Below, piece after piece: positions 1 through 64,000 of a stretch of 64,000 nucleotides of DNA. Source of the DNA: an uncultured Peptostreptococcaceae bacterium (GTDB taxonomy: Bacteria; Bacillota; Clostridia; Peptostreptococcales; Anaerovoracaceae); NCBI GenBank assembly GCA_905235115.1, contig CAJOKT010000001.1, positions 62,001 to 126,000 of the forward strand, given 5' to 3'. Positions within the stretch are counted from its first letter, which is position 1; each line of letters starts with the position of its first letter. The notes under the pieces were generated by a model, which was not told the origin of the DNA, did not search any database, and worked only from the letters and a program-made list of their open reading frames with translations. The position numbers and the translations under genes were made by a program.

Positions 1-1
1 T

Positions 2-790
2 CAAGGTACCTCGGGCTGGGTAGGGACCGTCTGCGACAAACAGGTGGTGGACCCTTCATCCATGATCGCCGCTATCGTTGGCGCTTCCAAAAAGAATTAT
101 GTGTATTTCGCGGAAATGGAGACTGCGGGCAAGTGTCTGGAGTGGGTCAAAGATCATCTGGCCCTGGACGAGATCGGTATATACCTGGAAAAGCAGGATG
201 TATGTTCTGAAGGCCCCGGCAGTAAGGAGAAGGTGTATTCCAGTCTTTATGACTACATGTCAGAAGTAATAGGAAGGGCGCCCGCAGGTGCGGGCGGCGT
301 TATATTCACTCCATGGCTCCACGGCAACCGCTGTCCCTTCGAGGATCCGGATTCCAAGGGCATATTCTTCGGCATCACTCTGGACACGGGAAAGACAGAG
401 ATGCTGAGGGCTGTCATCGAAGGAATATGCTATCACCTGAGATGGATGCTTGAGTGTGAGGACAAAAAAGTTACTACCTCGGAAACCATCAGATTTTGCG
501 GCGGAGGCGCACTTTCGGATGTTACGGCGCAGATCCTGGCGGATATAACGGGACGGACCGTAGAGGTCTGCGATGAACCGCAGAACGTGGGATCCATGGG
601 TGCCGCCATCCTCTGTGCAGTGGGTCTGGGGCTGATCGGATCCATCGAGGAAGCGGATGACATGATACCTGCTTTAAAGACATTTGTCCCGGACGGCTCA
701 GTGAAGAGTATATATGACAAGAACTTCCGGGTCTTCAAACTGCTGTATAAGTCAAACAAGAACAACTTTTCATTGATGAGGGAACAATGA
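2..790 (+). CDS. FGGY-family carbohydrate kinase, C-terminal part (5' end outside window)
   Basis: The frame is open from base 2 with no start before the window edge, so the N-terminal half is missing and about 262 C-terminal residues remain. FGGY kinases phosphorylate sugars or polyols with ATP in the cytosol. The edge motif GTSGWVG, the glycine-rich block FCGGGALSD followed by ADITGRTVEV, and the late GSMGAAILCAVGLG are typical of the FGGY C-terminal ATP-binding domain. Xylulokinase is the nearest well-known relative, but the substrate cannot be fixed without the N-terminal half. The stop overlaps the next start by 4 bases (ATGA), so it is co-translated with an iron alcohol dehydrogenase, which suggests a sugar or polyol utilisation operon extending upstream. 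Confidence 0.85.
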   Translation, partial: QGTSGWVGTVCDKQVVDPSSMIAAIVGASKKNYVYFAEMETAGKCLEWVKDHLALDEIGIYLEKQDVCSEGPGSKEKVYSSLYDYMSEVIGRAPAGAGGVIFTPWLHGNRCPFEDPDSKGIFFGITLDTGKTEMLRAVIEGICYHLRWMLECEDKKVTTSETIRFCGGGALSDVTAQILADITGRTVEVCDEPQNVGSMGAAILCAVGLGLIGSIEEADDMIPALKTFVPDGSVKSIYDKNFRVFKLLYKSNKNNFSLMREQ

Positions 791-2004
791 GCGGGAACAA
801 CAGAACAGGCATGAATATCCTTCACGCCGGCATTGGCCTTGGCATGAAGGCCATAAAGATACCCAGACCGGTGCTTTACGAAGGTCCTGGGTCATCGGAC
901 AGGCTCAGCGGCATACTGGAAACTGAAGGCAGGCTGAGACCTCTTATCGTCACCAGTCCCGGCACTGTACAAAGAGAATATTTCAATAAGATCAAGGACA
1001 GTCTTCTTGAAAACAGGCTTGAACCGGTGGTCTCTGCTACGGTTTCAGAAGACCCCTCCATCTCGGTCATAAAGGATATCGCAAGGATGTACCGCGATGA
1101 GGAGTGCGACTGCCTTGTAGCCATCGGTGGAGGTTCCCCCATGGACGCCATGAAGGGCGCCGCCGCCCTGATCGCGAGACCCGGGGCAGATATCAGAGGT
1201 ATGAAGGGAATAATGAAGGTTGGAAAGAACACGCCCCTCATGATCGCTGTGCCCACCACCGCGGGTACAGGTTCGGAATGCACCGTAGCGGCAGTCATAA
1301 CTGACGAAAATGAAAATTATAAATTTACCGTCAGCGACCTTTCACTTTGTCCGAAATATGCTATACTTGATTCGTGCCTGACGGTGAGTCTTCCCAAAAG
1401 CATAACAGCCATGACCGGAATGGATGCTCTGACTCACGCGGTGGAAGCCTATCTGAATACACCTTATCACAAGGCTGACACCGCGGAACTCTGCGAATCC
1501 GCAGTCAGCAAAATATTCAGGTATCTTGAGAGGGCCTGTAATGAGCCTGAAGACCTTGCTGTCCGCCAGAATATGCTAAAAGCCTCTTTTGAGGCCGGTG
1601 AAGCCTTCACAGTGGCCTGCGTCGGAAACGTCCACGCCATAGGCCACGGCATCGGAGGGATCTGCCATAAGCCTCACGGTCTCTGCATGGCGGTGCTTCT
1701 TCCCATAGTTCTTCTGGACTACGGAAAGGCGGCATACGGTTCTCTGGCAAAGCTCGCTTTAAGGTCCGGTGTCCTGGAAGATGACGGTTCAGGTGAAAGG
1801 CAGACTGGCCTGAGATTCATAGAGAAGATCAGAAGACTCAACAGGATAGTGGGCATACCTTCAGAGTTTGAAGGGCTGAGATATGCTGACGTGGATGAAA
1901 TAGCAAGAAGGGCAGTGAAGGAAGCAGTCCCCCTCTATCCCACCCCTGTCACATATGCAGAGGATGACGTAAAGAGAGTACTTTCTATTGCAATGGGAGA
2001 TTGA
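787..2004 (+). CDS. Iron-containing alcohol dehydrogenase
   Basis: A 405-residue group III (Fe-ADH) NAD(P)-dependent oxidoreductase, full length for the family. Visible motifs are the dinucleotide-binding GGGSPMD, the PTTAGTGSE loop, and the metal ligands Asp and His in MDALTHAVEAY plus two His in GNVHAIGHGIGG and KPHG. Members interconvert alcohols and aldehydes or ketones; the substrate here is not evident. It starts inside the stop of the FGGY kinase (ATGA overlap) and ends just before a GtrA gene. Coupling to a sugar kinase hints at a polyol or sugar-derived substrate, which is inference. Between its first ATG and the family core is a short N-terminal segment that could be non-homologous, so a later ATG at 811 is possible. 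Confidence 0.93.
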   Translation: MSGNNRTGMNILHAGIGLGMKAIKIPRPVLYEGPGSSDRLSGILETEGRLRPLIVTSPGTVQREYFNKIKDSLLENRLEPVVSATVSEDPSISVIKDIARMYRDEECDCLVAIGGGSPMDAMKGAAALIARPGADIRGMKGIMKVGKNTPLMIAVPTTAGTGSECTVAAVITDENENYKFTVSDLSLCPKYAILDSCLTVSLPKSITAMTGMDALTHAVEAYLNTPYHKADTAELCESAVSKIFRYLERACNEPEDLAVRQNMLKASFEAGEAFTVACVGNVHAIGHGIGGICHKPHGLCMAVLLPIVLLDYGKAAYGSLAKLALRSGVLEDDGSGERQTGLRFIEKIRRLNRIVGIPSEFEGLRYADVDEIARRAVKEAVPLYPTPVTYAEDDVKRVLSIAMGD

Positions 2005-2006
2005 TC

Positions 2007-2438
2007 ATGGAACAAAACAAGAAAAAAGAGATGATGCGGGCCATAAAGTTCACCCTGTTCTCAATATCAGCCGGAGTCATCGAGATAGTGGTGTACTCCC
2101 TGCTGGACGCTCTGACAGACTGGCCTTACTGGCCATGTTATCTCATAGCTTTGATCTGCTCTGTGATCTGGAATTTCACGCTGAACAGGCAGTTTACATT
2201 CCAGTCCGCCAATAACGTTCCCATCGCCATGATGAAGGTAGCCCTGTTCTATGCTGTATTCACTCCTGTTTCCACCGTGGCAGGAAACTACCTGGCCGAG
2301 GGACTTGGATGGCCGGGGATACTGGTCACGCTCATAAACATGGTCTTCAACTTCGTTCTTGAGTTCCTTTATGACAGATTTTTCGTATTCGGCAAGTCTC
2401 TTGATACAAATAAGCGAGCGCAGATGAAGAAAAATTGA
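2007..2438 (+). CDS. GtrA family membrane protein
   Basis: A 143-residue protein with four predicted hydrophobic segments (about residues 12-34, 39-58, 73-93 and 105-125) and the family block WNFTLNRQFTF between helices 2 and 3, typical of the GtrA/DPMS-like family. Members are thought to move lipid-linked sugars across the membrane or to assist glycosyltransferases. I chose the ATG at 2007 over the in-frame TTG at 2001 because GGGAGA at 1995-2000 is then a well-placed ribosome binding site. It follows the alcohol dehydrogenase by two bases and ends at a promoter for the next gene, so it is the last gene of the first operon. Its glycan target is unknown; no glycosyltransferase is adjacent. 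Confidence 0.85.
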   Translation: MEQNKKKEMMRAIKFTLFSISAGVIEIVVYSLLDALTDWPYWPCYLIALICSVIWNFTLNRQFTFQSANNVPIAMMKVALFYAVFTPVSTVAGNYLAEGLGWPGILVTLINMVFNFVLEFLYDRFFVFGKSLDTNKRAQMKKN

Positions 2439-2463
2439 AATACTGGCATACAGATGTTATAAT
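2435..2463 (+). promoter_or_regulatory. Sigma-A-type promoter for the acyl-CoA synthetase-like gene
   Basis: TTGAAA at 2435-2440, a 17-base spacer and a perfect TATAAT at 2458-2463. The -35 overlaps the stop of the GtrA gene. The expected start of transcription near 2470 leaves about 45 bases of leader before the ATG at 2514. Confidence 0.75.
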
Positions 2464-2513
2464 AAAGCATCGTTTTGCGGCGGTGCTTTTATGTTATTTT
2501 GGAGTTACTGAGT

Positions 2514-4191
2514 ATGTCTGAAGTTGTTAAAAAGATCGATTATCCTGAGGCCACCATGTACGAACTGGTGGAAAGGATATCGGTCAAGTATCCGGACGAC
2601 GTATGTCTGGATTTTTTCGGGAAGGGCACGACTTACAGCCAGTTCGTCCGCGAGATCGACAGTGCAGCCCGCGCCTTCACAAAACACGGGATCAAAGAGG
2701 GAGACTGCGTGACTCTGTGCATGCCTAACTGCCCTCAGGCTCTGTACAGCTTCTACGGACTGGATAAGATAGGGGCAACAGCGGCAATGATCCATCCCCA
2801 GTCTTCTCAGGAGGAGATATCTATCTACCTGAACAAGACCAGGTGCAAGATGATCCTGGTGCCGGACATGTTCTGCGAGAAGGTGGAGAAGGCTCTGGAG
2901 GCAGTTGAGCACAACTGCGAGATCCTGGTCACAAGGATCCAGGAGGAGCTGCCTTCCCATCTTAAGGCGCTGTACTTTCTCAAGGTGGGACACAAGTACA
3001 TGAAGTTCCCAAGGGGGCGGAAGCCAGATATTATGGAGAGAGTTTCTTAAGGAGGGAGAGGGCACGGAGATCCCCAAGGTACCCTATGATCCGGACAGGA
3101 CCTCTGTCATCCTGTTTTCGGGCGGCACCACCGGTAAGCCAAAGGGGATATGCCTTACGGATCTCAATATCAATGCCTGCGCACTTGAGGCCAGGGAGGC
3201 CATCGAGGTGGAATTCAGAAGAGGCCTGAAGATGCTGAGCTGCATGCCCATCTTCCACGGATTCGGGCTGGCTCTCAACATCCACATCGTGCTCATCCAC
3301 GGTGCATGCTGCCTGCTCATGCCAAACTTCAGCATCAAATCATACTCTGAGATGGTGCTGAAGAGACATCCCAGCTTCATCGTAGGCGTGCCTGCGATCT
3401 TCGATGCGTTTCTCAAGATACCAAACCTGGAGAACGAAGATCTCAGCTTTCTGGAAGGAATGTTTTGCGGCGGTGATTCCCTTACAATAGAGCAAAAAAA
3501 GAAGATCGACAGATTCCTCCGGGAGCACAATGCGCATATCATGGTGCGTGAGGGGTATGGGCTCACTGAGTGCGTGACAGCCAGCTGCCTGACGCCAAAG
3601 GATACATACAAGGAGGGAAGCATCGGACTTCCGTTCCCGGACATGGCTTATGCCATAGTAAAACCGGGCACCGATGATGTTTTGCCCTCCGGAGAAGAGG
3701 GTGAGATCATCCTCAGAGGACCTTCGGTGATGAAGGGATACCTGAACGATCCGGAGGAGACCGCGGCCGCCCTGAAAGTGCTGGGGGACGGCAACACCTG
3801 GCTTTATACCGGAGACCTTGGCAAGATGGATGAGGAAGGATATGTGTATTTCCGCCAGAGGATCAAAAGGATGATCGTGACCAACGGATATAACGTGTAT
3901 CCCGGAAACATAGAAAACGCTCTGGATGCTTGTCCTGAGGTGGATTACAGCTGCGTCATCGGCGTAAAAGATGAGAGAAAAGGTCAGAGAGTCAGGGCCT
4001 ATGTGGTCCTGAATGAAGGGTATGAGCCAACGGACAAGGTAAGAAAGTCCATCATGGAACAGCTCAGGTTAAGGGTATCGGCCTATGCTCTTCCGAAGGA
4101 GATCATTTTCAGAGGAGAACTGCCGAGAACATTGGTGGGAAAGGTAGCGTACAGGCTTCTTGAAGAAGAAGCCGGGAAGGAGTCAAAATGA
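2514..4191 (+). pseudogene. AMP-forming acyl-CoA synthetase-like gene with a single-base frameshift
   Basis: The two halves of an ANL-superfamily adenylate-forming ligase (ATP + carboxylate to acyl-AMP, then thioester) lie in different frames. The first half (2514-3050, GGAG at 2501-2504 as RBS) reads into an early stop. The second half is open in the +1 frame and contains ILFSGGTTGKPKG, YGLTECVT, YTGDLGKMDEEGY, NGYNVYPGNIE and the C-terminal LPRTLVGKVAY with the catalytic Lys. Removing one G from the G5 run at 3013-3017 joins the halves as FPRGGSQILWREFLKEGEG and gives an intact protein of about 558 residues with all motifs. This is therefore a recent frameshift, a phase-variable tract or a sequencing error. 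The downstream gene overlaps its stop by ATGA, which argues the full frame was translated until recently. Confidence 0.85.
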
Positions 4192-5078
4192 GTGAAAAAC
4201 CTGCGAAAAAGTTGGGAGACAGAAGAGACGGAAGGTATATAAAGGTCCGTGGACTTCAGACTATCATGGGATATCTTTTTCCGAAAAGGACTGATTCCGA
4301 GGTGTATCTCAGCGACAAACTGGATGCTACTGAACTCCTGAAATATCTCGACAGGATAAATGCGGAACATCCTGAATACAAAATTACTATTTTTCACTGT
4401 GTTCTGACCACTGTGGCCAGAATAATCAGGGAACGGCCTCTTCTCAACAGATTCGTCCAGGGCTACCGCACATATGAGAGAGACGAGATAAGCCTTAGCT
4501 TCGTGGCAAAGAGAAGATTTTCCGACGGAGGGGAAGAAGCCCTCATGCGGCTGGTTCCTACTGATCAGGATAATCTGGACTCCATCAGCCGGAAGGTGGT
4601 GGGGGACGTGAAGGAAATGAGGAAGAGCGAGAAGGCCACCGGCGGCATCGATGAGCTTCTGGATAAGTTCGCAGCCATACCCAGACCTCTTCTCATGATC
4701 ATAATCAGGTTCGTCAGGATACTGGACTTCTGGGGCAAGAACCCCAAGGTGCTGACAGAAGGGGACCCCAACTACAGCACAGTGCTCCTCAGCAATCTGG
4801 GAAGCATCAAATGTCCCCACGTATATCATCACCTGAATGATTACGGGACAAACAGCATCATGATAACTGTGGGCACTCTCCACAAGGAAGAGATGCTCAT
4901 GGAGAACGGCACCAAAGAAATCAGGGATGTGGTGGATTTCGGGGCTGTACTGGACGAGAGGATCGGGGATGGATTCTATTTTGCAAAGAGTCTGAGACTG
5001 CTCAGATATGTTTTTGAGCATCCTGATCTGCTTGAACTTGAGCTGGGCGTTCCCAGCGGCTTCAACTATGACAATTAA
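4188..5078 (+). CDS. E2 acyltransferase-like protein (CoA-dependent acyltransferase fold) lacking the catalytic His
   Basis: A 296-residue protein resembling the catalytic domain of 2-oxoacid dehydrogenase E2 enzymes without lipoyl or peripheral-subunit-binding domains. Family-like features are RERPLLNRFV (residues 81-90), SNLGSIKCP (about 202-210) and the C-terminal block DERIGDG (256-262), which sits where E2 enzymes have DHRxxDG. The aspartates, Arg and Gly are kept but the catalytic His is Glu257. It is coupled to the acyl-CoA synthetase-like gene by ATGA overlap, so the natural guess is a protein acting on the acyl thioester made by that ligase, such as an acyl-transferring or acyl-binding partner. 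No dehydrogenase E1 or E3 gene is nearby, so it is not part of a normal complex in this window. Confidence 0.65.
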   Translation: MSEKPAKKLGDRRDGRYIKVRGLQTIMGYLFPKRTDSEVYLSDKLDATELLKYLDRINAEHPEYKITIFHCVLTTVARIIRERPLLNRFVQGYRTYERDEISLSFVAKRRFSDGGEEALMRLVPTDQDNLDSISRKVVGDVKEMRKSEKATGGIDELLDKFAAIPRPLLMIIIRFVRILDFWGKNPKVLTEGDPNYSTVLLSNLGSIKCPHVYHHLNDYGTNSIMITVGTLHKEEMLMENGTKEIRDVVDFGAVLDERIGDGFYFAKSLRLLRYVFEHPDLLELELGVPSGFNYDN

Positions 5079-5139
5079 AGCATAATAATGACGGAGAACA
5101 TCAATAACATCAACTGTCTGATAACGCTTTTTGCAACAC

Positions 5140-5830
5140 TTTCTAAAAAAGCTTATAAAATAAGGATTTGTGAGGTTTAACATCTTGCATATTTAATACA
5201 AAAAATTAATAGAAATTGATAAAATTAATAAAAAAGTGATAAAAATAGTGATTTTTAGTGTTAGTATTTAGGGGTTGGTATTCCTATGCAACACTTAGAT
5301 AAAAGAGGTGATACAATGTCTTATTTAATTAGATTAGCTACAGAGCAAGATTGCGATAAATTATCTAAATTAAAACAACAAGTTTGGAGTGAAACTTATC
5401 GTGGAATATATAGTGATGAAAAAATAGATAATTTTGACTATCAAAAAAATAGTGAAAAGTTTTTAAATATTATAAATAATCCGAATATAGAATTATATGT
5501 TGTCGAAGATAATAGTAGATTAGTTGGTTATATGGATTGTGGCGTTCCGTATAGGCCTTATAAAAATTATAAGCAAGAAATAGGATTATTATATTTACTA
5601 AAAGAATATCAAAGAAAAGGAATTGGTAAAGAATTATTTAATATAGCCACTAGCAAAATAAAAGAAAATGGTTATAATGAATTCTTTGTATGTTGTAATA
5701 AATATAATATTAATGCACAAGAGTTCTATAAAAGAATGGGTGGATTAGTAGATGAAATTGATAACGAAAATACAGATAAATCTATTCCACAAGTAACATT
5801 TATATATAAAATTTAAAGGAGATGACTCTC
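5140..5830 (+). other. AT-rich island, probably horizontally acquired
   Basis: Base composition drops sharply after the E2-like gene: the stretch holds long A and T runs and the single GNAT gene uses almost only A/T-ending codons (AAA, ATA, TTA, AGA), unlike every neighbour. Composition returns to normal about ten codons into rbgA. I see no transposase, integrase, terminal inverted repeats or target duplication. 5079-5315 holds no gene; it has a weak AT-rich hairpin at 5126-5152 and a possible promoter (TTGATA 5216-5221, AT-rich -10 near 5239). Confidence 0.65.
5316..5816 (+). CDS. GNAT family N-acetyltransferase (AT-rich, probably acquired)
   Basis: A 166-residue GCN5-related acetyltransferase: residues near 85-110 carry IGLLYLLKEYQRKGIGKELF, which contains the acetyl-CoA pyrophosphate-binding R/Q-x-x-G-x-G/A pattern, and the C-terminal NINAQEFYKRMGG block is the usual strand-helix end of the fold. 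It transfers an acetyl group from acetyl-CoA to an amine; the substrate (antibiotic, polyamine, protein or small metabolite) cannot be read from the sequence. I chose ATG 5316 because AGAGGTGAT lies just upstream; an in-frame ATG at 5286 has no RBS. The gene is far richer in A+T than its neighbours and sits alone between the E2-like gene and rbgA, pointing to transfer from a low-GC donor. Confidence 0.85.
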   Translation: MSYLIRLATEQDCDKLSKLKQQVWSETYRGIYSDEKIDNFDYQKNSEKFLNIINNPNIELYVVEDNSRLVGYMDCGVPYRPYKNYKQEIGLLYLLKEYQRKGIGKELFNIATSKIKENGYNEFFVCCNKYNINAQEFYKRMGGLVDEIDNENTDKSIPQVTFIYKI

Positions 5831-6730
5831 ATGAATGAAAATAAAACTAATATAAACTGGTATCCCGGTCACATGAAGAAGACCAGGGAACTGATACAAC
5901 AGAATCTGAAGCTCGTGGATCTGGTCATCGAGATGCTGGACGCAAGGATCCCGGTATCATCCAGGAATCCGGTGATAAACGAGATCACGGGCAGCAAGAG
6001 GCGTGTGATCGTTCTCAACAAAAGCGACCTGGCCGATGCCGAGTCCACAAAAAACTGGATCAGGTACTTCAGGGACGAGGGCCATGAAGCTCTGAAACTC
6101 AACTGCAACAAGGGTCTGGGCTTCAGGGAGCTTTATTCAGCGTTGGAAAAGATCCAGGACGAGGTGAACTCGGACAGAACTCTTAAGAAACCTCTCCGCA
6201 TGATGGTAGTGGGTGTTCCCAACGTGGGTAAATCCTCATTCATTAATCGCATGACGGGACGCAAGTCCGCCAAGACCGGCGATAAGCCGGGGGTGACTCG
6301 AGGCAAGCAGTGGCTCACCGTTGAGAACGGCATGCAGCTCCTGGATACACCCGGCATCCTCTGGCCAAAGTTTGAAGACCCGAAGACCGGACTCTACCTT
6401 GCGTTCTGCGGCTCCATCAGGGATGAGATACTGGACATCGAGGGGCTGGGACTGGAGCTAATGAAAGTGCTTTCCGACCAGTATCCGGACCTACTCATGG
6501 CCAGGTACAAACTGGATGAACTATGCTATCCGGGAGATTACAGCGAGTCACTTGAAAGAGAAGCTGAGGACGAAAGGGAGGCGGCTCTGGCAAACATGGA
6601 ATCCATAGCGATAAAGCGCGGCTTCATACTTCCCGGAAGGAGGATCAACTATACCAGAACTTCTGAGACTGTGCTGGATGAGTTCCGGGCAGGCACCATC
6701 GGTAGAATGACCTTGGAGAAGGCAGACTGA
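5831..6730 (+). CDS. rbgA: Ribosome biogenesis GTPase RbgA/YlqF
   Basis: A 299-residue circularly permuted GTPase needed for a late step of 50S subunit assembly. The permuted order is visible: G4 (NKSD, about residue 62) precedes G1 (GVPNVGKSS, about 127) and G3 (DTPG, about 175), and the N-terminal NWYPGHMKKTRE is a hallmark of the YlqF family. The C-terminal region (about 210-299) is the helical RNA-binding part. AAAGGAG at 5815-5821 is 9 bases before ATG 5831; the in-frame ATG at 5822 overlaps that RBS and is rejected. The stop overlaps the rnhB start by one base (TGATG), the same rbgA-rnhB order as in Bacillus. The first nine codons are AT-rich like the island just upstream. Confidence 0.95.
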   Translation: MNENKTNINWYPGHMKKTRELIQQNLKLVDLVIEMLDARIPVSSRNPVINEITGSKRRVIVLNKSDLADAESTKNWIRYFRDEGHEALKLNCNKGLGFRELYSALEKIQDEVNSDRTLKKPLRMMVVGVPNVGKSSFINRMTGRKSAKTGDKPGVTRGKQWLTVENGMQLLDTPGILWPKFEDPKTGLYLAFCGSIRDEILDIEGLGLELMKVLSDQYPDLLMARYKLDELCYPGDYSESLEREAEDEREAALANMESIAIKRGFILPGRRINYTRTSETVLDEFRAGTIGRMTLEKAD

Positions 6731-7398
6731 TGACAAAAGAGGAAAGACTTGAAAAACAGAAAAAGCGTCTTTTCGAGATGCGCTCTTTCGATGATGAATA
6801 CAGGAGAGCCTACGGTCAGCTGGGCGGCATCGACGAAGTGGGGCGCGGTCCCCTCTGCGGACCTGTGGTGGCATGCTGTGTGGTACTTCATGAAGGTACT
6901 GGTATCCTTGGGATCAACGACTCTAAGAAGCTGAGCAAAAAAGCCAGAGAGGAACTGTATGACATGATCCTGGAGGAAGCACTTGCCGTAGGTATCGGGC
7001 AGCGGGACAACAAGGTGATCGATGAGATCAACATTCTGGAGGCAACGAAGCTTGCAATGAAGGATTCCATCGAAAAAGCCGAGAAGATGCTTCAGAAGCG
7101 AGATCTGGGTCCTCTGGAGCACGTCCTGATCGACGCTGTGACCCTGAACGGCATAAGCCAGAGCCAGACAGGCATCGTGAAGGGTGATGCCAGGAGTCTG
7201 TCCATCGCTGCAGCTTCCATAGTCGCCAAGGTCACCAGAGACAGAATGATGGAGGCCTATGCCGAGCAGTATCCGGGATACGGATTCGAGTCCAACATGG
7301 GATATGGAACGGAGAAACACTACGATGGCCTCAGAAAGTACGGGATAACCCCCATACACAGGCTGACTTTCCTGAAGAGCTTCCTGGAAAATAAATAG
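6730..7398 (+). CDS. rnhB: Ribonuclease HII
   Basis: A 222-residue RNase H type 2, which cuts the RNA strand of RNA-DNA hybrids and removes single ribonucleotides from DNA. Acidic active-site positions are visible in GGIDEVGRGPLCGP (Asp-Glu near residue 36), in VLIDAVTLNG (Asp) and in SIVAKVTRDRMM (Asp); the C-terminal GYGFESNMGYGTEKHYDGL and GITPIHRLTF are standard. It is translationally linked to rbgA and followed by a hairpin terminator. The approximately 25-residue N-terminal charged helix (KEERLEKQKKRLFEMRSFD) is longer than in the shortest homologues but common in Clostridia. Confidence 0.95.
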   Translation: MTKEERLEKQKKRLFEMRSFDDEYRRAYGQLGGIDEVGRGPLCGPVVACCVVLHEGTGILGINDSKKLSKKAREELYDMILEEALAVGIGQRDNKVIDEINILEATKLAMKDSIEKAEKMLQKRDLGPLEHVLIDAVTLNGISQSQTGIVKGDARSLSIAAASIVAKVTRDRMMEAYAEQYPGYGFESNMGYGTEKHYDGLRKYGITPIHRLTFLKSFLENK

Positions 7399-7407
7399 GA
7401 TTAATAC

Positions 7408-7440
7408 GCCGGACAGGTCTTTTTTGACAGGTCCGGCTTT
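7408..7440 (+). terminator. Hairpin terminator after rnhB
   Basis: Stem GCCGGAC (7408-7414) pairs perfectly with GTCCGGC (7431-7437), with a 16-base loop and a short T tail. It separates rnhB from the mntP promoter. The T tail is weak. Confidence 0.55.
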
Positions 7441-7454
7441 GCTAATTTAGGGCT

Positions 7455-7482
7455 TTTACAGAGTTGGATTGTTTGGTATAAT
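7455..7482 (+). promoter_or_regulatory. Promoter directly in front of mntP
   Basis: TTTACA at 7455-7460, 16-base spacer, perfect TATAAT at 7477-7482. Only nine bases separate the -10 from the ATG at 7492, so transcription should start three or four bases before the start codon. Confidence 0.65.
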
Positions 7483-7491
7483 ATTACAGTT

Positions 7492-8070
7492 ATGTATGGT
7501 ATTTCTTTTTTTGTTACCTCGGTCGGCCTGGGTGCAGGTCTTGCCATGGACGCAGTCAGCGTTTCGGTGGCTGACAGCATCAGAGAACCGGGCATGTCCA
7601 TTGGTAAAAAAACGGCTATAGCATTCACCTTCGGAGCCTTTCAGTTCGTCATGCCTCTCATGGGGTGGTTTCTTGTGAAAGGTGCGGTGATGCTCATGGG
7701 ATGGCTTTTGAAATTCACCCCATGGCTGTCACTGATAATACTTTTCTTTCTCGGGATCAGGATGATAAGAGAAGGCAGGGAGGATGATGATGTACAGCTG
7801 ACTGAGGGGACCGGATCGGGCCAGATCCTGATCCAGGGAGTGGCGACATCTATCGATGCTCTTTCGGTTGGGTTCACCATTGCAGACTACACTTTTGGAA
7901 TGGCCCTGACCTCCACTTTAACTATAGGCTTGATAACCTTCGGGCTGTGCATGGCAGCGCTTTACGCGGGAAGGTTCCTTCATGGAAAACTACCGTTTAA
8001 GGAGACCGCACTGGGCGGCATCATACTGATATTGATAGGCATTAGAGTTTTTATAGACGGAATATTTTAA
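7492..8070 (+). CDS. mntP: Manganese efflux pump MntP family
   Basis: A 192-residue membrane protein with six hydrophobic segments arranged as two repeats. The first repeat has GLAMDAVSVSVAD (about residues 17-29) and the second SIDALSVGFTIAD; these match the conserved Asp-containing motifs of MntP (YebN), which exports Mn2+. A charged loop (REGREDDDVQLTEGTGSG) separates the halves. No other in-frame start fits: upstream codons are not starts, and the next ATG (7546) would delete the first helix. There is no Shine-Dalgarno sequence and the -10 box lies nine bases upstream, so the message is predicted to be leaderless. No manganese riboswitch precedes it. It is followed by valS after a 13-base gap with its own RBS. 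Confidence 0.85.
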   Translation: MYGISFFVTSVGLGAGLAMDAVSVSVADSIREPGMSIGKKTAIAFTFGAFQFVMPLMGWFLVKGAVMLMGWLLKFTPWLSLIILFFLGIRMIREGREDDDVQLTEGTGSGQILIQGVATSIDALSVGFTIADYTFGMALTSTLTIGLITFGLCMAALYAGRFLHGKLPFKETALGGIILILIGIRVFIDGIF

Positions 8071-8083
8071 AGGAGCGGCATTT

Positions 8084-10807
8084 ATGCAGAAGAATTTAGC
8101 TAAGACATATGATCCGAAAGAATTCGAGACCAGGATTTATGAGATGTGGGAGAACGAAGGACTTTTCAGGGCGGAGATCGACCCGGACAAGAAGCCCTTC
8201 ACCATCGTGATGCCGCCTCCGAACATCACTGGGCAGCTTCATATGGGACACGCCCTTGACCATACTCTTCAAGACTCCCTTACAAGGTACAAGAGGATGA
8301 AGGGCTATTCGGCCCTCTGGCTTCCAGGCTCAGACCACGCTTCAATAGCCACCGAAGTGAAGGTGGTGGAAAAGATCAGAAAAGAAGAGGGTCTTGAAAA
8401 GGAAGACCTGGGCCGCGAGGAGTTCCTTAAGCGTGCCTGGGCATGGAAGGAAGAATACGGCGGACGCATTACGAGGCAGTGCCGCAAACTGGGAGATTCC
8501 TGCGACTGGTCAAGGGAGAGATTCACCATGGACGAGGGATGTTCCAATGCCGTAAAGGAAGCCTTCATCAGGCTCTATGAGAAAGGACTTATCTACAGGG
8601 GAAACCGTCTCATCAACTGGTGTCCCACCTGCGGAACATCCCTGAGCGATGCTGAAGTAGAACACAATGACAAGGACGGCAATTACTGGTACTTCAGGTA
8701 TCCGTCGGTTGACGGATCTTTTGACGGAATAGTCGTCGCAACGTCACGTCCTGAGACCATGTTCAGCGATGAAGCCATCGCAGTGCGTGACGGAGATAAA
8801 AGATATGCCTCTCTCATCGGCAAAAAAGTATATCTTCCCATCATTAATAAAGAAATACCAATCATCGCAGACCCTTATCCGGATCCGGAAAAGGGCACCG
8901 GCGCAGTTAAGATCACTCCCGCTCACGACTTCAACGACTTCGAAGTGGGGCAGAGGCACGGGCTTCCCTGCGTGAGCTGCATCAATAAGAACGCCACTAT
9001 GAACGGCCTTGCAGGAAAGTATGAGGGCATGGACCGCTACGAGTGCCGCAAGGCATGGGTAAGGGATCTGGAAGATGCCGGATACCTTGTAAAGGTTGAG
9101 CGCATGGTGATCCCCGAGGGAGAATGTTACAGATGTCATTCTGCCATAGAACCCATGCTTTCCGATCAGTGGTTCGTAGCTATGGAAGAACTGGCCAGAC
9201 CTGCCATCGAGGCAGTAGAGAACGGAACATCCAGGTTCTTCCCGGACAGGTTCAAAAAGACATACCTTCACTGGCTTGAGGAGATCAAGGACTGGTGCAT
9301 CTCAAGGCAGCTTTGGTGGGGACACAGGATCCCTGCGTATTACTGCGATGAGTGCGGTGAGATAACAGTTGCCGCATCCATGCCTGAGAAGTGTCCCAAG
9401 TGCGGATGCACCCATCTCACCCAGGATCCTGACGTTCTGGACACATGGTTCTCCAGCGCACTCTGGCCCTTCTCCACACTGGGATGGCCCGAAAAGACCC
9501 CGGACCTGGATTATTTCTATCCGACCACTTCAATGATCACAGGATATGACATCATCTTCTTCTGGGTGGTCAGAATGATGTTCTCCGGTCTTGAATACAT
9601 GGGCGAGGTGCCTTTCTATGACATCTACATCCACGGTCTTGTCAGAGATGCCCAGGGCAGGAAGATGAGCAAGTCTCTCGGAAACGGCATCGATCCTCTT
9701 GAGATCATCGATCAGTATGGAGCGGACGCCCTGAGATTCATGCTTTCCAACGGTATCTCCCCGGGAAACGACATGAGATTCCAGACTGAAAAGATCGAAT
9801 CAGCGAGAAACTTTGCCAACAAGCTCTGGAACGCCTCCAGATTCGTCATCATGAACATCGAAGACGAGGAAGGAAACTTCAGAGAGATGGCACAGTGCTG
9901 CGATGACTGCTGCGGATGCGCATGCGCGGATACCACAGACTTCTCAAGGATCGCTCTTAAGGATGAGGACAAGTGGATGCTTAACCGCATCAACGACTGC
10001 ATCGAATATGTGGATCCCGCCATGGACAGATATGACACTGCCATGGCAGGACAGAGGATATATGATCTTATCTGGAACGAGTTCTGCGACTGGTACATAG
10101 AACTGGTGAAGCCCAGACTCTGGGGGGATGACGAAGAGGACAAGAAGACAGCCAGATTTGCTCTGGTCATGTGCTTAAAGAACATGCTGAAGCTTCTTCA
10201 TCCCTTCATGCCGTTCATCACAGAGGAGATCTGGAGCTATCTTCCCCACGGAGAAGGTGAGAAGAAGTATCTTATCTCCGAGTCCTGGCCTAAGGCTTCT
10301 CTTTCATATGTCTATCCCGAGGCCTCAAAAGTTCTTCAGACCACCATGGACGCAGTGAGAGCCATAAGGAACATAAAGGCAGAGAAGTCCGTTGCTCCAT
10401 CTGTCAAGATCAAAGCTGCGGTCCTTGCCGATGGAGAGAAAGAGGAACTTCTCAGAAGGGGAGAGAACTATCTGAAAAATCTCGGGAACATTACTGAACT
10501 CACCTTTGCACACTCCAAGGACGAGATCCCCGGGGATTCCGTTTCCGCGGTGATCGACGGAGCTGAGATCTACGTTCCCCTGGACGAACTGGTGGACTAC
10601 AACGAGGAGTTTGACAGACTCACAAAGGAGAAGGCCCGCCTTGAGGGCGAAGTGAAGAGATCCAATGGCATGCTCAGCAATCCCAACTTCGTGAACAAGG
10701 CTCCTGAGGCCAAGGTCCGGTCTGAGAAGGACAAACTTGTAAAATATGAGGAAATGCTTGACAAGGTGATCAAACAGCTTGAGATCGTGTCTCAGAAGGT
10801 CAGATGA
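8084..10807 (+). CDS. valS: Valine--tRNA ligase
   Basis: A 907-residue class I aminoacyl-tRNA synthetase that charges tRNA-Val. HMGH (residues 53-56, in PPPNITGQLHMGH) and KMSKS (527-531) are the catalytic signatures; the CP1 editing domain, a CPTCG and a CPKCG zinc-type knuckle, the anticodon-binding domain and a C-terminal coiled coil (about 840-907) follow in order. AAAGGAG at 8069-8074 is the RBS. There is no T-box leader because only 13 bases separate it from mntP. Odd feature: residues 605-614 read CCDDCCGCAC, six cysteines in ten residues, inserted where the catalytic core joins the anticodon-binding domain. The stop overlaps folC by ATGA. Confidence 0.98.
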   Translation: MQKNLAKTYDPKEFETRIYEMWENEGLFRAEIDPDKKPFTIVMPPPNITGQLHMGHALDHTLQDSLTRYKRMKGYSALWLPGSDHASIATEVKVVEKIRKEEGLEKEDLGREEFLKRAWAWKEEYGGRITRQCRKLGDSCDWSRERFTMDEGCSNAVKEAFIRLYEKGLIYRGNRLINWCPTCGTSLSDAEVEHNDKDGNYWYFRYPSVDGSFDGIVVATSRPETMFSDEAIAVRDGDKRYASLIGKKVYLPIINKEIPIIADPYPDPEKGTGAVKITPAHDFNDFEVGQRHGLPCVSCINKNATMNGLAGKYEGMDRYECRKAWVRDLEDAGYLVKVERMVIPEGECYRCHSAIEPMLSDQWFVAMEELARPAIEAVENGTSRFFPDRFKKTYLHWLEEIKDWCISRQLWWGHRIPAYYCDECGEITVAASMPEKCPKCGCTHLTQDPDVLDTWFSSALWPFSTLGWPEKTPDLDYFYPTTSMITGYDIIFFWVVRMMFSGLEYMGEVPFYDIYIHGLVRDAQGRKMSKSLGNGIDPLEIIDQYGADALRFMLSNGISPGNDMRFQTEKIESARNFANKLWNASRFVIMNIEDEEGNFREMAQCCDDCCGCACADTTDFSRIALKDEDKWMLNRINDCIEYVDPAMDRYDTAMAGQRIYDLIWNEFCDWYIELVKPRLWGDDEEDKKTARFALVMCLKNMLKLLHPFMPFITEEIWSYLPHGEGEKKYLISESWPKASLSYVYPEASKVLQTTMDAVRAIRNIKAEKSVAPSVKIKAAVLADGEKEELLRRGENYLKNLGNITELTFAHSKDEIPGDSVSAVIDGAEIYVPLDELVDYNEEFDRLTKEKARLEGEVKRSNGMLSNPNFVNKAPEAKVRSEKDKLVKYEEMLDKVIKQLEIVSQKVR

Positions 10808-12084
10808 TGGACGCAGTTTCCAGGATACACGAATTTGAAAAGTTCGGGAGCGTACTGGGCCTTGAGAGGATGAATTCACTCATGAAGGAACTGGGAGACC
10901 CGCAGGATGGACTTAAGTACATCCATGTGGCCGGAACCAACGGCAAGGGCTCGGTATGCAAGTACATATACGAAGTGCTTGAAGCCCAGGGGTACAGGGT
11001 GGGACTTTATACCTCCCCGTTCCTCACTGTCTTCAACGAGAGAATCGAATTCGATCATGAGTACATCTCAGACGAGGATCTTGCAAAATATACAGACATG
11101 GTCCTGGATAAGGTGAAGGTCATTACTGACAGGGGAGAGGATTCTCCCACCGAGTTCGAAGTCATAACTGCCGTGGCTTTTCTCTATTTCAGAGAAAAGA
11201 AGGCAGATCTTGTGGTGCTGGAAGTTGGCCTGGGCGGAACAGGGGACTCAACAAACATCATCAAGAATCCTCTCTGCTCAGTCATAACATCCATTTCCTT
11301 CGATCATACGGACAGACTGGGAAACACCCTGGCAGAGATCGCAGGGAACAAGGCCGGCATCATCAAGGAAGGATGCCCGGTGGTTACGTCGTCCCGGGCT
11401 GAGGAGGCTCTTGAAGTGTTCAGGAAGAAAGCTTCAGAGACCGGGTCTGAGTATTTTGAGACAAAAGACACAGAAGTGAACATCATAAGCGAGACTCTGG
11501 AAGGAACCAGATTCGATGCTTTTACCGGAAACGCCTATTACGGGCTGGAGATCTCCATGAAGGGCGAGCACCAGGTGGAGAACGCTGTATGCGCTCTTAA
11601 GGCTATTGAAGTGCTTCAGGACTTCCACGATGTGGAGATAAGCCCTGACGCCATATATCAGGGGTTGAAGAACGCTGTTCAGATCGGCAGATTCGAGATA
11701 ATGAGAAGACAGCCTCTTGTCATAATCGACGGCGCCCACAATCCGGACGGCGCAAGGACTCTCAAGGAGGCTTGCCAAAAGCTTCTTCCCGGAAGAAATA
11801 TCCTCATGCTTACAGGCATGCTCAGAGATAAAGATACTGAGGGGATACTCAGGGAATTCCTTGAGATTGCCCATGATTTCATCGTGACGGAACCAGGCAA
11901 TCCCAGAAAGATGACTGCAGATGAGCTTAAGTGCGAAATAGAGGCCCTTGGCGGAAAAGCTGAGTCTTATTCAGAGCCTGACAAAGCACTGGATGAGGCT
12001 CTTGATTCGGCAAATAACTATGACTGTCTTGTGTGTGCAGGTTCACTTTACCTGATCGGGCACCTGAGAGCTAGGTTGATATAA
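10804..12084 (+). CDS. folC: Folylpolyglutamate synthase / dihydrofolate synthase
   Basis: A 426-residue Mur-ligase-type enzyme that adds glutamate to dihydropteroate and/or to folates using ATP. Residues 38-52 (YIHVAGTNGKGSVCKY) contain the P-loop, VLEVGLGGTGDSTN and SFDHTDRLGNTLAEIAGNKAGI are FolC core motifs, and IIDGAHNPDGARTL opens the C-terminal domain. The ATG ATG start offers two positions (10804 and 10807); 10804 gives the ATGA overlap with valS, as in the common valS-folC pairing of Firmicutes. The last codon is followed immediately by the ThrE-family start, so the three genes are one transcript. Confidence 0.95.
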   Translation: MMDAVSRIHEFEKFGSVLGLERMNSLMKELGDPQDGLKYIHVAGTNGKGSVCKYIYEVLEAQGYRVGLYTSPFLTVFNERIEFDHEYISDEDLAKYTDMVLDKVKVITDRGEDSPTEFEVITAVAFLYFREKKADLVVLEVGLGGTGDSTNIIKNPLCSVITSISFDHTDRLGNTLAEIAGNKAGIIKEGCPVVTSSRAEEALEVFRKKASETGSEYFETKDTEVNIISETLEGTRFDAFTGNAYYGLEISMKGEHQVENAVCALKAIEVLQDFHDVEISPDAIYQGLKNAVQIGRFEIMRRQPLVIIDGAHNPDGARTLKEACQKLLPGRNILMLTGMLRDKDTEGILREFLEIAHDFIVTEPGNPRKMTADELKCEIEALGGKAESYSEPDKALDEALDSANNYDCLVCAGSLYLIGHLRARLI

Positions 12085-13350
12085 ATGGATTATAGTAAAC
12101 TCCTTCAAATCGTCCTGGATATAGCAGAAGAGATGCTGGTGGCCGGCGCCGAGGTCAGCAGAGTGGAGGAAAGCGTGGAAAGAATGCTTTCTGCCTACGG
12201 CTGCCCTTTCGAAAGGATCAATGTTTTCATCATCACCACCAACATCCAGACAACTTTTGAGGATCCGGACGGAAACATCATTACACAGATCAGGCGGGTC
12301 AAAAGAAATGACACCAATTTCGACAGGCTGGACTATCTGAATGATCTTTCCAGATATATTTGCGATTACAGACCCGGCATCGACGAGATCAGGGACAGAT
12401 ATCTTAAGGTCATGGACAGACCGCAGCATTCTCTGCTTGTCAAGTATCTCAGCGCATCTCTGGTGGCAGGGGCCTTCACTGTGTTCTTCGGAGGATCTTT
12501 TCTGGACGGTCTCTTCGCCTTGGGCATAGGTGCAGTTATAGCCTTTCTGCAGCGGTATCTCAAAAAATTCAATGAGAACCAGCTTGCACTGACATTCACC
12601 ACTGCACTGATCTCAGGCTTGATCACGGTCATACTGTTTTCAGGCGGGATGGCAGATATGAACTATATCCTGATAGGACAGATAATGCTTCTGATCCCGG
12701 GTCTTGCCCTTACCAATTCCGTAAGAGACATGCTTCTGGGTGATATAGCTACGGGAAGCGTTAGGCTTTTGAATGCGCTGGTCACAGCGGGAGCCATAGG
12801 ACTTGGCGTGGCGCCGCCCCTTGCTCTTACGAGACTTTTCGCAAGGATATTTTCCCTGGAACTTTCCATCCCGGTCATTTCCTCCGCGGACAGGACAGGC
12901 TTTTATCTTTACGCGGTTCAGATAGTCATGGCTTTCCTGGGAACACTTGGATATGCGCTTCTTATAAACACTTCAAGAAGACAGTCCGTAACAGGAGGTC
13001 TGGGCGGAGCAGCTGCCTGGGGGCTGTATCTTTTGTTCCATGAGTATTTCGGAGGGATCTTCATCCCTACGGTCCTTGCCGCTGTGTTCATAGGTTTTTT
13101 TGCTGAGATCATGGCCAGAAAGAACAAGGCTCCGGCTACCATATTCATAACCTCCGCTTCCATCATACTGGTCCCCGGGTCCGCGCTCTACTACTTCGTG
13201 GAGAGGCTTATTGACGAAGACTATACCGCTGCCTTCATGTACGGAAGGACAGCGCTGAGCGTGGCAGTGGCCATATCCATCGGGCTTGTGTTCACAGCCA
13301 TTATTTACCGGTTCTATTTGAAGATCAGATCAGGTGGTGCAAATGCTTAG
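12085..13350 (+). CDS. ThrE-type threonine/serine exporter family protein (fused form)
   Basis: A 421-residue protein with the two ThrE domains in one chain: a soluble N-terminal part (about 1-110, starting LLQIVLDIAEEMLVAGAEVSRVE, the family hallmark) with a first set of membrane helices to about 265, then a second helix bundle (about 270-415) equivalent to the small ThrE_2 subunit. Roughly ten hydrophobic segments are visible. Corynebacterium ThrE exports threonine and serine; other members carry other small acids, so the substrate is uncertain. It starts one base after the folC stop. Its end overlaps the next gene by 8 bases. Confidence 0.85.
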   Translation: MDYSKLLQIVLDIAEEMLVAGAEVSRVEESVERMLSAYGCPFERINVFIITTNIQTTFEDPDGNIITQIRRVKRNDTNFDRLDYLNDLSRYICDYRPGIDEIRDRYLKVMDRPQHSLLVKYLSASLVAGAFTVFFGGSFLDGLFALGIGAVIAFLQRYLKKFNENQLALTFTTALISGLITVILFSGGMADMNYILIGQIMLLIPGLALTNSVRDMLLGDIATGSVRLLNALVTAGAIGLGVAPPLALTRLFARIFSLELSIPVISSADRTGFYLYAVQIVMAFLGTLGYALLINTSRRQSVTGGLGGAAAWGLYLLFHEYFGGIFIPTVLAAVFIGFFAEIMARKNKAPATIFITSASIILVPGSALYYFVERLIDEDYTAAFMYGRTALSVAVAISIGLVFTAIIYRFYLKIRSGGANA

Positions 13351-13783
13351 ATTCATGTTAAAGGAAACCGATGAATACGACCGTCTGGCGGAGTTCATGA
13401 CCAGATTCGGTCTGGACTTAAGCGATAAAGACAGGGTGGGCGATCAGGTGCTCAAATGCTGGAAGGTGGTCCAGGAACCCGATTTTCTCACAGGGGGAAT
13501 AATCCTGTCCAAGAGGCAGGGGGAGTTCATCCTCGACGGTATTGCCGTGGACGCGCCTCTCAGGAGGACAGGCATGGGAAGGATCATGGTAAACAAGCTC
13601 GTCACAGAGGTCAGGAAGCTGGATGGCAAAAGGATCTATCTTGCCGCAAAAGACCCGGAATTCTTCGAGAAGGTGGGTTTCTCCGAAGTTGAAGGGAATG
13701 AGGCCGGCAATCTATTTACCTGCTCCGGCTGCGGTCAGAAAGGGGATACCTGCTTCCCAAGGATAATGAAGATGGAACTTTAG
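13343..13783 (+). CDS. GNAT family N-acetyltransferase
   Basis: A 146-residue small acetyltransferase. The central segment FILDGIAVDAPLRRTGMGRIMV carries the acetyl-CoA-binding R-x-x-G-x-G motif (RRTGMG), and DPEFFEKVGFSEV is the typical C-terminal strand. The C-terminal tail adds CSGCGQKGDTC, a compact cysteine group that may bind metal (inference). ATG 13343 is preceded by AGGTGG and gives an 8-base overlap with the exporter stop, the coupling seen repeatedly in this window; GTG codons at 13334 and 13337 are alternative starts. The substrate is unknown. Confidence 0.8.
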   Translation: MLRFMLKETDEYDRLAEFMTRFGLDLSDKDRVGDQVLKCWKVVQEPDFLTGGIILSKRQGEFILDGIAVDAPLRRTGMGRIMVNKLVTEVRKLDGKRIYLAAKDPEFFEKVGFSEVEGNEAGNLFTCSGCGQKGDTCFPRIMKMEL

Positions 13784-13791
13784 TTCTTCCC

Positions 13792-13819
13792 TTGATTTTT
13801 TAATTGACAGGGCTATAAT
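13792..13819 (+). promoter_or_regulatory. Probable glyA promoter
   Basis: TTGATT at 13792-13797, 16-base spacer, perfect TATAAT at 13814-13819. The predicted leader of about 80 bases includes a small hairpin (TTTTGC-TGC-GCAAAA) and ends with AAAGGA before ATG 13905. I recognise no riboswitch in it. Confidence 0.6.
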
Positions 13820-13904
13820 TATAGTGTCAGAATTTGGATTTTTTGCTGCGCAAAAGATCCATGATTTATGAAGATCTCAGATACAGAAAGGAAAGGATCG
13901 GATC

Positions 13905-15155
13905 ATGTACGACGAATATAATCGCGCAAATTATGAATTAATTCAGAAGACTTCCCCCATCGTCGGAGGACTTATCCAGAAGGAATTCGAGAGACAGAGC
14001 AATAACATCGAGCTTATCGCTTCTGAAAACTATTGCTCCGAAGCAGTCCTTGCAGCCTGCGGAAGCTGCCTTTCATGGAAATATGCTGAAGGTTATCCTT
14101 CGGGAAGGCCCACCGGAAACAACGGAAGATACTACGGCGGATGTGAGATCGTTGACCAGATCGAGCAGTACTGCTGTGAGGTATGGCAGAAGGTCTTCGA
14201 TACTGACTATCACGTAAATGTTCAGCCACATTCCGGCTCTCAGGCTAACTTTGCAGCCTATAAGGCTCTTCTCAACGTAGGTGATACGATCCTGAGCTTC
14301 GACCTTGACCACGGCGGACATCTTACCCACGGCTCCAGCGTCAACTTCAGCGGAAATCTGTATCACATGGAGTTTTACGATGTAAACGAAGAAGGATACA
14401 TCGACATGGAGAGCGTAAGGAAGAAGGCACTCGAATGCCATCCCAAGCTTATCCTTACAGGAGCGTCCGCATATTCCAGGATCATCGACTTCAAAGCATT
14501 CTCCGAGATCGCAAAGGAAGTCGGAGCATACTTCATGGTAGACATGGCCCACATCGCAGGCCTCGTGGCAGGCGGAGTTCATCCTTCTCCCTTCGGATAT
14601 GCTGATATCGTGACGACGACCACACACAAGACCTTAAGAGGACCCAGAGGAGGCCTGATCTTTGCCAAGCCCATCGAAGTGGACGGCAAGCCTCTCCACA
14701 AGAGAGTGGACTCCGCGGTATTCCCCTATGCACAGGGAGGCCCCCTGGAGCATATCATAGCAGCCAAGGCGGTATGCGCTGAAGAAGCTCTTCGTCCCGA
14801 ATTCAAGGACTATGCAAAGAAGGTAGTCGAGAACTGCGCTGCACTCTGCGACGAGTTCCTGAAGCTGGGATACAAGGTGGTCACCGGAGGAACGGACAAC
14901 CATCTGATCCTTCTTGATCTGTCTGATGAACCCTTCAGCGGCAAGGTCCTTCAGGAGAGGTGTGACGAAAGAGGCATCACCCTTAACAAAAACTGTGTTC
15001 CCAATGAGAAGCGTTCACCTATGCAGACCTCCGGCGTAAGGATAGGGACTGCAGCCATGACCACGAGAGGTTATGAGGCTGATGACTTCAGGGCAGCGGT
15101 AAGAAAGATCGATGCCATCATCAAGGAGCTCAGAGAAGAGTACAAAGACAAATAG
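13905..15155 (+). CDS. glyA: Serine hydroxymethyltransferase
   Basis: A 416-residue PLP enzyme that converts serine and tetrahydrofolate to glycine and 5,10-methylene-tetrahydrofolate. Family motifs are SNNIELIASENYCSEAVL near residue 30, YAEGYPSGRPTGNNGRYYGG, the PLP-lysine block VVTTTTHKTLRGPRGG (about 222-237) and a C-terminal SGVRIGTAAMTTRG. The chain is of normal length. It has its own promoter and follows folC, so two folate-linked enzymes lie in this region. An RBS (AAAGGA) lies about 8 bases before the ATG. A phosphate transporter starts 27 bases downstream. Confidence 0.97.
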   Translation: MYDEYNRANYELIQKTSPIVGGLIQKEFERQSNNIELIASENYCSEAVLAACGSCLSWKYAEGYPSGRPTGNNGRYYGGCEIVDQIEQYCCEVWQKVFDTDYHVNVQPHSGSQANFAAYKALLNVGDTILSFDLDHGGHLTHGSSVNFSGNLYHMEFYDVNEEGYIDMESVRKKALECHPKLILTGASAYSRIIDFKAFSEIAKEVGAYFMVDMAHIAGLVAGGVHPSPFGYADIVTTTTHKTLRGPRGGLIFAKPIEVDGKPLHKRVDSAVFPYAQGGPLEHIIAAKAVCAEEALRPEFKDYAKKVVENCAALCDEFLKLGYKVVTGGTDNHLILLDLSDEPFSGKVLQERCDERGITLNKNCVPNEKRSPMQTSGVRIGTAAMTTRGYEADDFRAAVRKIDAIIKELREEYKDK

Positions 15156-15182
15156 GTGAATTGATTCAGGGAGACGTTACCG

Positions 15183-17036
15183 ATGGTAGTATTTTACAGA
15201 ATAATCGCTCTCCTGGGCGGTCTGTCCATGTTTCTCTACGGCATGAGAGTCATGGGAGACGGACTGAAGGCCAGTTCGGGAGGCGCCATGAAGGAAGCTT
15301 TGTCAAAGGTCACCAACAGCCCTGCGCTTAGTTTTTTGCTGGGTGTTCTGGTCACCTGCGTCATCCAGAGCTCCACCGCCACTATCGTTTTAACGGTAGG
15401 TCTGGTCGGAGCCGGTTTCCTCACATTCAGACAATCCATCGGCATCGTTCTGGGCGCCAACGTGGGAACAGCCATCACAGCGCAGATCATCAGGCTCATG
15501 GACCTGAGATCCGCGGAAGACAGCATACTCTACTTCTTCAAGGCGGATAATCTGGCGCCCCTTGCCCTCATCATAGGCATAGTGCTCATAATGTTCTCAA
15601 GGAGAGGATCCCACAAAAACATGGGCAACATAGCCTGCGGTTTTGGTATCCTCTTCATGGGACTGCTCTATATGTCGAGCGCCGTGGCTGCTTTCTCAGA
15701 TAAGATGTCGGGGCTGCTCGTTTCTTTTGAAAACAATTATTTCCTGCAGTTCCTCTCAGGTGTGGGAGTCACTGCCATTATCCAGTCATCATCTGCTGTT
15801 GTCGGTATCATCCAGTCCATCGCGTCATCCATCGGAGTGGAGCTTAACGGCATATTCGCTGTTATCATCGGAGTCAACATCGGAGACTGCCTCACCACCT
15901 ACATAGTCTGCCATATAGGCGCCAACACAGAGCAAAAAAGAACAGCCACTGTGCATGTCATCTATAATATCTGCGCGGCGGCCCTGATCATCATCGCGCT
16001 TATCATACTCAGGACCACCGGCATCCTTTCCGATGAGATATGGAAAATGTCTCTGGATTCCGGAGGCGTGGCCAATGTACACGGCATTTTCAGACTTGTT
16101 CCGGCGGTTATTTTCCTTCCTCTGTCAGGCGTATTTGCGGCCATCGCTGAGAAGCTTATACCAGATGTCCCGAAGGAGCAGGAGGACATCGAGATAGAGC
16201 AGGCGCTGAACGAGCTGGATCCTCTTCTTGTCACATCTCCGGTACTGGCTCTTTCACAGGTGTCTCATCTCATCGGGCACATGAGCGACATTGCTCTGCA
16301 CAACTACGATGCCTGCGTCATGCAGATCTATGAATACGATCCTGCCAGAGATGACAGGATCAATCAGCGCGAGATCATTCTGGACAGGGTCATAGACAAA
16401 GCCAACGAATATGTGGTGTCCATTTCACCTCATGTCGTTCGTGACCGTGACAACCGTAATCAGAACTTCCAGATAAAGGCTCTGAGATGTTTTGAGAGAA
16501 TAGGGGACCTGGCGGTAAATATCACCAAGGCCGTGGACATCTTAAGAGACAACGGTCTTCAGCTGACCGAATATGCAAAGACTGAACTCAGGCTGGCGGT
16601 GGATGCTATCTATGAGATCCTGGATCTTGTCCAGAAAGCATACAAGGAGAACAGCGCTGAACTGGCAAGAAAGGTGGAACCTTTTGAGGAGGTTATAGAC
16701 GACCTGATCGATACCCTGAACTCAAGGCATGTGTACAGGATGATGAAGAACATCTGTGATCCAGTGACAGGCATCCAGTATCAGGCCATCCTCCAGAATC
16801 TGGAGCATATATCCGACATGTGTTCGGATCTTGCAATCTACATTCTGCAGCTTTCTGATCCGGAGGTCATCGGTAACGAACATGATTACATCCATGAGCT
16901 CCATCATTCCGGGAATCCCGAGTATCAGGCGGTGTATAAGGAACAATATAGGAAGTATTTCGGAGCCCTCGATGAGCTTCCGTTCAAGGAAGACGGGGCC
17001 CTTAAGGAAGGTCCTGAACAACTGAGTTTCACCTAA
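15183..17036 (+). CDS. Na/Pi cotransporter family protein with PhoU-like C-terminal domain
   Basis: A 617-residue protein. The N-terminal half (about 1-320) holds two inverted transport repeats, each with the signature QSS: VIQSSTATIVLTVGLVGAGF near residue 60 and IIQSSSAVVGIIQSIASS near 200, as in NptA-type sodium/phosphate symporters. The C-terminal part (about 345-590) is helical and PhoU-like, with conserved acidic and His positions (for example CFERIGDLAVNITKA). It probably imports or exports phosphate with Na+. GGGAG upstream is the RBS. An intrinsic terminator follows, so it ends this transcription unit. Confidence 0.9.
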   Translation: MVVFYRIIALLGGLSMFLYGMRVMGDGLKASSGGAMKEALSKVTNSPALSFLLGVLVTCVIQSSTATIVLTVGLVGAGFLTFRQSIGIVLGANVGTAITAQIIRLMDLRSAEDSILYFFKADNLAPLALIIGIVLIMFSRRGSHKNMGNIACGFGILFMGLLYMSSAVAAFSDKMSGLLVSFENNYFLQFLSGVGVTAIIQSSSAVVGIIQSIASSIGVELNGIFAVIIGVNIGDCLTTYIVCHIGANTEQKRTATVHVIYNICAAALIIIALIILRTTGILSDEIWKMSLDSGGVANVHGIFRLVPAVIFLPLSGVFAAIAEKLIPDVPKEQEDIEIEQALNELDPLLVTSPVLALSQVSHLIGHMSDIALHNYDACVMQIYEYDPARDDRINQREIILDRVIDKANEYVVSISPHVVRDRDNRNQNFQIKALRCFERIGDLAVNITKAVDILRDNGLQLTEYAKTELRLAVDAIYEILDLVQKAYKENSAELARKVEPFEEVIDDLIDTLNSRHVYRMMKNICDPVTGIQYQAILQNLEHISDMCSDLAIYILQLSDPEVIGNEHDYIHELHHSGNPEYQAVYKEQYRKYFGALDELPFKEDGALKEGPEQLSFT

Positions 17037-17062
17037 AAGCCAAACCACAATATTTTGTATCT

Positions 17063-17089
17063 AAAAAGCCATTTCATAGTGGCTTTTTT
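17063..17089 (+). terminator. Intrinsic terminator after the Na/Pi cotransporter
   Basis: AAAAAGCCA (17063-17071) pairs with TGGCTTTTT (17080-17088) around an 8-base loop, ending in a T run. The A run on the other side makes it potentially bidirectional. A plausible plsX promoter (TTTTTG 17094-17099, 17-base spacer, TATAAA 17117-17122) lies immediately downstream. Confidence 0.8.
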
Positions 17090-17149
17090 GTGCTTTTTGT
17101 GGTAGAATATATTCTGTATAAATATGTATCGGACATGAAAGGACAACTC

Positions 17150-18163
17150 ATGAAAATCATAATAGACGGTATGGGCGGAGACAACGCTCCTGAAGCAATA
17201 TGCGAGGGCGCGGTGCTTGCTGCCAGGGGGATCGATCACGAGATCGTTCTCGTGGGGGACGAAGAGACCCTGAGAAAATGCGTTTCCAAATATCAGGGCA
17301 GGAGGCCTATCGATAATATTTCCTTCGTTAATGCCGGAGAAAGCATCACCAACGACGATGCTCCGGCTATGGCCATCAGAAGGAAGAAGGATTCCAGCAT
17401 CGTTATAGGCATGAATATGCTTAAAAACGGTGAAGGAGATGTGTTCATCTCAGCGGGTTCCACCGGAGCTCTCCTTGCGGGAGGGCTTCTGATCGTCGGA
17501 CGCATAAAGGGCATCGACCGTCCTGCTATCTGCTCCATCTATCCGATCCTGGGCGGCATGGCATCCATGCTCTGCGACGCCGGGGCCAATTCAGAGTGCA
17601 AGCCCAGAAATCTTGTGGAATTCGCACTGATGTCATCCATATACATGGAGAACGTTCTCGGAAGAGAGAATCCTTCAGTGGCTCTGGTCAACATCGGTGA
17701 GGAGAAGGGAAAGGGCAATTCTCTTACAAAGGAAGCCTACGATCTTCTCATGAATTCCGACCTGAATTTCAAGGGCAATATCGAGGCAAGGGATGTTCCC
17801 AAGGGAAAAGCAGACGTGATCGTCACAGACGGCTTCACCGGAAACATAATCCTTAAGCTTACAGAAGGTATGGCCTGGAACATATTCAAGACCATCAAGA
17901 ATAAGTTCACCGACGGCCTTCACGCCAGAGTCGGATCACTTTTCCTCGTCGACAAGCTCATGGAACTTAAAAAGGAGTTCGACTACGCTGAGTACGGCGG
18001 AGCACCCATACTGGGGATCAATAAGCCAGTGGTCAAGATGCACGGTTCATCCGGAGCAAAAGGCGTGAAGTCCACCATCATGAAAGCCATCGATTTTGTT
18101 GAGGAAGATGTTATAAACGTCATCCGGGAATCCATTCAGGTTGTTCGGGGGATCAATGACTGA
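17150..18163 (+). CDS. plsX: Phosphate acyltransferase PlsX
   Basis: A 337-residue enzyme that makes acyl-phosphate from acyl-ACP, the first committed donor for phosphatidic acid synthesis with PlsY. It begins MKIIIDGMGGDNAPEAICEG, the family signature, and contains SAGSTGALLAGG, VTDGFTGNIILK and the C-terminal YGGAPILGINKPVVKMHGSS. I use ATG 17150 (AAAGGA about 7 bases upstream) rather than the GTG at 17090, which lies next to the terminator T run. It opens the plsX-rnc-smc-ftsY block. In many Firmicutes acpP lies between plsX and rnc; here the two genes overlap by 8 bases, so acpP must be elsewhere. Confidence 0.96.
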   Translation: MKIIIDGMGGDNAPEAICEGAVLAARGIDHEIVLVGDEETLRKCVSKYQGRRPIDNISFVNAGESITNDDAPAMAIRRKKDSSIVIGMNMLKNGEGDVFISAGSTGALLAGGLLIVGRIKGIDRPAICSIYPILGGMASMLCDAGANSECKPRNLVEFALMSSIYMENVLGRENPSVALVNIGEEKGKGNSLTKEAYDLLMNSDLNFKGNIEARDVPKGKADVIVTDGFTGNIILKLTEGMAWNIFKTIKNKFTDGLHARVGSLFLVDKLMELKKEFDYAEYGGAPILGINKPVVKMHGSSGAKGVKSTIMKAIDFVEEDVINVIRESIQVVRGIND

Positions 18164-18866
18164 AATGATGAAGCCTGAAGATATTGAAAATGTGATCGGA
18201 TACAAGTTCCGGGACCCCGGCCTTATCAGGGCAGCCCTGACTCACAGCTCCTATGGAAAGGAACACCCTGAGGAGGAAGACAATGAGAGGCTTGAGTTCG
18301 TGGGGGACGCGGTCCTTGACTGTGCTGTTGGCGAGGAGCTTTACAGAATTCTTAAAAATCAGCCCGAGGGTGTGCTCACCAGGACCAGAGCTCTTGCGGT
18401 ATGCGAGAGATCCCTCAATACGGCCGGGCGAAGCATCGGACTCGGCAGGGCTGTCAGACTGGGCATGGGAGAACGGCAGTCCGGAGGTTCCGAGAAACCT
18501 TCCATCATTGCTGATGCCATGGAGGCGGTCTTCGGCGCGGTATTTCTGGACGGAGGATACGACTGCGCAAAAAAAGTTATCCTTGAGGTGTTGGAAGAGA
18601 CGCTGGAACTTGCCGTAAAGGGTGAACTCTTTACTGACTATAAGTCGGAGTTCCAGGAGAAGGTCCAGCACAAGGGCGCGGTCACTGACATCAGATATGT
18701 GGTGGACAGCTTCCAGGGTCCGCCTCACGACAGAACATTTTATGTACACATAGAACTTGACGGAGAAACAGTAGGAAAAGGCTCCGGCAAGAGCAAAAAA
18801 TCCGCCGGCCAGGACGCGGCAAAAGATGCCCTGGAACGGCTCAAAGAGGGTAAATATGTATTTTAA
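18156..18866 (+). CDS. rnc: Ribonuclease III
   Basis: A 236-residue double-strand-specific RNase that processes rRNA and other structured RNAs. The RNase III signature NERLEFVGDAVLDCAVGE is near residues 44-61, the second acidic site is DAMEAVFGAVFLDGG (about 113-127), and a double-stranded RNA-binding domain fills about 158-235 (ending GKSKKSAGQDAAKDALERL). The ATG at 18156 gives an 8-base overlap with plsX and lies four bases after a GGGGG run; ATG 18165 is an alternative. The 3' end overlaps smc by 11 bases, so rnc and smc are coupled. Confidence 0.95.
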   Translation: MTEMMKPEDIENVIGYKFRDPGLIRAALTHSSYGKEHPEEEDNERLEFVGDAVLDCAVGEELYRILKNQPEGVLTRTRALAVCERSLNTAGRSIGLGRAVRLGMGERQSGGSEKPSIIADAMEAVFGAVFLDGGYDCAKKVILEVLEETLELAVKGELFTDYKSEFQEKVQHKGAVTDIRYVVDSFQGPPHDRTFYVHIELDGETVGKGSGKSKKSAGQDAAKDALERLKEGKYVF

Positions 18867-21800
18867 GCGAATCGAGATACAGGGATTCAAATCTTTTGCG
18901 GAGCCTGTTGTGGTGGACTTCCATCCGGGAGTCACCTGCATCGTGGGACCTAACGGATCCGGAAAATCCAATATAAGCGACGCCATCAGATGGGTACTGG
19001 GCGAACAGAGCCCCAGGATGCTCAGAGGCGGCAAGATGGAGGAAGTCATCTTCAACGGTACTGCTTCAAGGAAATCCAGGGGCATGGCTGAGGTGACTCT
19101 TGTCATCGACAACTCTCAGGGAGTTCTTCCTACTGACTACAATGAGGTGGCCATCACAAGAAGGATGTACCGCTCCGGTGAATCAGAGTATCTCATCAAT
19201 AATAATACCTGCAGGTTAAGAGATATCCGCGAACTGATCATGGACACCGGTATCGGAGTTGACGGCTATTCTATTATCGGACAGGGCAAGGTCCAGAACA
19301 TCATAGATGGCAAGGCTGATGAGAGGAGAGAGATCTTCGAGGAATCCGCCGGCGTTGTGATGTACAAGTCCAGAAAGCGTGAAGCCGAGAGCAAGCTGGA
19401 AAAGGCCAATATGAACCTGGACAGGCTCAACGATATCATATTCGAGATCGAGAGCAGGATAGGCGGCCTTAAGGAAGACAGCGAGAAGGCCAGAGAAGCC
19501 CTTGAAATCCGCGCCAGGAAAAAGGATCTTGACATCAACATCGCCCTGCACAACATCGACAGACTGAACGCCCAGGGCTCCATATCAGAGGAGGATGCCG
19601 AGACACTCAGGAACGATATCGAAAAGCATAAAGAAGAGAAAGAGACTCTGGAGGAACAGATCGGGGAGAAGAGGCAGAAGAACGAAGAACTGCAGTCGCT
19701 GGGTGACAGGGCCAGAGAGGAGCTTCTGGCGATCGTCAATAAGCTGAATGACATAAAGAACAAGACCCAGATGGACGAGTCCAGGCTTTCCGCCATGGAC
19801 AACGACATCCAGAGACTTACAGGAGAGATCGAGGATCTTAACTCCCGTCTCGAGAAGGAGATGAACTCCAGCGAGGAAAAGGAAAACGCTCTTGCGGCCA
19901 TGGCAGAAGACATGACCAGAGCTACAAGAGCTCTGGAGACTGAGATAGATAATTACAACAAGATCATGTCCCAGTCCCTTTCCAGGCAGGAGGACCTTGA
20001 AGACATCAAGAATACTATTCTGGAACTTTCCGCAAAGGCTTCCGGATTCAGATCTGAGGCAAGGTCCATCGGCAGCATGAAGGAGACTCTCATAAAGCGG
20101 CGCGAGCAGCTTCAGTCAGATTCTGAGGAGGGCAGCCTGAACTCCGGGGACATTCGCGAAGACATCTCCAAGGCGGAAGAACTTAAGAAGGCCAATGACG
20201 ATGCCGGAAACGCTGTACTTAAAAAGATCTCGGACAATGACGCCAGAGTTTTTGCCCTTACATCCGAAGCTGACAGACTGGAGTCTGATTCGGGAGAACT
20301 AAAGATCAAAAGATCTCAGCTGGCCGCAAGGAAAAAGGCTCTTGAAGAGATGGAAGCCTCCTACGAAGGATACGGTAGCGCTGTCAAGTTCATAATGAAC
20401 GGTTCTTCCACGGGTCTGAGAGGCACCGTCGCAGAACTGATCGATGTTCCCAAAGGCTTCGAAACTGCCGTAGAGACGGCTTTGGGCTCCGGCATATCCA
20501 ATATAGTCTGTGAGAAGGATCAGGACGCAAAAAACGCCATCAGGCGTCTTAAAGAGGCATCTGCAGGCAGACTCACCTTCCTTCCTATGGAATCTGTGAA
20601 GGGCGGAAAGGTCAGGCTTGAGAACGCCGTCGAAAAGGCAAACGGCTTCGAAGGACTTGCATCAGATATAGTCATATATGATCCTCAGTATAAAGGCGTC
20701 ATGGAATACCTTCTGGGCAAGACCGCCATAGTAAAGGATCTGGACATAGCTGTCAGGCTTTCCAAAATAGCAGGCAGGGGTGTGCGGTTCGTCACACTTG
20801 AGGGCGACGTGGTCAACGCATCAGGTGCCATCACAGGCGGCAAGTACAAGACCAGGACCATGAACATCCTGTCACGAAGGACGGAGATCACCGCGCTTGC
20901 GAAAGACCTGGGCGACATCGACGCAGATCTTTCCGGAATAGAGACGGAGAAGGAGAAAAACCTAAGCGAAATATCGGAGCTGAAAGCCGGTAGAAAGTCT
21001 TTTGAGGAGGAACTGGAAGGCCTCAAAGCAAAAGATGTGGAACTTCAGGCCAGGCTTGCAGCTCTTAATGAGAGCCTGAAAAACGCCTCTGAGGCCAGGG
21101 AGAGAAGGTCAAGGGAGCTCAGCACCATACTGGAGCAGCTCAAGAACACAGAGGAAATGATGGCTAACTCTGCCAGGTCTGCGGAGGAGGCCGAAGAGAA
21201 GATCAAGGAACTTGAGGCATCTTCTGAAGTACTTCTCAAAGATATCGAAGCTGTCACAGCAAGAGTCACCGAGGCCAATTCGGCCATTACCGATGCCCGC
21301 ATCAGAAAGACTGAGATAGAGAATAAGATCGATGCAGTTAATGAACTCCTTGAGATATCTCAGGACAACATCGATGATCTTACAGAGCAGATCGACAGGA
21401 AGCAGGACGAACTGGACTCTCTTACAGAAAAAAGAGACAGGCTGCTCTACGGTTCTGACGATACAGAGGACAGGTTCAACGTTCTTTCGGATAAGAAGTC
21501 CGGTCTTGAAGAATACATCGCCGGGATCGACAGGGACAAGGCCGAAGCTCTTTCTGACGTGAAGGAGATGACCCAGGAGCTGAATCTCAAGGCAGAGGAA
21601 CTGAATTCCCTCATCGCTCAGAAACAGCAGCAGGAGATCCGCATGGCCAGAAATGACGCACAGTTAGAGGCTCTCAAGCAGAAGCTTCTCGATGACCATG
21701 AGATAACTTACGCTCAGGCTCTGAACTACAAGATCGAGGACTTCCATTATTCACAGGCTGTGAGAGAGTCCAGGGAGATGAAGATCAGGCTGGACGAGAT

Positions 21801-22404
21801 AGGGGACTTCGATCCATCCTCGATCGAGGAATATCAGCAGGTATCTGAACGTTACGGGTTCATGCTGGATCAGCGCAAGGACATCACGTCCGCAATGGAT
21901 GAACTTAACACCATCATCCGTGACATGGACAAGATCATAAAGGAGCGTTTCAGGACCAACTTCGATCAGGTGGAAAAGAACTTCGAAGAGATATTCAAGG
22001 AGATGTTCGGCGGCGGAACAGCCACTATCACCATGGACAACGAGGATGATCCCCTTAATTCAGGCATCGAGATCGTGGCTCAGCCCCCCGGAAAGAAGCT
22101 CCAGAACATCAACCTTCTGTCCGGCGGTGAAAAATCCATGACCGCTATCGCGCTCATGTTCGCCGTGCTCAAGACCAAGCCTACGCCTTTCTGCATACTT
22201 GACGAGGTGGAGGCCGCACTGGATGACATGAATATAGACAGGTTCGCGGACTATCTCAAAAATTTCCACGACATACAGTTCGTGGTGGTGACCCACCAGA
22301 AGGCCACTATGGAACACGCAGACGTGCTGTACGGTGTGACCATGCCGGAGCAGGGAGTATCCAAAGTGATCTCCCTAAGACTGGGCGACGATTTTGAACT
22401 ATAG
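18856..22404 (+). CDS. smc: Chromosome segregation ATPase SMC
   Basis: A 1182-residue structural-maintenance-of-chromosomes protein. Walker A (GPNGSGKSN, residues 31-39) follows MYFKRIEIQGFKSFAEP; long coiled coils (about 165-500 and 665-1010) flank a hinge (about 515-650, containing GLRGTVAELIDVP and the Gly-rich VNASGAITGGK at its end). The C-terminal head has the ABC signature LLSGGEKSMTA and Walker B CILDEVEAALDD. It loads at the origin with ScpAB and condenses the chromosome. ATG 18856 is preferred to 18826 because AGAGGG lies five bases upstream and the protein then begins at the conserved first strand. ftsY follows 17 bases later. Confidence 0.97.
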   Translation: MYFKRIEIQGFKSFAEPVVVDFHPGVTCIVGPNGSGKSNISDAIRWVLGEQSPRMLRGGKMEEVIFNGTASRKSRGMAEVTLVIDNSQGVLPTDYNEVAITRRMYRSGESEYLINNNTCRLRDIRELIMDTGIGVDGYSIIGQGKVQNIIDGKADERREIFEESAGVVMYKSRKREAESKLEKANMNLDRLNDIIFEIESRIGGLKEDSEKAREALEIRARKKDLDINIALHNIDRLNAQGSISEEDAETLRNDIEKHKEEKETLEEQIGEKRQKNEELQSLGDRAREELLAIVNKLNDIKNKTQMDESRLSAMDNDIQRLTGEIEDLNSRLEKEMNSSEEKENALAAMAEDMTRATRALETEIDNYNKIMSQSLSRQEDLEDIKNTILELSAKASGFRSEARSIGSMKETLIKRREQLQSDSEEGSLNSGDIREDISKAEELKKANDDAGNAVLKKISDNDARVFALTSEADRLESDSGELKIKRSQLAARKKALEEMEASYEGYGSAVKFIMNGSSTGLRGTVAELIDVPKGFETAVETALGSGISNIVCEKDQDAKNAIRRLKEASAGRLTFLPMESVKGGKVRLENAVEKANGFEGLASDIVIYDPQYKGVMEYLLGKTAIVKDLDIAVRLSKIAGRGVRFVTLEGDVVNASGAITGGKYKTRTMNILSRRTEITALAKDLGDIDADLSGIETEKEKNLSEISELKAGRKSFEEELEGLKAKDVELQARLAALNESLKNASEARERRSRELSTILEQLKNTEEMMANSARSAEEAEEKIKELEASSEVLLKDIEAVTARVTEANSAITDARIRKTEIENKIDAVNELLEISQDNIDDLTEQIDRKQDELDSLTEKRDRLLYGSDDTEDRFNVLSDKKSGLEEYIAGIDRDKAEALSDVKEMTQELNLKAEELNSLIAQKQQQEIRMARNDAQLEALKQKLLDDHEITYAQALNYKIEDFHYSQAVRESREMKIRLDEIGDFDPSSIEEYQQVSERYGFMLDQRKDITSAMDELNTIIRDMDKIIKERFRTNFDQVEKNFEEIFKEMFGGGTATITMDNEDDPLNSGIEIVAQPPGKKLQNINLLSGGEKSMTAIALMFAVLKTKPTPFCILDEVEAALDDMNIDRFADYLKNFHDIQFVVVTHQKATMEHADVLYGVTMPEQGVSKVISLRLGDDFEL

Positions 22405-22421
22405 AGAGGAAATCTATACCG

Positions 22422-23321
22422 ATGAGTATATTCAGAGAGAAAAAAGGATTTTTCGGAAGTCTTGGCGAAAAGATCAGCAATACTCTTTTTGCCAAGATGG
22501 AAGTGGACGAGGAAGTGATCGACAACCTTGAAGAGCTTCTCATTTCATCAGATATAGGGATGCAGACCACCATGACGATCATGGATGAGATCCGGGCCAA
22601 AATATCCGAAGACTACATAACCCTTCCCAAGAACGTGAAAAAGGCTCTGACCGATATCCTTATCAGTCACGTGGACAAGGGAGACAGGCAGAAGCTGTCC
22701 GACAACACGCCTCTTCTCATCCTGATGATCGGAATAAACGGCGGGGGCAAGACCACCACCATAGGTAAACTGGCTTACAGACTGAAGAAGCAGGGCAAGA
22801 CAGTGGTACTTGCCGCGGCGGACACCTTCAGGGCGGCCGCATCTGAACAGCTCTCCATCTGGGGTGAGAGAAACGATATTCCTGTCATAAAGCAGGGAGA
22901 AGGCGCGGATCCCTCTGCAGTCATATTTGACGCCATACAGACTGCCAAGGCCAGGCACGCGGATGTTTTGATCTGCGATACCGCCGGACGCCTTCAGACC
23001 AAGAAGAACCTTATGAACGAGCTGGCCAAAATGGACAGAGTGATCGCGAGAGAGTGGCCTGAGGCTGACAGGGAGACGCTTCTCATTCTTGATGCAACCA
23101 CCGGCAAGAATGCCGTTTCCCAGGCGGAGGAGTTCGGAAACGCCGCTTCGATAACAGGTGTGGTCCTGACCAAGCTTGACGGCACAGCTAAGGGAGGGAT
23201 CGCCATCACCATAGCTGACGAGTTCGACATACCCATTAAATTCATCGGTACCGGGGAGGGCATCGAGGATCTTGAACCCTTTGATGCAGCTGAGTTTATC
23301 GGAGGCCTGTTCGATGAGTAA
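22422..23321 (+). CDS. ftsY: Signal recognition particle receptor FtsY
   Basis: A 299-residue SRP-type GTPase that docks ribosome-SRP complexes at the membrane. A short N-terminal helix ([19 protein letters not shown]) replaces the long acidic A domain of E. coli; the NG domain has [10 protein letters not shown] (about 105-114, with Gly where Val is usual), [13 protein letters not shown], the DTAGR motif and [18 protein letters not shown] upstream is the RBS at a slightly long spacing. The stop overlaps the der start by 8 bases (ATGAGTAA). The smc-ftsY order is standard for Firmicutes; ffh is not in the window. Confidence 0.96.
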
Positions 23322-24648
23322 GCCTATAGTTGCGATCGTTGGCAGACCCAACGTTGGAAAAAGTACATTTTTTAACAGAGTCGTAGGAAAACGTGTATCC
23401 ATAGTTGAGGATACTCCGGGAGTCACAAGAGACAGAATTTATGCTGACGCGGAGTGGAACTCCAAGAGCTTCGGACTTATCGACACGGGCGGGATCGAAC
23501 CTTCCTCAGACGATGTGATCCTTTCCCAGATGAGGGAGCAGGCTCAGGTGGCCATGGATCTTGCGGATGTGATCATCTTCATGGTGGACGGAAAAGACGG
23601 ACTGACCCATGCGGACAGAGAAGTTGCTGACATGCTCCGCCGCACTGGAAAAAACATCGTCCTGGTGGTGAACAAGATCGACAAGCCCTCGGCTCTTCCG
23701 GATTTCTTCTATGATTTCTATGAACTGGGGCTGGGCGAACCCATTCCCGTGTCATCCGCAAATGTTTTGAACTTCGGAGACGTGCTGGATGACGTGGTGG
23801 CAGGCTTCCCGAGCGACACGGAAGATGAGGATGACGACCGGATCAAGATCGCTGTCATCGGGAAACCAAACGTAGGCAAGTCCTCCCTGGTCAACGCCAT
23901 ACTGGGAGAGAACCGTGTCATCGTTTCACCCATAGCCGGGACCACCAGGGATTCCATCGATACTCCCTTCGAGAGGGACGGTGAGAAGTATCTTCTTATA
24001 GATACCGCAGGTATCAGACGTCAGTCCAGGATCTATGATGACGTTGAGAAGTATTCTGTGGTCCGTGCAGTGGCAGCCATCGAGAGATGCGACGTCTGCG
24101 CGCTGATGATCGACGGAGCTGAGGGCCTCACCGAACAGGACAAAAAGATCGCAGGCATTGCTCACGAGGCCGGCAAGGGCATACTGGTCATCGTGAACAA
24201 ATGGGACCTTGTGGCAAAAGAGGCCAATACTATGAGAGACTTTGAGAAGCTCCTGAAGACCGATCTTGCATTCATGAGCTACGCGCCTGTGCTCTTCATA
24301 TCTGTCCTTAACCACCAGAGGATGGACAAAGTCCTTCCCATGTGCAAGACCATTTCCGAGAACAGGGCCATGAGGGTGCCCACCGGTCAGCTCAATTCTC
24401 TGATCCAGGACGCTATCCTCATGAAACAGCCTCCTTCGGACAAGGGCAAAAGACTCAAGATCTACTACGCTGCCCAGATCGGCGTTAAGCCCCCTCTGTT
24501 CAGCTTCCAGATAAACAGAAGAGATCTCATGCACTTCTCTTACTCAAGATACCTGGAGAACCGCATAAGACAAAGCTTCAACTTTGAGGGAACATCCATC
24601 AAGTTTATTTTCCGTGAAAAGGGAGAAAGGGATGATCTGATTGGCTAA
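23314..24648 (+). CDS. der: Ribosome assembly GTPase Der (EngA)
   Basis: A 444-residue protein with two tandem GTPase domains and a C-terminal KH-like domain, required for 50S assembly. P-loops are GRPNVGKS (near residue 8) and GKPNVGKS (near 185); each domain has its DTAG/DTGG switch II motif and an NKxD motif (VNKIDKPS and VNKWDLV). The KH-like end runs from about 355 to 444. ATG 23314 overlaps ftsY by 8 bases and has GGAGG eight bases upstream; an in-frame ATG at 23272 inside ftsY is rejected. Its own stop overlaps plsY by 8 bases, so ftsY, der and plsY are chained. Confidence 0.97.
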
Positions 24649-25243
24649 GATAATACTGACGATCTTAATTTCATACCTGATAGGAAGCGTTTCTCCTTCC
24701 ATCCTGATCGGCCGCGCAAGAGGCGTAGACATCAGGAAGGAGGGCAGCGGAAACGCCGGCACCACCAATGCTCTGAGAGTGCTGGGCGCCAAGGCTGCCG
24801 TGATAACACTTGCGGTGGACATCCTGAAGGGATTGCTGCCGGTTCTCATACTGCCTGTCGTTTTCGGATCTCATGATCTTTGCTACTGGGCGGCTGTGGC
24901 GGCCTTCTTAGGCCATCTCTTCCCGGTATATTACGGATTCAGGGGCGGAAAAGGTGTGGCTGTTGCCTTCGGAAGTATTCTCGGGGTGAACTGGAAGCTG
25001 GCAGTTCTATGCCTTCTGACTGTGGCAGCTGTCACTCTCATAACAAAGAGGATGTCAGCGGGCTCCATATCCGGAGCTGCGCTGGCAGCAGTATATACAT
25101 TCTTCCTTGAAAGGCCGTTCCTTCCCTTCGTGATCGTAATGGCATGTCTGATAATCATCAAGCACAGAGGGAACGTCAGGAGGCTCATGAACGGCGAAGA
25201 ACCGCCCCTTGGATTTCTTGCTGGAAAGGGGAAGAGCAAATGA
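24641..25243 (+). CDS. plsY: Glycerol-3-phosphate acyltransferase PlsY
   Basis: A 200-residue integral membrane enzyme that transfers the acyl group of acyl-phosphate (made by PlsX) to glycerol-3-phosphate (made by GpsA, the next gene). The three family motifs are visible: [10 protein letters not shown] near the start, [15 protein letters not shown] (about 37-51) and [17 protein letters not shown] (about 93-109). Five hydrophobic segments are predicted. The start is TTG at 24641, with AAAGGGA eight bases upstream, and overlaps der by 8 bases. The plsY-gpsA pair overlap by ATGA. Confidence 0.95.
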
Positions 25244-26223
25244 AGATATCGGTGATCGGTGCAGGCAGCTTCGGTACGGCTCTTGCCATGGTGCTCCTTT
25301 CTAACGGTCATGACGTGACCCTTTACGGAAGAAATCCGGTGCAGATCCAGATGATCAAAAGCACCGGGGGCAACCACAGATATCTTCCGGGGATCATGCT
25401 TCCGGAAGAACTGAAAGCCTCTTCAGACCTGAGTCAGAGCATTGAAGACGCTGACCTTCTGGTCATGGCAGTTCCTGCGCAGCAGTTCAGGCCCGTACTT
25501 AAGGAAATAGATGAAATAAAAAAAGGCGTTCCCATAGTCAACGTTTCAAAAGGAATAGAGCAGGGTAGTCTCATGAGGATGTCACAGGTGTGGGATGATG
25601 CTTACGCGGGGTCGTATTTTGCCTGCCTCTCTGGGCCTTCTCACGCCGAAGAGGTGGCGAGAAGGCTTCCTTCCACGGTGTGCGTGTCATCTCTGGATCC
25701 GGAGTTCATGCTTAAGGTGCAGCAGATATTCATGAACGAGTATTTCAGGGTCTACACCAATCATGATCTTACCGGTGTGGAAACAGGAGGAGCCGTGAAG
25801 AATGTCATCGCTCTTGCCTGCGGCATATCAGACGGGCTGGACCTTGGCGATAATGCCAAGGCCGCGCTTATAACCCGTGGGATCGCGGAAATGAAGCGTC
25901 TGGGCATAGCCATGGGCGGGGAAGCTGAAACTTTTGCGGGGCTCAGCGGCATCGGGGACCTTGTGGTGACCTGCACCTCCATGCATTCAAGGAACAGGCG
26001 GTTCGGTATCATGCTTGGACAGGGTATGGAAACGGAAGAAGCTCTGAAGAAGGTAGGCATGATCGTGGAAGGCTACACCACCCAGGAAGCGGTCTGCCTC
26101 CTGGCGGATAAATACGGAGTGGAGATGCCCATTTCAAAGACGATGCACAAGTTGATCCTGGGAGAGCTGACTCCTGAGGAAAGCGTGATCAGTCTCATGG
26201 GAAGACGGAAAAAACATGAGTAA
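25240..26223 (+). CDS. gpsA: Glycerol-3-phosphate dehydrogenase [NAD(P)+]
   Basis: A 327-residue cytosolic enzyme that reduces dihydroxyacetone phosphate to glycerol-3-phosphate for phospholipid synthesis. The N-terminal Rossmann motif is [16 protein letters not shown], followed by VNVSKGIEQGSL, the catalytic-lysine region GGAVKNVIALACGISDGL and AGLSGIGDLVVTC with SRNRRFG in the C-terminal domain. The ATG at 25240 overlaps the plsY stop by 4 bases and is preceded by AGGGGA; upstream in-frame starts lie inside plsY. It ends with an 8-base overlap with miaB. The placement supplies the substrate for PlsY. Confidence 0.96.
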   Translation: MKISVIGAGSFGTALAMVLLSNGHDVTLYGRNPVQIQMIKSTGGNHRYLPGIMLPEELKASSDLSQSIEDADLLVMAVPAQQFRPVLKEIDEIKKGVPIVNVSKGIEQGSLMRMSQVWDDAYAGSYFACLSGPSHAEEVARRLPSTVCVSSLDPEFMLKVQQIFMNEYFRVYTNHDLTGVETGGAVKNVIALACGISDGLDLGDNAKAALITRGIAEMKRLGIAMGGEAETFAGLSGIGDLVVTCTSMHSRNRRFGIMLGQGMETEEALKKVGMIVEGYTTQEAVCLLADKYGVEMPISKTMHKLILGELTPEESVISLMGRRKKHE

Positions 26224-27541
26224 AACTTATTTTATACAGACCTTCGGGTGCCAGATGAATGAACACGATTCAGAAGTAATGGCAGGCCTTCTGGAGGAAA
26301 AGGGCTTTTATCCCGCACCTTCCAAAAACGAGGCCGGTCTGGTGCTTTTTAATACCTGCAGCGTAAGAGACAATGCGGACAAGCGTTTTTTCGGCACTCT
26401 TGGTCAGCTCAAGAACAAAAAACTTGAGAAAGGCGAAGACCTGATCGTCTGCTGCACCGGATGCATGATGCAGCAGCAGAGAGTCATCGATTCCATAAAA
26501 GAGAAGTATCCGTGGGTGGACGTGGTCCTGGGGACCCACAACATCCATGAACTTCCGGACCTTCTGGACAATCTCTATAGAGAGAGACAGAAGCAGCTGA
26601 GCGTGTGGAAGGACGGAGGAGAGATCATCGAGGGCCTTCCCGTGAAACGTCTTTATGCGCACAAGTCCTACGTGAATATCACCTTCGGATGCAATAACTT
26701 CTGCACATACTGCATAGTGCCGTATACCAGGGGAAGGGAGCGCTCCAGGAAGCCTTCGGACATAGTGAAGGAGGTCGGGGATCTGGCGGCGGAAGGCGTG
26801 AAAGAGATCATGCTTCTGGGTCAGAACGTGAACAGCTATAAGGGCGATCCCGAAGGACCGGTCACGGACTTTCCGGATCTTGTAAAAAGGCTGAATGAGG
26901 TGGATGGCCTTGAGAGGATCCGTTTCATGACATCTCATCCCAAGGACCTTTCGGATAAGCTCATCGACTGCTTCAGGACCTGCGATAAGCTGTGCCACAA
27001 CTTTCATCTTCCAGTACAGTCCGGTTCAGACAGGATATTGAAGCGTATGAACAGGCGGTACACCAGAGAGAAGTATCTGGAACTTGTGAGTAAACTGAGA
27101 GAGGCATGCCCGGACATTTCCATTTCAACGGATATAATCGTGGGATTCCCGGGAGAGACGGAGGAGGATTTCCAGGACACCTTAAGCCTTTGCAGAGAGG
27201 CGGACTATGACTCTGCCTTCACCTTCCTCTACTCCATAAGAAAGGGTACTCCCGCGGCTGAGTATGAGGATCAGGTGCCTGAAGACGTCAAGCACGAGAG
27301 ATTCAACCGTCTCTGCAATGAGATCAACGAGACTTCCGCCCGCAAGAATTCACTCTATGTGGGACGGACCTTGGATGTGCTCTGCGACGGCCCCGCAAAA
27401 CGTGTAAGAGGCAAGATGTCCGGAAGGACGAGCAGCTTCAAACTTGTTAATTTCAAGGGCGGCCCGGAAATTACGGGCAGGACTGTAAAGGTAAAGATAA
27501 CATCATCAAATACTTTCAGCCTGGAAGGAGAGCTGGTCTGA
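26216..27541 (+). CDS. miaB: tRNA-2-methylthio-N6-dimethylallyladenosine synthase MiaB
   Basis: A 441-residue radical-SAM methylthiotransferase that adds a methylthio group to i6A37 of tRNAs; the i6A substrate is made by MiaA, whose gene is at 57329-58255. The N-terminal domain has three cluster cysteines (FGCQMNEHDSE, NTCSVRDNA, CCTGCM), the radical SAM motif is CNNFCTYC (CX3CX2C), and a TRAM domain closes the chain (about 370-440). It starts in an 8-base overlap with gpsA. A second methylthiotransferase, rimO, lies at 37721; the two are told apart by the N-terminal FGCQMNEHDS here. Confidence 0.95.
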   Translation: MSKTYFIQTFGCQMNEHDSEVMAGLLEEKGFYPAPSKNEAGLVLFNTCSVRDNADKRFFGTLGQLKNKKLEKGEDLIVCCTGCMMQQQRVIDSIKEKYPWVDVVLGTHNIHELPDLLDNLYRERQKQLSVWKDGGEIIEGLPVKRLYAHKSYVNITFGCNNFCTYCIVPYTRGRERSRKPSDIVKEVGDLAAEGVKEIMLLGQNVNSYKGDPEGPVTDFPDLVKRLNEVDGLERIRFMTSHPKDLSDKLIDCFRTCDKLCHNFHLPVQSGSDRILKRMNRRYTREKYLELVSKLREACPDISISTDIIVGFPGETEEDFQDTLSLCREADYDSAFTFLYSIRKGTPAAEYEDQVPEDVKHERFNRLCNEINETSARKNSLYVGRTLDVLCDGPAKRVRGKMSGRTSSFKLVNFKGGPEITGRTVKVKITSSNTFSLEGELV

Positions 27542-27544
27542 TAA

Positions 27545-29017
27545 ATGGTATTCAAGGAATTTGTTGAACATTACGCGACCATTCAGATCGCACTTTATGT
27601 CATCAATTTCATACTGATCATCGCAGTGATATTTTTTGAGAGGAAGTCTTCTACTGCTGCTCTTGCCTGGATCATGGTGCTGGCATTCCTGCCCATCGTT
27701 GGTTTCGTGTTCTATCTTTTGCTGAACCAGAACCTTTCCAGAATGAAGATCAATCGTCTGTATGACGATGAGTATGACGCCTTCGAGAAGATATTAAGAG
27801 ATCAGATCGACGATCTGGACGGCGGATCGGTGCTTCCTCAGAATCCTGCAGCATTGTCCAAAAAAGATCTTTTGAAGCTCAATCAGGTCTATGGGGACTC
27901 GGTCTATACGGATGGGAACGATGTGGAACTCATTACCGATGGAAGCGTTCTTATGGACCGGATGCTGGAGGATATCGCCAATGCGAAAAGATCCGTCAAT
28001 ATCGAGTTTTTCATAATGAAAAACGATGTGATAGGCAAACGTCTTATCAAGGCTCTTACCGATAAGGCTTCCCAGGGAGTGTCCGTGAAGCTCCTTCTGG
28101 ATGCCCTTGGGGCCAGGTCCATAGGAAGAAGAGCGACCAGAGAGTTCAGGCAGGCAGGAGGGAAGGTGGCATATTTCTTTCCTCCCAGGTTCTATAAGAT
28201 CGGATTCAAGGTAGGACTTAACCTGAACTACCGGAATCACCGCAAAATAGCAGTTATAGACGATGAGACCGGGTATACCGGAGGCTACAATATCGGCAAG
28301 GAATACTGCAGTCTGGTGCCCAGGATCGGATACTGGAGAGATTCTCACATCAGGGTGAGAGGAGAAGCGGTGAAGGAGCTTCAGGGCAGGTTCATTTTGG
28401 ACTGGCGCTTCACCACAAAGGAGAAGATGAACATACCGACTGAAGTCGACAGGACCAACAATCCGGGAGACTGCGGAGTCCAGATCGTTTCATGCGGCCC
28501 TGAAGCTTCACGTCAGCAGATCAAGAGAGCCTACATGAAGATGATCACCTCCGCCAGTGAATACGTATACATCCAGTCACCGTATTTCGTCCCTGACAGG
28601 TCCATTATCGAATCCTGCAAGATGGCCGCCCAGTCCGGCGCGGACGTAAGGGTCATGATACCCTGTAAGCCAGACCATATCTTCGTGTACTGGGCAACAT
28701 ATTCCTTCGCAGGCGAACTGATAAAGGCAGGAGGCAGAGTTTTCATATACGACAACGGTTTTTTGCACGCCAAGACCGTGGTCTGCGATGACGAAGTCTC
28801 TTCCGTGGGTTCCTGCAATTTTGATATCAGGTCCTTCAAACTGAACTTCGAGACCAATGCCTTCGTGTACGACAGAGGCTTTGCAGAGAACATGAAGGAG
28901 ACATTTCTTGAAGATATGAGCTGCTGCCACGAACTTACTGAGGAGGAATACGAGAACAGGTCATTTTGGATCAAGTTCAAGGAGAGCATCTCTATGCTTC
29001 TTACTGATATACTTTAG
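27545..29017 (+). CDS. cls: Cardiolipin synthase (phospholipase D type)
   Basis: A 490-residue membrane enzyme that joins two phosphatidylglycerols to form cardiolipin. Two N-terminal hydrophobic segments (about 12-30 and 38-60, the PLDc_N region) precede two HKD active sites: NHRKIAVIDD in the first PLD domain (about 230) and HAKTVVCDD in the second (about 408). It follows miaB by three bases and is followed by the MurT-like gene after ten bases. Together with plsX, plsY, gpsA and pgsA it completes much of the anionic phospholipid pathway within this window. A shorter start is unlikely because it would remove the membrane helices. Confidence 0.93.
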   Translation: MVFKEFVEHYATIQIALYVINFILIIAVIFFERKSSTAALAWIMVLAFLPIVGFVFYLLLNQNLSRMKINRLYDDEYDAFEKILRDQIDDLDGGSVLPQNPAALSKKDLLKLNQVYGDSVYTDGNDVELITDGSVLMDRMLEDIANAKRSVNIEFFIMKNDVIGKRLIKALTDKASQGVSVKLLLDALGARSIGRRATREFRQAGGKVAYFFPPRFYKIGFKVGLNLNYRNHRKIAVIDDETGYTGGYNIGKEYCSLVPRIGYWRDSHIRVRGEAVKELQGRFILDWRFTTKEKMNIPTEVDRTNNPGDCGVQIVSCGPEASRQQIKRAYMKMITSASEYVYIQSPYFVPDRSIIESCKMAAQSGADVRVMIPCKPDHIFVYWATYSFAGELIKAGGRVFIYDNGFLHAKTVVCDDEVSSVGSCNFDIRSFKLNFETNAFVYDRGFAENMKETFLEDMSCCHELTEEEYENRSFWIKFKESISMLLTDIL

Positions 29018-29027
29018 AGGAGACGTA

Positions 29028-30383
29028 ATGATAAGATTCTACATAGCCCTGTGGGCCGCAAAGCTTTTTCAGGTTTTTTACAATTTAAAAGGTTTTCCGA
29101 AAACGGACAGGCCCGGTCTTCTTGCCTGCAAGATCTGCCCTGACTTCCTGGAAAGGATCGCCAAGCCTAAGCTGGTGATCACTGTGACCGGCACGGACGG
29201 CAAGACCACATCGTCCACGCTGCTCAACAATTTCCTCAGGTCCCAGGGTCTTCAGACATCCTTCAACGACTGGGGAGCCAACATGATGGCCGGCTATGCG
29301 GTGAATCTCATGAGAGGAGTGAACATCTTCAATCATTCAAGGATAGACGCGTCGATCCTTGAGGCTGATGAACTTTCCCTGGATACCTACATGCCCAGGA
29401 TCAAACCCGACTATATCTTCGTCACCAATATCTGCAAGGACAGTCTCAGAAGAAACGGACATCCTGAAAATATATTCAACCACATCGAGCACACCTTCAG
29501 GCTTCTGGGGGAGCGCACCAAGGGCGTTATTAATGCCAGCGACCCCATATCGTGCGAGCTAAACAGAGATGGCAGGAACGTTTATTTCGCCATGGGCGAC
29601 ACCAAGACCGATCCATTCCCTAACATCTCAAAGGACATCGCCATCTGCCCCAGATGCGGCGGAAAGATCATATATGATTACAGACATTACAGGCATATCG
29701 GCAAGTTCCATTGTGAAAGCTGCGGCTTCAGAAATCCCGAGGCGGACGTTTACGCGGATGCAGTGGACCTGAAGAACCGCAAGATGACCGTGAACGGTCA
29801 TGAGTATCCTCTGATCTCCGACACGGTCTTCAACGCTTTCAACGTTCTTTCCATCGTAGCCATGCTCACGGAGCTGGGCTACAGGGATGATACCATAGCA
29901 GAGTTTCTCGGGGGGCAGAGGGTAACGAATATCCGTGAAGACAGCGTTGAGTACAACGGGATCGAGTACATTGCATTCGCCGCCAAGTCTCAGAATGTTT
30001 CTGCGGCTTCCGTGGTTTTCGAATATATGGCCAAGGAACCGTCTGACAAGGATGTGGTGCTTCTCATGGACGAGGTCCAGGACAAGAATCATCCCACAGA
30101 GACCCTTACCTGGCTCTACGAGACAGACTATGAGTTCCTGAACAGCCCCAATATCAGGAAGATCATCGTGGGCGGCCACATGTACCTCAATCATAAGCTG
30201 AGGATGCTTCTCGCAGGGATCCCCCGGGAAAAGATCGCTGCTGTGGAGGACGAGGCCGACATACCTCAGAATGTGGACAGGGAAGGCATCACCAAGGTAT
30301 ACGTGCTCTTTGAGACCGACTGCGTGACCAAAGCAAAAAATATGAGAGACGCCATAGTAAGATACGCTAAGGAGGGAAAATAA
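29028..30383 (+). CDS. MurT-like Mur ligase / lipid II isoglutaminyl synthase subunit homologue (divergent)
   Basis: A 451-residue Mur-ligase-fold protein. Bona fide MurT uses ATP to activate the D-Glu carboxyl of lipid II, and ammonia from GatD makes D-isoglutamine. Here the P-loop GTDGKTT (residues 55-61), LEADELSLDTY and the MurT-specific four-cysteine zinc ribbon (Cys207, 210, 229, 232) are present. The C-terminal DUF1727 domain is divergent: the block that normally reads close to DGRDxSWLWD is replaced by HPTETLTWLYE, putting Glu358 about where the Asp essential in S. aureus MurT lies (alignment from memory). GAGGAG is the RBS. The next gene is a GatD-like protein starting at the very next base, then an ATP-grasp ligase. 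Amidation of lipid II is possible but a different amide-bond reaction is equally likely. Confidence 0.8.
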   Translation: MIRFYIALWAAKLFQVFYNLKGFPKTDRPGLLACKICPDFLERIAKPKLVITVTGTDGKTTSSTLLNNFLRSQGLQTSFNDWGANMMAGYAVNLMRGVNIFNHSRIDASILEADELSLDTYMPRIKPDYIFVTNICKDSLRRNGHPENIFNHIEHTFRLLGERTKGVINASDPISCELNRDGRNVYFAMGDTKTDPFPNISKDIAICPRCGGKIIYDYRHYRHIGKFHCESCGFRNPEADVYADAVDLKNRKMTVNGHEYPLISDTVFNAFNVLSIVAMLTELGYRDDTIAEFLGGQRVTNIREDSVEYNGIEYIAFAAKSQNVSAASVVFEYMAKEPSDKDVVLLMDEVQDKNHPTETLTWLYETDYEFLNSPNIRKIIVGGHMYLNHKLRMLLAGIPREKIAAVEDEADIPQNVDREGITKVYVLFETDCVTKAKNMRDAIVRYAKEGK

Positions 30384-31097
30384 ATGAAAAATGTAGAATT
30401 TATCTTTCCTGAATACACCAATATCTACGGCGAAAGCTACAACATGGAATATCTCAGGAGATGCAGCCCCGAGATCAGCATCGTTGAGACTCATCCGGGG
30501 GACGTGCCGCTTTTCGCAAGAGGTGAGGCGGACATGGTCTACATGGGCTGCATGACCGAGGAAAAGCAGGAGAAGGCCATAGAACTCCTCATACCATACA
30601 GAGATCAGCTCATCGACGCCATACAGAAGGGCGTGATCTTTCTGGTGACCGGCAACGCTCTTGAGATATTCGGCACATCCATCGAGGGCGATGAGGTCAT
30701 GAGCGATGAAAAGATCCACATCCGCGGACTTTCCATCTTCGACTACAAGTCGGTGAGGCACATGAAGGATATGCGCCACAATTCCCAGTACATCGGAAAT
30801 TTCGACGGCATGATCCTTCTTGGTCACAGAAGTCAGTACAGCTTCTGTTACGGAGATTTCGACAATTATTTCATTGACATATTCAAGGGTATCGGCATGA
30901 ATCCGGACACCAAAAGGGAAGGGGTCCACGTGAGGAACTTCTTTGCGACCTATTCTCTCGGGCCCTGCTTCATTATGAACCCGCACTTCCTGAAGTACAT
31001 ACTCAGGCTTCTTGGACTGGATGACGATATCCCCTTTGAAAAGGAGGCCATGGAAGCTTACGAGTACAGACTTAACGAGCTGAGGAGGACCTTATGA
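30384..31097 (+). CDS. GatD-like (CobB/CobQ-type glutaminase fold) protein lacking catalytic Cys and His
   Basis: A 237-residue protein that aligns with GatD, the glutaminase partner of MurT, along its whole length: IYGESYNMEYL matches the N-terminal strand, EADMVYMG the GGG-loop region, and LIDAIQKGVIFLVTGNALEIFG the nucleophile elbow. In GatD the elbow is ICGGYQ; here the Cys position is Gly90 in VTGNALE. The later GTYLHGP motif, which supplies the catalytic His, reads ATYSLGP (188-194), with Leu192 at the His position. Both residues needed for glutamine hydrolysis are therefore gone. The gene starts immediately after the MurT-like stop and overlaps the ATP-grasp gene by ATGA. It probably remains as a structural or substrate-binding partner of the MurT-like subunit (inference). 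Confidence 0.75.
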   Translation: MKNVEFIFPEYTNIYGESYNMEYLRRCSPEISIVETHPGDVPLFARGEADMVYMGCMTEEKQEKAIELLIPYRDQLIDAIQKGVIFLVTGNALEIFGTSIEGDEVMSDEKIHIRGLSIFDYKSVRHMKDMRHNSQYIGNFDGMILLGHRSQYSFCYGDFDNYFIDIFKGIGMNPDTKREGVHVRNFFATYSLGPCFIMNPHFLKYILRLLGLDDDIPFEKEAMEAYEYRLNELRRTL

Positions 31098-32152
31098 ACC
31101 TTTCCTTCTACCTCAAAAAACTAAAGGGCCTTGACCTTTCCAGGTTCAGGGAGACCGCGAAAAGAGTTTCTGCCATTACGGGAAGACCCTGGAGAGCAGT
31201 ACTTCTTGACATCTATTTCTGCACAATAAAATACGGTTCAGGCCATGTGGACTATGAAGCCTTCAGAATGTATGAAAAGAACAGCAGGCAGAGGGCAGAG
31301 ATCCTGACTGTCGGTAAGAACAACAAGCTTTATAAGCAGTTCAACGATCTCAGGTATATCAACTACTTTGAGAGCAAGGCCATGTTCAACAAGAAGTTCG
31401 ATGAGTACGTAAAGAGAGACTGGATGCTGGCAGGAGAGGGCATCCTGTACGGAGAGACCGAAGGAACTGCCCTTCCTTCTGACGCAAGAGTACCCGGACA
31501 GGGGATCGAAGCGTTAAGAGAATTCATCAGGGACAAGGAATATATCATTGCTAAGCCTCTTGGACTTAGCTGCGGTTCCGGAATAGAAAAGATCAAAGTA
31601 TCAGACTGGGATCCTGAGGCTCTCTACGATCATCTGGTAAAGGATTCAAAGCCCCTTGTGGAAGAGGTGGTCAGACAGCATAAGACCATGGATCTGCTCT
31701 GTTCCACTTCTGTCAACACCATCAGGGTCATCACTATTTTGCAGAACGGCGAAGCCAAGATCGTTGCCGGAGGCATCCGCATGGGTCAGAACGGCATATT
31801 CGTTGACAATTTCAACGCAGGTGGTATAGGCGTAGTATACGATCTGAACACCGGAGTGGTCATATCGGATGGCTACGACAAACAGAGAGGGGTCTATAAG
31901 ACAGTTCCTGAATCGGGAGTGACCCTCAAAGGCTTCCGGATCCCTCAGTGGGAGGAGATAGTGAAGCTGGTAAAGGAAGCCTCACTGGTGGTGCCCCAGG
32001 TGGGATATGTGGGCTGGGATGTGGCTGTCAGCGCTGACCGGGGACCTCTTCTCATAGAGGGCAACAGTTATCCCGGACAGGATAATGCCCAGGAGCCGGA
32101 TCTGGATGCGGGGACCTACAGTTCCATCATGCGCATTTTATACGAAGGTTGA
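31094..32152 (+). CDS. ATP-grasp ligase (sugar-transfer-associated ATP-grasp type)
   Basis: A 352-residue protein whose C-terminal two thirds is an ATP-grasp domain of the sugar-transfer-associated type: EYIIAKPLGLSCGSGIEKI (lysine and glycine-rich lid), LVEEVVRQHKTM, SVNTIRVITIL, GGIRMGQNGIFVDNFNAGG and the metal-binding end LLIEGNSYPGQDN. Such enzymes join a carboxylate to an amine or thiol through an acyl phosphate. The N-terminal ~100 residues are basic and helical. It overlaps the GatD-like gene by 4 bases, so the MurT-like, GatD-like and ATP-grasp proteins should be made together. A possible job is adding an amino acid or amine to the same envelope precursor on which the MurT-like protein acts; this is inference. 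Confidence 0.75.
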   Translation: MNLSFYLKKLKGLDLSRFRETAKRVSAITGRPWRAVLLDIYFCTIKYGSGHVDYEAFRMYEKNSRQRAEILTVGKNNKLYKQFNDLRYINYFESKAMFNKKFDEYVKRDWMLAGEGILYGETEGTALPSDARVPGQGIEALREFIRDKEYIIAKPLGLSCGSGIEKIKVSDWDPEALYDHLVKDSKPLVEEVVRQHKTMDLLCSTSVNTIRVITILQNGEAKIVAGGIRMGQNGIFVDNFNAGGIGVVYDLNTGVVISDGYDKQRGVYKTVPESGVTLKGFRIPQWEEIVKLVKEASLVVPQVGYVGWDVAVSADRGPLLIEGNSYPGQDNAQEPDLDAGTYSSIMRILYEG

Positions 32153-32161
32153 TAAGATAAT

Positions 32162-32878
32162 ATGCTTGATTCCATAAAGAGATTTTTCAAAAGCATGGAC
32201 CCGCTTTTCTGGGTCTTCATTGCAATACTTATAGCCGAGAGGCTTATGAACGGAACTGAAGATCTGGGAGATGCCATCATCTCCAGGCTCTTGATGCTTC
32301 CCGGCATTGTGATCGGTATTTCACTTCACGAGGCGGGACATGCCTATGCATCATATTGGCTGGGTGACCCGACCCCTAAAGCTCAGGGAAGACTTTCCGT
32401 AAATCCCTTAAGACATGTGGATCCCATAGGATTTCTCTTCCTTCTTATCGCAGGTTTCGGATGGGGAAGACCTGTGGAGATCAATCCCGCTTTTTACAAG
32501 AATAAAAGAAGAGACGAATTCATCGTCTCTGTTGCGGGTGTGACAGTCAACCTGATAGTCGCCGTCATATTCTCCTTTTTCGCGAAAGGTGTTCTTTCAG
32601 CCTATCAGCACGGACCGTCGGATGTTCTGTACTATCTGTACCTGATACTGGCCTGCGTGGTCTACATAAACCTGATACTTATGATATTCAACCTGATTCC
32701 CTGTCCGCCTCTGGACGGGTGGGGGATCGTCACTCAGATATTCGATCTGAGAAAATATGACTGGTGGCTCCCTGTCTACAGAAGAGGAAATCTGATCCTG
32801 ATGGTGATCATAATATTCGGTCTTACAGGACGGATCATTTCACCCATCGTATCGGCGCTTATGGACCTTCTCCTTTGA
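32162..32878 (+). CDS. Site-2 protease family (M50) membrane metalloprotease
   Basis: A 238-residue membrane protein. HEAGH in GISLHEAGHAYASYWLGD (about residues 57-61) is the zinc-binding and catalytic motif, and NLIPCPPLDG near residue 182 supplies the third ligand Asp, as in the short M50B peptidases without PDZ domains. About six hydrophobic segments are predicted. Substrates of this subgroup are mostly unknown; larger relatives cleave anti-sigma factors inside the membrane. It follows the ATP-grasp gene by nine bases, probably in the same transcript, and its stop codon directly abuts the stop of the convergent GntR gene with no bases between and no terminator visible. Confidence 0.88.
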   Translation: MLDSIKRFFKSMDPLFWVFIAILIAERLMNGTEDLGDAIISRLLMLPGIVIGISLHEAGHAYASYWLGDPTPKAQGRLSVNPLRHVDPIGFLFLLIAGFGWGRPVEINPAFYKNKRRDEFIVSVAGVTVNLIVAVIFSFFAKGVLSAYQHGPSDVLYYLYLILACVVYINLILMIFNLIPCPPLDGWGIVTQIFDLRKYDWWLPVYRRGNLILMVIIIFGLTGRIISPIVSALMDLLL

Positions 32879-33547
32879 TCAGGCCTTCCGCTTGATCCTT
32901 AAGGTGCTGTAGAACATGTGCTTTCTTGCGGCTTCAGCTCCCTGAGAAGAATTCTTTGAGACGAAGGCGTCATATATGGCCTTGTATTCGGTAAGAAGGT
33001 TCTCAGCATAGTTCACAGGCATCGCGGAGCTCTGAAATATGCAGCGGATTATCAGGTCATACTTTTCCAGTGAGCTTTTGATCTCCGGAGACTTGCAGGC
33101 ACTGTAGATCAGTCTGTCGAATTCCACGGCGAGCCTTCTCAGCTTATCTGTGTCACCGGTAGGTGTGTAGAAACTGATGAAGCCAAAGGTCTCCATCAGA
33201 GATTCGAATTCGTCGGATGTTATCCTTTCGATGGCAAGCTGCACCGCCTCGGGATAGAGCAGATTTCTGAGGTAAAGGATATCCTCGACGCGCCTGGGAT
33301 CGAAGCTGGCCGCGAAAGCTCCCCGGTTGGGGATCAGCTCTACATAGCCCTCAGAAGCCAGCTGGTTTATGATCTGGCGAAGGGGAGGCCTGGACAGGCC
33401 GAAACGCTCACAGAGTTTGCTCTCTATGAGCCTTTGACCCGGACGGATCTCTCCGGTGAGGATGTCTATGGTTATCTGCTGTTTAGCTTTTTCCTGAGGG
33501 GATCTTTTATCAGATCCCTCAGACAACAGATCATAAAGGTCAGCCAT
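32879..33547 (-). CDS. GntR family transcriptional regulator, FCD type
   Basis: A 222-residue repressor-like protein: a winged helix-turn-helix (about residues 17-85, with GQRLIESKLCERFGLSRPPL and NQLASEGYVELIPNRGAF) followed by a helical FCD effector domain (about 95-215). FCD domains usually bind a metal through an Asp and three His; here two of the His positions read Asp (EFDRLIY) and Tyr (EYKAIYD), with only the C-terminal KHM His kept, so the ligand mode may differ (alignment from memory). I chose ATG 33547, with AAGGAG seven bases upstream, over the more distal TTG at 33607. It has its own promoter and faces nth divergently. Its regulon is not evident. Confidence 0.85.
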   Translation of the reverse strand: MADLYDLLSEGSDKRSPQEKAKQQITIDILTGEIRPGQRLIESKLCERFGLSRPPLRQIINQLASEGYVELIPNRGAFAASFDPRRVEDILYLRNLLYPEAVQLAIERITSDEFESLMETFGFISFYTPTGDTDKLRRLAVEFDRLIYSACKSPEIKSSLEKYDLIIRCIFQSSAMPVNYAENLLTEYKAIYDAFVSKNSSQGAEAARKHMFYSTLRIKRKA

Positions 33548-33578
33548 GTGTTTCTCCTTGCAAATGAGATCGTATACA

Positions 33579-33607
33579 ATTTTAGCATCGGCTGTGGATA
33601 AAATCAA
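33579..33607 (-). promoter_or_regulatory. Promoter of the GntR gene
   Basis: On the minus strand TTGATT (33607-33602), a 17-base spacer and TAAAAT (33584-33579). The -35 touches the start codon of the divergent nth gene, so a protein bound here could affect both genes. Confidence 0.55.
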
Positions 33608-34251
33608 TGAATAAAAAAGATATAGTTAAGGTATTGGACATACTAAAAGAGACATATCCCGACGCAGGCTGTGCCCTGGACTTCGGGAACCGTTTCCAGC
33701 TTCTGATCTCCGTTGTGCTGTCGGCACAGACCACGGATAAGTCGGTCAACAAGATCACGCCGGTACTTTTCGCAAACTATCCGGACCCTTTCAGCCTTGC
33801 CTCGGCCAGTGAGGCGGAAGTACAGGAGATCATAAGAAGCATCGGCATGTACCGTACTAAAGCAAAAAATATCATTGCACTTTCCGGGAAGCTTGCTGTA
33901 GAATTTAGCGGTGAGGTCCCCGGGACCATGGAAGAGCTCATGAGCCTTCCCGGAGTGGGGCGTAAGACCGCCAACGTGGTCCTGGCTGAAGGTTTCGGCC
34001 AGCAGAGGATCGCTGTGGACACCCACGTATTCAGAGTCTCCAACCGGCTGGGGATCGTTAATGAGAAGGATGTCCTCAAGACTGAGGAGTCACTTATGAA
34101 GGTCCTTCCCAATGACCGATGGACCGAAGCCCATCATCTTCTGATATTTCATGGGAGGCGCACCTGCAGCGCCCGGAGACCCAAATGCGATGCCTGCCCC
34201 GTCAGTGAATATTGCATCTGGTTCAAACATAACACTTTGAAGGAGAATTGA
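33607..34251 (+). CDS. nth: Endonuclease III
   Basis: A 214-residue DNA glycosylase/AP lyase that removes oxidised pyrimidines. The helix-hairpin-helix LPGVGRKTANVVL (about 114-126, containing the catalytic Lys) and VDTHVFRVSNRLG (catalytic Asp) are present, and the C-terminus has the 4Fe-4S spacing CX6CX2CX5C in CSARRPKCDACPVSEYC. The start lacks a strong Shine-Dalgarno; only GGAT about seven bases upstream is seen. It is divergent from the GntR gene and five bases ahead of uppP. Confidence 0.95.
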   Translation: MNKKDIVKVLDILKETYPDAGCALDFGNRFQLLISVVLSAQTTDKSVNKITPVLFANYPDPFSLASASEAEVQEIIRSIGMYRTKAKNIIALSGKLAVEFSGEVPGTMEELMSLPGVGRKTANVVLAEGFGQQRIAVDTHVFRVSNRLGIVNEKDVLKTEESLMKVLPNDRWTEAHHLLIFHGRRTCSARRPKCDACPVSEYCIWFKHNTLKEN

Positions 34252-34255
34252 GATC

Positions 34256-35095
34256 ATGACTTATTTACAGGCAGTAATACTTGGACTTGTACAGGGACTT
34301 GCTGAGTTCCTTCCGATTTCATCTTCAGGACACCTGGCACTGCTGGAATACTTCTTCGGCATAAAGGAAGATTCAGTCCTGTTGTATGCAGTGCTGCTTC
34401 ACTTCGGAACGCTGATCGCCGTATTCGTCTGCTTCTGGAAGGATATAGTGGAACTGGTAAAGGAACTGTTCATCACCATCGGCGACCTGGTCAGAGGCAG
34501 GGGACTCAGGCTCAACGAACGTCCTGTGAGAAAACTGGGAGTGATGATCATCATTTCCTGCATACCTACAGCGATCATCGGATTTATTTTCGGCGATGTT
34601 TTCGAGGGAATGTACTCCAAACCCATCGTGATCGCATGCATGTTCGTGATAACAGGGATAATGCTCATCATCGCGGAAAACATCGGCACCGGCAAGAGGA
34701 CCATAGAGAACATGAACGTGAGAAACGCCCTATTCATAGGAGTGGCCCAGGGTATTGCCATAATTCCCGGGATCTCCAGATCAGGTTCGACTCTGTTCTC
34801 TTCACTTCTCGTGAAACTTGACAGGGCTTTCGCTGTGAAGTACGTGTTCCTGATCTCGATCCCCACCATACTCGGATCGGTCATTCTTGAACTCCCGGAT
34901 GGTTTCGAATCAGGACTCGGAGGAGCATCCCTCGGTCCGGTCATCGTCGGCGTGGCTGTCTCGTTCCTCTGCGGACTCTTCGCTATCAAGATAATGCTCA
35001 GAATAGTACAGAACCGCAAGCTTAAGTACTTCTCATACTATCTGTTCGTACTGGCAGCGGCTGTTATAATAATCAATTTATTTGCTCTCAAATAA
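34256..35095 (+). CDS. uppP: Undecaprenyl-diphosphatase UppP
   Basis: A 279-residue polytopic enzyme (BacA type) that recycles undecaprenyl pyrophosphate to the monophosphate carrier used for peptidoglycan and other glycans; it can confer bacitracin resistance. The two signatures are GLVQGLAEFLPISSSGHL (about residues 8-25) and PGISRSGSTLFSSLLVKLDR (about 171-190), with eight predicted helices. GAAGGAG overlapping the end of nth is the RBS. It lies between nth and ftsK and may share transcripts with both. Confidence 0.96.
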   Translation: MTYLQAVILGLVQGLAEFLPISSSGHLALLEYFFGIKEDSVLLYAVLLHFGTLIAVFVCFWKDIVELVKELFITIGDLVRGRGLRLNERPVRKLGVMIIISCIPTAIIGFIFGDVFEGMYSKPIVIACMFVITGIMLIIAENIGTGKRTIENMNVRNALFIGVAQGIAIIPGISRSGSTLFSSLLVKLDRAFAVKYVFLISIPTILGSVILELPDGFESGLGGASLGPVIVGVAVSFLCGLFAIKIMLRIVQNRKLKYFSYYLFVLAAAVIIINLFALK

Positions 35096-35115
35096 AAGAT
35101 AAAAGAGGTATTTAA

Positions 35116-37713
35116 ATGGCTAAGTCAACAACAAAGACTAAGACCGCCAAAAAGAACGATCCGCACTCCAAGGCAAGGGAAAAGGCCAGGGAGATCCAGG
35201 AAAAGCGCAAGGCTGACAAGCGGGTCGTGGATGAGATCTGGGCGATAATAACCATCGCCCTGGGCATATTTTTTGCGGTAAGCGTCTTCACAGGGGGAGC
35301 AGGTACTCTGGGTGAGATGCTCAAGGAAGTGATGCAGGGACTGTTCGGGCACATGGCCAAGGTCTTCCCGTTCATACTCATCGTTTTCGGAGTTCTCCTG
35401 TTCGCCAAGAAGACTTCTCACTTCAACCTTAAGACACTGTTTCTTCTCATACTCCTGGTCTTCATGGCCTGTACCATGAACTCCATCAGATTCGTTGAAG
35501 TCAGCAAGATCAACTGGGGGATCTTTGTAGTCCCGGAGTTCTACAACTCCGGGGTAACTCTTGAATCCGGAGGACTCTTCGGCATGGTCATCGCTCAGGC
35601 TCTGCTTCAGTGGCTGGGCAATGTGGGTGCATGGATCTTCTGCGTTGTGGTCACTTTGGTCTGCCTGATGCTGATCATCAATACTCCTATATCCAAGGGG
35701 TTCCAGAAGCTCGGAGATAAGATGGAAGAACGCAGGCTGGTCAAGGAGAACGCCCATCTCGACGACGCTGACAACATGGCAAGAGCTGTGGATAGTGTTC
35801 CTCACGATCCGTGGCCTACTGTGAAGAAGCCTTCCGGTGAAGATATTCCAAGAAGAGAGATCCCCGTGAAGACAGCTGATCAGATCGGTGTGTCTTCAGG
35901 CAAGGAAGACGTGTATGTTCCAATATCCGAACTGGTGAATCCCACCAGCAAGAACGACAAGAAGCAGGCAGGGATACTTAGCCTTCTGAACAGCGACAAC
36001 CTCTTTGGCAAGTCAGAACGTTCTGAGACTACCGGACTTGACGGCAAGGCAGAGGTCAGGCAGGGCTACGGTCTTGAAGGTGATGCACCATCTCCGGAAT
36101 ATGATGACGTGGACAGTTCTACCTCAGAGAATGAGCCCGCTCCTGCGGTCCCCGACAAGGAGCATGTGAAGCCCATCTCCAAGGCAGAAGCTTCACAGGC
36201 CATGCTTTCACAGGATGAGATAAACAGGTCAAAGGCTCCGAAGAAGTATAAGATGCCTCCGATAAATCTTCTGGATAAGCCTGTGGCAGGCAGCAGGGAA
36301 TCCGTGCAGACCCTCCAGGCAAGAGCTGAGAAACTGGAGGAAACTCTCAGATCCTTCGGCGTTGACGCCTCCGTTATCCAGGTCACACAAGGCCCGGCGG
36401 TCACCAGATATGAGGTGCAGCCCGCTTTCGGTGTCAAGGTTGCAAGGATCGTTTCTCTCGCAAACGACATCGCCCTTAACCTGAAAGCAAAGAGCATCAG
36501 GATAGAGGCCCCGATCCCCGGCAAGGCCGCCATCGGCATCGAGATCGAGAACGAGAAATCTTCGCCTGTATATATAAGGGAGATCATAGATTCCGATAAC
36601 TTCAGAAATGCCAAGTCCAAATTATCCGTTGCTCTCGGCAAGGATATAGGAGGAAACGCGGTGGTGGCTGACCTTAAATCCATGCCGCACCTTCTGATAG
36701 CAGGTTCCACCGGTTCAGGTAAGTCGGTATGCATCAACTCCATACTCACATCCCTTCTTTACAAGGCAAACCCTGACGAGGTGAAGCTCATACTCATCGA
36801 CCCCAAGGTGGTGGAACTCAGCAACTATAACGGCATTCCTCACCTCTATGTTCCCGTGGTCACGGATCCGACCAAGGCTGCAGCTGCTCTTAACTGGGGC
36901 GTGGCTGAAATGGAGGAGAGATACAACAAGTTTTCTATCGAAGGCGCAAAAGATCTGGCCTCCTACAACGAACTGGTCACCATGAACGGCGAGCCCGAAA
37001 AGGTCATGCCTCAGGTGGTCATCGTCATCGACGAGCTGGCTGACCTTATGATGGCTGCTTCCAAACAGGTCCAGGATTCCATTATGAGGATCGCCCAGAA
37101 GGCAAGAGCTGCCGGAATGCATCTGATCGTAGCCACTCAAAGACCATCTGTGGACGTAATAACAGGTGTCATCAAGGCAAATATCCCATCAAGGATCGCT
37201 TTTGCCGTATCTTCACACGTAGACTCCATGACCATCCTTGACGAAAAGGGAGCAGAGAAGCTCATCGGAAAGGGCGACATGCTGTACAGTCCCATAGGGC
37301 AGAGTGAGCCTACCCGTGTACAGGGCTGCTTCGTCTCCGACAGGGAAGTGAACGCGGTCATAGATTACGTAAAGAAACAGGCCATAGAGACCAATAACGA
37401 GAAGCAGATGGAGATCCTGGAGAGGATGGAAAGAAGCAGTGTTGATCCCAAGGGTTCAAAGGAACAGGACTCCAACTATGACGAGCTTCTCATGGATTCG
37501 ATCGAGTTGGTCATCGAATCCGGCAAGGCATCTGTATCCTCTCTTCAGAGAAGGTTCAGGATAGGCTATAACCGTGCTGCCCGCATCGTTGACATCATGG
37601 AAGACATGGGCGTGGTGGGGCCTCAGGACGGCTCCAGCCCCAGAAAGGTCCTCATGACCAGAGAAGAGTTCGAGCAGCTTAAGGAAAGACAGGAAGAAAT
37701 GGAGATAAACTGA
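35116..37713 (+). CDS. ftsK: DNA translocase FtsK/SpoIIIE
   Basis: An 865-residue septal DNA pump. Four membrane segments lie between about residues 38 and 195, a linker of about 180 residues rich in charged and polar residues follows, then the motor: alpha/beta domains with Walker A GSTGSGKSV (near 530), KLILIDPKVVELS, Walker B VVIVIDELADLM, and a C-terminal gamma winged helix (about 790-855) that reads KOPS-like sequences. It moves chromosome DNA across the division septum and supports dimer resolution. AGAGGT is the RBS. rimO, pgsA and cinA follow closely, the usual Firmicute order. Confidence 0.95.
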   Translation: MAKSTTKTKTAKKNDPHSKAREKAREIQEKRKADKRVVDEIWAIITIALGIFFAVSVFTGGAGTLGEMLKEVMQGLFGHMAKVFPFILIVFGVLLFAKKTSHFNLKTLFLLILLVFMACTMNSIRFVEVSKINWGIFVVPEFYNSGVTLESGGLFGMVIAQALLQWLGNVGAWIFCVVVTLVCLMLIINTPISKGFQKLGDKMEERRLVKENAHLDDADNMARAVDSVPHDPWPTVKKPSGEDIPRREIPVKTADQIGVSSGKEDVYVPISELVNPTSKNDKKQAGILSLLNSDNLFGKSERSETTGLDGKAEVRQGYGLEGDAPSPEYDDVDSSTSENEPAPAVPDKEHVKPISKAEASQAMLSQDEINRSKAPKKYKMPPINLLDKPVAGSRESVQTLQARAEKLEETLRSFGVDASVIQVTQGPAVTRYEVQPAFGVKVARIVSLANDIALNLKAKSIRIEAPIPGKAAIGIEIENEKSSPVYIREIIDSDNFRNAKSKLSVALGKDIGGNAVVADLKSMPHLLIAGSTGSGKSVCINSILTSLLYKANPDEVKLILIDPKVVELSNYNGIPHLYVPVVTDPTKAAAALNWGVAEMEERYNKFSIEGAKDLASYNELVTMNGEPEKVMPQVVIVIDELADLMMAASKQVQDSIMRIAQKARAAGMHLIVATQRPSVDVITGVIKANIPSRIAFAVSSHVDSMTILDEKGAEKLIGKGDMLYSPIGQSEPTRVQGCFVSDREVNAVIDYVKKQAIETNNEKQMEILERMERSSVDPKGSKEQDSNYDELLMDSIELVIESGKASVSSLQRRFRIGYNRAARIVDIMEDMGVVGPQDGSSPRKVLMTREEFEQLKERQEEMEIN

Positions 37714-37720
37714 TCAGAGT

Positions 37721-39043
37721 ATGAAGATATATTTTGATACCCTGGGATGTCCCAAAAACTTTTACGATACCGACGCCGCTAAATATCTTCTTAAGGAGAA
37801 GGGTCAGATCATAACAGATGACCCCGAAGACGCTGATGTGATAATCGTCAACACCTGCGGCTTCATAGATGATGCCAAGAGAGAGTCCATTGAAAGGATC
37901 CTTGAGTTCGCGGACGCAAAGGAAGACAGGCAGAAACTTGTTGTTTCGGGATGTCTTCCCAAAAGGTTTTCCCGTGAACTAAAGGAGGAGATGCCTGAGG
38001 TGGATATGTTCATCGGCGTAAACGAATACGGCAGGCTCCCTGAGCTTCTTATGGACTTCCCTGGCTCCAAAGTGGATGTTACGGAGACCTATGACAGTTT
38101 CCTGCCTTTTCTGAAGCGGGATCTGGGAGATCATCCCTACTCAGCAACGCTTAAGATCGCAGAGGGCTGCAACAACAGGTGCGCATACTGCGCCATTCCC
38201 GGCATCAGGGGAAACTACCGCTCCAAGAGAAAGGAAGACGTGCTTGAAGAAGCCCGTTATCTTGCCTCCTCAGGCGTGAAGGAACTGATACTTATCGCAG
38301 AGGACACCACAAATTACGGTACGGACATCTATGACAGCTACAGGCTGGCGGATCTTTTGCGTGAACTGGTAAAGGTCGGCGGCATAGAGTGGATCAGGCT
38401 AATGTACTGCTATGAGGACAGGATCACAGATGACCTGATCTCGGTGATGTCTTCTGAGCCCAAGATCTGCCACTATATCGACGTTCCTATCCAGCATTCT
38501 TCTGACAAGGTGCTTAAAGAGATGAGAAGACGCTCCACAGGAGCATCCATAAGAGAGACCCTTGGAAAACTCAGAGCGGCCATGCCGGATATATGCATCA
38601 GGACCACCCTCATAGTGGGATTCCCCGGAGAGACGGAAGAGGATTTCCGGGATCTCATGGAACTCGTAAGAGAAGAAAAGTTTCAGAGACTAGGTGTCTT
38701 CAGCTACTCACGGGAGGAGGGGACTCCTGCGGGAGACCGGGAGGATCAGGTTCCGGAGGATGTGAAGCAGGAGAGACTGGACCTCATCATGATGACCCAG
38801 ATGGAGATCTCAAAGTCACATAATGAGGCGCTGAAGGGAAGGACGCTCAAGGTCATGGTTGACGCTTCGGAAGAAGACGGAAGCTATGTGGGCCGCACCA
38901 TGTACGATGCACCTGAGATCGATGATTCTGTCATATTCACATCAGGAAAAGAACTGAGGCCGGGAGACATAGTAAGCGTCACCATAGAGGATGCCTTCGA
39001 CTACGATCTCACGGGATTTGAAACGGAGGGACAGGAAATATGA
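37721..39043 (+). CDS. rimO: Ribosomal protein uS12 methylthiotransferase RimO
   Basis: A 440-residue radical-SAM enzyme that adds a methylthio group to an aspartate of ribosomal protein S12. The N-terminal cysteines are in TLGCPKNFYDTD, NTCGFIDDAKRESI and VSGCLPKR; the radical SAM motif is CNNRCAYC; a TRAM domain ends the protein (about 370-440). LGCPKN followed by the FIDDAKRES block separates it from MiaB. The start has no clear RBS. The stop overlaps pgsA by 4 bases. Confidence 0.95.
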   Translation: MKIYFDTLGCPKNFYDTDAAKYLLKEKGQIITDDPEDADVIIVNTCGFIDDAKRESIERILEFADAKEDRQKLVVSGCLPKRFSRELKEEMPEVDMFIGVNEYGRLPELLMDFPGSKVDVTETYDSFLPFLKRDLGDHPYSATLKIAEGCNNRCAYCAIPGIRGNYRSKRKEDVLEEARYLASSGVKELILIAEDTTNYGTDIYDSYRLADLLRELVKVGGIEWIRLMYCYEDRITDDLISVMSSEPKICHYIDVPIQHSSDKVLKEMRRRSTGASIRETLGKLRAAMPDICIRTTLIVGFPGETEEDFRDLMELVREEKFQRLGVFSYSREEGTPAGDREDQVPEDVKQERLDLIMMTQMEISKSHNEALKGRTLKVMVDASEEDGSYVGRTMYDAPEIDDSVIFTSGKELRPGDIVSVTIEDAFDYDLTGFETEGQEI

Positions 39044-39564
39044 ATCTTCCAAACAAACTGACTGTCGCAAGAGTAGCGGCAGTGCCATTTTTCATTATTT
39101 CATACTATACTGAGCACTATCTGACAGCCTTCGTGATCTTTGTCCTGGCATCTTTTACAGACATGCTGGACGGAAAGATAGCCAGAAAATATGACCTTGT
39201 AACAAACTTCGGAAAGATCATGGACCCTCTGGCGGACAAGGTGCTGGTATACAGCGCGTTCCTTCTCATGGTTCCTGATCCTGTGCCTGCATGGATGCTG
39301 ATCATAATCCTCGCGAGAGAATTCCTGGTAGCAGGAGTGAGGACTGTGGCCGCATCAAAAGGGATAGTCATTGCTGCAGCCATGAGCGGCAAGATCAAGA
39401 CCGTGCTTCAGATGTTCGCAGTGCCCATGCTTCTTCTCTGCCCGGTCATAGGCCTTAACTGGTTCACCGTCCTTTCAAAGGTGATGCTCTGGGCATCCCT
39501 TGTGATGACGGTGATCTCAGGCGTACAGTACGTTCTCGACAACAAACAGGTATTCAAAGACTGA
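39040..39564 (+). CDS. pgsA: CDP-diacylglycerol--glycerol-3-phosphate 3-phosphatidyltransferase
   Basis: A 174-residue membrane enzyme that makes phosphatidylglycerophosphate, the precursor of phosphatidylglycerol and of cardiolipin (cls is at 27545). The CDP-alcohol phosphotransferase motif DGX2ARX8GX3DX3D is intact in DGKIARKYDLVTNFGKIMDP followed by LAD. It begins MNLPNKLTVARVAAVPFF, typical of PgsA. The start overlaps rimO (ATGA). cinA follows after eleven bases. Confidence 0.94.
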   Translation: MNLPNKLTVARVAAVPFFIISYYTEHYLTAFVIFVLASFTDMLDGKIARKYDLVTNFGKIMDPLADKVLVYSAFLLMVPDPVPAWMLIIILAREFLVAGVRTVAASKGIVIAAAMSGKIKTVLQMFAVPMLLLCPVIGLNWFTVLSKVMLWASLVMTVISGVQYVLDNKQVFKD

Positions 39565-39575
39565 CGAGGCAAGAT

Positions 39576-40811
39576 ATGAAAACAGCTATCCTCACTGTAG
39601 GAACAGAGATCCTGTTCGGGCAGGTGGTAAACACCAATGCGGCATACCTTTCAAAAAATCTCCAGGACCTGGGTCATGACGTGATGTATCACTATACCGT
39701 AGGAGACAACCCGGGGCGGCTCAGGGATCTTCTTGAGATCGTTTACAGAGACTGCGACCTGGTCCTCACCACCGGAGGTCTGGGTCCCACGGAAGACGAC
39801 CTGACTAAGGAGGTCATATCCGGATTTTTCGGTGAAAAACTGGTGGAATATCCCGATCAGCTGGAGATCTTAAAGAATCATTTCAGATCCTCCCGCTACA
39901 CGTGGACCGATAACAACCGCAAGCAGGCCTGGTTCCCTGAACATAACTGCACTGTGCTTCCCAATTTTCACGGATCCGCGCCGGGATTCATGATAGAGAA
40001 GGACGGCAGGATCATCATATCCATGCCCGGACCTCCAAGGGAGATGACCGAGATGTTCGAGCTTCAGGTAAGACCCATACTTGAGTCCAAAAGGGAACAC
40101 TACATCTGCTATAAAATATTGAGGACCATCGGTCTTGGCGAATCCAGGATGGAGACCGTGCTTCTCCCGCTCATCGACGGACAGACCGATCCTACCATTG
40201 CCACCTATGCTAAGGAAGGGGAGTGCAGTTTAAGGATAACCTCCGAAAGGGATACCCTGGAGGAGGCTGAAGCTGCCACAAATGAAATGATCGGAAAGGT
40301 CAGAGATCTCATCGGCGAATATATCTACAGTTACGATGACGAAGATCTGGCTACTGTGGTAGGCAGGAAGCTTCTTGAGGATCATATCACCATCTCCTGC
40401 GCGGAAAGCTGCACGGGCGGAGGTTTTGCGAAAGCTCTCACCGACATCCCCGGGATCTCCGCGGTGTTCGACAGAGGGATCGTCACATATTCATATAAGG
40501 CAAAAGAAGAGGAACTGGGAGTCTCCCCGGATACTCTTGAGAAATATACGGCTGAGTCCCCTGAAGTTGCCAAAGAGATGGCAGAGGGCCTGAGCAAAAT
40601 ATCCGGGTCAGACTTGAATATTGCCGTTACAGGCGTTGCAGGACCCGATGACATGAGCCCTGAGAAGCCTGCAGGCCTTGCATATATCGGCCTGACTTAC
40701 AAGGGCGAGACCCGGGTCACCGAGATCAGGATCAAAAGCAGGGGCCGAAACTGGAACAGAGAATATTTCATCTTAAGAATGTTCAACGAAGTGTATCAGG
40801 CTGTCAAATGA
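39576..40811 (+). CDS. cinA: CinA family nicotinamide-nucleotide amidase / competence-damage protein
   Basis: A 411-residue two-domain protein. The N-terminal MoaB/CinA domain has VGTEILFGQVVNTNAAYLS and TTGGLGPTEDDLT, and the C-terminal PncC-like deamidase domain has SCAESCTGGGFAKALTDIPG and VTGVAGPDD. It is thought to recycle NMN made by bacterial DNA ligase, and in some species it is induced with competence or sits in the recA operon. Here recA has its own SOS promoter 1.5 kb downstream and two HAD genes intervene. The stop overlaps the next gene by ATGA. Confidence 0.94.
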   Translation: MKTAILTVGTEILFGQVVNTNAAYLSKNLQDLGHDVMYHYTVGDNPGRLRDLLEIVYRDCDLVLTTGGLGPTEDDLTKEVISGFFGEKLVEYPDQLEILKNHFRSSRYTWTDNNRKQAWFPEHNCTVLPNFHGSAPGFMIEKDGRIIISMPGPPREMTEMFELQVRPILESKREHYICYKILRTIGLGESRMETVLLPLIDGQTDPTIATYAKEGECSLRITSERDTLEEAEAATNEMIGKVRDLIGEYIYSYDDEDLATVVGRKLLEDHITISCAESCTGGGFAKALTDIPGISAVFDRGIVTYSYKAKEEELGVSPDTLEKYTAESPEVAKEMAEGLSKISGSDLNIAVTGVAGPDDMSPEKPAGLAYIGLTYKGETRVTEIRIKSRGRNWNREYFILRMFNEVYQAVK

Positions 40812-41674
40812 TGATCCCTGAAGAGAAAAAAGAGATACTTAAGAACATCAGACTCATAGCTTTCGATCTGGACGGAACTCTCCTCACAAAGAACGGACTG
40901 ACAGATCACACAAAGAAGACTCTCGAGGAGGCGGCAGAGAGGGGATTCCAGGTCGTAGCGGCTACGGGAAGGCCTCTGATTGCCCTTCCGAAGAGCATTT
41001 TCGCTGTAAACGGTCTCCGATATGCAATTTGCTCAAACGGGGCTCAGATCGTCGATCTTAGGGACGGAAGTTTTTTGTACTCGGACTATATTCACCCCGA
41101 AGTATCGGAATGGCTTAGGATCCATCTTTTGAAATTGGGATATCCCATCGAAGTTTTTTCTGAAGGAGGGGCATATATCTCAGATGAGAGGTATCGCTTC
41201 TATCTGGAGAAGGCCGGCACCCCTGAAGGGTCTGATTACGTGCTCACGACCAGAAGACCTGTGGATGACATATGGGAGTTCTGGAGACAGCATATCGACA
41301 CCATAGAAAACATCAATATAATCATCAGGGACCCGGTGATAAAGCAGAAGGTATGGGAAGAACTGGAAGACCTCCAGAGTGAGTGCACAGTAACTTCTTC
41401 GACCTCGTACAATATTGAGATCGGCGGGTCCGCCACATCAAAGGCCAAGGGCCTTAAAGCCCTCTCCGAGCTGACCGGGGTCCCCCTGACACAGACCATG
41501 AGCTTCGGAGACAGCCCCAATGACTGCGCCATGCTCGAAGAATCAGGTTTCGGCGTGGCAGTAAAAAACGCTCTTCCCTCGGTCAGGGAGTCTGCAGACT
41601 ATGTGACTCTTTCCTGCGATGATGAGGGCGTGGCATATGCCATAAGAAAACTATTATTCAACGAGGAGATATAA
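40808..41674 (+). CDS. Cof-type HAD-IIB hydrolase
   Basis: A 288-residue HAD phosphatase. Motif I is FDLDGTLL (about residues 18-25), motif II AATGRP, and motifs III/IV are in KAKGLKAL and SFGDSPNDCAMLE. The large C2-type cap between them marks the Cof/YidA group, which hydrolyses sugar phosphates, flavin mononucleotide or similar small phosphates; the substrate is not predictable. The ATGATG start gives a 4-base overlap with cinA. It is the first of two HAD genes inserted between cinA and recA. Confidence 0.9.
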   Translation: MMIPEEKKEILKNIRLIAFDLDGTLLTKNGLTDHTKKTLEEAAERGFQVVAATGRPLIALPKSIFAVNGLRYAICSNGAQIVDLRDGSFLYSDYIHPEVSEWLRIHLLKLGYPIEVFSEGGAYISDERYRFYLEKAGTPEGSDYVLTTRRPVDDIWEFWRQHIDTIENINIIIRDPVIKQKVWEELEDLQSECTVTSSTSYNIEIGGSATSKAKGLKALSELTGVPLTQTMSFGDSPNDCAMLEESGFGVAVKNALPSVRESADYVTLSCDDEGVAYAIRKLLFNEEI

Positions 41675-41679
41675 GCTAT

Positions 41680-42279
41680 ATGAATATTGTTTGTCTGGAT
41701 ATGGAAGGCGTCCTGGTGCCCGAGATATGGATCGCCTTTTCTGAAGAGACAGGGATCCCCGAACTGAAAAGGACCACAAGAGACGAGCCTGATTACGGCA
41801 AGCTCATGAATTACAGGATAAGGATCTTAAAGGAGCACGGGCTGGGTCTGAAAGAGATCCAGGATACCATCTCCCGGATCGATCCGTTTCCCGGTGCTCT
41901 GGAGTTTATGAACAAACTGAGAGACGTGACACAGGTTGTGATCTTAAGCGACACCTTCACACAGTTCGCTCATCCTCTCATGAAAAAACTCAACATGCCT
42001 ACACTCTTCTGCAACGAACTTATCATAGGAGAGGACGGCATGGTCACGGGCTTTAAGATGAGGTGCAGAGAATCCAAGCTCACCACCGTAAGAGGCCTGC
42101 AGTCCATCGGCTTCGATACCATCGCGGTGGGGGACAGCTATAACGACCTGGGAATGATCCTCAATTCCAAGGCCGGATTCCTGTTCAGGGCCACTGAAAC
42201 TCTCAAAAATGACCATCCGGAACTGAAGGCTCTCGAGACGTACGACGAACTGTACGAAGCGATAGAGGAAGTTCTTTGA
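41680..42279 (+). CDS. thrH: Phosphoserine phosphatase / homoserine phosphotransferase ThrH-like
   Basis: A 199-residue HAD enzyme beginning MNIVCLDMEGVLVPEIWIAF, very close to the start of Pseudomonas ThrH, in which the two HAD aspartate positions are D-x-E. Motif II is VILSDTF and motif IV VGDSYNDLGMI. ThrH dephosphorylates phosphoserine and can pass the phosphate to homoserine. GAGGAG lies 11 bases upstream of the ATG. Serine and threonine metabolism is thus represented here and by glyA, but the genes are far apart. No terminator is seen before the recA promoter. Confidence 0.85.
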   Translation: MNIVCLDMEGVLVPEIWIAFSEETGIPELKRTTRDEPDYGKLMNYRIRILKEHGLGLKEIQDTISRIDPFPGALEFMNKLRDVTQVVILSDTFTQFAHPLMKKLNMPTLFCNELIIGEDGMVTGFKMRCRESKLTTVRGLQSIGFDTIAVGDSYNDLGMILNSKAGFLFRATETLKNDHPELKALETYDELYEAIEEVL

Positions 42280-42296
42280 TCTTATAAAAATAATCC

Positions 42297-42325
42297 TTGA
42301 CCGGAATTCAAATCTATAGTATAGT
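42297..42325 (+). promoter_or_regulatory. recA promoter
   Basis: TTGACC (42297-42302), 17-base spacer, TATAGT (42320-42325). Transcription should begin near 42332, at the left edge of the SOS box. Confidence 0.75.
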
Positions 42326-42332
42326 TAAAAAA

Positions 42333-42344
42333 GAACAAATGTTC
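42333..42344 (+). promoter_or_regulatory. LexA (SOS) box of recA
   Basis: GAAC-AAAT-GTTC, with two further paired bases on each side (AAGAAC and GTTCTT). It fits the Gram-positive LexA consensus GAAC-N4-GTTC and covers the expected transcription start, so bound LexA would block initiation. Confidence 0.8.
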
Positions 42345-42363
42345 TTTAGTTAAGGAGACTGAT

Positions 42364-43461
42364 ATGGCTAATCAAATGACAGATAAAGATAAGGCTCTGG
42401 AAGCGGCTCTCGCGCAGATCCAGAAGCAGTTCGGCAAGGGTGCCATCATGAAGATGGGAGACGAGACCCATCTCAATATCGAAGCGATCTCAACGGGATC
42501 CATAAGCCTTGACATGGCCACCGGTATAGGCGGAGTGCCTAAGGGCAGGATAGTTGAGATCTTCGGACCTGAATCATCCGGCAAGACCACCCTTGCTCTT
42601 CACATCGTTGCAGAGTCTCAGAAGAAGGGCGGCAAGGCTGCCTTTATCGATGCTGAGCATGCTCTTGATCCGGTATATGCCGGAAACCTTGGAGTTGATG
42701 TGGATGAGCTTCTGGTATCCCAGCCGGACACCGGTGAACAGGCTCTGGAGATCTGCGACATGCTTGCAAGATCAGGAGCCCTGGATGTGATCGTTATAGA
42801 CTCGGTGGCAGCCTTGGTCCCAAGAGCCGAACTGGAGGGCGACATGGGAGATTCCCACGTTGGTCTTCATGCCCGCCTCATGTCCCAGGCTCTGAGAAAG
42901 ATCACCGGCGCAGTGAACAAGACCAATACCTGCGTCATATTCATTAACCAGCTGCGTGAGAAAGTGGGGATCATGTTCGGAAACCCCGAGGTGACCACAG
43001 GAGGCCGCGCTCTAAAGTTCTACGCCTCTATGAGACTTGATGTAAGGAAGACAGAGTCCATCAAACAGGGCGACTCCATCATCGGAAACAGAGCCAGGGT
43101 GAAGGTCGTGAAGAACAAGGTGGCCCCTCCATTCAAACAGGCCGAATTCGATATCATGTACGGCAAGGGCATTTCAAGGTCGGGAGATCTTCTGGACTGC
43201 GCTGCTTCCGCTGGCATCGTGGAGAAAGCCGGCTCATGGTACAGCTATAATAGCGAGCGCATAGGGCAGGGCAGAGAGAATGTGAAGGAATATCTTGAAC
43301 AGCATCCTGCCGTCATGGATGAGATCCAGGGCAGACTTCTGGACCAGCTTAAGGCCAGAAACGACAAGGCTGATGACACGGCCCGGGACATCTCCCAGGA
43401 CGAGATCGATGAGATCCTGGACATCTTTGTAGATGAAGACGGAGTGATAATGGAAAAGTGA
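42364..43461 (+). CDS. recA: Recombinase RecA
   Basis: A 365-residue recombinase that coats single-stranded DNA, promotes strand exchange and triggers LexA self-cleavage. Walker A is GPESSGKT (residues 68-75), Walker [11 protein letters not shown], and the DNA-binding loop region is [39 protein letters not shown] is standard. The acidic C-terminal tail is of usual size. TAAGGAG precedes ATG 42364. The gene is monocistronic: SOS promoter upstream, strong terminator downstream. Confidence 0.99.
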
Positions 43462-43495
43462 TCTTCCGAAACCATTCCATGTCAATGGATAATTG

Positions 43496-43525
43496 AAAAA
43501 GCGGCCTTGCAAAAGGCCGCTTTTT
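43496..43525 (+). terminator. Strong intrinsic terminator after recA
   Basis: AAAAAGCGGCCTT, loop GCAA, AAGGCCGCTTTTT: 13 paired bases with a T tail. The A run on the 5' side makes it bidirectional. Confidence 0.92.
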
Positions 43526-43559
43526 ATGAAATGCAGGTGCATTTTTTCCAAATTAATCC

Positions 43560-43588
43560 TTGACATACCCGGATCCATCTGCTATATT
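43560..43588 (+). promoter_or_regulatory. Promoter of the rplU-rpmA-obg operon
   Basis: Consensus TTGACA (43560-43565), 17-base spacer, TATATT (43583-43588); one of the strongest promoters in the window, as expected for ribosomal protein genes. Confidence 0.85.
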
Positions 43589-43594
43589 TTAACA

Positions 43595-43675
43595 GTTGGC
43601 CGCTCAGACACGGTTGTTTTTAAGTGCAATTGACTTTGCCACCGTCAATGGCGAGACAGGTAAGAGGAGGAAAAA
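43595..43675 (+). ncRNA. Probable L21 (rplU) mRNA leader
   Basis: The roughly 80-base untranslated leader can fold: ATTGAC (43629-43634) pairs with GTCAAT (43644-43649), and an alternative GCCA/TGGC pairing overlaps it. Firmicutes carry a known structured L21 leader that autoregulates this operon. I infer identity from position and folding only; the match to the known family is not demonstrated. Confidence 0.4.
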
Positions 43676-44173
43676 ATGTACGCAATTATTGAAACAGGCG
43701 GGAAGCAGTACAGAGTCCAGGAAGGCGATGTGATCCGCGTTGAGAAGCTTAAGGCTGAAGCAGGCGAAGTGGTAAACTTCGATCACGTTCTTGTTCTCGG
43801 TGAAGGCGAAGGCGCCAAGGTCGGAACACCTTACACAGGCGACGTCGTTGAAGGCAAAGTCGTTGAATCCGGCAAAGGCAAGAAGGTAATCATCTTCAAA
43901 TATAAGGCTAAGAAGGATTACAGGAAGAAGCAGGGACACAGACAGCCCTATACAGCTGTCGAGATCCTTTCCGTAGGAACAGCTAAGGCTCCCGTAAAGG
44001 AAGCTCCCAAGGCTGAGGCTGAAGCGAAGGCAGAAGCTTCTGAGGAGATCAAGGTCTCCATGTCCATGAAGAAGGACGAATTACTGGCGATCGCTAAGGA
44101 AAACGGCATTGAAGTAGATGAGAAGGCCACAAAGGCTGCCATCATTGAAGCTATCGAAAACGCCGGAAAGTAA
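43676..44173 (+). CDS. rplU: Large ribosomal subunit protein bL21 with extra C-terminal domain
   Basis: Residues 1-102 are a normal bL21 ([18 protein letters not shown] to YTAVEILSV, with [12 protein letters not shown] near residue 85). L21 normally ends there at about 103 residues; this protein has 165. The addition is an Ala/Glu/Lys-rich linker (about 105-125) and then a small helical module ([20 protein letters not shown] followed by [12 protein letters not shown]) resembling the helix-extended-helix / Rho-N / SAP-like nucleic-acid-binding fold. The extension is in frame, with composition like its neighbours. AGAGGAGG lies just upstream. The prp protease gene normally found between rplU and rpmA is absent: only 22 bases separate the two genes. 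Confidence 0.93.
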
Positions 44174-44195
44174 TTACTGACCAGGAGGTACACAC

Positions 44196-44456
44196 ATGGC
44201 AAGTAAAAAAGGTGTAGGAAGCTCTAAGAACGGTCGTGACTCAGAATCTAAGCGTCTTGGATTGAAAGCAGGCGACGGTCAGTATGTAACTGCCGGAAGC
44301 ATCATCGTAAGACAGAGAGGAACGAAGTTCCATCCGGGAAATAACGTTGGCATCGGCGGAGATGACACACTCTTCGCGCTTATCGACGGTAACGTCAAGT
44401 TCGAGAGAAAAGACAAGACCAGAAAACAGGTCAGCGTTTATTCCAAGGAAGCTTAA
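44196..44456 (+). CDS. rpmA: Large ribosomal subunit protein bL27 without N-terminal presequence
   Basis: An 86-residue bL27, complete from [20 protein letters not shown] to the C-terminus. In most Firmicutes L27 is made with a short presequence ending in a Phe-Phe site that Prp removes to expose ASKKGVGS. Here the start Met directly precedes ASKKGVGS, so the protein is encoded in mature form; AGGAGG at 44183-44188 fixes the start. This agrees with the missing prp gene. The N-terminus of L27 reaches into the peptidyl-transferase centre. Confidence 0.96.
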
Positions 44457-44469
44457 GTTAGAGTTAATG

Positions 44470-44501
44470 GCCCTGTACGCTACGTATAGGGCTTTCTTTT
44501 T
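44470..44501 (+). terminator. Hairpin between rpmA and obg (attenuator or partial terminator)
   Basis: GCCCTGTACG (44470-44479) pairs with CGTATAGGGC (44483-44492), including one G-U pair, with a 3-base loop and the tail TTTCTTTTT. It lies 13 bases before the obg start and would reduce read-through from the ribosomal genes. The obg RBS region follows it. Confidence 0.6.
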
Positions 44502-44513
44502 AAAGGCAAGGCA

Positions 44514-45818
44514 ATGTTTGTTGACAGAGCGAAGATCTATATCAGGTCCGGCAAGGGCGGAAACGGCGCGGTAACCTTCAGGCGGGATCCCTATGTTCCT
44601 AACGGAGGCCCCGACGGAGGCGACGGCGGCAAGGGCGGAAGTATCGTCTTTAAGGCCGACAGGAATCTCAGGACCCTCCTGGACTTCAAGTACAAAAAGA
44701 AATATCAGGCTGAAGACGGACAGAACGGCATGAGCCGAAATAAGTTCGGCAAAGACGGTCAGGACCTGATCATTAAAGTACCTTGCGGCACCCTGGTGAT
44801 CGACGAGGGATCCGGAAAGATCATGAAGGACCTGGTAGTGGACGGGGATTCTTTTGTTGCGGCAAAAGGCGGTAAGGGCGGAAGAGGCAACGTCCGCTTT
44901 AAAAGCTCCATCCGTCAGGCTCCCAACTTCGCTGAAGCAGGTGGAGAGGCAAGGGAGAGGACCGTCATCCTGGAACTCAAGCTTCTTGCGGACGTAGGCC
45001 TCGTAGGCTTCCCCAACGTGGGCAAATCTTCCCTTTTAAAGGAGGCTACCAAAGCGGATCCCAAGATCGCGAACTATCATTTCACCACCATCGATCCCAA
45101 CCTTGGAGTTGTATCCATCTATGGTGACAGTTTTGTCATGGCGGATATCGCGGGAATCATAGAAGGCGCGTCTGAAGGCGCCGGGATGGGCTTAAAATTC
45201 CTAAAGCACATCGAGCGCACCAAGGTGCTTATACACGTCGTAGACGTTTCAGGATCCGAAGGAAGAGACCCAAAGGAGGACTTCGACAAGATCAACAGAG
45301 AGCTCAGTGCCTACAGCGACAGCGTCGCAAAGAAACCTCAGATAGTTGCTGCCAATAAGATCGATGAGCTTCCTCTGATGGCAGAGGATCCCGGATATCT
45401 TGAATTCAAGGAATATGTCAATGCCAAGGGCTATGACTGCTATCCCATGGCTGCTCCTCTCGGAGAGGGCGTCAGGGAACTTCTTTCCGCCGCACTCATC
45501 AAACTGAGAGAGGCCGAGAAGGAACCCGTTCAGGAGCCAGATCCCATGGATTACTTCGACTTTGAAGCAGACTCCAGGGATCCCGACTGGAACAAGATCA
45601 CATGTGGATATGATGAGGAAGCCGGAGTATATACTCTTGAAGGTCATCAGCTCACAAAGATATTCAATTCCACCAATTTCTTCGATATGGGATCTCTGAG
45701 ATACCTGTATAAGTATATCGAGAAAAACGGTGCAATTGATGAACTTAAGGAGATGGGTCTTCAGGAAGGCGACGTGATCAGGATCAACGATTACGAAATG
45801 GAATTCTGGGATGAGTGA
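44514..45818 (+). CDS. obgE: GTPase Obg (CgtA)
   Basis: A 434-residue GTPase involved in 50S assembly and stress signalling. The glycine-rich Obg fold (about 1-158, GGDGGKGGSIVF and KGGKGGRGNVRF) is followed by the G domain with P-loop GFPNVGKSS, NYHFTTIDPNLGVV, DIAGIIEGASEGAGMG and ANKIDELP, and by a C-terminal OCT domain (about 350-430). The start is preceded by AAAGGCAAGGCA, a weak RBS, directly after the hairpin. The stop overlaps the radical SAM gene by 8 bases (ATGAGTGA). Confidence 0.96.
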   Translation: MFVDRAKIYIRSGKGGNGAVTFRRDPYVPNGGPDGGDGGKGGSIVFKADRNLRTLLDFKYKKKYQAEDGQNGMSRNKFGKDGQDLIIKVPCGTLVIDEGSGKIMKDLVVDGDSFVAAKGGKGGRGNVRFKSSIRQAPNFAEAGGEARERTVILELKLLADVGLVGFPNVGKSSLLKEATKADPKIANYHFTTIDPNLGVVSIYGDSFVMADIAGIIEGASEGAGMGLKFLKHIERTKVLIHVVDVSGSEGRDPKEDFDKINRELSAYSDSVAKKPQIVAANKIDELPLMAEDPGYLEFKEYVNAKGYDCYPMAAPLGEGVRELLSAALIKLREAEKEPVQEPDPMDYFDFEADSRDPDWNKITCGYDEEAGVYTLEGHQLTKIFNSTNFFDMGSLRYLYKYIEKNGAIDELKEMGLQEGDVIRINDYEMEFWDE

Positions 45819-47667
45819 TATCACAGCCAAACTTGATAAATTGCTTAAAAGAGTAGAAAAGCCCGGGCGTTACATAGGAGGCGAAGTGAATTCCGTCAGG
45901 AAAACACCAGAGGAAACGGATGTGAACTTCTGCTTCTGCTTCCCCGATATATACGAGATAGGCATGTCCTATCTCGGCCTTCAGATACTCTACAAAGCTG
46001 TGAACGACAGGAACGGTCTCTATTGCCAGAGGGCCTTCCATCCTCAGGAGGATATGGAAGACCTTATGAGAAAGGAAGGCGTTCCTCTTTATGCTCTCGA
46101 GACCAAGACTCCGTTAATGGATATGGACTGCGTGGGCTTCACCCTTCAGTACGAGATGTCTTATACCTCCGTACTGAATATGATGGATCTTGCCGGAATA
46201 CCTGTTTTCTCAAGGGATAGAGGGGAAGACATGCCCCTGATGATCGCAGGGGGGCCCTGCGCTTCAAACCCTGAACCTCTTTGGGAATTCGTGGACTGTT
46301 TCCTGATCGGCGACGGCGAGGAGGCTCTTCCTGATTTCCTCGAGGAGCTGGGAAGAGCAAAAAAAGAAGGCCTGTCCAAAAGGGATTTTTTGCTGAGGGC
46401 CTGTCAGATGCAGGGAGTCTATGTTCCCGAATTTTATGATGTGGAATACGAACAGGACGGCACAGTCAGACAGTATATCCCGAATGTGCCTCAGGCGCCG
46501 CGGACAGTCAGAAGGAACATCCTCCGGTCCATTGAAGACGCCCCTTTTCCGGTGGATCCCATCATCCCCATGGTTGAGGCTGTACATGACAGGGCAGTGG
46601 TGGAGACCTTCAGAGGCTGCACCAGAGGCTGCAGGTTCTGCCAGGCAGGTATGATCTACAGGCCTGTAAGGGAGCGTTCTGTCGAAAGGATCAACGAAAT
46701 CGCCTACAGGCAGCTGAGGAACACCGGACACGAGGAGCTTTCGCTTCTCAGTCTTTCCTCTTCGGACCATTCCAGGTTCGGGGATCTGGCTCTGGGACTT
46801 CTTTACATGACCAAACCTATGAATGTTTCACTTTCGCTTCCTTCACTTCGTATGGACAAGTTCGCCTTCGAGGTGCTGGAACGTATCCAGGAATACCGGA
46901 AGAGCAGCCTTACTTATGCTCCTGAGGCCGGGACTCAAAGGCTGAGAGACATTATAAACAAGGGCGTGACAGATGATGATATATACGAATCCGTAAGGGA
47001 AGCTCTTACTCTGGGATGGAACCATATAAAGCTCTATTTTATGGATGGACTTCCGGGAGAGACCTACGAAGATCTGGACGGAATAGCCGAGATCGTAAGG
47101 AACATCAAACATATCAATTATGAACTTAACGGCGGCAAGACCGGCCGTTTCAGACTTACGGTCTCTGTATCGAACTTCGTCCCGAAGCCCTTTACGCCTT
47201 TCCAGTGGGAGAGCCAGGACACCCCTGAATCTTTCAGAAACAAGCACAACTACCTCTCCGAAAAGCTCAGGATAAAGGGCGTCACCTTCAATTATCATGA
47301 CGATGATACCTCCGCTTTCGAAGCAGTATTCGCGAGAGGGGACCGCAAAACATCCAGGCTGCTATACAGCGCATGGAAGCTGGGAGCTAAACTTGACGGC
47401 TGGACGGAGCACTACAGACCCGATATCTGGGATGAGGCATTCAGGGTCACTGGCATAGATAAGGACTTTTACACCACCAGAAAGAGAGATTTCGATGAGG
47501 TACTTCCCTGGGATATAATAGACTGTGGAGTGACCAAATCATTTCTTCGAAGCGAGGCAGAGAAGGCTTACAGATCAGAGACCACCGGTGACTGCAGGAT
47601 CAAATGCAGGGGATGCGGCATCAACCGGATAGTAAAATGTGAAACGGAGGGCATATTAAATGGCTGA
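45811..47667 (+). CDS. B12-binding-domain radical SAM protein (TIGR03960 type)
   Basis: A 618-residue radical SAM protein. The N-terminal part (about 1-180) resembles a cobalamin-binding-type region (GGPCASNPEPLWEFVDCFLIGDGEEAL), and the 4Fe-4S motif CTRGCRFC (CX3CX2C) follows near residue 270; FMDGLPGETYEDLDG and CRGCGIN are further conserved blocks. This family is found beside the L21/L27 genes in many bacteria together with the DUF2344 protein encoded next, and its reaction is not established. Both junctions are 8-base overlaps. The RNase G gene often found in this cluster is absent. Confidence 0.88.
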   Translation: MSDITAKLDKLLKRVEKPGRYIGGEVNSVRKTPEETDVNFCFCFPDIYEIGMSYLGLQILYKAVNDRNGLYCQRAFHPQEDMEDLMRKEGVPLYALETKTPLMDMDCVGFTLQYEMSYTSVLNMMDLAGIPVFSRDRGEDMPLMIAGGPCASNPEPLWEFVDCFLIGDGEEALPDFLEELGRAKKEGLSKRDFLLRACQMQGVYVPEFYDVEYEQDGTVRQYIPNVPQAPRTVRRNILRSIEDAPFPVDPIIPMVEAVHDRAVVETFRGCTRGCRFCQAGMIYRPVRERSVERINEIAYRQLRNTGHEELSLLSLSSSDHSRFGDLALGLLYMTKPMNVSLSLPSLRMDKFAFEVLERIQEYRKSSLTYAPEAGTQRLRDIINKGVTDDDIYESVREALTLGWNHIKLYFMDGLPGETYEDLDGIAEIVRNIKHINYELNGGKTGRFRLTVSVSNFVPKPFTPFQWESQDTPESFRNKHNYLSEKLRIKGVTFNYHDDDTSAFEAVFARGDRKTSRLLYSAWKLGAKLDGWTEHYRPDIWDEAFRVTGIDKDFYTTRKRDFDEVLPWDIIDCGVTKSFLRSEAEKAYRSETTGDCRIKCRGCGINRIVKCETEGILNG

Positions 47668-48355
47668 TTATGTTCTCAAATTCACCAAGACCGGATATTC
47701 AAAGTACATCTCACATCTGGATCTCATGAGATTGTTCTCCAGGAGTTTCAAGATCGCAGCCCTGGACATACGATACTCTCAGGGATATAATCCGCATCCG
47801 AAGATGTCTTTTGCGCAGCCTCTGTCTCTGGGATACTCTTCAGTATCGGAATATCTGGAGTTCCAGACAGTGACGGAACATACTGAAAATGAACTTCTCA
47901 GCATGCTTAGGCCCCTTCTTCCCGAAGGAATAGAGATACTCTTCATAGAGCCTATGGATCTGGGGAAGACCTCACTCGCTGCTGAAACAGTGGCTGCTGA
48001 ATTCCAGATCAGTTTCGATACAAATGCTTCACAGGAAGATCTCGCCAGGTTACTTGAGGATTATCTTGCTCAGCCTGAGATCATCGCTCTGAAAAGGATG
48101 AAGAAGACCAAAAGGCTGGAGGAAACGGATATAAAAGGGAAGATACGATCCATATCCGTTTCAAAACAGGAGAAGGCTGTTATGACCTGCGTCCTTGACC
48201 AGGGAAGCGGGTCCAATCTGAGTCCAGAACCTTTGATCCAGAGTTTCATGAAATTCACCGGGCTTGACATTCCCAGATGGGAGGTGGAGGTCACAAGAAA
48301 GCGGCTGATCTTCACAAATCGTATACAATTTCGGCATATTGACAATGCCCTCTGA
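47660..48355 (+). CDS. Radical SAM-linked protein, DUF2344 / TIGR03936
   Basis: A 231-residue protein that starts YVLKFTKTGYSKYISHLDLMRLFSRSF (shown here as two blocks: YVLKFTKTGYSKYISHLD and LMRLFSRSF) and contains YSQGYNPHPKMSFAQPLSLG, the family hallmark. The domain is either separate, as here, or fused to the C-terminus of the radical SAM protein encoded just upstream, so the two almost certainly work together, perhaps in RNA modification; the reaction is unknown. It overlaps the radical SAM gene by 8 bases. The comEA promoter sits inside its last codons. Confidence 0.88.
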   Translation: MADYVLKFTKTGYSKYISHLDLMRLFSRSFKIAALDIRYSQGYNPHPKMSFAQPLSLGYSSVSEYLEFQTVTEHTENELLSMLRPLLPEGIEILFIEPMDLGKTSLAAETVAAEFQISFDTNASQEDLARLLEDYLAQPEIIALKRMKKTKRLEETDIKGKIRSISVSKQEKAVMTCVLDQGSGSNLSPEPLIQSFMKFTGLDIPRWEVEVTRKRLIFTNRIQFRHIDNAL

Positions 48356-48367
48356 TATTCCTAAAAT
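48339..48367 (+). promoter_or_regulatory. comEA promoter
   Basis: Consensus TTGACA (48339-48344), 17-base spacer, TAAAAT (48362-48367). The -35 lies in the last codons of the DUF2344 gene. The expected start near 48374 leaves a 16-base leader that contains the AGGGGG RBS. Confidence 0.75.
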
Positions 48368-48389
48368 ATGGACATCAGGGGGTATTTTT

Positions 48390-49046
48390 ATGAGATCATT
48401 GGGGGATATGGACCTTAATAAGGTTCGTTTGTTCATTGCGGATCACGAGAAGCTTTTGAGAATGGCGCTGGTGATCGCGGTCATCTTTCTTTCTGTGCTG
48501 TTTTTCTGGACCAGGGGAAGCGGAGAGACGGTTGACATCAGTCAGGATACTCAGGATCAGACAGAAGGCACTGAGACTGATGATGTCGGGTCCGCTGAAG
48601 GGTCGCCGGTCTCCGCCTTATCAGAGGTCGCTTACGTGGACATCTGCGGGGAAGTGAAGGTTCCCGGGGTCTACAAGGTGGACACAGAGACCAGGGTATT
48701 CCAGGTCATCGAACTGGCCGGAGGGCTGACAAATGACGCGGACTATACGGAGCTGAACAGAGCTGAGAAGGTTTTCGACGGTCAGAAGATCATCGTTCCG
48801 AAGAAAGGCGAGCCTGCATCCTGCACAGGCCAGGGGACCGATTCAGCCGACGACGGGAGGGTGAACATCAACACCGCGGATTCATCTCTTCTTCAGACTA
48901 TTCCGGGAATCGGGCCCTCAAAGGCTTCCAGAATAATCGACTACCGGGAGACCGTGGGCAGATTCAGTTCCATCGAGGAGATCATGAACGTATCAGGCAT
49001 AGGAGAAGCCACATTTCAGTCCATTAAGGACTACATAAAAACATAG
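48390..49046 (+). CDS. comEA: ComEA-like DNA-binding membrane protein
   Basis: A 218-residue protein with one N-terminal membrane helix (ALVIAVIFLSVLFFW, about 26-42), an acidic linker, an SLBB domain (VAYVDICGEVKVPGVYKV, about 85-150) and a C-terminal double helix-hairpin-helix (VNINTADSSLLQTIPGIGPS to the end) that binds double-stranded DNA. In competent bacteria ComEA receives DNA at the outer face of the membrane. ATG 48390 is chosen over upstream in-frame starts because AGGGGG is seven bases before it and its promoter places the transcript start after them. comEC and comEB are not in the window. Confidence 0.9.
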   Translation: MRSLGDMDLNKVRLFIADHEKLLRMALVIAVIFLSVLFFWTRGSGETVDISQDTQDQTEGTETDDVGSAEGSPVSALSEVAYVDICGEVKVPGVYKVDTETRVFQVIELAGGLTNDADYTELNRAEKVFDGQKIIVPKKGEPASCTGQGTDSADDGRVNINTADSSLLQTIPGIGPSKASRIIDYRETVGRFSSIEEIMNVSGIGEATFQSIKDYIKT

Positions 49047-49078
49047 TTCTGAATAACAGTTGAGAAAGGAGAAAGGGA

Positions 49079-49507
49079 ATGAATATTTCAACTTTATCGG
49101 AAATTTTAAATGACGGTCTTACCATCTCACAGCTTTACGACCTGGTGCGGGAGGAAGAGAGATCCGTGCCTCTTGACAAGAAGGTGGACAAGCTTCTGTA
49201 CGAGCTGATGCTTTCCACTAATTACAAGGGATACAAGTATCTCAAGGATTCCATCATCATGCTGGTGAACAACGAAGCTGACAGCGAAAGTTTCGCCAAA
49301 TATGTCTACCCGGCTTTGTGCGGCAAGTACGGAGCAAACCGCCAGAGCATCGAGAAAAACATGCGGTTCGCCATAATGAAGATATACGCTCTGAATCCGG
49401 ACGAGAATATTTTGCGAGTCCTGGGAAAACCTGCATTATGCAGCCCGAGACCCACCAACGCCAAGTTCGTTTCCCTCTGCGCGGCCAAATTGAGGCTTGA
49501 GAGATAA
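49079..49507 (+). CDS. Stand-alone Spo0A C-terminal-type DNA-binding protein
   Basis: A 142-residue protein whose residues about 35-142 match the DNA-binding domain of Spo0A: LLYELMLSTNYKGYKYLKDS corresponds to the first helices, the recognition-helix region is ANRQSIEKNMRFAIMKIYAL, and RPTNAKFVSLCAAKLRLE matches the Spo0A end (PTNSEFI, ADKLRLE). There is no receiver domain; the N-terminal ~35 residues are a short helix. In Spo0A the receiver controls dimerisation on 0A boxes, so this version would be constitutive or controlled by a partner. GAAAGGAG is the RBS. It sits between comEA and ynzC and is not evidence by itself of spore formation. Confidence 0.8.
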   Translation: MNISTLSEILNDGLTISQLYDLVREEERSVPLDKKVDKLLYELMLSTNYKGYKYLKDSIIMLVNNEADSESFAKYVYPALCGKYGANRQSIEKNMRFAIMKIYALNPDENILRVLGKPALCSPRPTNAKFVSLCAAKLRLER

Positions 49508-49525
49508 AGGGGGCTGTGCTATAAT
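49497..49525 (+). promoter_or_regulatory. Extended -10 promoter abutting the ynzC-like start
   Basis: TTGAGA (49497-49502), 17-base spacer, TGC-TATAAT with TATAAT at 49520-49525. The ATG at 49532 begins seven bases after the end of the -10, the usual position of +1. Confidence 0.75.
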
Positions 49526-49531
49526 TCTTAT

Positions 49532-49720
49532 ATGGTTTCCAAAGAGAAAATAGAAAGGATCAACTGGCTCTCCCATAAGAAAAAATCCGAGGGACTCACT
49601 GAGGAGGAACTGGTGGAGCAGAAGATCCTGTACAGAGAGTACATCGATGCCATCAAGGGCAGTTTAAAAGTTCATCTTGAGAGCATCGAATTTGTTGACG
49701 AAAAGACAGATCAGTCTTAA
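49532..49720 (+). CDS. DUF896 / YnzC family small protein
   Basis: A 62-residue protein with the family core KIERINWLSHKKKSEGLTEE and QKILYREYIDAIKGSLKVHL. B. subtilis YnzC is an SOS-induced member of the yneA operon, but the role of the family is unknown. There is no Shine-Dalgarno sequence, and a strong extended -10 promoter places the transcript start on the ATG itself, so translation is predicted to be leaderless. Here the gene is not next to the YneA-like gene (53738) and has no LexA box. Confidence 0.9.
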   Translation: MVSKEKIERINWLSHKKKSEGLTEEELVEQKILYREYIDAIKGSLKVHLESIEFVDEKTDQS

Positions 49721-49736
49721 GCGACAGCCAATATAA

Positions 49737-49776
49737 ACATCAGCGGTGGATAAAAAGATCGACCGCGGTGTTTTAT
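49737..49776 (+). terminator. Possible terminator after the ynzC-like gene
   Basis: AACA and GCGGT (49743-49747) can pair with ACCGC and TGTT, with an internal mismatch and a 14-base loop, followed by TTTTATT. The stem is imperfect. The remaining bases up to alaS hold no T-box leader. Confidence 0.35.
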
Positions 49777-49814
49777 TATAAAAATAACTGAAAACGAAGG
49801 GACGACCCGAGCTA

Positions 49815-52430
49815 ATGGAACATCTTGGCCTTAATGAGATCAGGAGAAGGTTTCTGGACTTCTACGAATCCAAAGGACATTACGTAGGAAGGTCCTCCAG
49901 CCTTATCCCCAAAAACGACAAATCGATTCTTATCATAAATTCAGGTATGGCGCCTCTGAAGCCGTACTTCGCGGGTACAGAGACACCTCCCAGAAAGAGG
50001 ATGTGCACTTGTCAGAAGTGCATCCGTACAGGAGACATCGACAACGTGGGTCACACCACCAGGCACGGCACATTTTTTGAGATGCTGGGAAACTTCAGTT
50101 TCGGAGACTATTTCAAGAAGGAGAGCATCGCCTGGGGCGTGGAATTCCTCACGGAAAAGATGGGATTCCCAATGGACAGACTTTGGGCAACAGTATATCT
50201 GGATGATGATGAAGCAATAGAGATATGGAAGAACAACGGCATGGCAGAGGATCATATCGTCCGTCTCGGAAAGGAAGATAACTTCTGGGAGATCGGACTG
50301 GGCCCCTGCGGACCGGACTCTGAGATCTTCTATGACCGCGGTATCGAATTCGGATGCGGCAAGCCTGAATGCAAACCTGGCTGCGACTGCGAAAGATTCA
50401 TAGAGATCTGGAACCACGTTTTCACACAGTTCTCAAAGGAGGAGGACGGTTCCTACTCCAATCTGGCGCACCCCAACATCGATACCGGAATGGGTCTTGA
50501 GAGGATGGCCTGCGTAATGCAGGACACTCTGTCCATCTTCGACGTGGACACCATAAAGGTCATACTCGATGAAGTGTCAAGGGTCTCCGGCGTGAGTTAC
50601 ACGGATTCCGATACAGACAGCGACATTTCTCTTCGCATCATCACCGACCATATCAGAGCCATCACCTTTATGATCGCAGACGGCATCATGCCATCCAACG
50701 AGGGCAGGGGATACGTGCTCAGAAGGATCCTGAGAAGAGCCGCCAGACACGGCAGGATGCTGGGCATCCGGGGCACCTTCTTAAGTGACCTGTGCGACAA
50801 GGTCATCGAAGTCTCAGGAGAAGCATATCCTGAGCTCGTGGAGAAGAGATCCTACATCAAGAAGATCATCGGAGTGGAGGAGCAGAACTTCGCGCTCACC
50901 ATCGACAAGGGCGAAGAGATCATTGCTGAATACATAGATGAACTCAAGGCTTCAGGGTCGGTCACGCTTCCCGGAGACAAAGCCTTCAAACTATACGATA
51001 CCTACGGATTCCCCCTTGAGCTTACAGAGGAGATACTGAAGGACAACGGTCTTCGCGTGGACGAGGAAGGCTTCAGGATCAACATGCAGGCTCAGAAGAC
51101 AAGAGCCCGTTCCAGCCGCAAGTCTCAGGACGAGGAAGGGTGGGATTCCGATGATCTGGACCTGGATCTTCCCCAGACTGATTTCAAGGGCTATGAGACA
51201 CTGAATTGCGATTCTGAGGTCCTTGCGATCATTAACGGTTCATTATCCGCCGAGACGTTAAAAGCCGGCGAAAAGGCCGTTTTGGTCCTCAGAGAGACGC
51301 CTTTCTATGCGGAAAGCGGCGGACAGACCTTCGATACAGGTCTGATCACCGCAGGATCCTTCAAGGCTTATGTGACAAAGGTGGAAAAACGGGACGGCGT
51401 CTTCTATCATTCCGTAAGAGCAGCTGAGGGAACGCTTACCGCAGGGCAGACTGTCACCCTGGAAGTGGACAGCAAAAAAAGATATGCCACCCAGAGGAAC
51501 CATACCGCCACACATCTTCTCCAGAAGGCTCTTCGTGAGGTCCTTGGGGATCACGTTGAGCAGGCCGGATCATACGTCAATGAGAAAGCTCTCCGTTTCG
51601 ACTTCTCGCATTTTGAGCCGGTGAAGCCTGAAGAACTGAAAGAAGTGGAGAACAGGGTCAACGCAGCGATCTCTGCGTTCCTGCCTGTGACCACTGTGGA
51701 GACCACCCTTGAGGAAGCGCAAAAAATGGGGGCCATAGCTCTTTTCGGGGAGAAATACGGCACCACAGTAAGAGTGGTAATGGCCGGTGACTGGTCCAAG
51801 GAGTTCTGCGGAGGGACACACGTCAGAAACACGGGAGAGATCGGTGCTTTTAAGATCGTATCCGAAAACGGCGTTGCAGCCGGAGTGAGAAGGATCGAAG
51901 CTGTCACCGGGCAGGGAGTCCTGGAGCTCCTCAACTCCGACGAAGAGACGCTCTCAGAGGTCTCCGGGATACTGAAAGCCAACAAGAAGACAGTTTCAGA
52001 CAGAGCGAGATCGGTCTCCGAAGAACTGAAGACACTCAGGAAGGACCTGGAGAACATAAAGAGAGAATCCATGGGAAACACCGCGGACGATCTCATAAAG
52101 AACGCGAAGGTGATCAACGGTATCAAGCTTATCACCGCAGAGTTCCGGGATCTCAATATAAATGATCTCAGAAACATCTCGGATGATATAAAGAGGGACA
52201 ACAAGGGAATCGCTATGGTATTTGCGGCTCTTCAGGACGGCAAGCTGACATTCCTCGTCTCCCTCACGGACGATGTAGTTGAAAAAGGTCTCAACGCCGG
52301 CAAGATGATCAAGGAGATCGCAAAGATCGCAGGCGGCGGCGGAGGCGGCAAGGCGGACATGGCCCAGGCCGGAGGAAAAGATCCTTCAAAGGTCAGGGAA
52401 GCCCTTGCGTTCGCAGAGACATTGATTTAA
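49815..52430 (+). CDS. alaS: Alanine--tRNA ligase
   Basis: An 871-residue class II synthetase that charges tRNA-Ala. It starts [22 protein letters not shown]; the catalytic core (about 1-240) includes the motif 2/3 regions [20 protein letters not shown] and [12 protein letters not shown]; the editing domain has [15 protein letters not shown] (HxxxH zinc site) and [12 protein letters not shown]; a coiled coil and a C-Ala domain with the [15 protein letters not shown] signature close the chain. The RBS is weak (AAGGGA about 12 bases upstream). It heads the alaS-ireB-ruvX set. Confidence 0.98.
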
Positions 52431-52444
52431 TAAGGAGGCACAAA

Positions 52445-52687
52445 ATGGAAAAAGCTACGATCATGTTTGATGCATTCAAGACTCAGAAGACTTATAAGCA
52501 GACTCTGGCAGAGGTCTACAAGGCTCTGGAAGAAAAGGACTACAACCCTGTTGACCAACTGGTCGGATATCTCATTTCCGGAGATCCTTCCTACATCACC
52601 AGCTACAATAACGCCAGAACTCTTATAAAAGGCATGGACAGAGATGAGCTGATCGCCGAAATGCTCAAGGAATATCTTCAGAAATAG
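52445..52687 (+). CDS. IreB family regulatory phosphoprotein (UPF0297)
   Basis: An 80-residue protein with the family sequence [17 protein letters not shown] near the N-terminus and [18 protein letters not shown] in the middle. In Enterococcus, IreB is phosphorylated on threonine by the PASTA kinase IreK and modulates cephalosporin resistance; IreK-type kinases are not in this window. AAGGAGG is a strong RBS. The alaS-ireB-ruvX order is conserved in Firmicutes. Confidence 0.93.
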
Positions 52688-52696
52688 GTGTTTTAA

Positions 52697-53128
52697 TTGG
52701 CAAGGAAGATAGGCCTGGATGTAGGCGATAAAACAGTCGGCATAGCCTTATCAGATGAACTGGGCATTACGGCGCAGCCTTACATGACCCTGGAGAGAGT
52801 AGGCATCAGAAAAGATACCGGCAAAATACTTGATATGGTCAAAGAATTCGGATGCGATACCATCGTCATCGGTCTTAACGTCGGCCTGGACGGAAATGAC
52901 ACGCCTCAGACTACGAAGGTAAGAGAATTCAGGACCATGCTGGAAAACAAAATGCGCTCCACCGCAATGAAAGGAATCGATGTGGTGTACCAGGATGAAC
53001 GGTTTACCACTGTCATCGCCGAGAGGGTGCTTATGGATGCCGGGGTGAGGAGAGAGGACCGTAAGAAATATGTGGACAAACAGGCTGCATCCATAATTCT
53101 TCAAATCTATCTTGACTCATCGAATTAA
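52697..53128 (+). CDS. ruvX: Putative pre-16S rRNA nuclease / Holliday junction resolvase-like RuvX (YqgF)
   Basis: A 143-residue RNase H-like protein. Active-site acidic residues are visible in IGLDVGDKTVGIALSD (Asp near residue 7), DERFTTVIAE and the C-terminal VDKQAASIILQIYLD. YqgF proteins process the 5' end of pre-16S rRNA. The start is TTG at 52697 with AGGTG about six bases upstream; no ATG is available nearby in frame. It ends the alaS unit at a strong terminator. Confidence 0.93.
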   Translation: MARKIGLDVGDKTVGIALSDELGITAQPYMTLERVGIRKDTGKILDMVKEFGCDTIVIGLNVGLDGNDTPQTTKVREFRTMLENKMRSTAMKGIDVVYQDERFTTVIAERVLMDAGVRREDRKKYVDKQAASIILQIYLDSSN

Positions 53129-53138
53129 TACCGATCTG

Positions 53139-53170
53139 AAAAATAGAAGCCGCAAGGCTTTTATTTTTTT
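53139..53170 (+). terminator. Strong intrinsic terminator after ruvX
   Basis: AAAAATAGAAGCC (53139-53151), loop GCAA, GGCTTTTATTTTT (53156-53168) with one G-U pair and a T run. Confidence 0.92.
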
Positions 53171-53181
53171 ACTCAGCAGTA

Positions 53182-53195
53182 CTCTCTTAAGAGAG
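53182..53195. repeat. Perfect 14-base palindrome
   Basis: CTCTCTTAAGAGAG is identical to its reverse complement. A second TTAAGAG follows within a few bases. It has the form of a dimeric repressor site, but there is no adjacent promoter or gene start that I can identify. Confidence 0.7.
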
Positions 53196-53272
53196 CTTTA
53201 AGAGGGAGGGCAGTGAAAACCGGATCGAAGCAAAATACAGAGCACCCTTTGAATGTTCGCGTTTTAGATACG

Positions 53273-53308
53273 TAACTATTCCTAAAATCATAATTTTCGG
53301 AATAGTTA
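53273..53308. repeat. Long hairpin, 10 + 5 paired bases
   Basis: TAACTATTCC (53273-53282) pairs with GGAATAGTTA (53299-53308); after one mismatch AAAAT pairs with ATTTT around the loop CATA. It lacks a T tail. Confidence 0.75.
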
Positions 53309-53321
53309 TTACGATTAAAAC

Positions 53322-53363
53322 ATCCCGGGACCACAGCCGTGCGTTTTCGGCATCCCCCGGGAT
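53322..53363. repeat. GC-rich hairpin, two nested stems
   Basis: ATCCCGGG (53322-53329) pairs with CCCGGGAT (53356-53363), and inside it GCCG (53336-53339) pairs with CGGC (53348-53351). It stands out in an AT-rich background and could be the core of a structured RNA. Confidence 0.7.
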
Positions 53364-53625
53364 ATTTCATAAGATATTGGAAATAATTGAGTTGGCATTT
53401 ATAAAGTGCATCTCATCATACTGCGGATGCTATGTTCTTTTAAGTGAATATTCTTCTGCTTGATCCGGCGCTGACTCTTTCATTATTAATTGTAGTTCTA
53501 TGTGTCTTCTTTTGAAATGCTCTTTCATTTAATCTAACGATACATTATATATCAGATCTGGCCAAAGCCTCAGTTTTATAGAAATACCTCCAGTTTCCTG
53601 CTGCCTTTAGATCTCTTATGAAAAT

Positions 53626-53643
53626 GCCTCAAAATACCGAGGC
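53626..53643. repeat. Hairpin with flanking A/T pairing (terminator-like)
   Basis: GCCTC (53626-53630) pairs with GAGGC (53639-53643), preceded by AAAAT and followed three bases later by ATTTT. It could terminate transcription of the minus-strand SOS gene or of an RNA on the plus strand. Confidence 0.5.
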
Positions 53644-53676
53644 TCTATTTTACGTTTTAAGCGATTTTTTTATTTT

Positions 53677-53698
53677 CGGTCGATATATTTATCGACCG
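53677..53698. repeat. Perfect 9-base inverted repeat
   Basis: CGGTCGATA (53677-53685), loop TATT, TATCGACCG (53690-53698), located about 40 bases beyond the stop of the SOS gene. On the minus strand it is followed by an A-rich rather than a T-rich run, so it is not a standard terminator of that gene. Confidence 0.7.
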
Positions 53699-53737
53699 GT
53701 TTAATCTCCTGAAAATCCTCGAAACGCTTCTCATGGC

Positions 53738-54031
53738 TTATTCTACAGGAACCTGCAGGATCATACCCGGGATCAGGTTAGCTGATTCCAGATCATTGAT
53801 ATCGATTATAATATCCACTGCAACTCTGGTATCCATGTCCGGCATATATTCCTGTGCTATGGACCAAAGCGTATCACCGCTGAAAACTCCGACCTGGACA
53901 TATCTCTGTACCGTCTCAGACTGAGCTGTACTTATACCGAATAAGAAATTGAATATCAGTGTGAACAGAATTATAGAAATTGAAACGAATGCGATAAATC
54001 TTGGTTTGCTTGTAATTGTATATCCTCTCAT
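53738..54031 (-). CDS. YneA-like SOS-induced LysM cell-division inhibitor
   Basis: A 97-residue protein with one N-terminal membrane or signal segment (about 12-34, IAFVSISIILFTLIFNFLFG) and a LysM domain (about 45-95) with GVFSGDTLWSIAQEYMP and LIPGMILQVPVE. This is the architecture and size of YneA, which is released outside the membrane and delays septation during DNA damage. The promoter region carries three LexA-type boxes, supporting the same role. I chose ATG 54031 because AGGGGG is seven bases upstream; ATG 54037 is only one base from it. The usual neighbour lexA is absent; the gene is followed by an apparently gene-free region. Confidence 0.82.
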   Translation of the reverse strand: MRGYTITSKPRFIAFVSISIILFTLIFNFLFGISTAQSETVQRYVQVGVFSGDTLWSIAQEYMPDMDTRVAVDIIIDINDLESANLIPGMILQVPVE

Positions 54032-54053
54032 GATCATGCCCCCTATGCCCTGT

Positions 54054-54065
54054 GAACGTATGTTC
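54054..54065 (-). promoter_or_regulatory. LexA (SOS) box 1, just downstream of +1
   Basis: GAAC-GTAT-GTTC on the plus strand, perfect half-sites. Lies about 7-18 bases downstream of the predicted transcript start of the YneA-like gene. Confidence 0.8.
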
Positions 54066-54078
54066 TTTTGATAAATAG

Positions 54079-54107
54079 AGCATATCAGAACATGTGTTCT
54101 CTGTCAA
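54079..54107 (-). promoter_or_regulatory. Promoter of the YneA-like gene
   Basis: On the minus strand consensus TTGACA (54107-54102), 17-base spacer, TATGCT (54084-54079). The spacer is almost entirely occupied by SOS box 2. Confidence 0.8.
54088..54099 (-). promoter_or_regulatory. LexA (SOS) box 2, inside the promoter spacer
   Basis: GAAC-ATGT-GTTC on the plus strand, perfect half-sites, between -35 and -10. Confidence 0.85.
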
Positions 54108-54117
54108 GAACTATTTT

Positions 54118-54129
54118 GAACATTTGTTC
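54118..54129 (-). promoter_or_regulatory. LexA (SOS) box 3, upstream of the -35
   Basis: GAAC-ATTT-GTTC on the plus strand, perfect half-sites. Box-to-box distances are 34 and 30 bases, about three helical turns, so dimers could lie on the same face. Its GTTC also takes part in a 9-base inverted repeat (GTTCTTTAT 54126-54134 with ATAAAGAAC 54145-54153). Confidence 0.78.
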
Positions 54130-54134
54130 TTTAT

Positions 54135-54174
54135 TTTAAAAAATATAAAGAACGGCACATTTTCAGTGCCTGTT
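54135..54174 (-). terminator. Terminator after the TVP38 gene
   Basis: On the minus strand GGCAC and GTGCC (54170-54166 and 54158-54154) pair, extended by AAC/GTT with one bulge, followed by TTCTTTATATTTTTT. The TGA stop of the TVP38 gene lies in the loop. It insulates the SOS gene from the mutSL operon. Confidence 0.55.
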
Positions 54175-54876
54175 CTGTGCTTTTTCCTTTATTTCTTCTA
54201 TCTTTGAGCGGAGTTTGTCACGGTATATCACACCAAGAACAGCCACTATACATGCTGCGGCGAATAACGCTATGGCCGGAACATATCTGTCCCGCCCTAT
54301 CAGGATCCCCATGGCAATGGATCCCACGATGCCCGGCAGTCTGCCCAGCATCGAAAGTAGCAGGAACTTCTTAATATCCATTTCGGAAATGCCTGCGATA
54401 TAACAGAGAAAATCCTTTGGAATACCCGGTATCAGGTAAAGCAGGAAACAAATAGTATAGCCTTTTTTTGAATTCAGAAGGCTGGTATAATGATCCAGAT
54501 TATCTTTGGAAATAAAGGCTTTGACGAAGTCGACGCCCAGGATCTTTCCGATAAAAAAAGCTATGATCTGTCCTATAGCGCAGCCCAGTATAACAAGTAA
54601 AAAAGATCTGAACGGCCCGAAAATGAAGCCTGCCGCCACCTGAACTATCTCTCCGGGAATTACTGAAATAACGACCTGAAGGATCTGGACCACAAGGAAA
54701 ACAATGATGCTTTCATTGCCGTAGCTTTTAATGAATTCCTCAAAGGCATCCACAGAATCGAACCGGGAAAAGAACTCTCTGTGGGTAAAAAACAGTATCG
54801 CTGGCAGCAAAACAACGATGACCACCAGCAGGATCATCTTAAATAAGGCTATTCTTTTTTCTTTCCGCTCTTCCAT
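54163..54876 (-). CDS. TVP38/TMEM64 family (VTT domain) membrane protein
   Basis: A 237-residue protein with about six hydrophobic segments and the family core VISVIPGEIVQVAAGFIFGP (about 68-87) and PGIPKDFLCYIAG (about 149-161), the two re-entrant-loop regions of the DedA/VTT fold. Relatives are linked to lipid scrambling or undecaprenyl-phosphate recycling; the role here is unproven. The C-terminus is basic and cytoplasmic. There is no clear RBS, and the gene begins ten bases after the YnbB-like stop, so it is probably translated by coupling at the end of the mutSL operon. Its stop lies within a terminator loop. Confidence 0.87.
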   Translation of the reverse strand: MEERKEKRIALFKMILLVVIVVLLPAILFFTHREFFSRFDSVDAFEEFIKSYGNESIIVFLVVQILQVVISVIPGEIVQVAAGFIFGPFRSFLLVILGCAIGQIIAFFIGKILGVDFVKAFISKDNLDHYTSLLNSKKGYTICFLLYLIPGIPKDFLCYIAGISEMDIKKFLLLSMLGRLPGIVGSIAMGILIGRDRYVPAIALFAAACIVAVLGVIYRDKLRSKIEEIKEKAQNRH

Positions 54877-54886
54877 GTATTGTTTA

Positions 54887-56185
54887 CTATATAAGATTTA
54901 TGTATCCTTTCTTGTAAAGGCTGTCCAGAGCCTTGAGGACTCCGAATTTTGAGTGTTCGTAAGTGATCCCTCCCTGGAAATAAACGTTATAAGGTTCTCT
55001 GATGGGTGCATCCGCGCTTAATTCTATGGATGATCCCTGTACGAAGGCACCTGCAGCCATTACAACTTCATCTTCATATCCGGGCATTTTCCATGGTTCA
55101 AGGGTCACATGTGAGTCGATGGGTGCCGCCTCCTGCACTCCCTGACAGAACGCCACAACTTTGTCTTTTGAGCCCAGTCTTACTGCCTGGATAATGTCCG
55201 AACGCTTGTCTTTTGAGCCCGGGCAAACTTCAAACCCCAGTTTTTCAAAGGCTCTTCCCAGTACAGTCGCTCCCTTTATTGCGCCGTTTACCACTCTCGG
55301 ACCTATAAACAGCCCCTGGAACATGGATCTTGTCTGTCCAAAGGTTAGACCGCACTCTCCGCCGATGCCGGGACATGTCATCCTGTACTGTATGCGATCG
55401 ATGAGCTCTGCTTTTCCTGCGATATATCCTCCTGTGAGCGCCAGTCCGCCGCCGGGATTCTTTATGAGAGAAGATGCCATGATATCGCATCCAACCTCTG
55501 TGGGCTCCAGATAATCTGCGAATTCACCGTAGGAATTATCCACCATCTTGATGAGACCCGGATCGATGGAATCGATCAGCTCCGCCCATTCCTTTATTTC
55601 CTCCACTGTCTTAGCCTTGGTCCAGCCGTATCCCGTAGATCTCTGAACAGTGACCATTTTGGTCTTTGGCCCGATGGCGTTTCTCACACCTTCAAGATCT
55701 ATCCTTCCGTCAGAAAGAAGATCGACCTGCTTATAGGTCACGCCATAATCCTTGAGTGAGCCGTTTCCCTCCTCATAATCTGAGATGCCTATCACCGTTT
55801 TCATTGTGTCATAAGGTGTTCCTGTGCAGTAAATAAGCTCATCGCCGGGCCTGAGAAGCCCCAGGAGTATGAGAGACAACGCATGGGTACCGTTAACGAT
55901 GGTGGGCCTGCAGAGAGCTTTTTCAGTTCCGAATACACCTGCATAGACCTTTTCGATCATATCCCTGCCCGGATCATCGTAGCCGTATCCTGTGTTCCAG
56001 TTGAAATAAAGGTCAGCCATGTGATTATCCTGGAAGACCTTTAATACCTTGTACTGGTTGTAGGCCATGATGTCGTCCAGCTCTTTGAATTTGTCACTGA
56101 CTTCTTCTTCGGCCTCGTTCACCAGTCTGATGACCTTTTCATCTATTCCCAGCTTCTCATTGAGAAAACGTTCACTTAGATCCAT
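54887..56185 (-). CDS. YnbB-like PLP-dependent enzyme (methionine gamma-lyase family, 'aluminium resistance' type)
   Basis: A 432-residue fold-type I PLP protein of the Met_gamma_lyase (PF06838-type) family. Recognisable blocks are NWNTGYGYDDPGRDMIEKVY, VNGTHALSLILLGLLRPGDE, YCTGTPYDTMKTVIG, MVDNSYGEFADYLEPTEVG and ASSLIKNPGGGLALTGGYIA, where the Lys of SSLIKNPGG is the expected PLP attachment site. The reaction is not established; the 'aluminium resistance' name is historical. AAAGGA lies ten bases before the ATG. It follows the recombinase gene by 37 bases. Confidence 0.9.
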   Translation of the reverse strand: MDLSERFLNEKLGIDEKVIRLVNEAEEEVSDKFKELDDIMAYNQYKVLKVFQDNHMADLYFNWNTGYGYDDPGRDMIEKVYAGVFGTEKALCRPTIVNGTHALSLILLGLLRPGDELIYCTGTPYDTMKTVIGISDYEEGNGSLKDYGVTYKQVDLLSDGRIDLEGVRNAIGPKTKMVTVQRSTGYGWTKAKTVEEIKEWAELIDSIDPGLIKMVDNSYGEFADYLEPTEVGCDIMASSLIKNPGGGLALTGGYIAGKAELIDRIQYRMTCPGIGGECGLTFGQTRSMFQGLFIGPRVVNGAIKGATVLGRAFEKLGFEVCPGSKDKRSDIIQAVRLGSKDKVVAFCQGVQEAAPIDSHVTLEPWKMPGYEDEVVMAAGAFVQGSSIELSADAPIREPYNVYFQGGITYEHSKFGVLKALDSLYKKGYINLI

Positions 56186-56222
56186 AAAACAAAAGTTCCT
56201 TTCAAAGCTATAAATATGCCCA

Positions 56223-57350
56223 TCATTCTTTACGTTCTTCTTCCCACTCCATGTCCTTCACAAGATCACGTTTGACGTTCATCTTCTGGCGGGCGTAAAG
56301 CTGTGTGGTGGTGACCTGCTCATGATCCAGAAGAGCGGCGACATCAAATATGGAGTTTCCCCTTCCGATAAGAGACGTGGCTGCTGTGGCCCTCAGCTTG
56401 TGGGGGCTGTATCCGCCTTTTCTGGTGGTATTCAGGGCGATGGCGGTATATTTCTTTACCAGCTCCCTGATCTGCCTCTGAGTGAGTCTTTTGCCCTGAA
56501 GGCTCAGAAACAGCGCGTCCTTGTCCTCAGGGGCAAGTTCAGCGTCGCCGGGCCTTTCATTATCTATATAGTCGTGTATAACAGCTGTAACGGAATTATT
56601 CAGAGGCATGATGGATTCTTTTCCCCTCTTCCGGTATATCTTGAACTCTCCCCTGTTGAAATTGAAAGAACTGACGTTCAGCTGCTGGAGCTCGCTAAGT
56701 CTCAGACCGTATGTCAGAAATACGATGAGAATGGCCTTGTCCCTTTTTTTGGTCTTTTCCCAATAGCTGTATTCTTTTTTTGTAAGTCCTTCTCCAGTGG
56801 TCACCGCGTCCAGCATGATCATGACCTCGTCGTCCTGAAGGGCCTTGATCTCCTTTTCGCCCGGCTTAGGTACCCTGATCGGGTCGAATCCGTCCGTAAT
56901 GTTCTTTTCTACGATCTCGTCCCTGTAAAGATATTTGAACATGACTGAGACCGAGGATTTTTTGCGGGCCAGACTCTTTGAATCGTTGGAATAATAGGTA
57001 ACCGCTTTTTCGGTCTCCACCTTGTAATTCCTGCAGTAATCGATGAACATGTTCACGTCCGCCGCTCTGACATCGTTGAGCTCCGCGGCCTTGATCTCCG
57101 AGGGCTTCGAAGCCTTGGTCAGATCCGTCTCATCGATCAGATACCTGAAGAAAAACCTGATGTCATGCAGATACGCAAGCCTGGTCATGGGAAGGACGTT
57201 TCCCTTGAGATACGCAAAAAATCCCCTGAGAAACCTGGGGAGCTCATTCTCGATCTCCTCGCATTCCACGATTATTTCGTTTTCATTCCGGATTACGTTG
57301 TCGGGCTTGTCCGACTTGTTGTGGATCCTTATTTCTGCCTTATCTGCCAT
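56223..57350 (-). CDS. Xer-type tyrosine recombinase
   Basis: A 375-residue tyrosine recombinase. An N-terminal SAM-like core-binding domain (about 35-155) precedes the catalytic domain with all residues: Arg in TYGLRLSELQQL, Lys in YRKRGKESIMPL, His-x-x-Arg in SPHKLRATAAT, His in LLDHEQVTTTQ and the nucleophile Tyr in QLYARQ. It is about 75 residues longer than XerC/D, mainly through an acidic N-terminal extension and a segment near KKEYSYWEKTKKRDK. The 22-base overlap with miaA and the housekeeping setting, with no phage genes or attachment repeats, suggest a chromosomal Xer function in dimer resolution with FtsK (inference). Confidence 0.87.
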   Translation of the reverse strand: MADKAEIRIHNKSDKPDNVIRNENEIIVECEEIENELPRFLRGFFAYLKGNVLPMTRLAYLHDIRFFFRYLIDETDLTKASKPSEIKAAELNDVRAADVNMFIDYCRNYKVETEKAVTYYSNDSKSLARKKSSVSVMFKYLYRDEIVEKNITDGFDPIRVPKPGEKEIKALQDDEVMIMLDAVTTGEGLTKKEYSYWEKTKKRDKAILIVFLTYGLRLSELQQLNVSSFNFNRGEFKIYRKRGKESIMPLNNSVTAVIHDYIDNERPGDAELAPEDKDALFLSLQGKRLTQRQIRELVKKYTAIALNTTRKGGYSPHKLRATAATSLIGRGNSIFDVAALLDHEQVTTTQLYARQKMNVKRDLVKDMEWEEERKE

Positions 57351-58255
57351 ACTATCTGTTCTACTGCCCGGTCCTCAGTCATTTCTGAAAGATCGTACCA
57401 GACCATGTCCTTGTATCTTTTGAACCAGGCTTCCTGCCGCTTGGCCAGGTGCCTGGTGTTCAGTTTGATCTTCCCGACGGCTTCCTCATAGGAGTATATT
57501 CCGTCGAAATACGCCAGGACCTCCTTGTAGCCGATGCCCTTCATGGAGATGTCATCCTCACTGAGCCCTCTTGCCAGCAGTCCCTGCACCTCATTGAAGA
57601 GTCCGGCTTCCACCATCAGATCCACCCTTCTGTTTATCCTGTCATAGAGTTCTTCGCGGTCCCTTGTCACGCAAAACATCAGTGTTCCGTAGTCCTCAGT
57701 CCTTTTGAACTTGTTGAAATCACCCATGGCCGAGCCTGTGGAGGCGGCCTCCAGAGCCTTGATGACTCTGATAAGATTATTGGGATGGATGCGCGCCGCA
57801 GCTTCCGGGTCTATGGCCTTCAACTTATCATAGACGAACATATTGCCGAAAAGTCTGGCTTCTTCGTTCAGATCATCTCTGAACCTTTTATTTTTTCCTT
57901 CTCCGGGGAAATCCATGTCATAGAGAAGAGAATTCAGATACAGGCCGGTGCCTCCTTCAACTATGGGCACCCTGCCCTCTTCCAGGATCTTCCGGATGTA
58001 TCCCCTGGCCAGGCTCTGATATTTTGCAACGCTGAATTCCTCTGCAGGGTCGATCTCGTCCACAAGATAATGTTTTGCCCGGGCTCTTTCTTCGTGGGTG
58101 GGCTTGGCGGAACCGATATCCATATACTTGTAGATCTGCATGGAGTCGCACGAAACTATGTCGCCTGAAACTTCCTCGGCAACTCTTATGGCTATCTCGG
58201 TTTTCCCCGCCGCTGTGGGACCGGCTATGACCACGATCCTGCCTAAATCTGCCAT
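57329..58255 (-). CDS. miaA: tRNA dimethylallyltransferase
   Basis: A 308-residue enzyme that adds a dimethylallyl group to A37 of tRNAs reading UNN codons; its product is the substrate of MiaB (26216). The P-loop AGPTAAGKTEIAI (about 10-22), SCDSMQIYKYMDIGSAKPT and VEGGTGLYLNSLLYD are family signatures. The start codon follows the mutL stop directly, and the 3' end overlaps the recombinase gene by 22 bases. The mutS-mutL-miaA order is common in Clostridia. Confidence 0.96.
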   Translation of the reverse strand: MADLGRIVVIAGPTAAGKTEIAIRVAEEVSGDIVSCDSMQIYKYMDIGSAKPTHEERARAKHYLVDEIDPAEEFSVAKYQSLARGYIRKILEEGRVPIVEGGTGLYLNSLLYDMDFPGEGKNKRFRDDLNEEARLFGNMFVYDKLKAIDPEAAARIHPNNLIRVIKALEAASTGSAMGDFNKFKRTEDYGTLMFCVTRDREELYDRINRRVDLMVEAGLFNEVQGLLARGLSEDDISMKGIGYKEVLAYFDGIYSYEEAVGKIKLNTRHLAKRQEAWFKRYKDMVWYDLSEMTEDRAVEQIVWQIRQK

Positions 58256-60163
58256 CTACTGTACCCTCTTGAAAAGCTTCTCGATATCATAATTGGAAAG
58301 CTTGATGGCAGTGGGTCTTCCGTGGGGACAGCTGAATGGGTTCCTGCACTGAGCCAGGTCCTTCAGCAGTGCCTTCATTTCGTTTAAAGAAAGCTTGTCG
58401 TGAGCTTTGACGGCCGCCTTGCAGGACATGGTGATCAGTTTGTTTATGACCACGGTGTTCCTCATGGTCTTATTGTCCTTGATGTTTGCCAGAAATTCCC
58501 TGAGGAATGCGTCGGCTTCTCCGATATCCATGAACATGGGGATCTCCGTGATCCTGAAGGTGTTGCCGCCGAATTCCTCGATGGTGAATCCCATCTCCGT
58601 AAGAGTCTCGATCCACTCGTTGGAATTTTCCATCTGTGAATAATCCACGTTTATCATTAGGGGCACCAGAATGGTCTGATGGACCTTCTCGGATGCCTCA
58701 TAGCTTCCCACAAGCCTCTCATAGAAGACTCTCTCCTGTGCGGCGTGCTGATCGATGAGATAGAAGTTGTCCGCATCTGTGGCAGTGATGTATGTGTCAA
58801 AGATGCAGCCGGTGACCCAGAGCTCATTGAAATCGAAGGGTTTGAGCAGGGGCTCGTAAATATCTATGTGTCTGGTTTCCTGGCCTCTGATCTCCTGAGC
58901 CTTTTTCTCTTCATATTTTCTGGTGGAGACTTTTCCCTCCGGCATGTCAAGTTTGCTCTTGTCGAATCTGAATTCGAACTCAGGCCCGGCAGCAGCTGTC
59001 TCCACTCTGTTTTCCATATTTTTCAGCAGATCTCTTATGTTGCCCTGCTCCGAATCATCCCTGCCCTTTTCTCCGGTCTTGAAGAGGTCAGACCTTCTCT
59101 GATCATCCCTCATGAACGAGGGGATGCCTTCCAGCTTGTCCATCTTCTCATATACAGCAGGAGCGGCGTCCACTATGGACTCTTTAGACGTCAGAGTGCT
59201 CTGGATTGCCTTTCCTATGAACTCAGCGACTGCTCCGTCGTTGTCGAAGCGGACCTCCATCTTATTCGGATGGATGTTCACGTCCAGTGCGGCGGGGTCT
59301 ATGGTAAGGAAGAGGAAACATACGGGATATCTTCCTTCAAAGAGCCGCTCTCTGTAGCCGAAGGTGACTCCTCTCTCCATTACGCGTGAATCCACGTATC
59401 TTCCGTTTACGAAGAATATCTGAGATATCCTGGATGATCTGGAAAGCGCAGGAGTCGATATGTATCCTTCAAGATTCATGCCGTTTTCTTCATAGTTCAC
59501 CGGAACCATGTGTTTTTCGTCCAGGTTGGGATAGACTCTTAATATGGTCTTGAATCTGTTGCCGTCCCCGGCTGTTGAGAAAAGAATCTTATCATTATTG
59601 ATGAGCCTGAACTTGATATCCTTGTAGCACAGGGCCATGCGGGAAATATAGTCGATGATGAGACCTGATTCCGCGGAGTCCGTCTTCAGGAACTTTGCCC
59701 TCGCGGGAGTGTTGTAAAAAAGGTCCGTCACCACGACGGTTGTTCCGTCCGGACAGCCGGTCTCCTCTCTGAGAAGAACTCTTCCGCCCTTATAGACCAG
59801 TCTTACGCCGGTCTTCAGTCTCCGCACCTTGGTGATCATCTCGGTCTGGCTGACTGCCGCTATGGACGCAAGAGCCTCTCCCCTGAATCCAAGGGTCTCT
59901 ATGGAATCCAGATCGTAGACGGTCTCGATCTTGGACGTGGCATGCCTCAAAAAAGCCACCTCGCACTCATCAGGTTCGATACCGCAGCCGTTGTCAGTGA
60001 CGCGGATGTAGGTCTTTCCGCCGTTCTTGATCTCGCATATGATGGAATCCGCGCCGGAGTCAACAGCGTTTTCCACAAGTTCCTTAACGATGGAATATGG
60101 TCTCTCGATGACCTCCCCTGCGGCGATCTTATCTGATATGTTTTTTTCAAGTACTCTTATCAT
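58256..60163 (-). CDS. mutL: DNA mismatch repair protein MutL
   Basis: A 635-residue GHKL ATPase. N-terminal motifs are KELVENAVDSGADS (ATP-binding Glu and Asn), DNGCGIE and GFRGEALASIAAVS. The C-terminal domain keeps the endonuclease motif DQHAX2EX4E in DQHAAQERVFYE and a CPHGRPT block near the end, so this MutL should nick the new strand, as expected for an organism without MutH. The ATG overlaps the mutS stop by 4 bases. miaA starts at the base after its stop. Confidence 0.97.
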   Translation of the reverse strand: MIRVLEKNISDKIAAGEVIERPYSIVKELVENAVDSGADSIICEIKNGGKTYIRVTDNGCGIEPDECEVAFLRHATSKIETVYDLDSIETLGFRGEALASIAAVSQTEMITKVRRLKTGVRLVYKGGRVLLREETGCPDGTTVVVTDLFYNTPARAKFLKTDSAESGLIIDYISRMALCYKDIKFRLINNDKILFSTAGDGNRFKTILRVYPNLDEKHMVPVNYEENGMNLEGYISTPALSRSSRISQIFFVNGRYVDSRVMERGVTFGYRERLFEGRYPVCFLFLTIDPAALDVNIHPNKMEVRFDNDGAVAEFIGKAIQSTLTSKESIVDAAPAVYEKMDKLEGIPSFMRDDQRRSDLFKTGEKGRDDSEQGNIRDLLKNMENRVETAAAGPEFEFRFDKSKLDMPEGKVSTRKYEEKKAQEIRGQETRHIDIYEPLLKPFDFNELWVTGCIFDTYITATDADNFYLIDQHAAQERVFYERLVGSYEASEKVHQTILVPLMINVDYSQMENSNEWIETLTEMGFTIEEFGGNTFRITEIPMFMDIGEADAFLREFLANIKDNKTMRNTVVINKLITMSCKAAVKAHDKLSLNEMKALLKDLAQCRNPFSCPHGRPTAIKLSNYDIEKLFKRVQ

Positions 60164-62796
60164 AGTTTTCTCTTTAATTCTTCAAGTATTTTTATGGCCT
60201 CAGAAGGCGTGACGTTCATAAGATCAAGCTCTCTCAGCCTCTGGATCACAGGGTCCGGCGTAAGGTCGAACAGGGATGTCTGGACCGGCTCTGCTACCCT
60301 GAGCTCCGGTTCCCTCCTCAGGCTGAGATCTTTTACGTGATCCATGCTCTCATTCCTTAGCTTCGCGCTGGCCTCAAGCTCTGCCAGCTTTTCCTCGGCT
60401 CTTTCCAGAACGTCCTCGGAAATTCCCGCGAGTCTGGCAACCTGGATGCCGTAGGATCTCGATGCGCTTCCTTCAGCGATCTTGTGGAGGAAAACGACCT
60501 TTCCGCCGCTTTCCGACACCTCCACGTTCAGGTTCTTCACGCCGCTCATCATGCCTTCCAGGGCGGTGAGTTCATGATAATGAGTGGCAAAGAGCGTCCT
60601 GATGTGAGGATTCTTCCCGCTTAAATGTTCCACACAGGCCCACGCTATGGACAGGCCGTCGTAGGTAGAAGTGCCCCGGCCTATCTCATCCAGGATTATG
60701 AGGGAGCGCTCTGTTGCGTAGTTAAGGATATAAGACAGTTCTGACATCTCCACAAAGAAAGTGGATCTGCCCTGAGCCAGATTGTCAGAGGCTCCGATCC
60801 TGGTGAAGATCCTGTCGCAAACGCCTATGTGGCAGGAATCAGCAGGCACGAAGCAGCCGGACTGTGCCATCAGCACGATCAGCGCGGTCTGCCTCATATA
60901 AGTGGATTTACCTGACATGTTGGGGCCTGTGATAAGCAGCATTGACTCTGTGGTGTTGTTCACGTAAGTGTCGTTGGACACGAACTGGCCGTTGGGCACG
61001 GTCTGCTCCACCACCGGGTGTCTTCCCCGCACTATGCTGAGTTCCAGAGAGTCATCCACCACAGGCTTCACGTAGCCCAGTCTGTCAGAGACATAGGCAA
61101 AGGCCGTGAGAACATCCAAAGTGGAGATGGCTTCAGATGTTTCCTGGATCTGAGGAATGAACCCTCTTATATGATCACGTATATTGCAGAATTCCTTATA
61201 TTCCAGGTCGTTGATCTTGGCCTCGGCGTTCAGCACCAGGCTTTCCATCTCCTTGAGTTCGGGAGTAATGAACCTTTCGCCGCCCACCAGGGTCTGTTTC
61301 CTTATATAGTCTTCAGGCACTTTGTCCCTGAAGGAGTTGGAGACTTCGATATAGTAGCCGAATACCTTGTTGAAGCCTACCTTCAGGGTCTTTATGCCGG
61401 TTCTTTCCTTTTCTTTTGATTCAAGGGAGGATATCCATTCCTTTCCTCCCTTGATGGAGTCCTTAAGGTCGTCCAGTTCCCTGGAGTAACCAGGTTTAAT
61501 GATCCCGCCCTCCTTGAGGCCGAAACCCGCATCCTCCGAGATCCCTCTCTCAATGATATCCGCTATGTCTGACAGATCGTGGATCCGGGAATTTATGTCC
61601 CGCAAAATATCCGACCCGAAGTTCTCCAGTGTGTACTTGATATCCGGAAGCATGGAAACGGATGTCTTGAGGGCCAGAAGATCTCTTGCGTTGGCATTGC
61701 CGTAAGCCACCCGGCCTGTGAGCCTCTGGAAATCGTAGATGCCCCTGAGATACTCTCTTAACTCGTTCCTTCCCATGAGGTCATCGAATAGTTCCTCCAC
61801 TCCGTCCAGTCTGTAGTTTATCTCTCTTGAATCATTCAGAGGTTCTCTGAGCCACTGTCTGAGTTTCCTGCTTCCCATTGCGGTGCGGCACTTGTCGAGG
61901 ACACCGAGAAGACTTCCCTTCACGTCCTTTTCATATAGTGTCTCCATGATCTCCAGATTCCTCAATGTGGCCTTATCCAGAACCATATGAGACCCTATCT
62001 CATAAAGTTCCACCTTGACTATGGCCTGAAGGTCCTGCTTCTGAGTCTCCAGAAAATATGTGAGAAGCGCGCCCAGAGCCATTACGGCTGAATGCCTTCC
62101 GTCCAGGCCCAGGCTCTGAAGAGATATGGTCCTGAACTGATGCTTGATCATCTCTGCGAAACCGGTCTCGTCGTAGTATGTTTTTGGCATATACTCGAAG
62201 TACGAACCGGTAGACAGCTTCAGATCTTCGAAGGAGATATAGTCGTCTGCTCCGGCATTAATAATGGTCTCGCTGGGTCTGATCTTGACGATCTCATTCA
62301 AAAGAGTCTGATATGGGTCTATCCCTCTGTACTCCGTAAGAAACATCTCTCCTGTGGAGATATCGGAATAGCAGATGCCCACGCTTTCATCCGAAGGCTC
62401 AAAATATACTGAACAGATGTAGTTGTTTTCGTCGTCTTTAAGTGCCAGACCTGATGTGAGGGTCCCGGGGGTGACCACCCTTATGACATCTCTCTTCACA
62501 AGCCCCTTTGCCAGGGCGGGATCCTCGGTCTGTTCGCATATGGCCACCTTGTAGCCCTTTTCGATGAGCTTGGCCACATAACTGTCGGCAGCGTGGAAAG
62601 GAACGCCGCACATGGGCGCCCTTTCCGGCTGACCGACGCTTTTTCCTGTAAGAGTAAGCTCCAGTTCACGGGACGCGGTTTTAGCATCATCGTAGAACAT
62701 TTCATAGAAATCTCCGAGTCTAAAGAACAGTATGCAATCCTTATACTGCTCTTTTATACTGAAATACTGTTCCATCATCGGAGATAATTTTTCCAT
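60160..62796 (-). CDS. mutS: DNA mismatch repair protein MutS
   Basis: An 878-residue mismatch sensor. The N-terminal mismatch-binding domain has the Phe-x-Glu motif in FFRLGDFYEMFYDDA, followed by connector, lever and clamp domains; the ATPase has Walker A GPNMSGKSTYMRQ, Walker B LIILDEIGRGTSTYDG and FATHYHELT. AGGGAAAG, inside the end of the aminotransferase gene, is the RBS, and the gap to that gene is four bases. The C-terminal helical tail is present. Confidence 0.98.
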   Translation of the reverse strand: MEKLSPMMEQYFSIKEQYKDCILFFRLGDFYEMFYDDAKTASRELELTLTGKSVGQPERAPMCGVPFHAADSYVAKLIEKGYKVAICEQTEDPALAKGLVKRDVIRVVTPGTLTSGLALKDDENNYICSVYFEPSDESVGICYSDISTGEMFLTEYRGIDPYQTLLNEIVKIRPSETIINAGADDYISFEDLKLSTGSYFEYMPKTYYDETGFAEMIKHQFRTISLQSLGLDGRHSAVMALGALLTYFLETQKQDLQAIVKVELYEIGSHMVLDKATLRNLEIMETLYEKDVKGSLLGVLDKCRTAMGSRKLRQWLREPLNDSREINYRLDGVEELFDDLMGRNELREYLRGIYDFQRLTGRVAYGNANARDLLALKTSVSMLPDIKYTLENFGSDILRDINSRIHDLSDIADIIERGISEDAGFGLKEGGIIKPGYSRELDDLKDSIKGGKEWISSLESKEKERTGIKTLKVGFNKVFGYYIEVSNSFRDKVPEDYIRKQTLVGGERFITPELKEMESLVLNAEAKINDLEYKEFCNIRDHIRGFIPQIQETSEAISTLDVLTAFAYVSDRLGYVKPVVDDSLELSIVRGRHPVVEQTVPNGQFVSNDTYVNNTTESMLLITGPNMSGKSTYMRQTALIVLMAQSGCFVPADSCHIGVCDRIFTRIGASDNLAQGRSTFFVEMSELSYILNYATERSLIILDEIGRGTSTYDGLSIAWACVEHLSGKNPHIRTLFATHYHELTALEGMMSGVKNLNVEVSESGGKVVFLHKIAEGSASRSYGIQVARLAGISEDVLERAEEKLAELEASAKLRNESMDHVKDLSLRREPELRVAEPVQTSLFDLTPDPVIQRLRELDLMNVTPSEAIKILEELKRKL

Positions 62797-62800
62797 TTTC

Positions 62801-64000
62801 TTACTTTCCCTGCTTAGCGTTGTAGGCCTTGATGCCTTCCTTGATGATATTGATGCCCTTCTTCATGTCTTCCGCCTTGAGGACGTAAGCTATACGTATG
62901 TCGGACTTACCTACTCCGGGCGTGCCGTAAAATCCTGCCGCGGGAGCGAACATGGTGGTCTCTCCGTCAACGTCGAACTCCTGAAGGAGGAACATGAGGA
63001 ACTTCTCGGCGTCGTCAACCGGAAGCTGACATGTGATGTAAAATGCTCCCTCGGGAACACCGTACTTGATGCCCTCGATCTCGTTCAGTGCCTGAACGGA
63101 TACGTCTCTTCTGTATTCGTATTCTTTCTTAATATCATTGAAATATGAGGGATCAAGGTTGTAGAGAGCAGCTGCTCCGACCTGGTCTAGTGTCGGGCAG
63201 CAAAGTCTTGCCTGGCAGATCTTCATCAGGTTCTGCATGAGTTCTCTGTTCTTTGACGCGATGGAACCGATCCTGGCTCCGCAGGCGGAAAATCTCTTGG
63301 AAACTGAGTCCACGATTATCACGTTCTGTTCAGCTTCCCTGAAGCTTCCGAATGAACGGAGTTCTCTTCCGTCATAGGTGAATTCTCTGTAGACTTCATC
63401 GCAGATGAGATAGAGATCGTTCTTTACCACGATATCTACTATCAGGGCCATCTCTTCCTCAGTGAGGACCTTTCCGGTGGGATTGCCGGGGCTGATGATG
63501 GCGATAGCCTTGGTCCTGGGTGTTATGACCCCTTCGATCTTTTCTCTGACCGCGTACTGATATCCGTCCTCGGCTGTAGTGGGGATGGCCACGATATCGC
63601 CTCCCGCAGCCTTGATGAATGTCTTGTAGTTAGTGTAGAAGGGTTCTGCCATGATCACTTCGTCACCTTCATCGAGAATGGCTGTCATGATCATGCTGAG
63701 AGCCTCAGAACCGCCGTTGGTGATGAGAAGGTCATCAGCCGTGTAATCAAGTCCGATCCTCTTGTAGTACCCAACGAGGGCATCAAGCAGTTCGGGAATG
63801 CCGTGGGAATTGGCATACGCCAGGACATCCTGGTTGAAATTCTTTACCGCGTCGAAGAATACAGAAGGCGTCTTGATATCCGGCTGACCGATGTTAAGGC
63901 CGTAGACCTTCTTGCCCTGTTTCCTGGCCGCGTCTGCGTAGGGTACGAACTTTCTGATTGGAGAAAGTTCCATCTCCTGGATTTTTTGTGAAAGCTTCAT
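62801..64000 (-). CDS. Class I/II PLP-dependent aminotransferase
   Basis: A 399-residue fold-type I aminotransferase starting exactly at the window edge, MKLSQKIQEMELSPIRKF, a normal N-terminus for the aspartate aminotransferase-like group; an upstream start cannot be excluded. GSEALSMIMTAI, ISPGNPTGKVL, CDEVYREF and the PLP-lysine block SVSKRFSACGARIGS (Lys about 236) are intact, and the C-terminal DIRIAYVL contains the substrate-carboxylate Arg. Substrates (aspartate, alanine or aromatic acids) cannot be assigned. It lies four bases ahead of mutS and is probably transcribed with it. Confidence 0.9.
   Translation of the reverse strand: MKLSQKIQEMELSPIRKFVPYADAARKQGKKVYGLNIGQPDIKTPSVFFDAVKNFNQDVLAYANSHGIPELLDALVGYYKRIGLDYTADDLLITNGGSEALSMIMTAILDEGDEVIMAEPFYTNYKTFIKAAGGDIVAIPTTAEDGYQYAVREKIEGVITPRTKAIAIISPGNPTGKVLTEEEMALIVDIVVKNDLYLICDEVYREFTYDGRELRSFGSFREAEQNVIIVDSVSKRFSACGARIGSIASKNRELMQNLMKICQARLCCPTLDQVGAAALYNLDPSYFNDIKKEYEYRRDVSVQALNEIEGIKYGVPEGAFYITCQLPVDDAEKFLMFLLQEFDVDGETTMFAPAAGFYGTPGVGKSDIRIAYVLKAEDMKKGINIIKEGIKAYNAKQGK

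Follow-up and report, generated by a model that had tools for sequence, protein, structure and literature searches.

The closest described relatives of the locus analyzed here are the GatD/MurT lipid II isoglutaminyl synthases of S. aureus (6gs2/7q8e), S. pneumoniae (6fqb) and S. pyogenes (9sq9). MurT is thought to phosphorylate the alpha-carboxyl of D-Glu in lipid I/II, and GatD frees ammonia from glutamine, after which the ammonia moves to MurT (PMC6085368, PMC3266927). The glutaminase triad spans both subunits. Its third residue sits in MurT, where D349 contacts GatD H189 in S. aureus, and mutagenesis supports roles of GatD C94 and MurT D349; a DNAADGRD stretch of the same MurT has been linked to stem-peptide binding (PMC6113224). 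Another MurT loop, corresponding to about residues 135-142 of S. aureus MurT, has been put forward for S. pneumoniae as the one that forms the ammonia channel (PMC6085368).

The cassette and its glutaminase residues

The window, i.e., the whole 64,000-nucleotide stretch of DNA that was analyzed, comes from an uncultured Peptostreptococcaceae bacterium and carries three genes (Table 1) as tightly joined, and placed, as the first-pass annotation had described. The junction of the first two is 0 bases, and the second and third overlap by 4 bases (ATGA). Their proteins score 61.5 bits against MurT_C (cut-off 25), 27.1 bits against GATase_3 (cut-off 27) and 157 bits against ATPgrasp_ST (cut-off 31.4), the last bearing out the assignment of the third gene as an ATP-grasp ligase. 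Against the NCBIfam isoglutaminyl-synthase equivalogs the matches fall far under the cut-offs, at 147 bits for MurT (cut-off 800) and 46.6 bits for GatD (cut-off 450).

Table 1. Genes of the cassette, in window coordinates
Feature	Coordinates	Strand	Length and Pfam families
MurT-like ligase gene	29028-30383	+	451 aa; PF08353 MurT_C + Mur_ligase_M
GatD-like gene	30384-31097	+	237 aa; PF07685 GATase_3
ATP-grasp ligase gene	31094-32152	+	352 aa; PF14397 ATPgrasp_ST

The first two genes share with the known synthases the two-gene operon, the MurT middle and C-terminal ligase domains and the GatD fold. The MurT-like protein aligns with S. aureus MurT over most of its length (E = 3e-40) and is without an N-terminal UDP-binding domain. 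It retains the P-loop (TGTDGKT, with K59 intact), the metal-binding glutamate (E112; S. aureus E108) and a Cys4 zinc ribbon whose C207, C210, C229 and C232 are invariant among relatives, so the earlier reading of P-loop and ribbon stands. That reading had also proposed a changed C-terminal catalytic block, with Glu358 about where an essential Asp is expected. The block is indeed altered, and Glu occupies the E358 position in 107/116 of the related pairs described below, but the residue that replaces the Asp is T359: S. aureus D349 lies opposite T359 and R348 opposite E358. The change is real, but it belongs to the glutaminase site; the ligase active site is intact.

The GatD-like protein aligns with S. 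aureus GatD (E = 7e-9), with G90 opposite C94 and L192 opposite H189, in agreement with the proposal that this GatD relative has no glutaminase residues. An AlphaFold2 model (pLDDT 95.2, from an alignment of 22 relatives) has S. aureus GatD chains as its best PDB matches (TM 0.85, 6gs2_A). A Cys/His pair elsewhere in the pocket would have overturned the proposal, and we looked for one in the conserved columns. The invariant and near-invariant columns of the alignment hold 0 Cys and 0 His, and no relocated pair is evident from them; conserved pocket residues that are new include T89-G90-N91 and E94. The glutamine-binding R128 pairs with the near-invariant R131 in a profile alignment (MAFFT is off by one column), and R128 is therefore not counted among the losses. 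Since D349 is a triad member common to both subunits, all three lost residues serve one activity, glutamine hydrolysis. On the triad, a tested defining feature, membership in the glutamine-hydrolyzing synthase family fails.

Triad-less pairs in related genomes

MurT/GatD pairs were drawn from the GTDB family, order and phylum to which the window belongs, supplemented by a single scan of species genomes, and the triad was scored as GatD C94 and H189 plus MurT D349 (S. aureus numbering). Sampling favored pairs without the triad, and the pair counts are not prevalences. Among 147 distinct pairs, 31 are canonical, with GatD Cys and His and, in all 31, the MurT Asp. The remaining 116 have neither GatD residue, and the MurT Asp is likewise missing from 113 of them; we refer to their subunits as triad-less MurT and GatD. 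A mixed Cys/His state occurs in 0 of the 147, an absence that is informative despite the biased sampling. The ligase P-loop Lys (K59 in the window) is present in 115 of the 116 triad-less pairs and the metal Glu (S. aureus E108) in 116/116. The glutaminase site has disappeared in one piece, and the half responsible for ATP-dependent ligation has been left intact. With the same losses recurring in 116 distinct pairs, a chance origin is unlikely for the substitutions in the window.

In a tree of the joined MurT and GatD proteins with the triad columns masked, one bipartition (support 0.999) splits canonical from triad-less pairs with a single state change, and the 13 pairs of the window's class (class A) group as a fully supported clade. 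Named carriers of triad-less pairs include [Eubacterium] infirmum, Mogibacterium pumilum, Mobilibacterium timonense, Baileyella intestinalis and Alterileibacterium massiliense, alongside many gut and rumen MAGs. The species-genome scan gave as many as 477 related places; a portion could be canonical, since one search pattern also matches S. aureus MurT.

Loss of catalytic residues would be expected of a GatD that is decaying and kept only by hitch-hiking in the operon. However, dN/dS between the window and the sister species is 0.025 for GatD, 0.030 for MurT and 0.054 for the ATP-grasp gene (rough values, given high dS), and the pair is under strong purifying selection, in keeping with the earlier view of an operon maintained under constraint. 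The same replacements occur across the 116 pairs, the GatD fold is confidently predicted and the intact pair has been kept through gene-order rearrangements. Decay is hardly credible and was rejected on the dN/dS values and the 116 parallel cases. The triad-less pairs are a conserved sub-family.

What replaced the lost residues is itself conserved. Relative to S. aureus GatD, C94 is Gly in 115/116 triad-less pairs, G95 is Asn in 109/116, Q98 is Glu or Asp in 109/116 and E147 is Lys or Arg in 100/116, so that the nucleophile elbow reads TGNALE in place of ICGGYQ, and K/R-S-Q stands where the ENH motif (147-149) was. The MurT changes that separate the two groups, R348 to Glu among them, cluster in two loops (S. 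aureus ~135-142, the loop of the proposed ammonia channel, and 345-349), and the latter, which holds the triad Asp of the known synthases, is 3 residues longer in triad-less pairs. To judge from these columns, the conserved replacements form the pattern of a putative new ligand and path rather than of simple loss. Going by the alignment, the two gained acidic positions (GatD E94 and MurT E358) would favor a ligand with a positive charge, whether ammonium or an amino acid through its amino group.

So, are these pairs still isoglutaminyl synthases, with free ammonia in place of glutamine? In such an ammonia-dependent enzyme GatD would be a structural subunit, D-isoglutamine would be made from free ammonia, which is plentiful in gut and rumen, and the ATP-grasp ligase would act separately on the same precursor. 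With GatD C94G as its partner, purified S. aureus MurT can still use free ammonia to amidate lipid II at pH 8.5 (PMC3266927), and GatD is still needed for amidation with ammonia (PMC3266927, PMC6085368). The engineered Cys-to-Gly change is identical to the natural one, and loss of the Cys alone therefore does not demand a new nucleophile. Nonetheless, the engineered protein has one laboratory change in a pocket that is otherwise intact, whereas the triad-less pairs also replace His, Asp, Gln and their neighbors in conserved fashion, and at neutral pH the donor of the S. aureus enzyme is glutamine, not ammonia. Use of free ammonia gives no account of why the former glutamine pocket carries new residues that are conserved.

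The ATP-grasp gene, the second pair and MurE

The ATP-grasp gene is an addition relative to the known synthases. The genome search for the three-gene cassette that had been called for found the gene no more than 2.6 kb away from 13/13 class A pairs and from 39/78 other triad-less pairs that could be judged. In all, it adjoins 52/91 triad-less loci versus 0/26 canonical loci with comparable flanks (Fisher p = 2.6e-8, not corrected for relatedness), which supports the proposal that it belongs to the triad-less MurT–GatD system. The gene may lie downstream or upstream of the pair, converge on it or stand between two pairs, and the association has therefore outlived rearrangement. Across genomes of the window's family, PF14397 occurs in 17/20 with triad-less pairs versus 1/14 others, a contrast uncorrected for relatedness; at the threshold used, it had no match in the [Eubacterium] infirmum-type genomes (G011, G095) or in G083. 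The linkage is unaccounted for if the pair simply uses free ammonia and, conversely, outside class A roughly one in two of the triad-less pairs that could be judged has no adjacent ATP-grasp gene, which counts against a new nucleophile.

ATP-grasp signature residues of the encoded protein, e.g., E322 and N324, are invariant in its alignment, and no PDB chain matched it by sequence profile. The nearest folds of its model are amino-acid/peptide ligases; the protein resembles BacD/YwfE, RimK and Ddl in signature and nearest folds, although these matches are weak, with TM only about 0.4.

Pfam describes PF14397 as associated with sugar transfer, which would fit a different acceptor: the triad-less pair may act on another lipid-linked molecule (a teichoic acid, a capsule or a dedicated metabolite) with the ATP-grasp protein as a surface-polysaccharide partner. 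In nearly all triad-less MurT sequences inspected, the stretch corresponding to the stem-peptide-linked DNAADGRD is replaced and 3 residues longer, and the presence of two pairs per genome (below) suggests two substrates. However, the neighboring genes in the window have housekeeping and envelope functions (cardiolipin synthase, miaB, M50 peptidase, nth, uppP) with no polysaccharide cluster, and MurT features tied to lipid II are retained, namely the missing N-terminal UDP-binding domain, the zinc ribbon and two loop residues, an Asp and an Arg at S. pneumoniae positions 136 and 140. We consider a different acceptor unlikely.

The first-pass annotation had raised the possibility of a second, canonical murT-gatD pair in this organism. 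The search of the window's genome found no canonical pair, and the only other pair (contig C62, L003) has a GatD likewise without Cys and without His; two further GATase_3 matches (L004, L005) sit inside larger open frames. A second triad-less pair is present in 8/8 class A genomes of the family sample, and the species scan has four loci where a class A pair and another pair occur together. Two complexes carrying out an identical free-ammonia reaction would be redundant, which points to a different donor or acceptor for one of them at least; the paired complexes are thus a further point that free ammonia leaves unexplained. On the other hand, canonical and triad-less pairs were never found together in one genome among those examined, as expected if one replaces the other. 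Overall, we regard the free-ammonia reaction as the main alternative and a serious one, though less likely than not.

MurE gave no detectable match in the window's genome (94% complete) or in that of the sister species (86%), both of which are draft, fragmented assemblies, although MurC, MurD, MurF, MraY and MurG are present. At the murE site of a third species in the genus, the flanking genes adjoin in the murE-less genomes with no contig break. MurE was also undetected in another related pair of cassette-bearing genomes (G036, G111), and FemABX-type bridge enzymes were not found in the window's genome. The cassette was rejected as a general MurE replacement, as most carriers keep MurE, and MurE specificity type was rejected as a cassette marker, as canonical carriers share the non-DNPR type. 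Because the drafts are fragmented and most carriers keep the gene, we treat MurE absence as a lead only; a wall without residue-3 cross-links would fit branching at D-Glu-2.

Candidate reaction and consequences

The triad-less MurT and GatD likely work as a MurT-type ligase, and from the residues above we infer, on sound grounds, a changed nucleophile, as had been suggested. The conserved replacements, the ATP-grasp linkage, the retained ligase residues and the paired complexes together lead us to prefer a new nucleophile over the alternatives. Under this preferred reading, to which we give not quite even credence, the system forms an amide on a lipid-linked stem peptide, and the attacking nucleophile is not ammonia from glutamine but probably an amino acid, with the ATP-grasp ligase assisting. 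Triad-less MurT would activate a carboxyl of a lipid-linked peptidoglycan precursor as an acyl phosphate, most likely the alpha-carboxyl of D-Glu-2. The old glutamine pocket and ammonia path would then bind and deliver a preformed nucleophile, most likely an amino acid or a diamine, that the adjoining ATP-grasp ligase may make, supply or extend. Such a reaction would yield a stem peptide with a branch or bridge instead of plain D-isoglutamine.

Non-ammonia amines on the D-Glu carboxyl have precedents in group B (2-4) cross-links and in the putrescine on D-Glu of Cyanophora, the latter added at the lipid stage, as one paper mentions (PMC3266927). Type B peptidoglycan has been reported in the genus Eubacterium (PMC11382707). 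The parallel between these modifications and the triad-less family lies in the chemistry alone. We know of no ligase for either the group B D-Glu modification or the Cyanophora putrescine addition. A more specific version of the new-nucleophile reading is that the triad-less pair and the ATP-grasp ligase are an amino-acid-adding system that branches D-Glu-2 as the first step of group B (2-4) cross-links, with MurE loss in the window's species and its sister implying cross-links independent of residue 3; we think this improbable as it stands. The open-access literature, to which the search was confined with subscription literature outside it, held no description of a natural triad-less GatD, and nothing on peptidoglycan type or muropeptides of Mogibacterium or Eubacterium carriers.

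In several Gram-positive pathogens MurT–GatD serves as a drug target, and its function is the one that automatic annotation tends to give to related proteins; for the triad-less clade, a glutamine-hydrolyzing label would mislead. This clade is large, spans clostridia of gut, mouth and rumen, and has a version of the system that is unable to hydrolyze glutamine in the known way. Should the nucleophile be an amino acid, the family would be a ready candidate for the enzymes that place amino acids on the D-Glu carboxyl, and the peptidoglycan fragments that these commensals show to NOD receptors would change. The question of the donor is directly testable in cultured species.

Absence of murE

At the position where G019, a relative in the same genus, has murE, neither the window's genome nor that of its sister species carries the gene; no MurE was found elsewhere in either genome (fragmented drafts, 94% and 86% complete). 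The window's genome does encode MurC, MurD, MurF, MraY and MurG. MurE is likewise lacking from G036 and G111, two genomes that belong to another genus.

Loci compared or described in this section
Feature	Contig or genome	Position	Locus
murE synteny, window's genome	G000:C8	39457-41201	L281/L283
murE synteny, sister species	G102:C5		
murE synteny, relative	G019:C50	74746-76296	L270
Second MurT-GatD pair	G000:C62	4614-5986	L003
Grouped with L003	G102:C48		L062
MurT class beside MurE-like gene	G030, G097, G078, G014		L063, L064, L073, L074
Class A MurT, destroyed P-loop (GTDDAAD), contig end	G003:C127	2-1219	L044

Additional MurT and Mur-ligase genes

Three additional Mur-ligase genes of G019 (C45 and C7; open frames of ~670-700 aa) are absent from the window's genome. 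A further deep triad-less MurT class lies immediately alongside a MurE-like gene, and some of its genomes show no obvious GatD. The window's own genome carries a second, divergent MurT-GatD pair adjoining uvrA, whose GatD has lost both Cys and His; unlike these residues, the triad-loop Asp of its MurT is retained (HFDLSWLYD).

In G003, two class A MurT genes (the window's clade) flank the same ATP-grasp gene. The one with the broken P-loop is possibly a pseudo-ligase partner or, because it sits at a contig end, truncated or hybrid.

Base composition

G+C falls to 0.395 at window positions 4001-6000, versus ~0.50 elsewhere; this segment is possibly acquired DNA.
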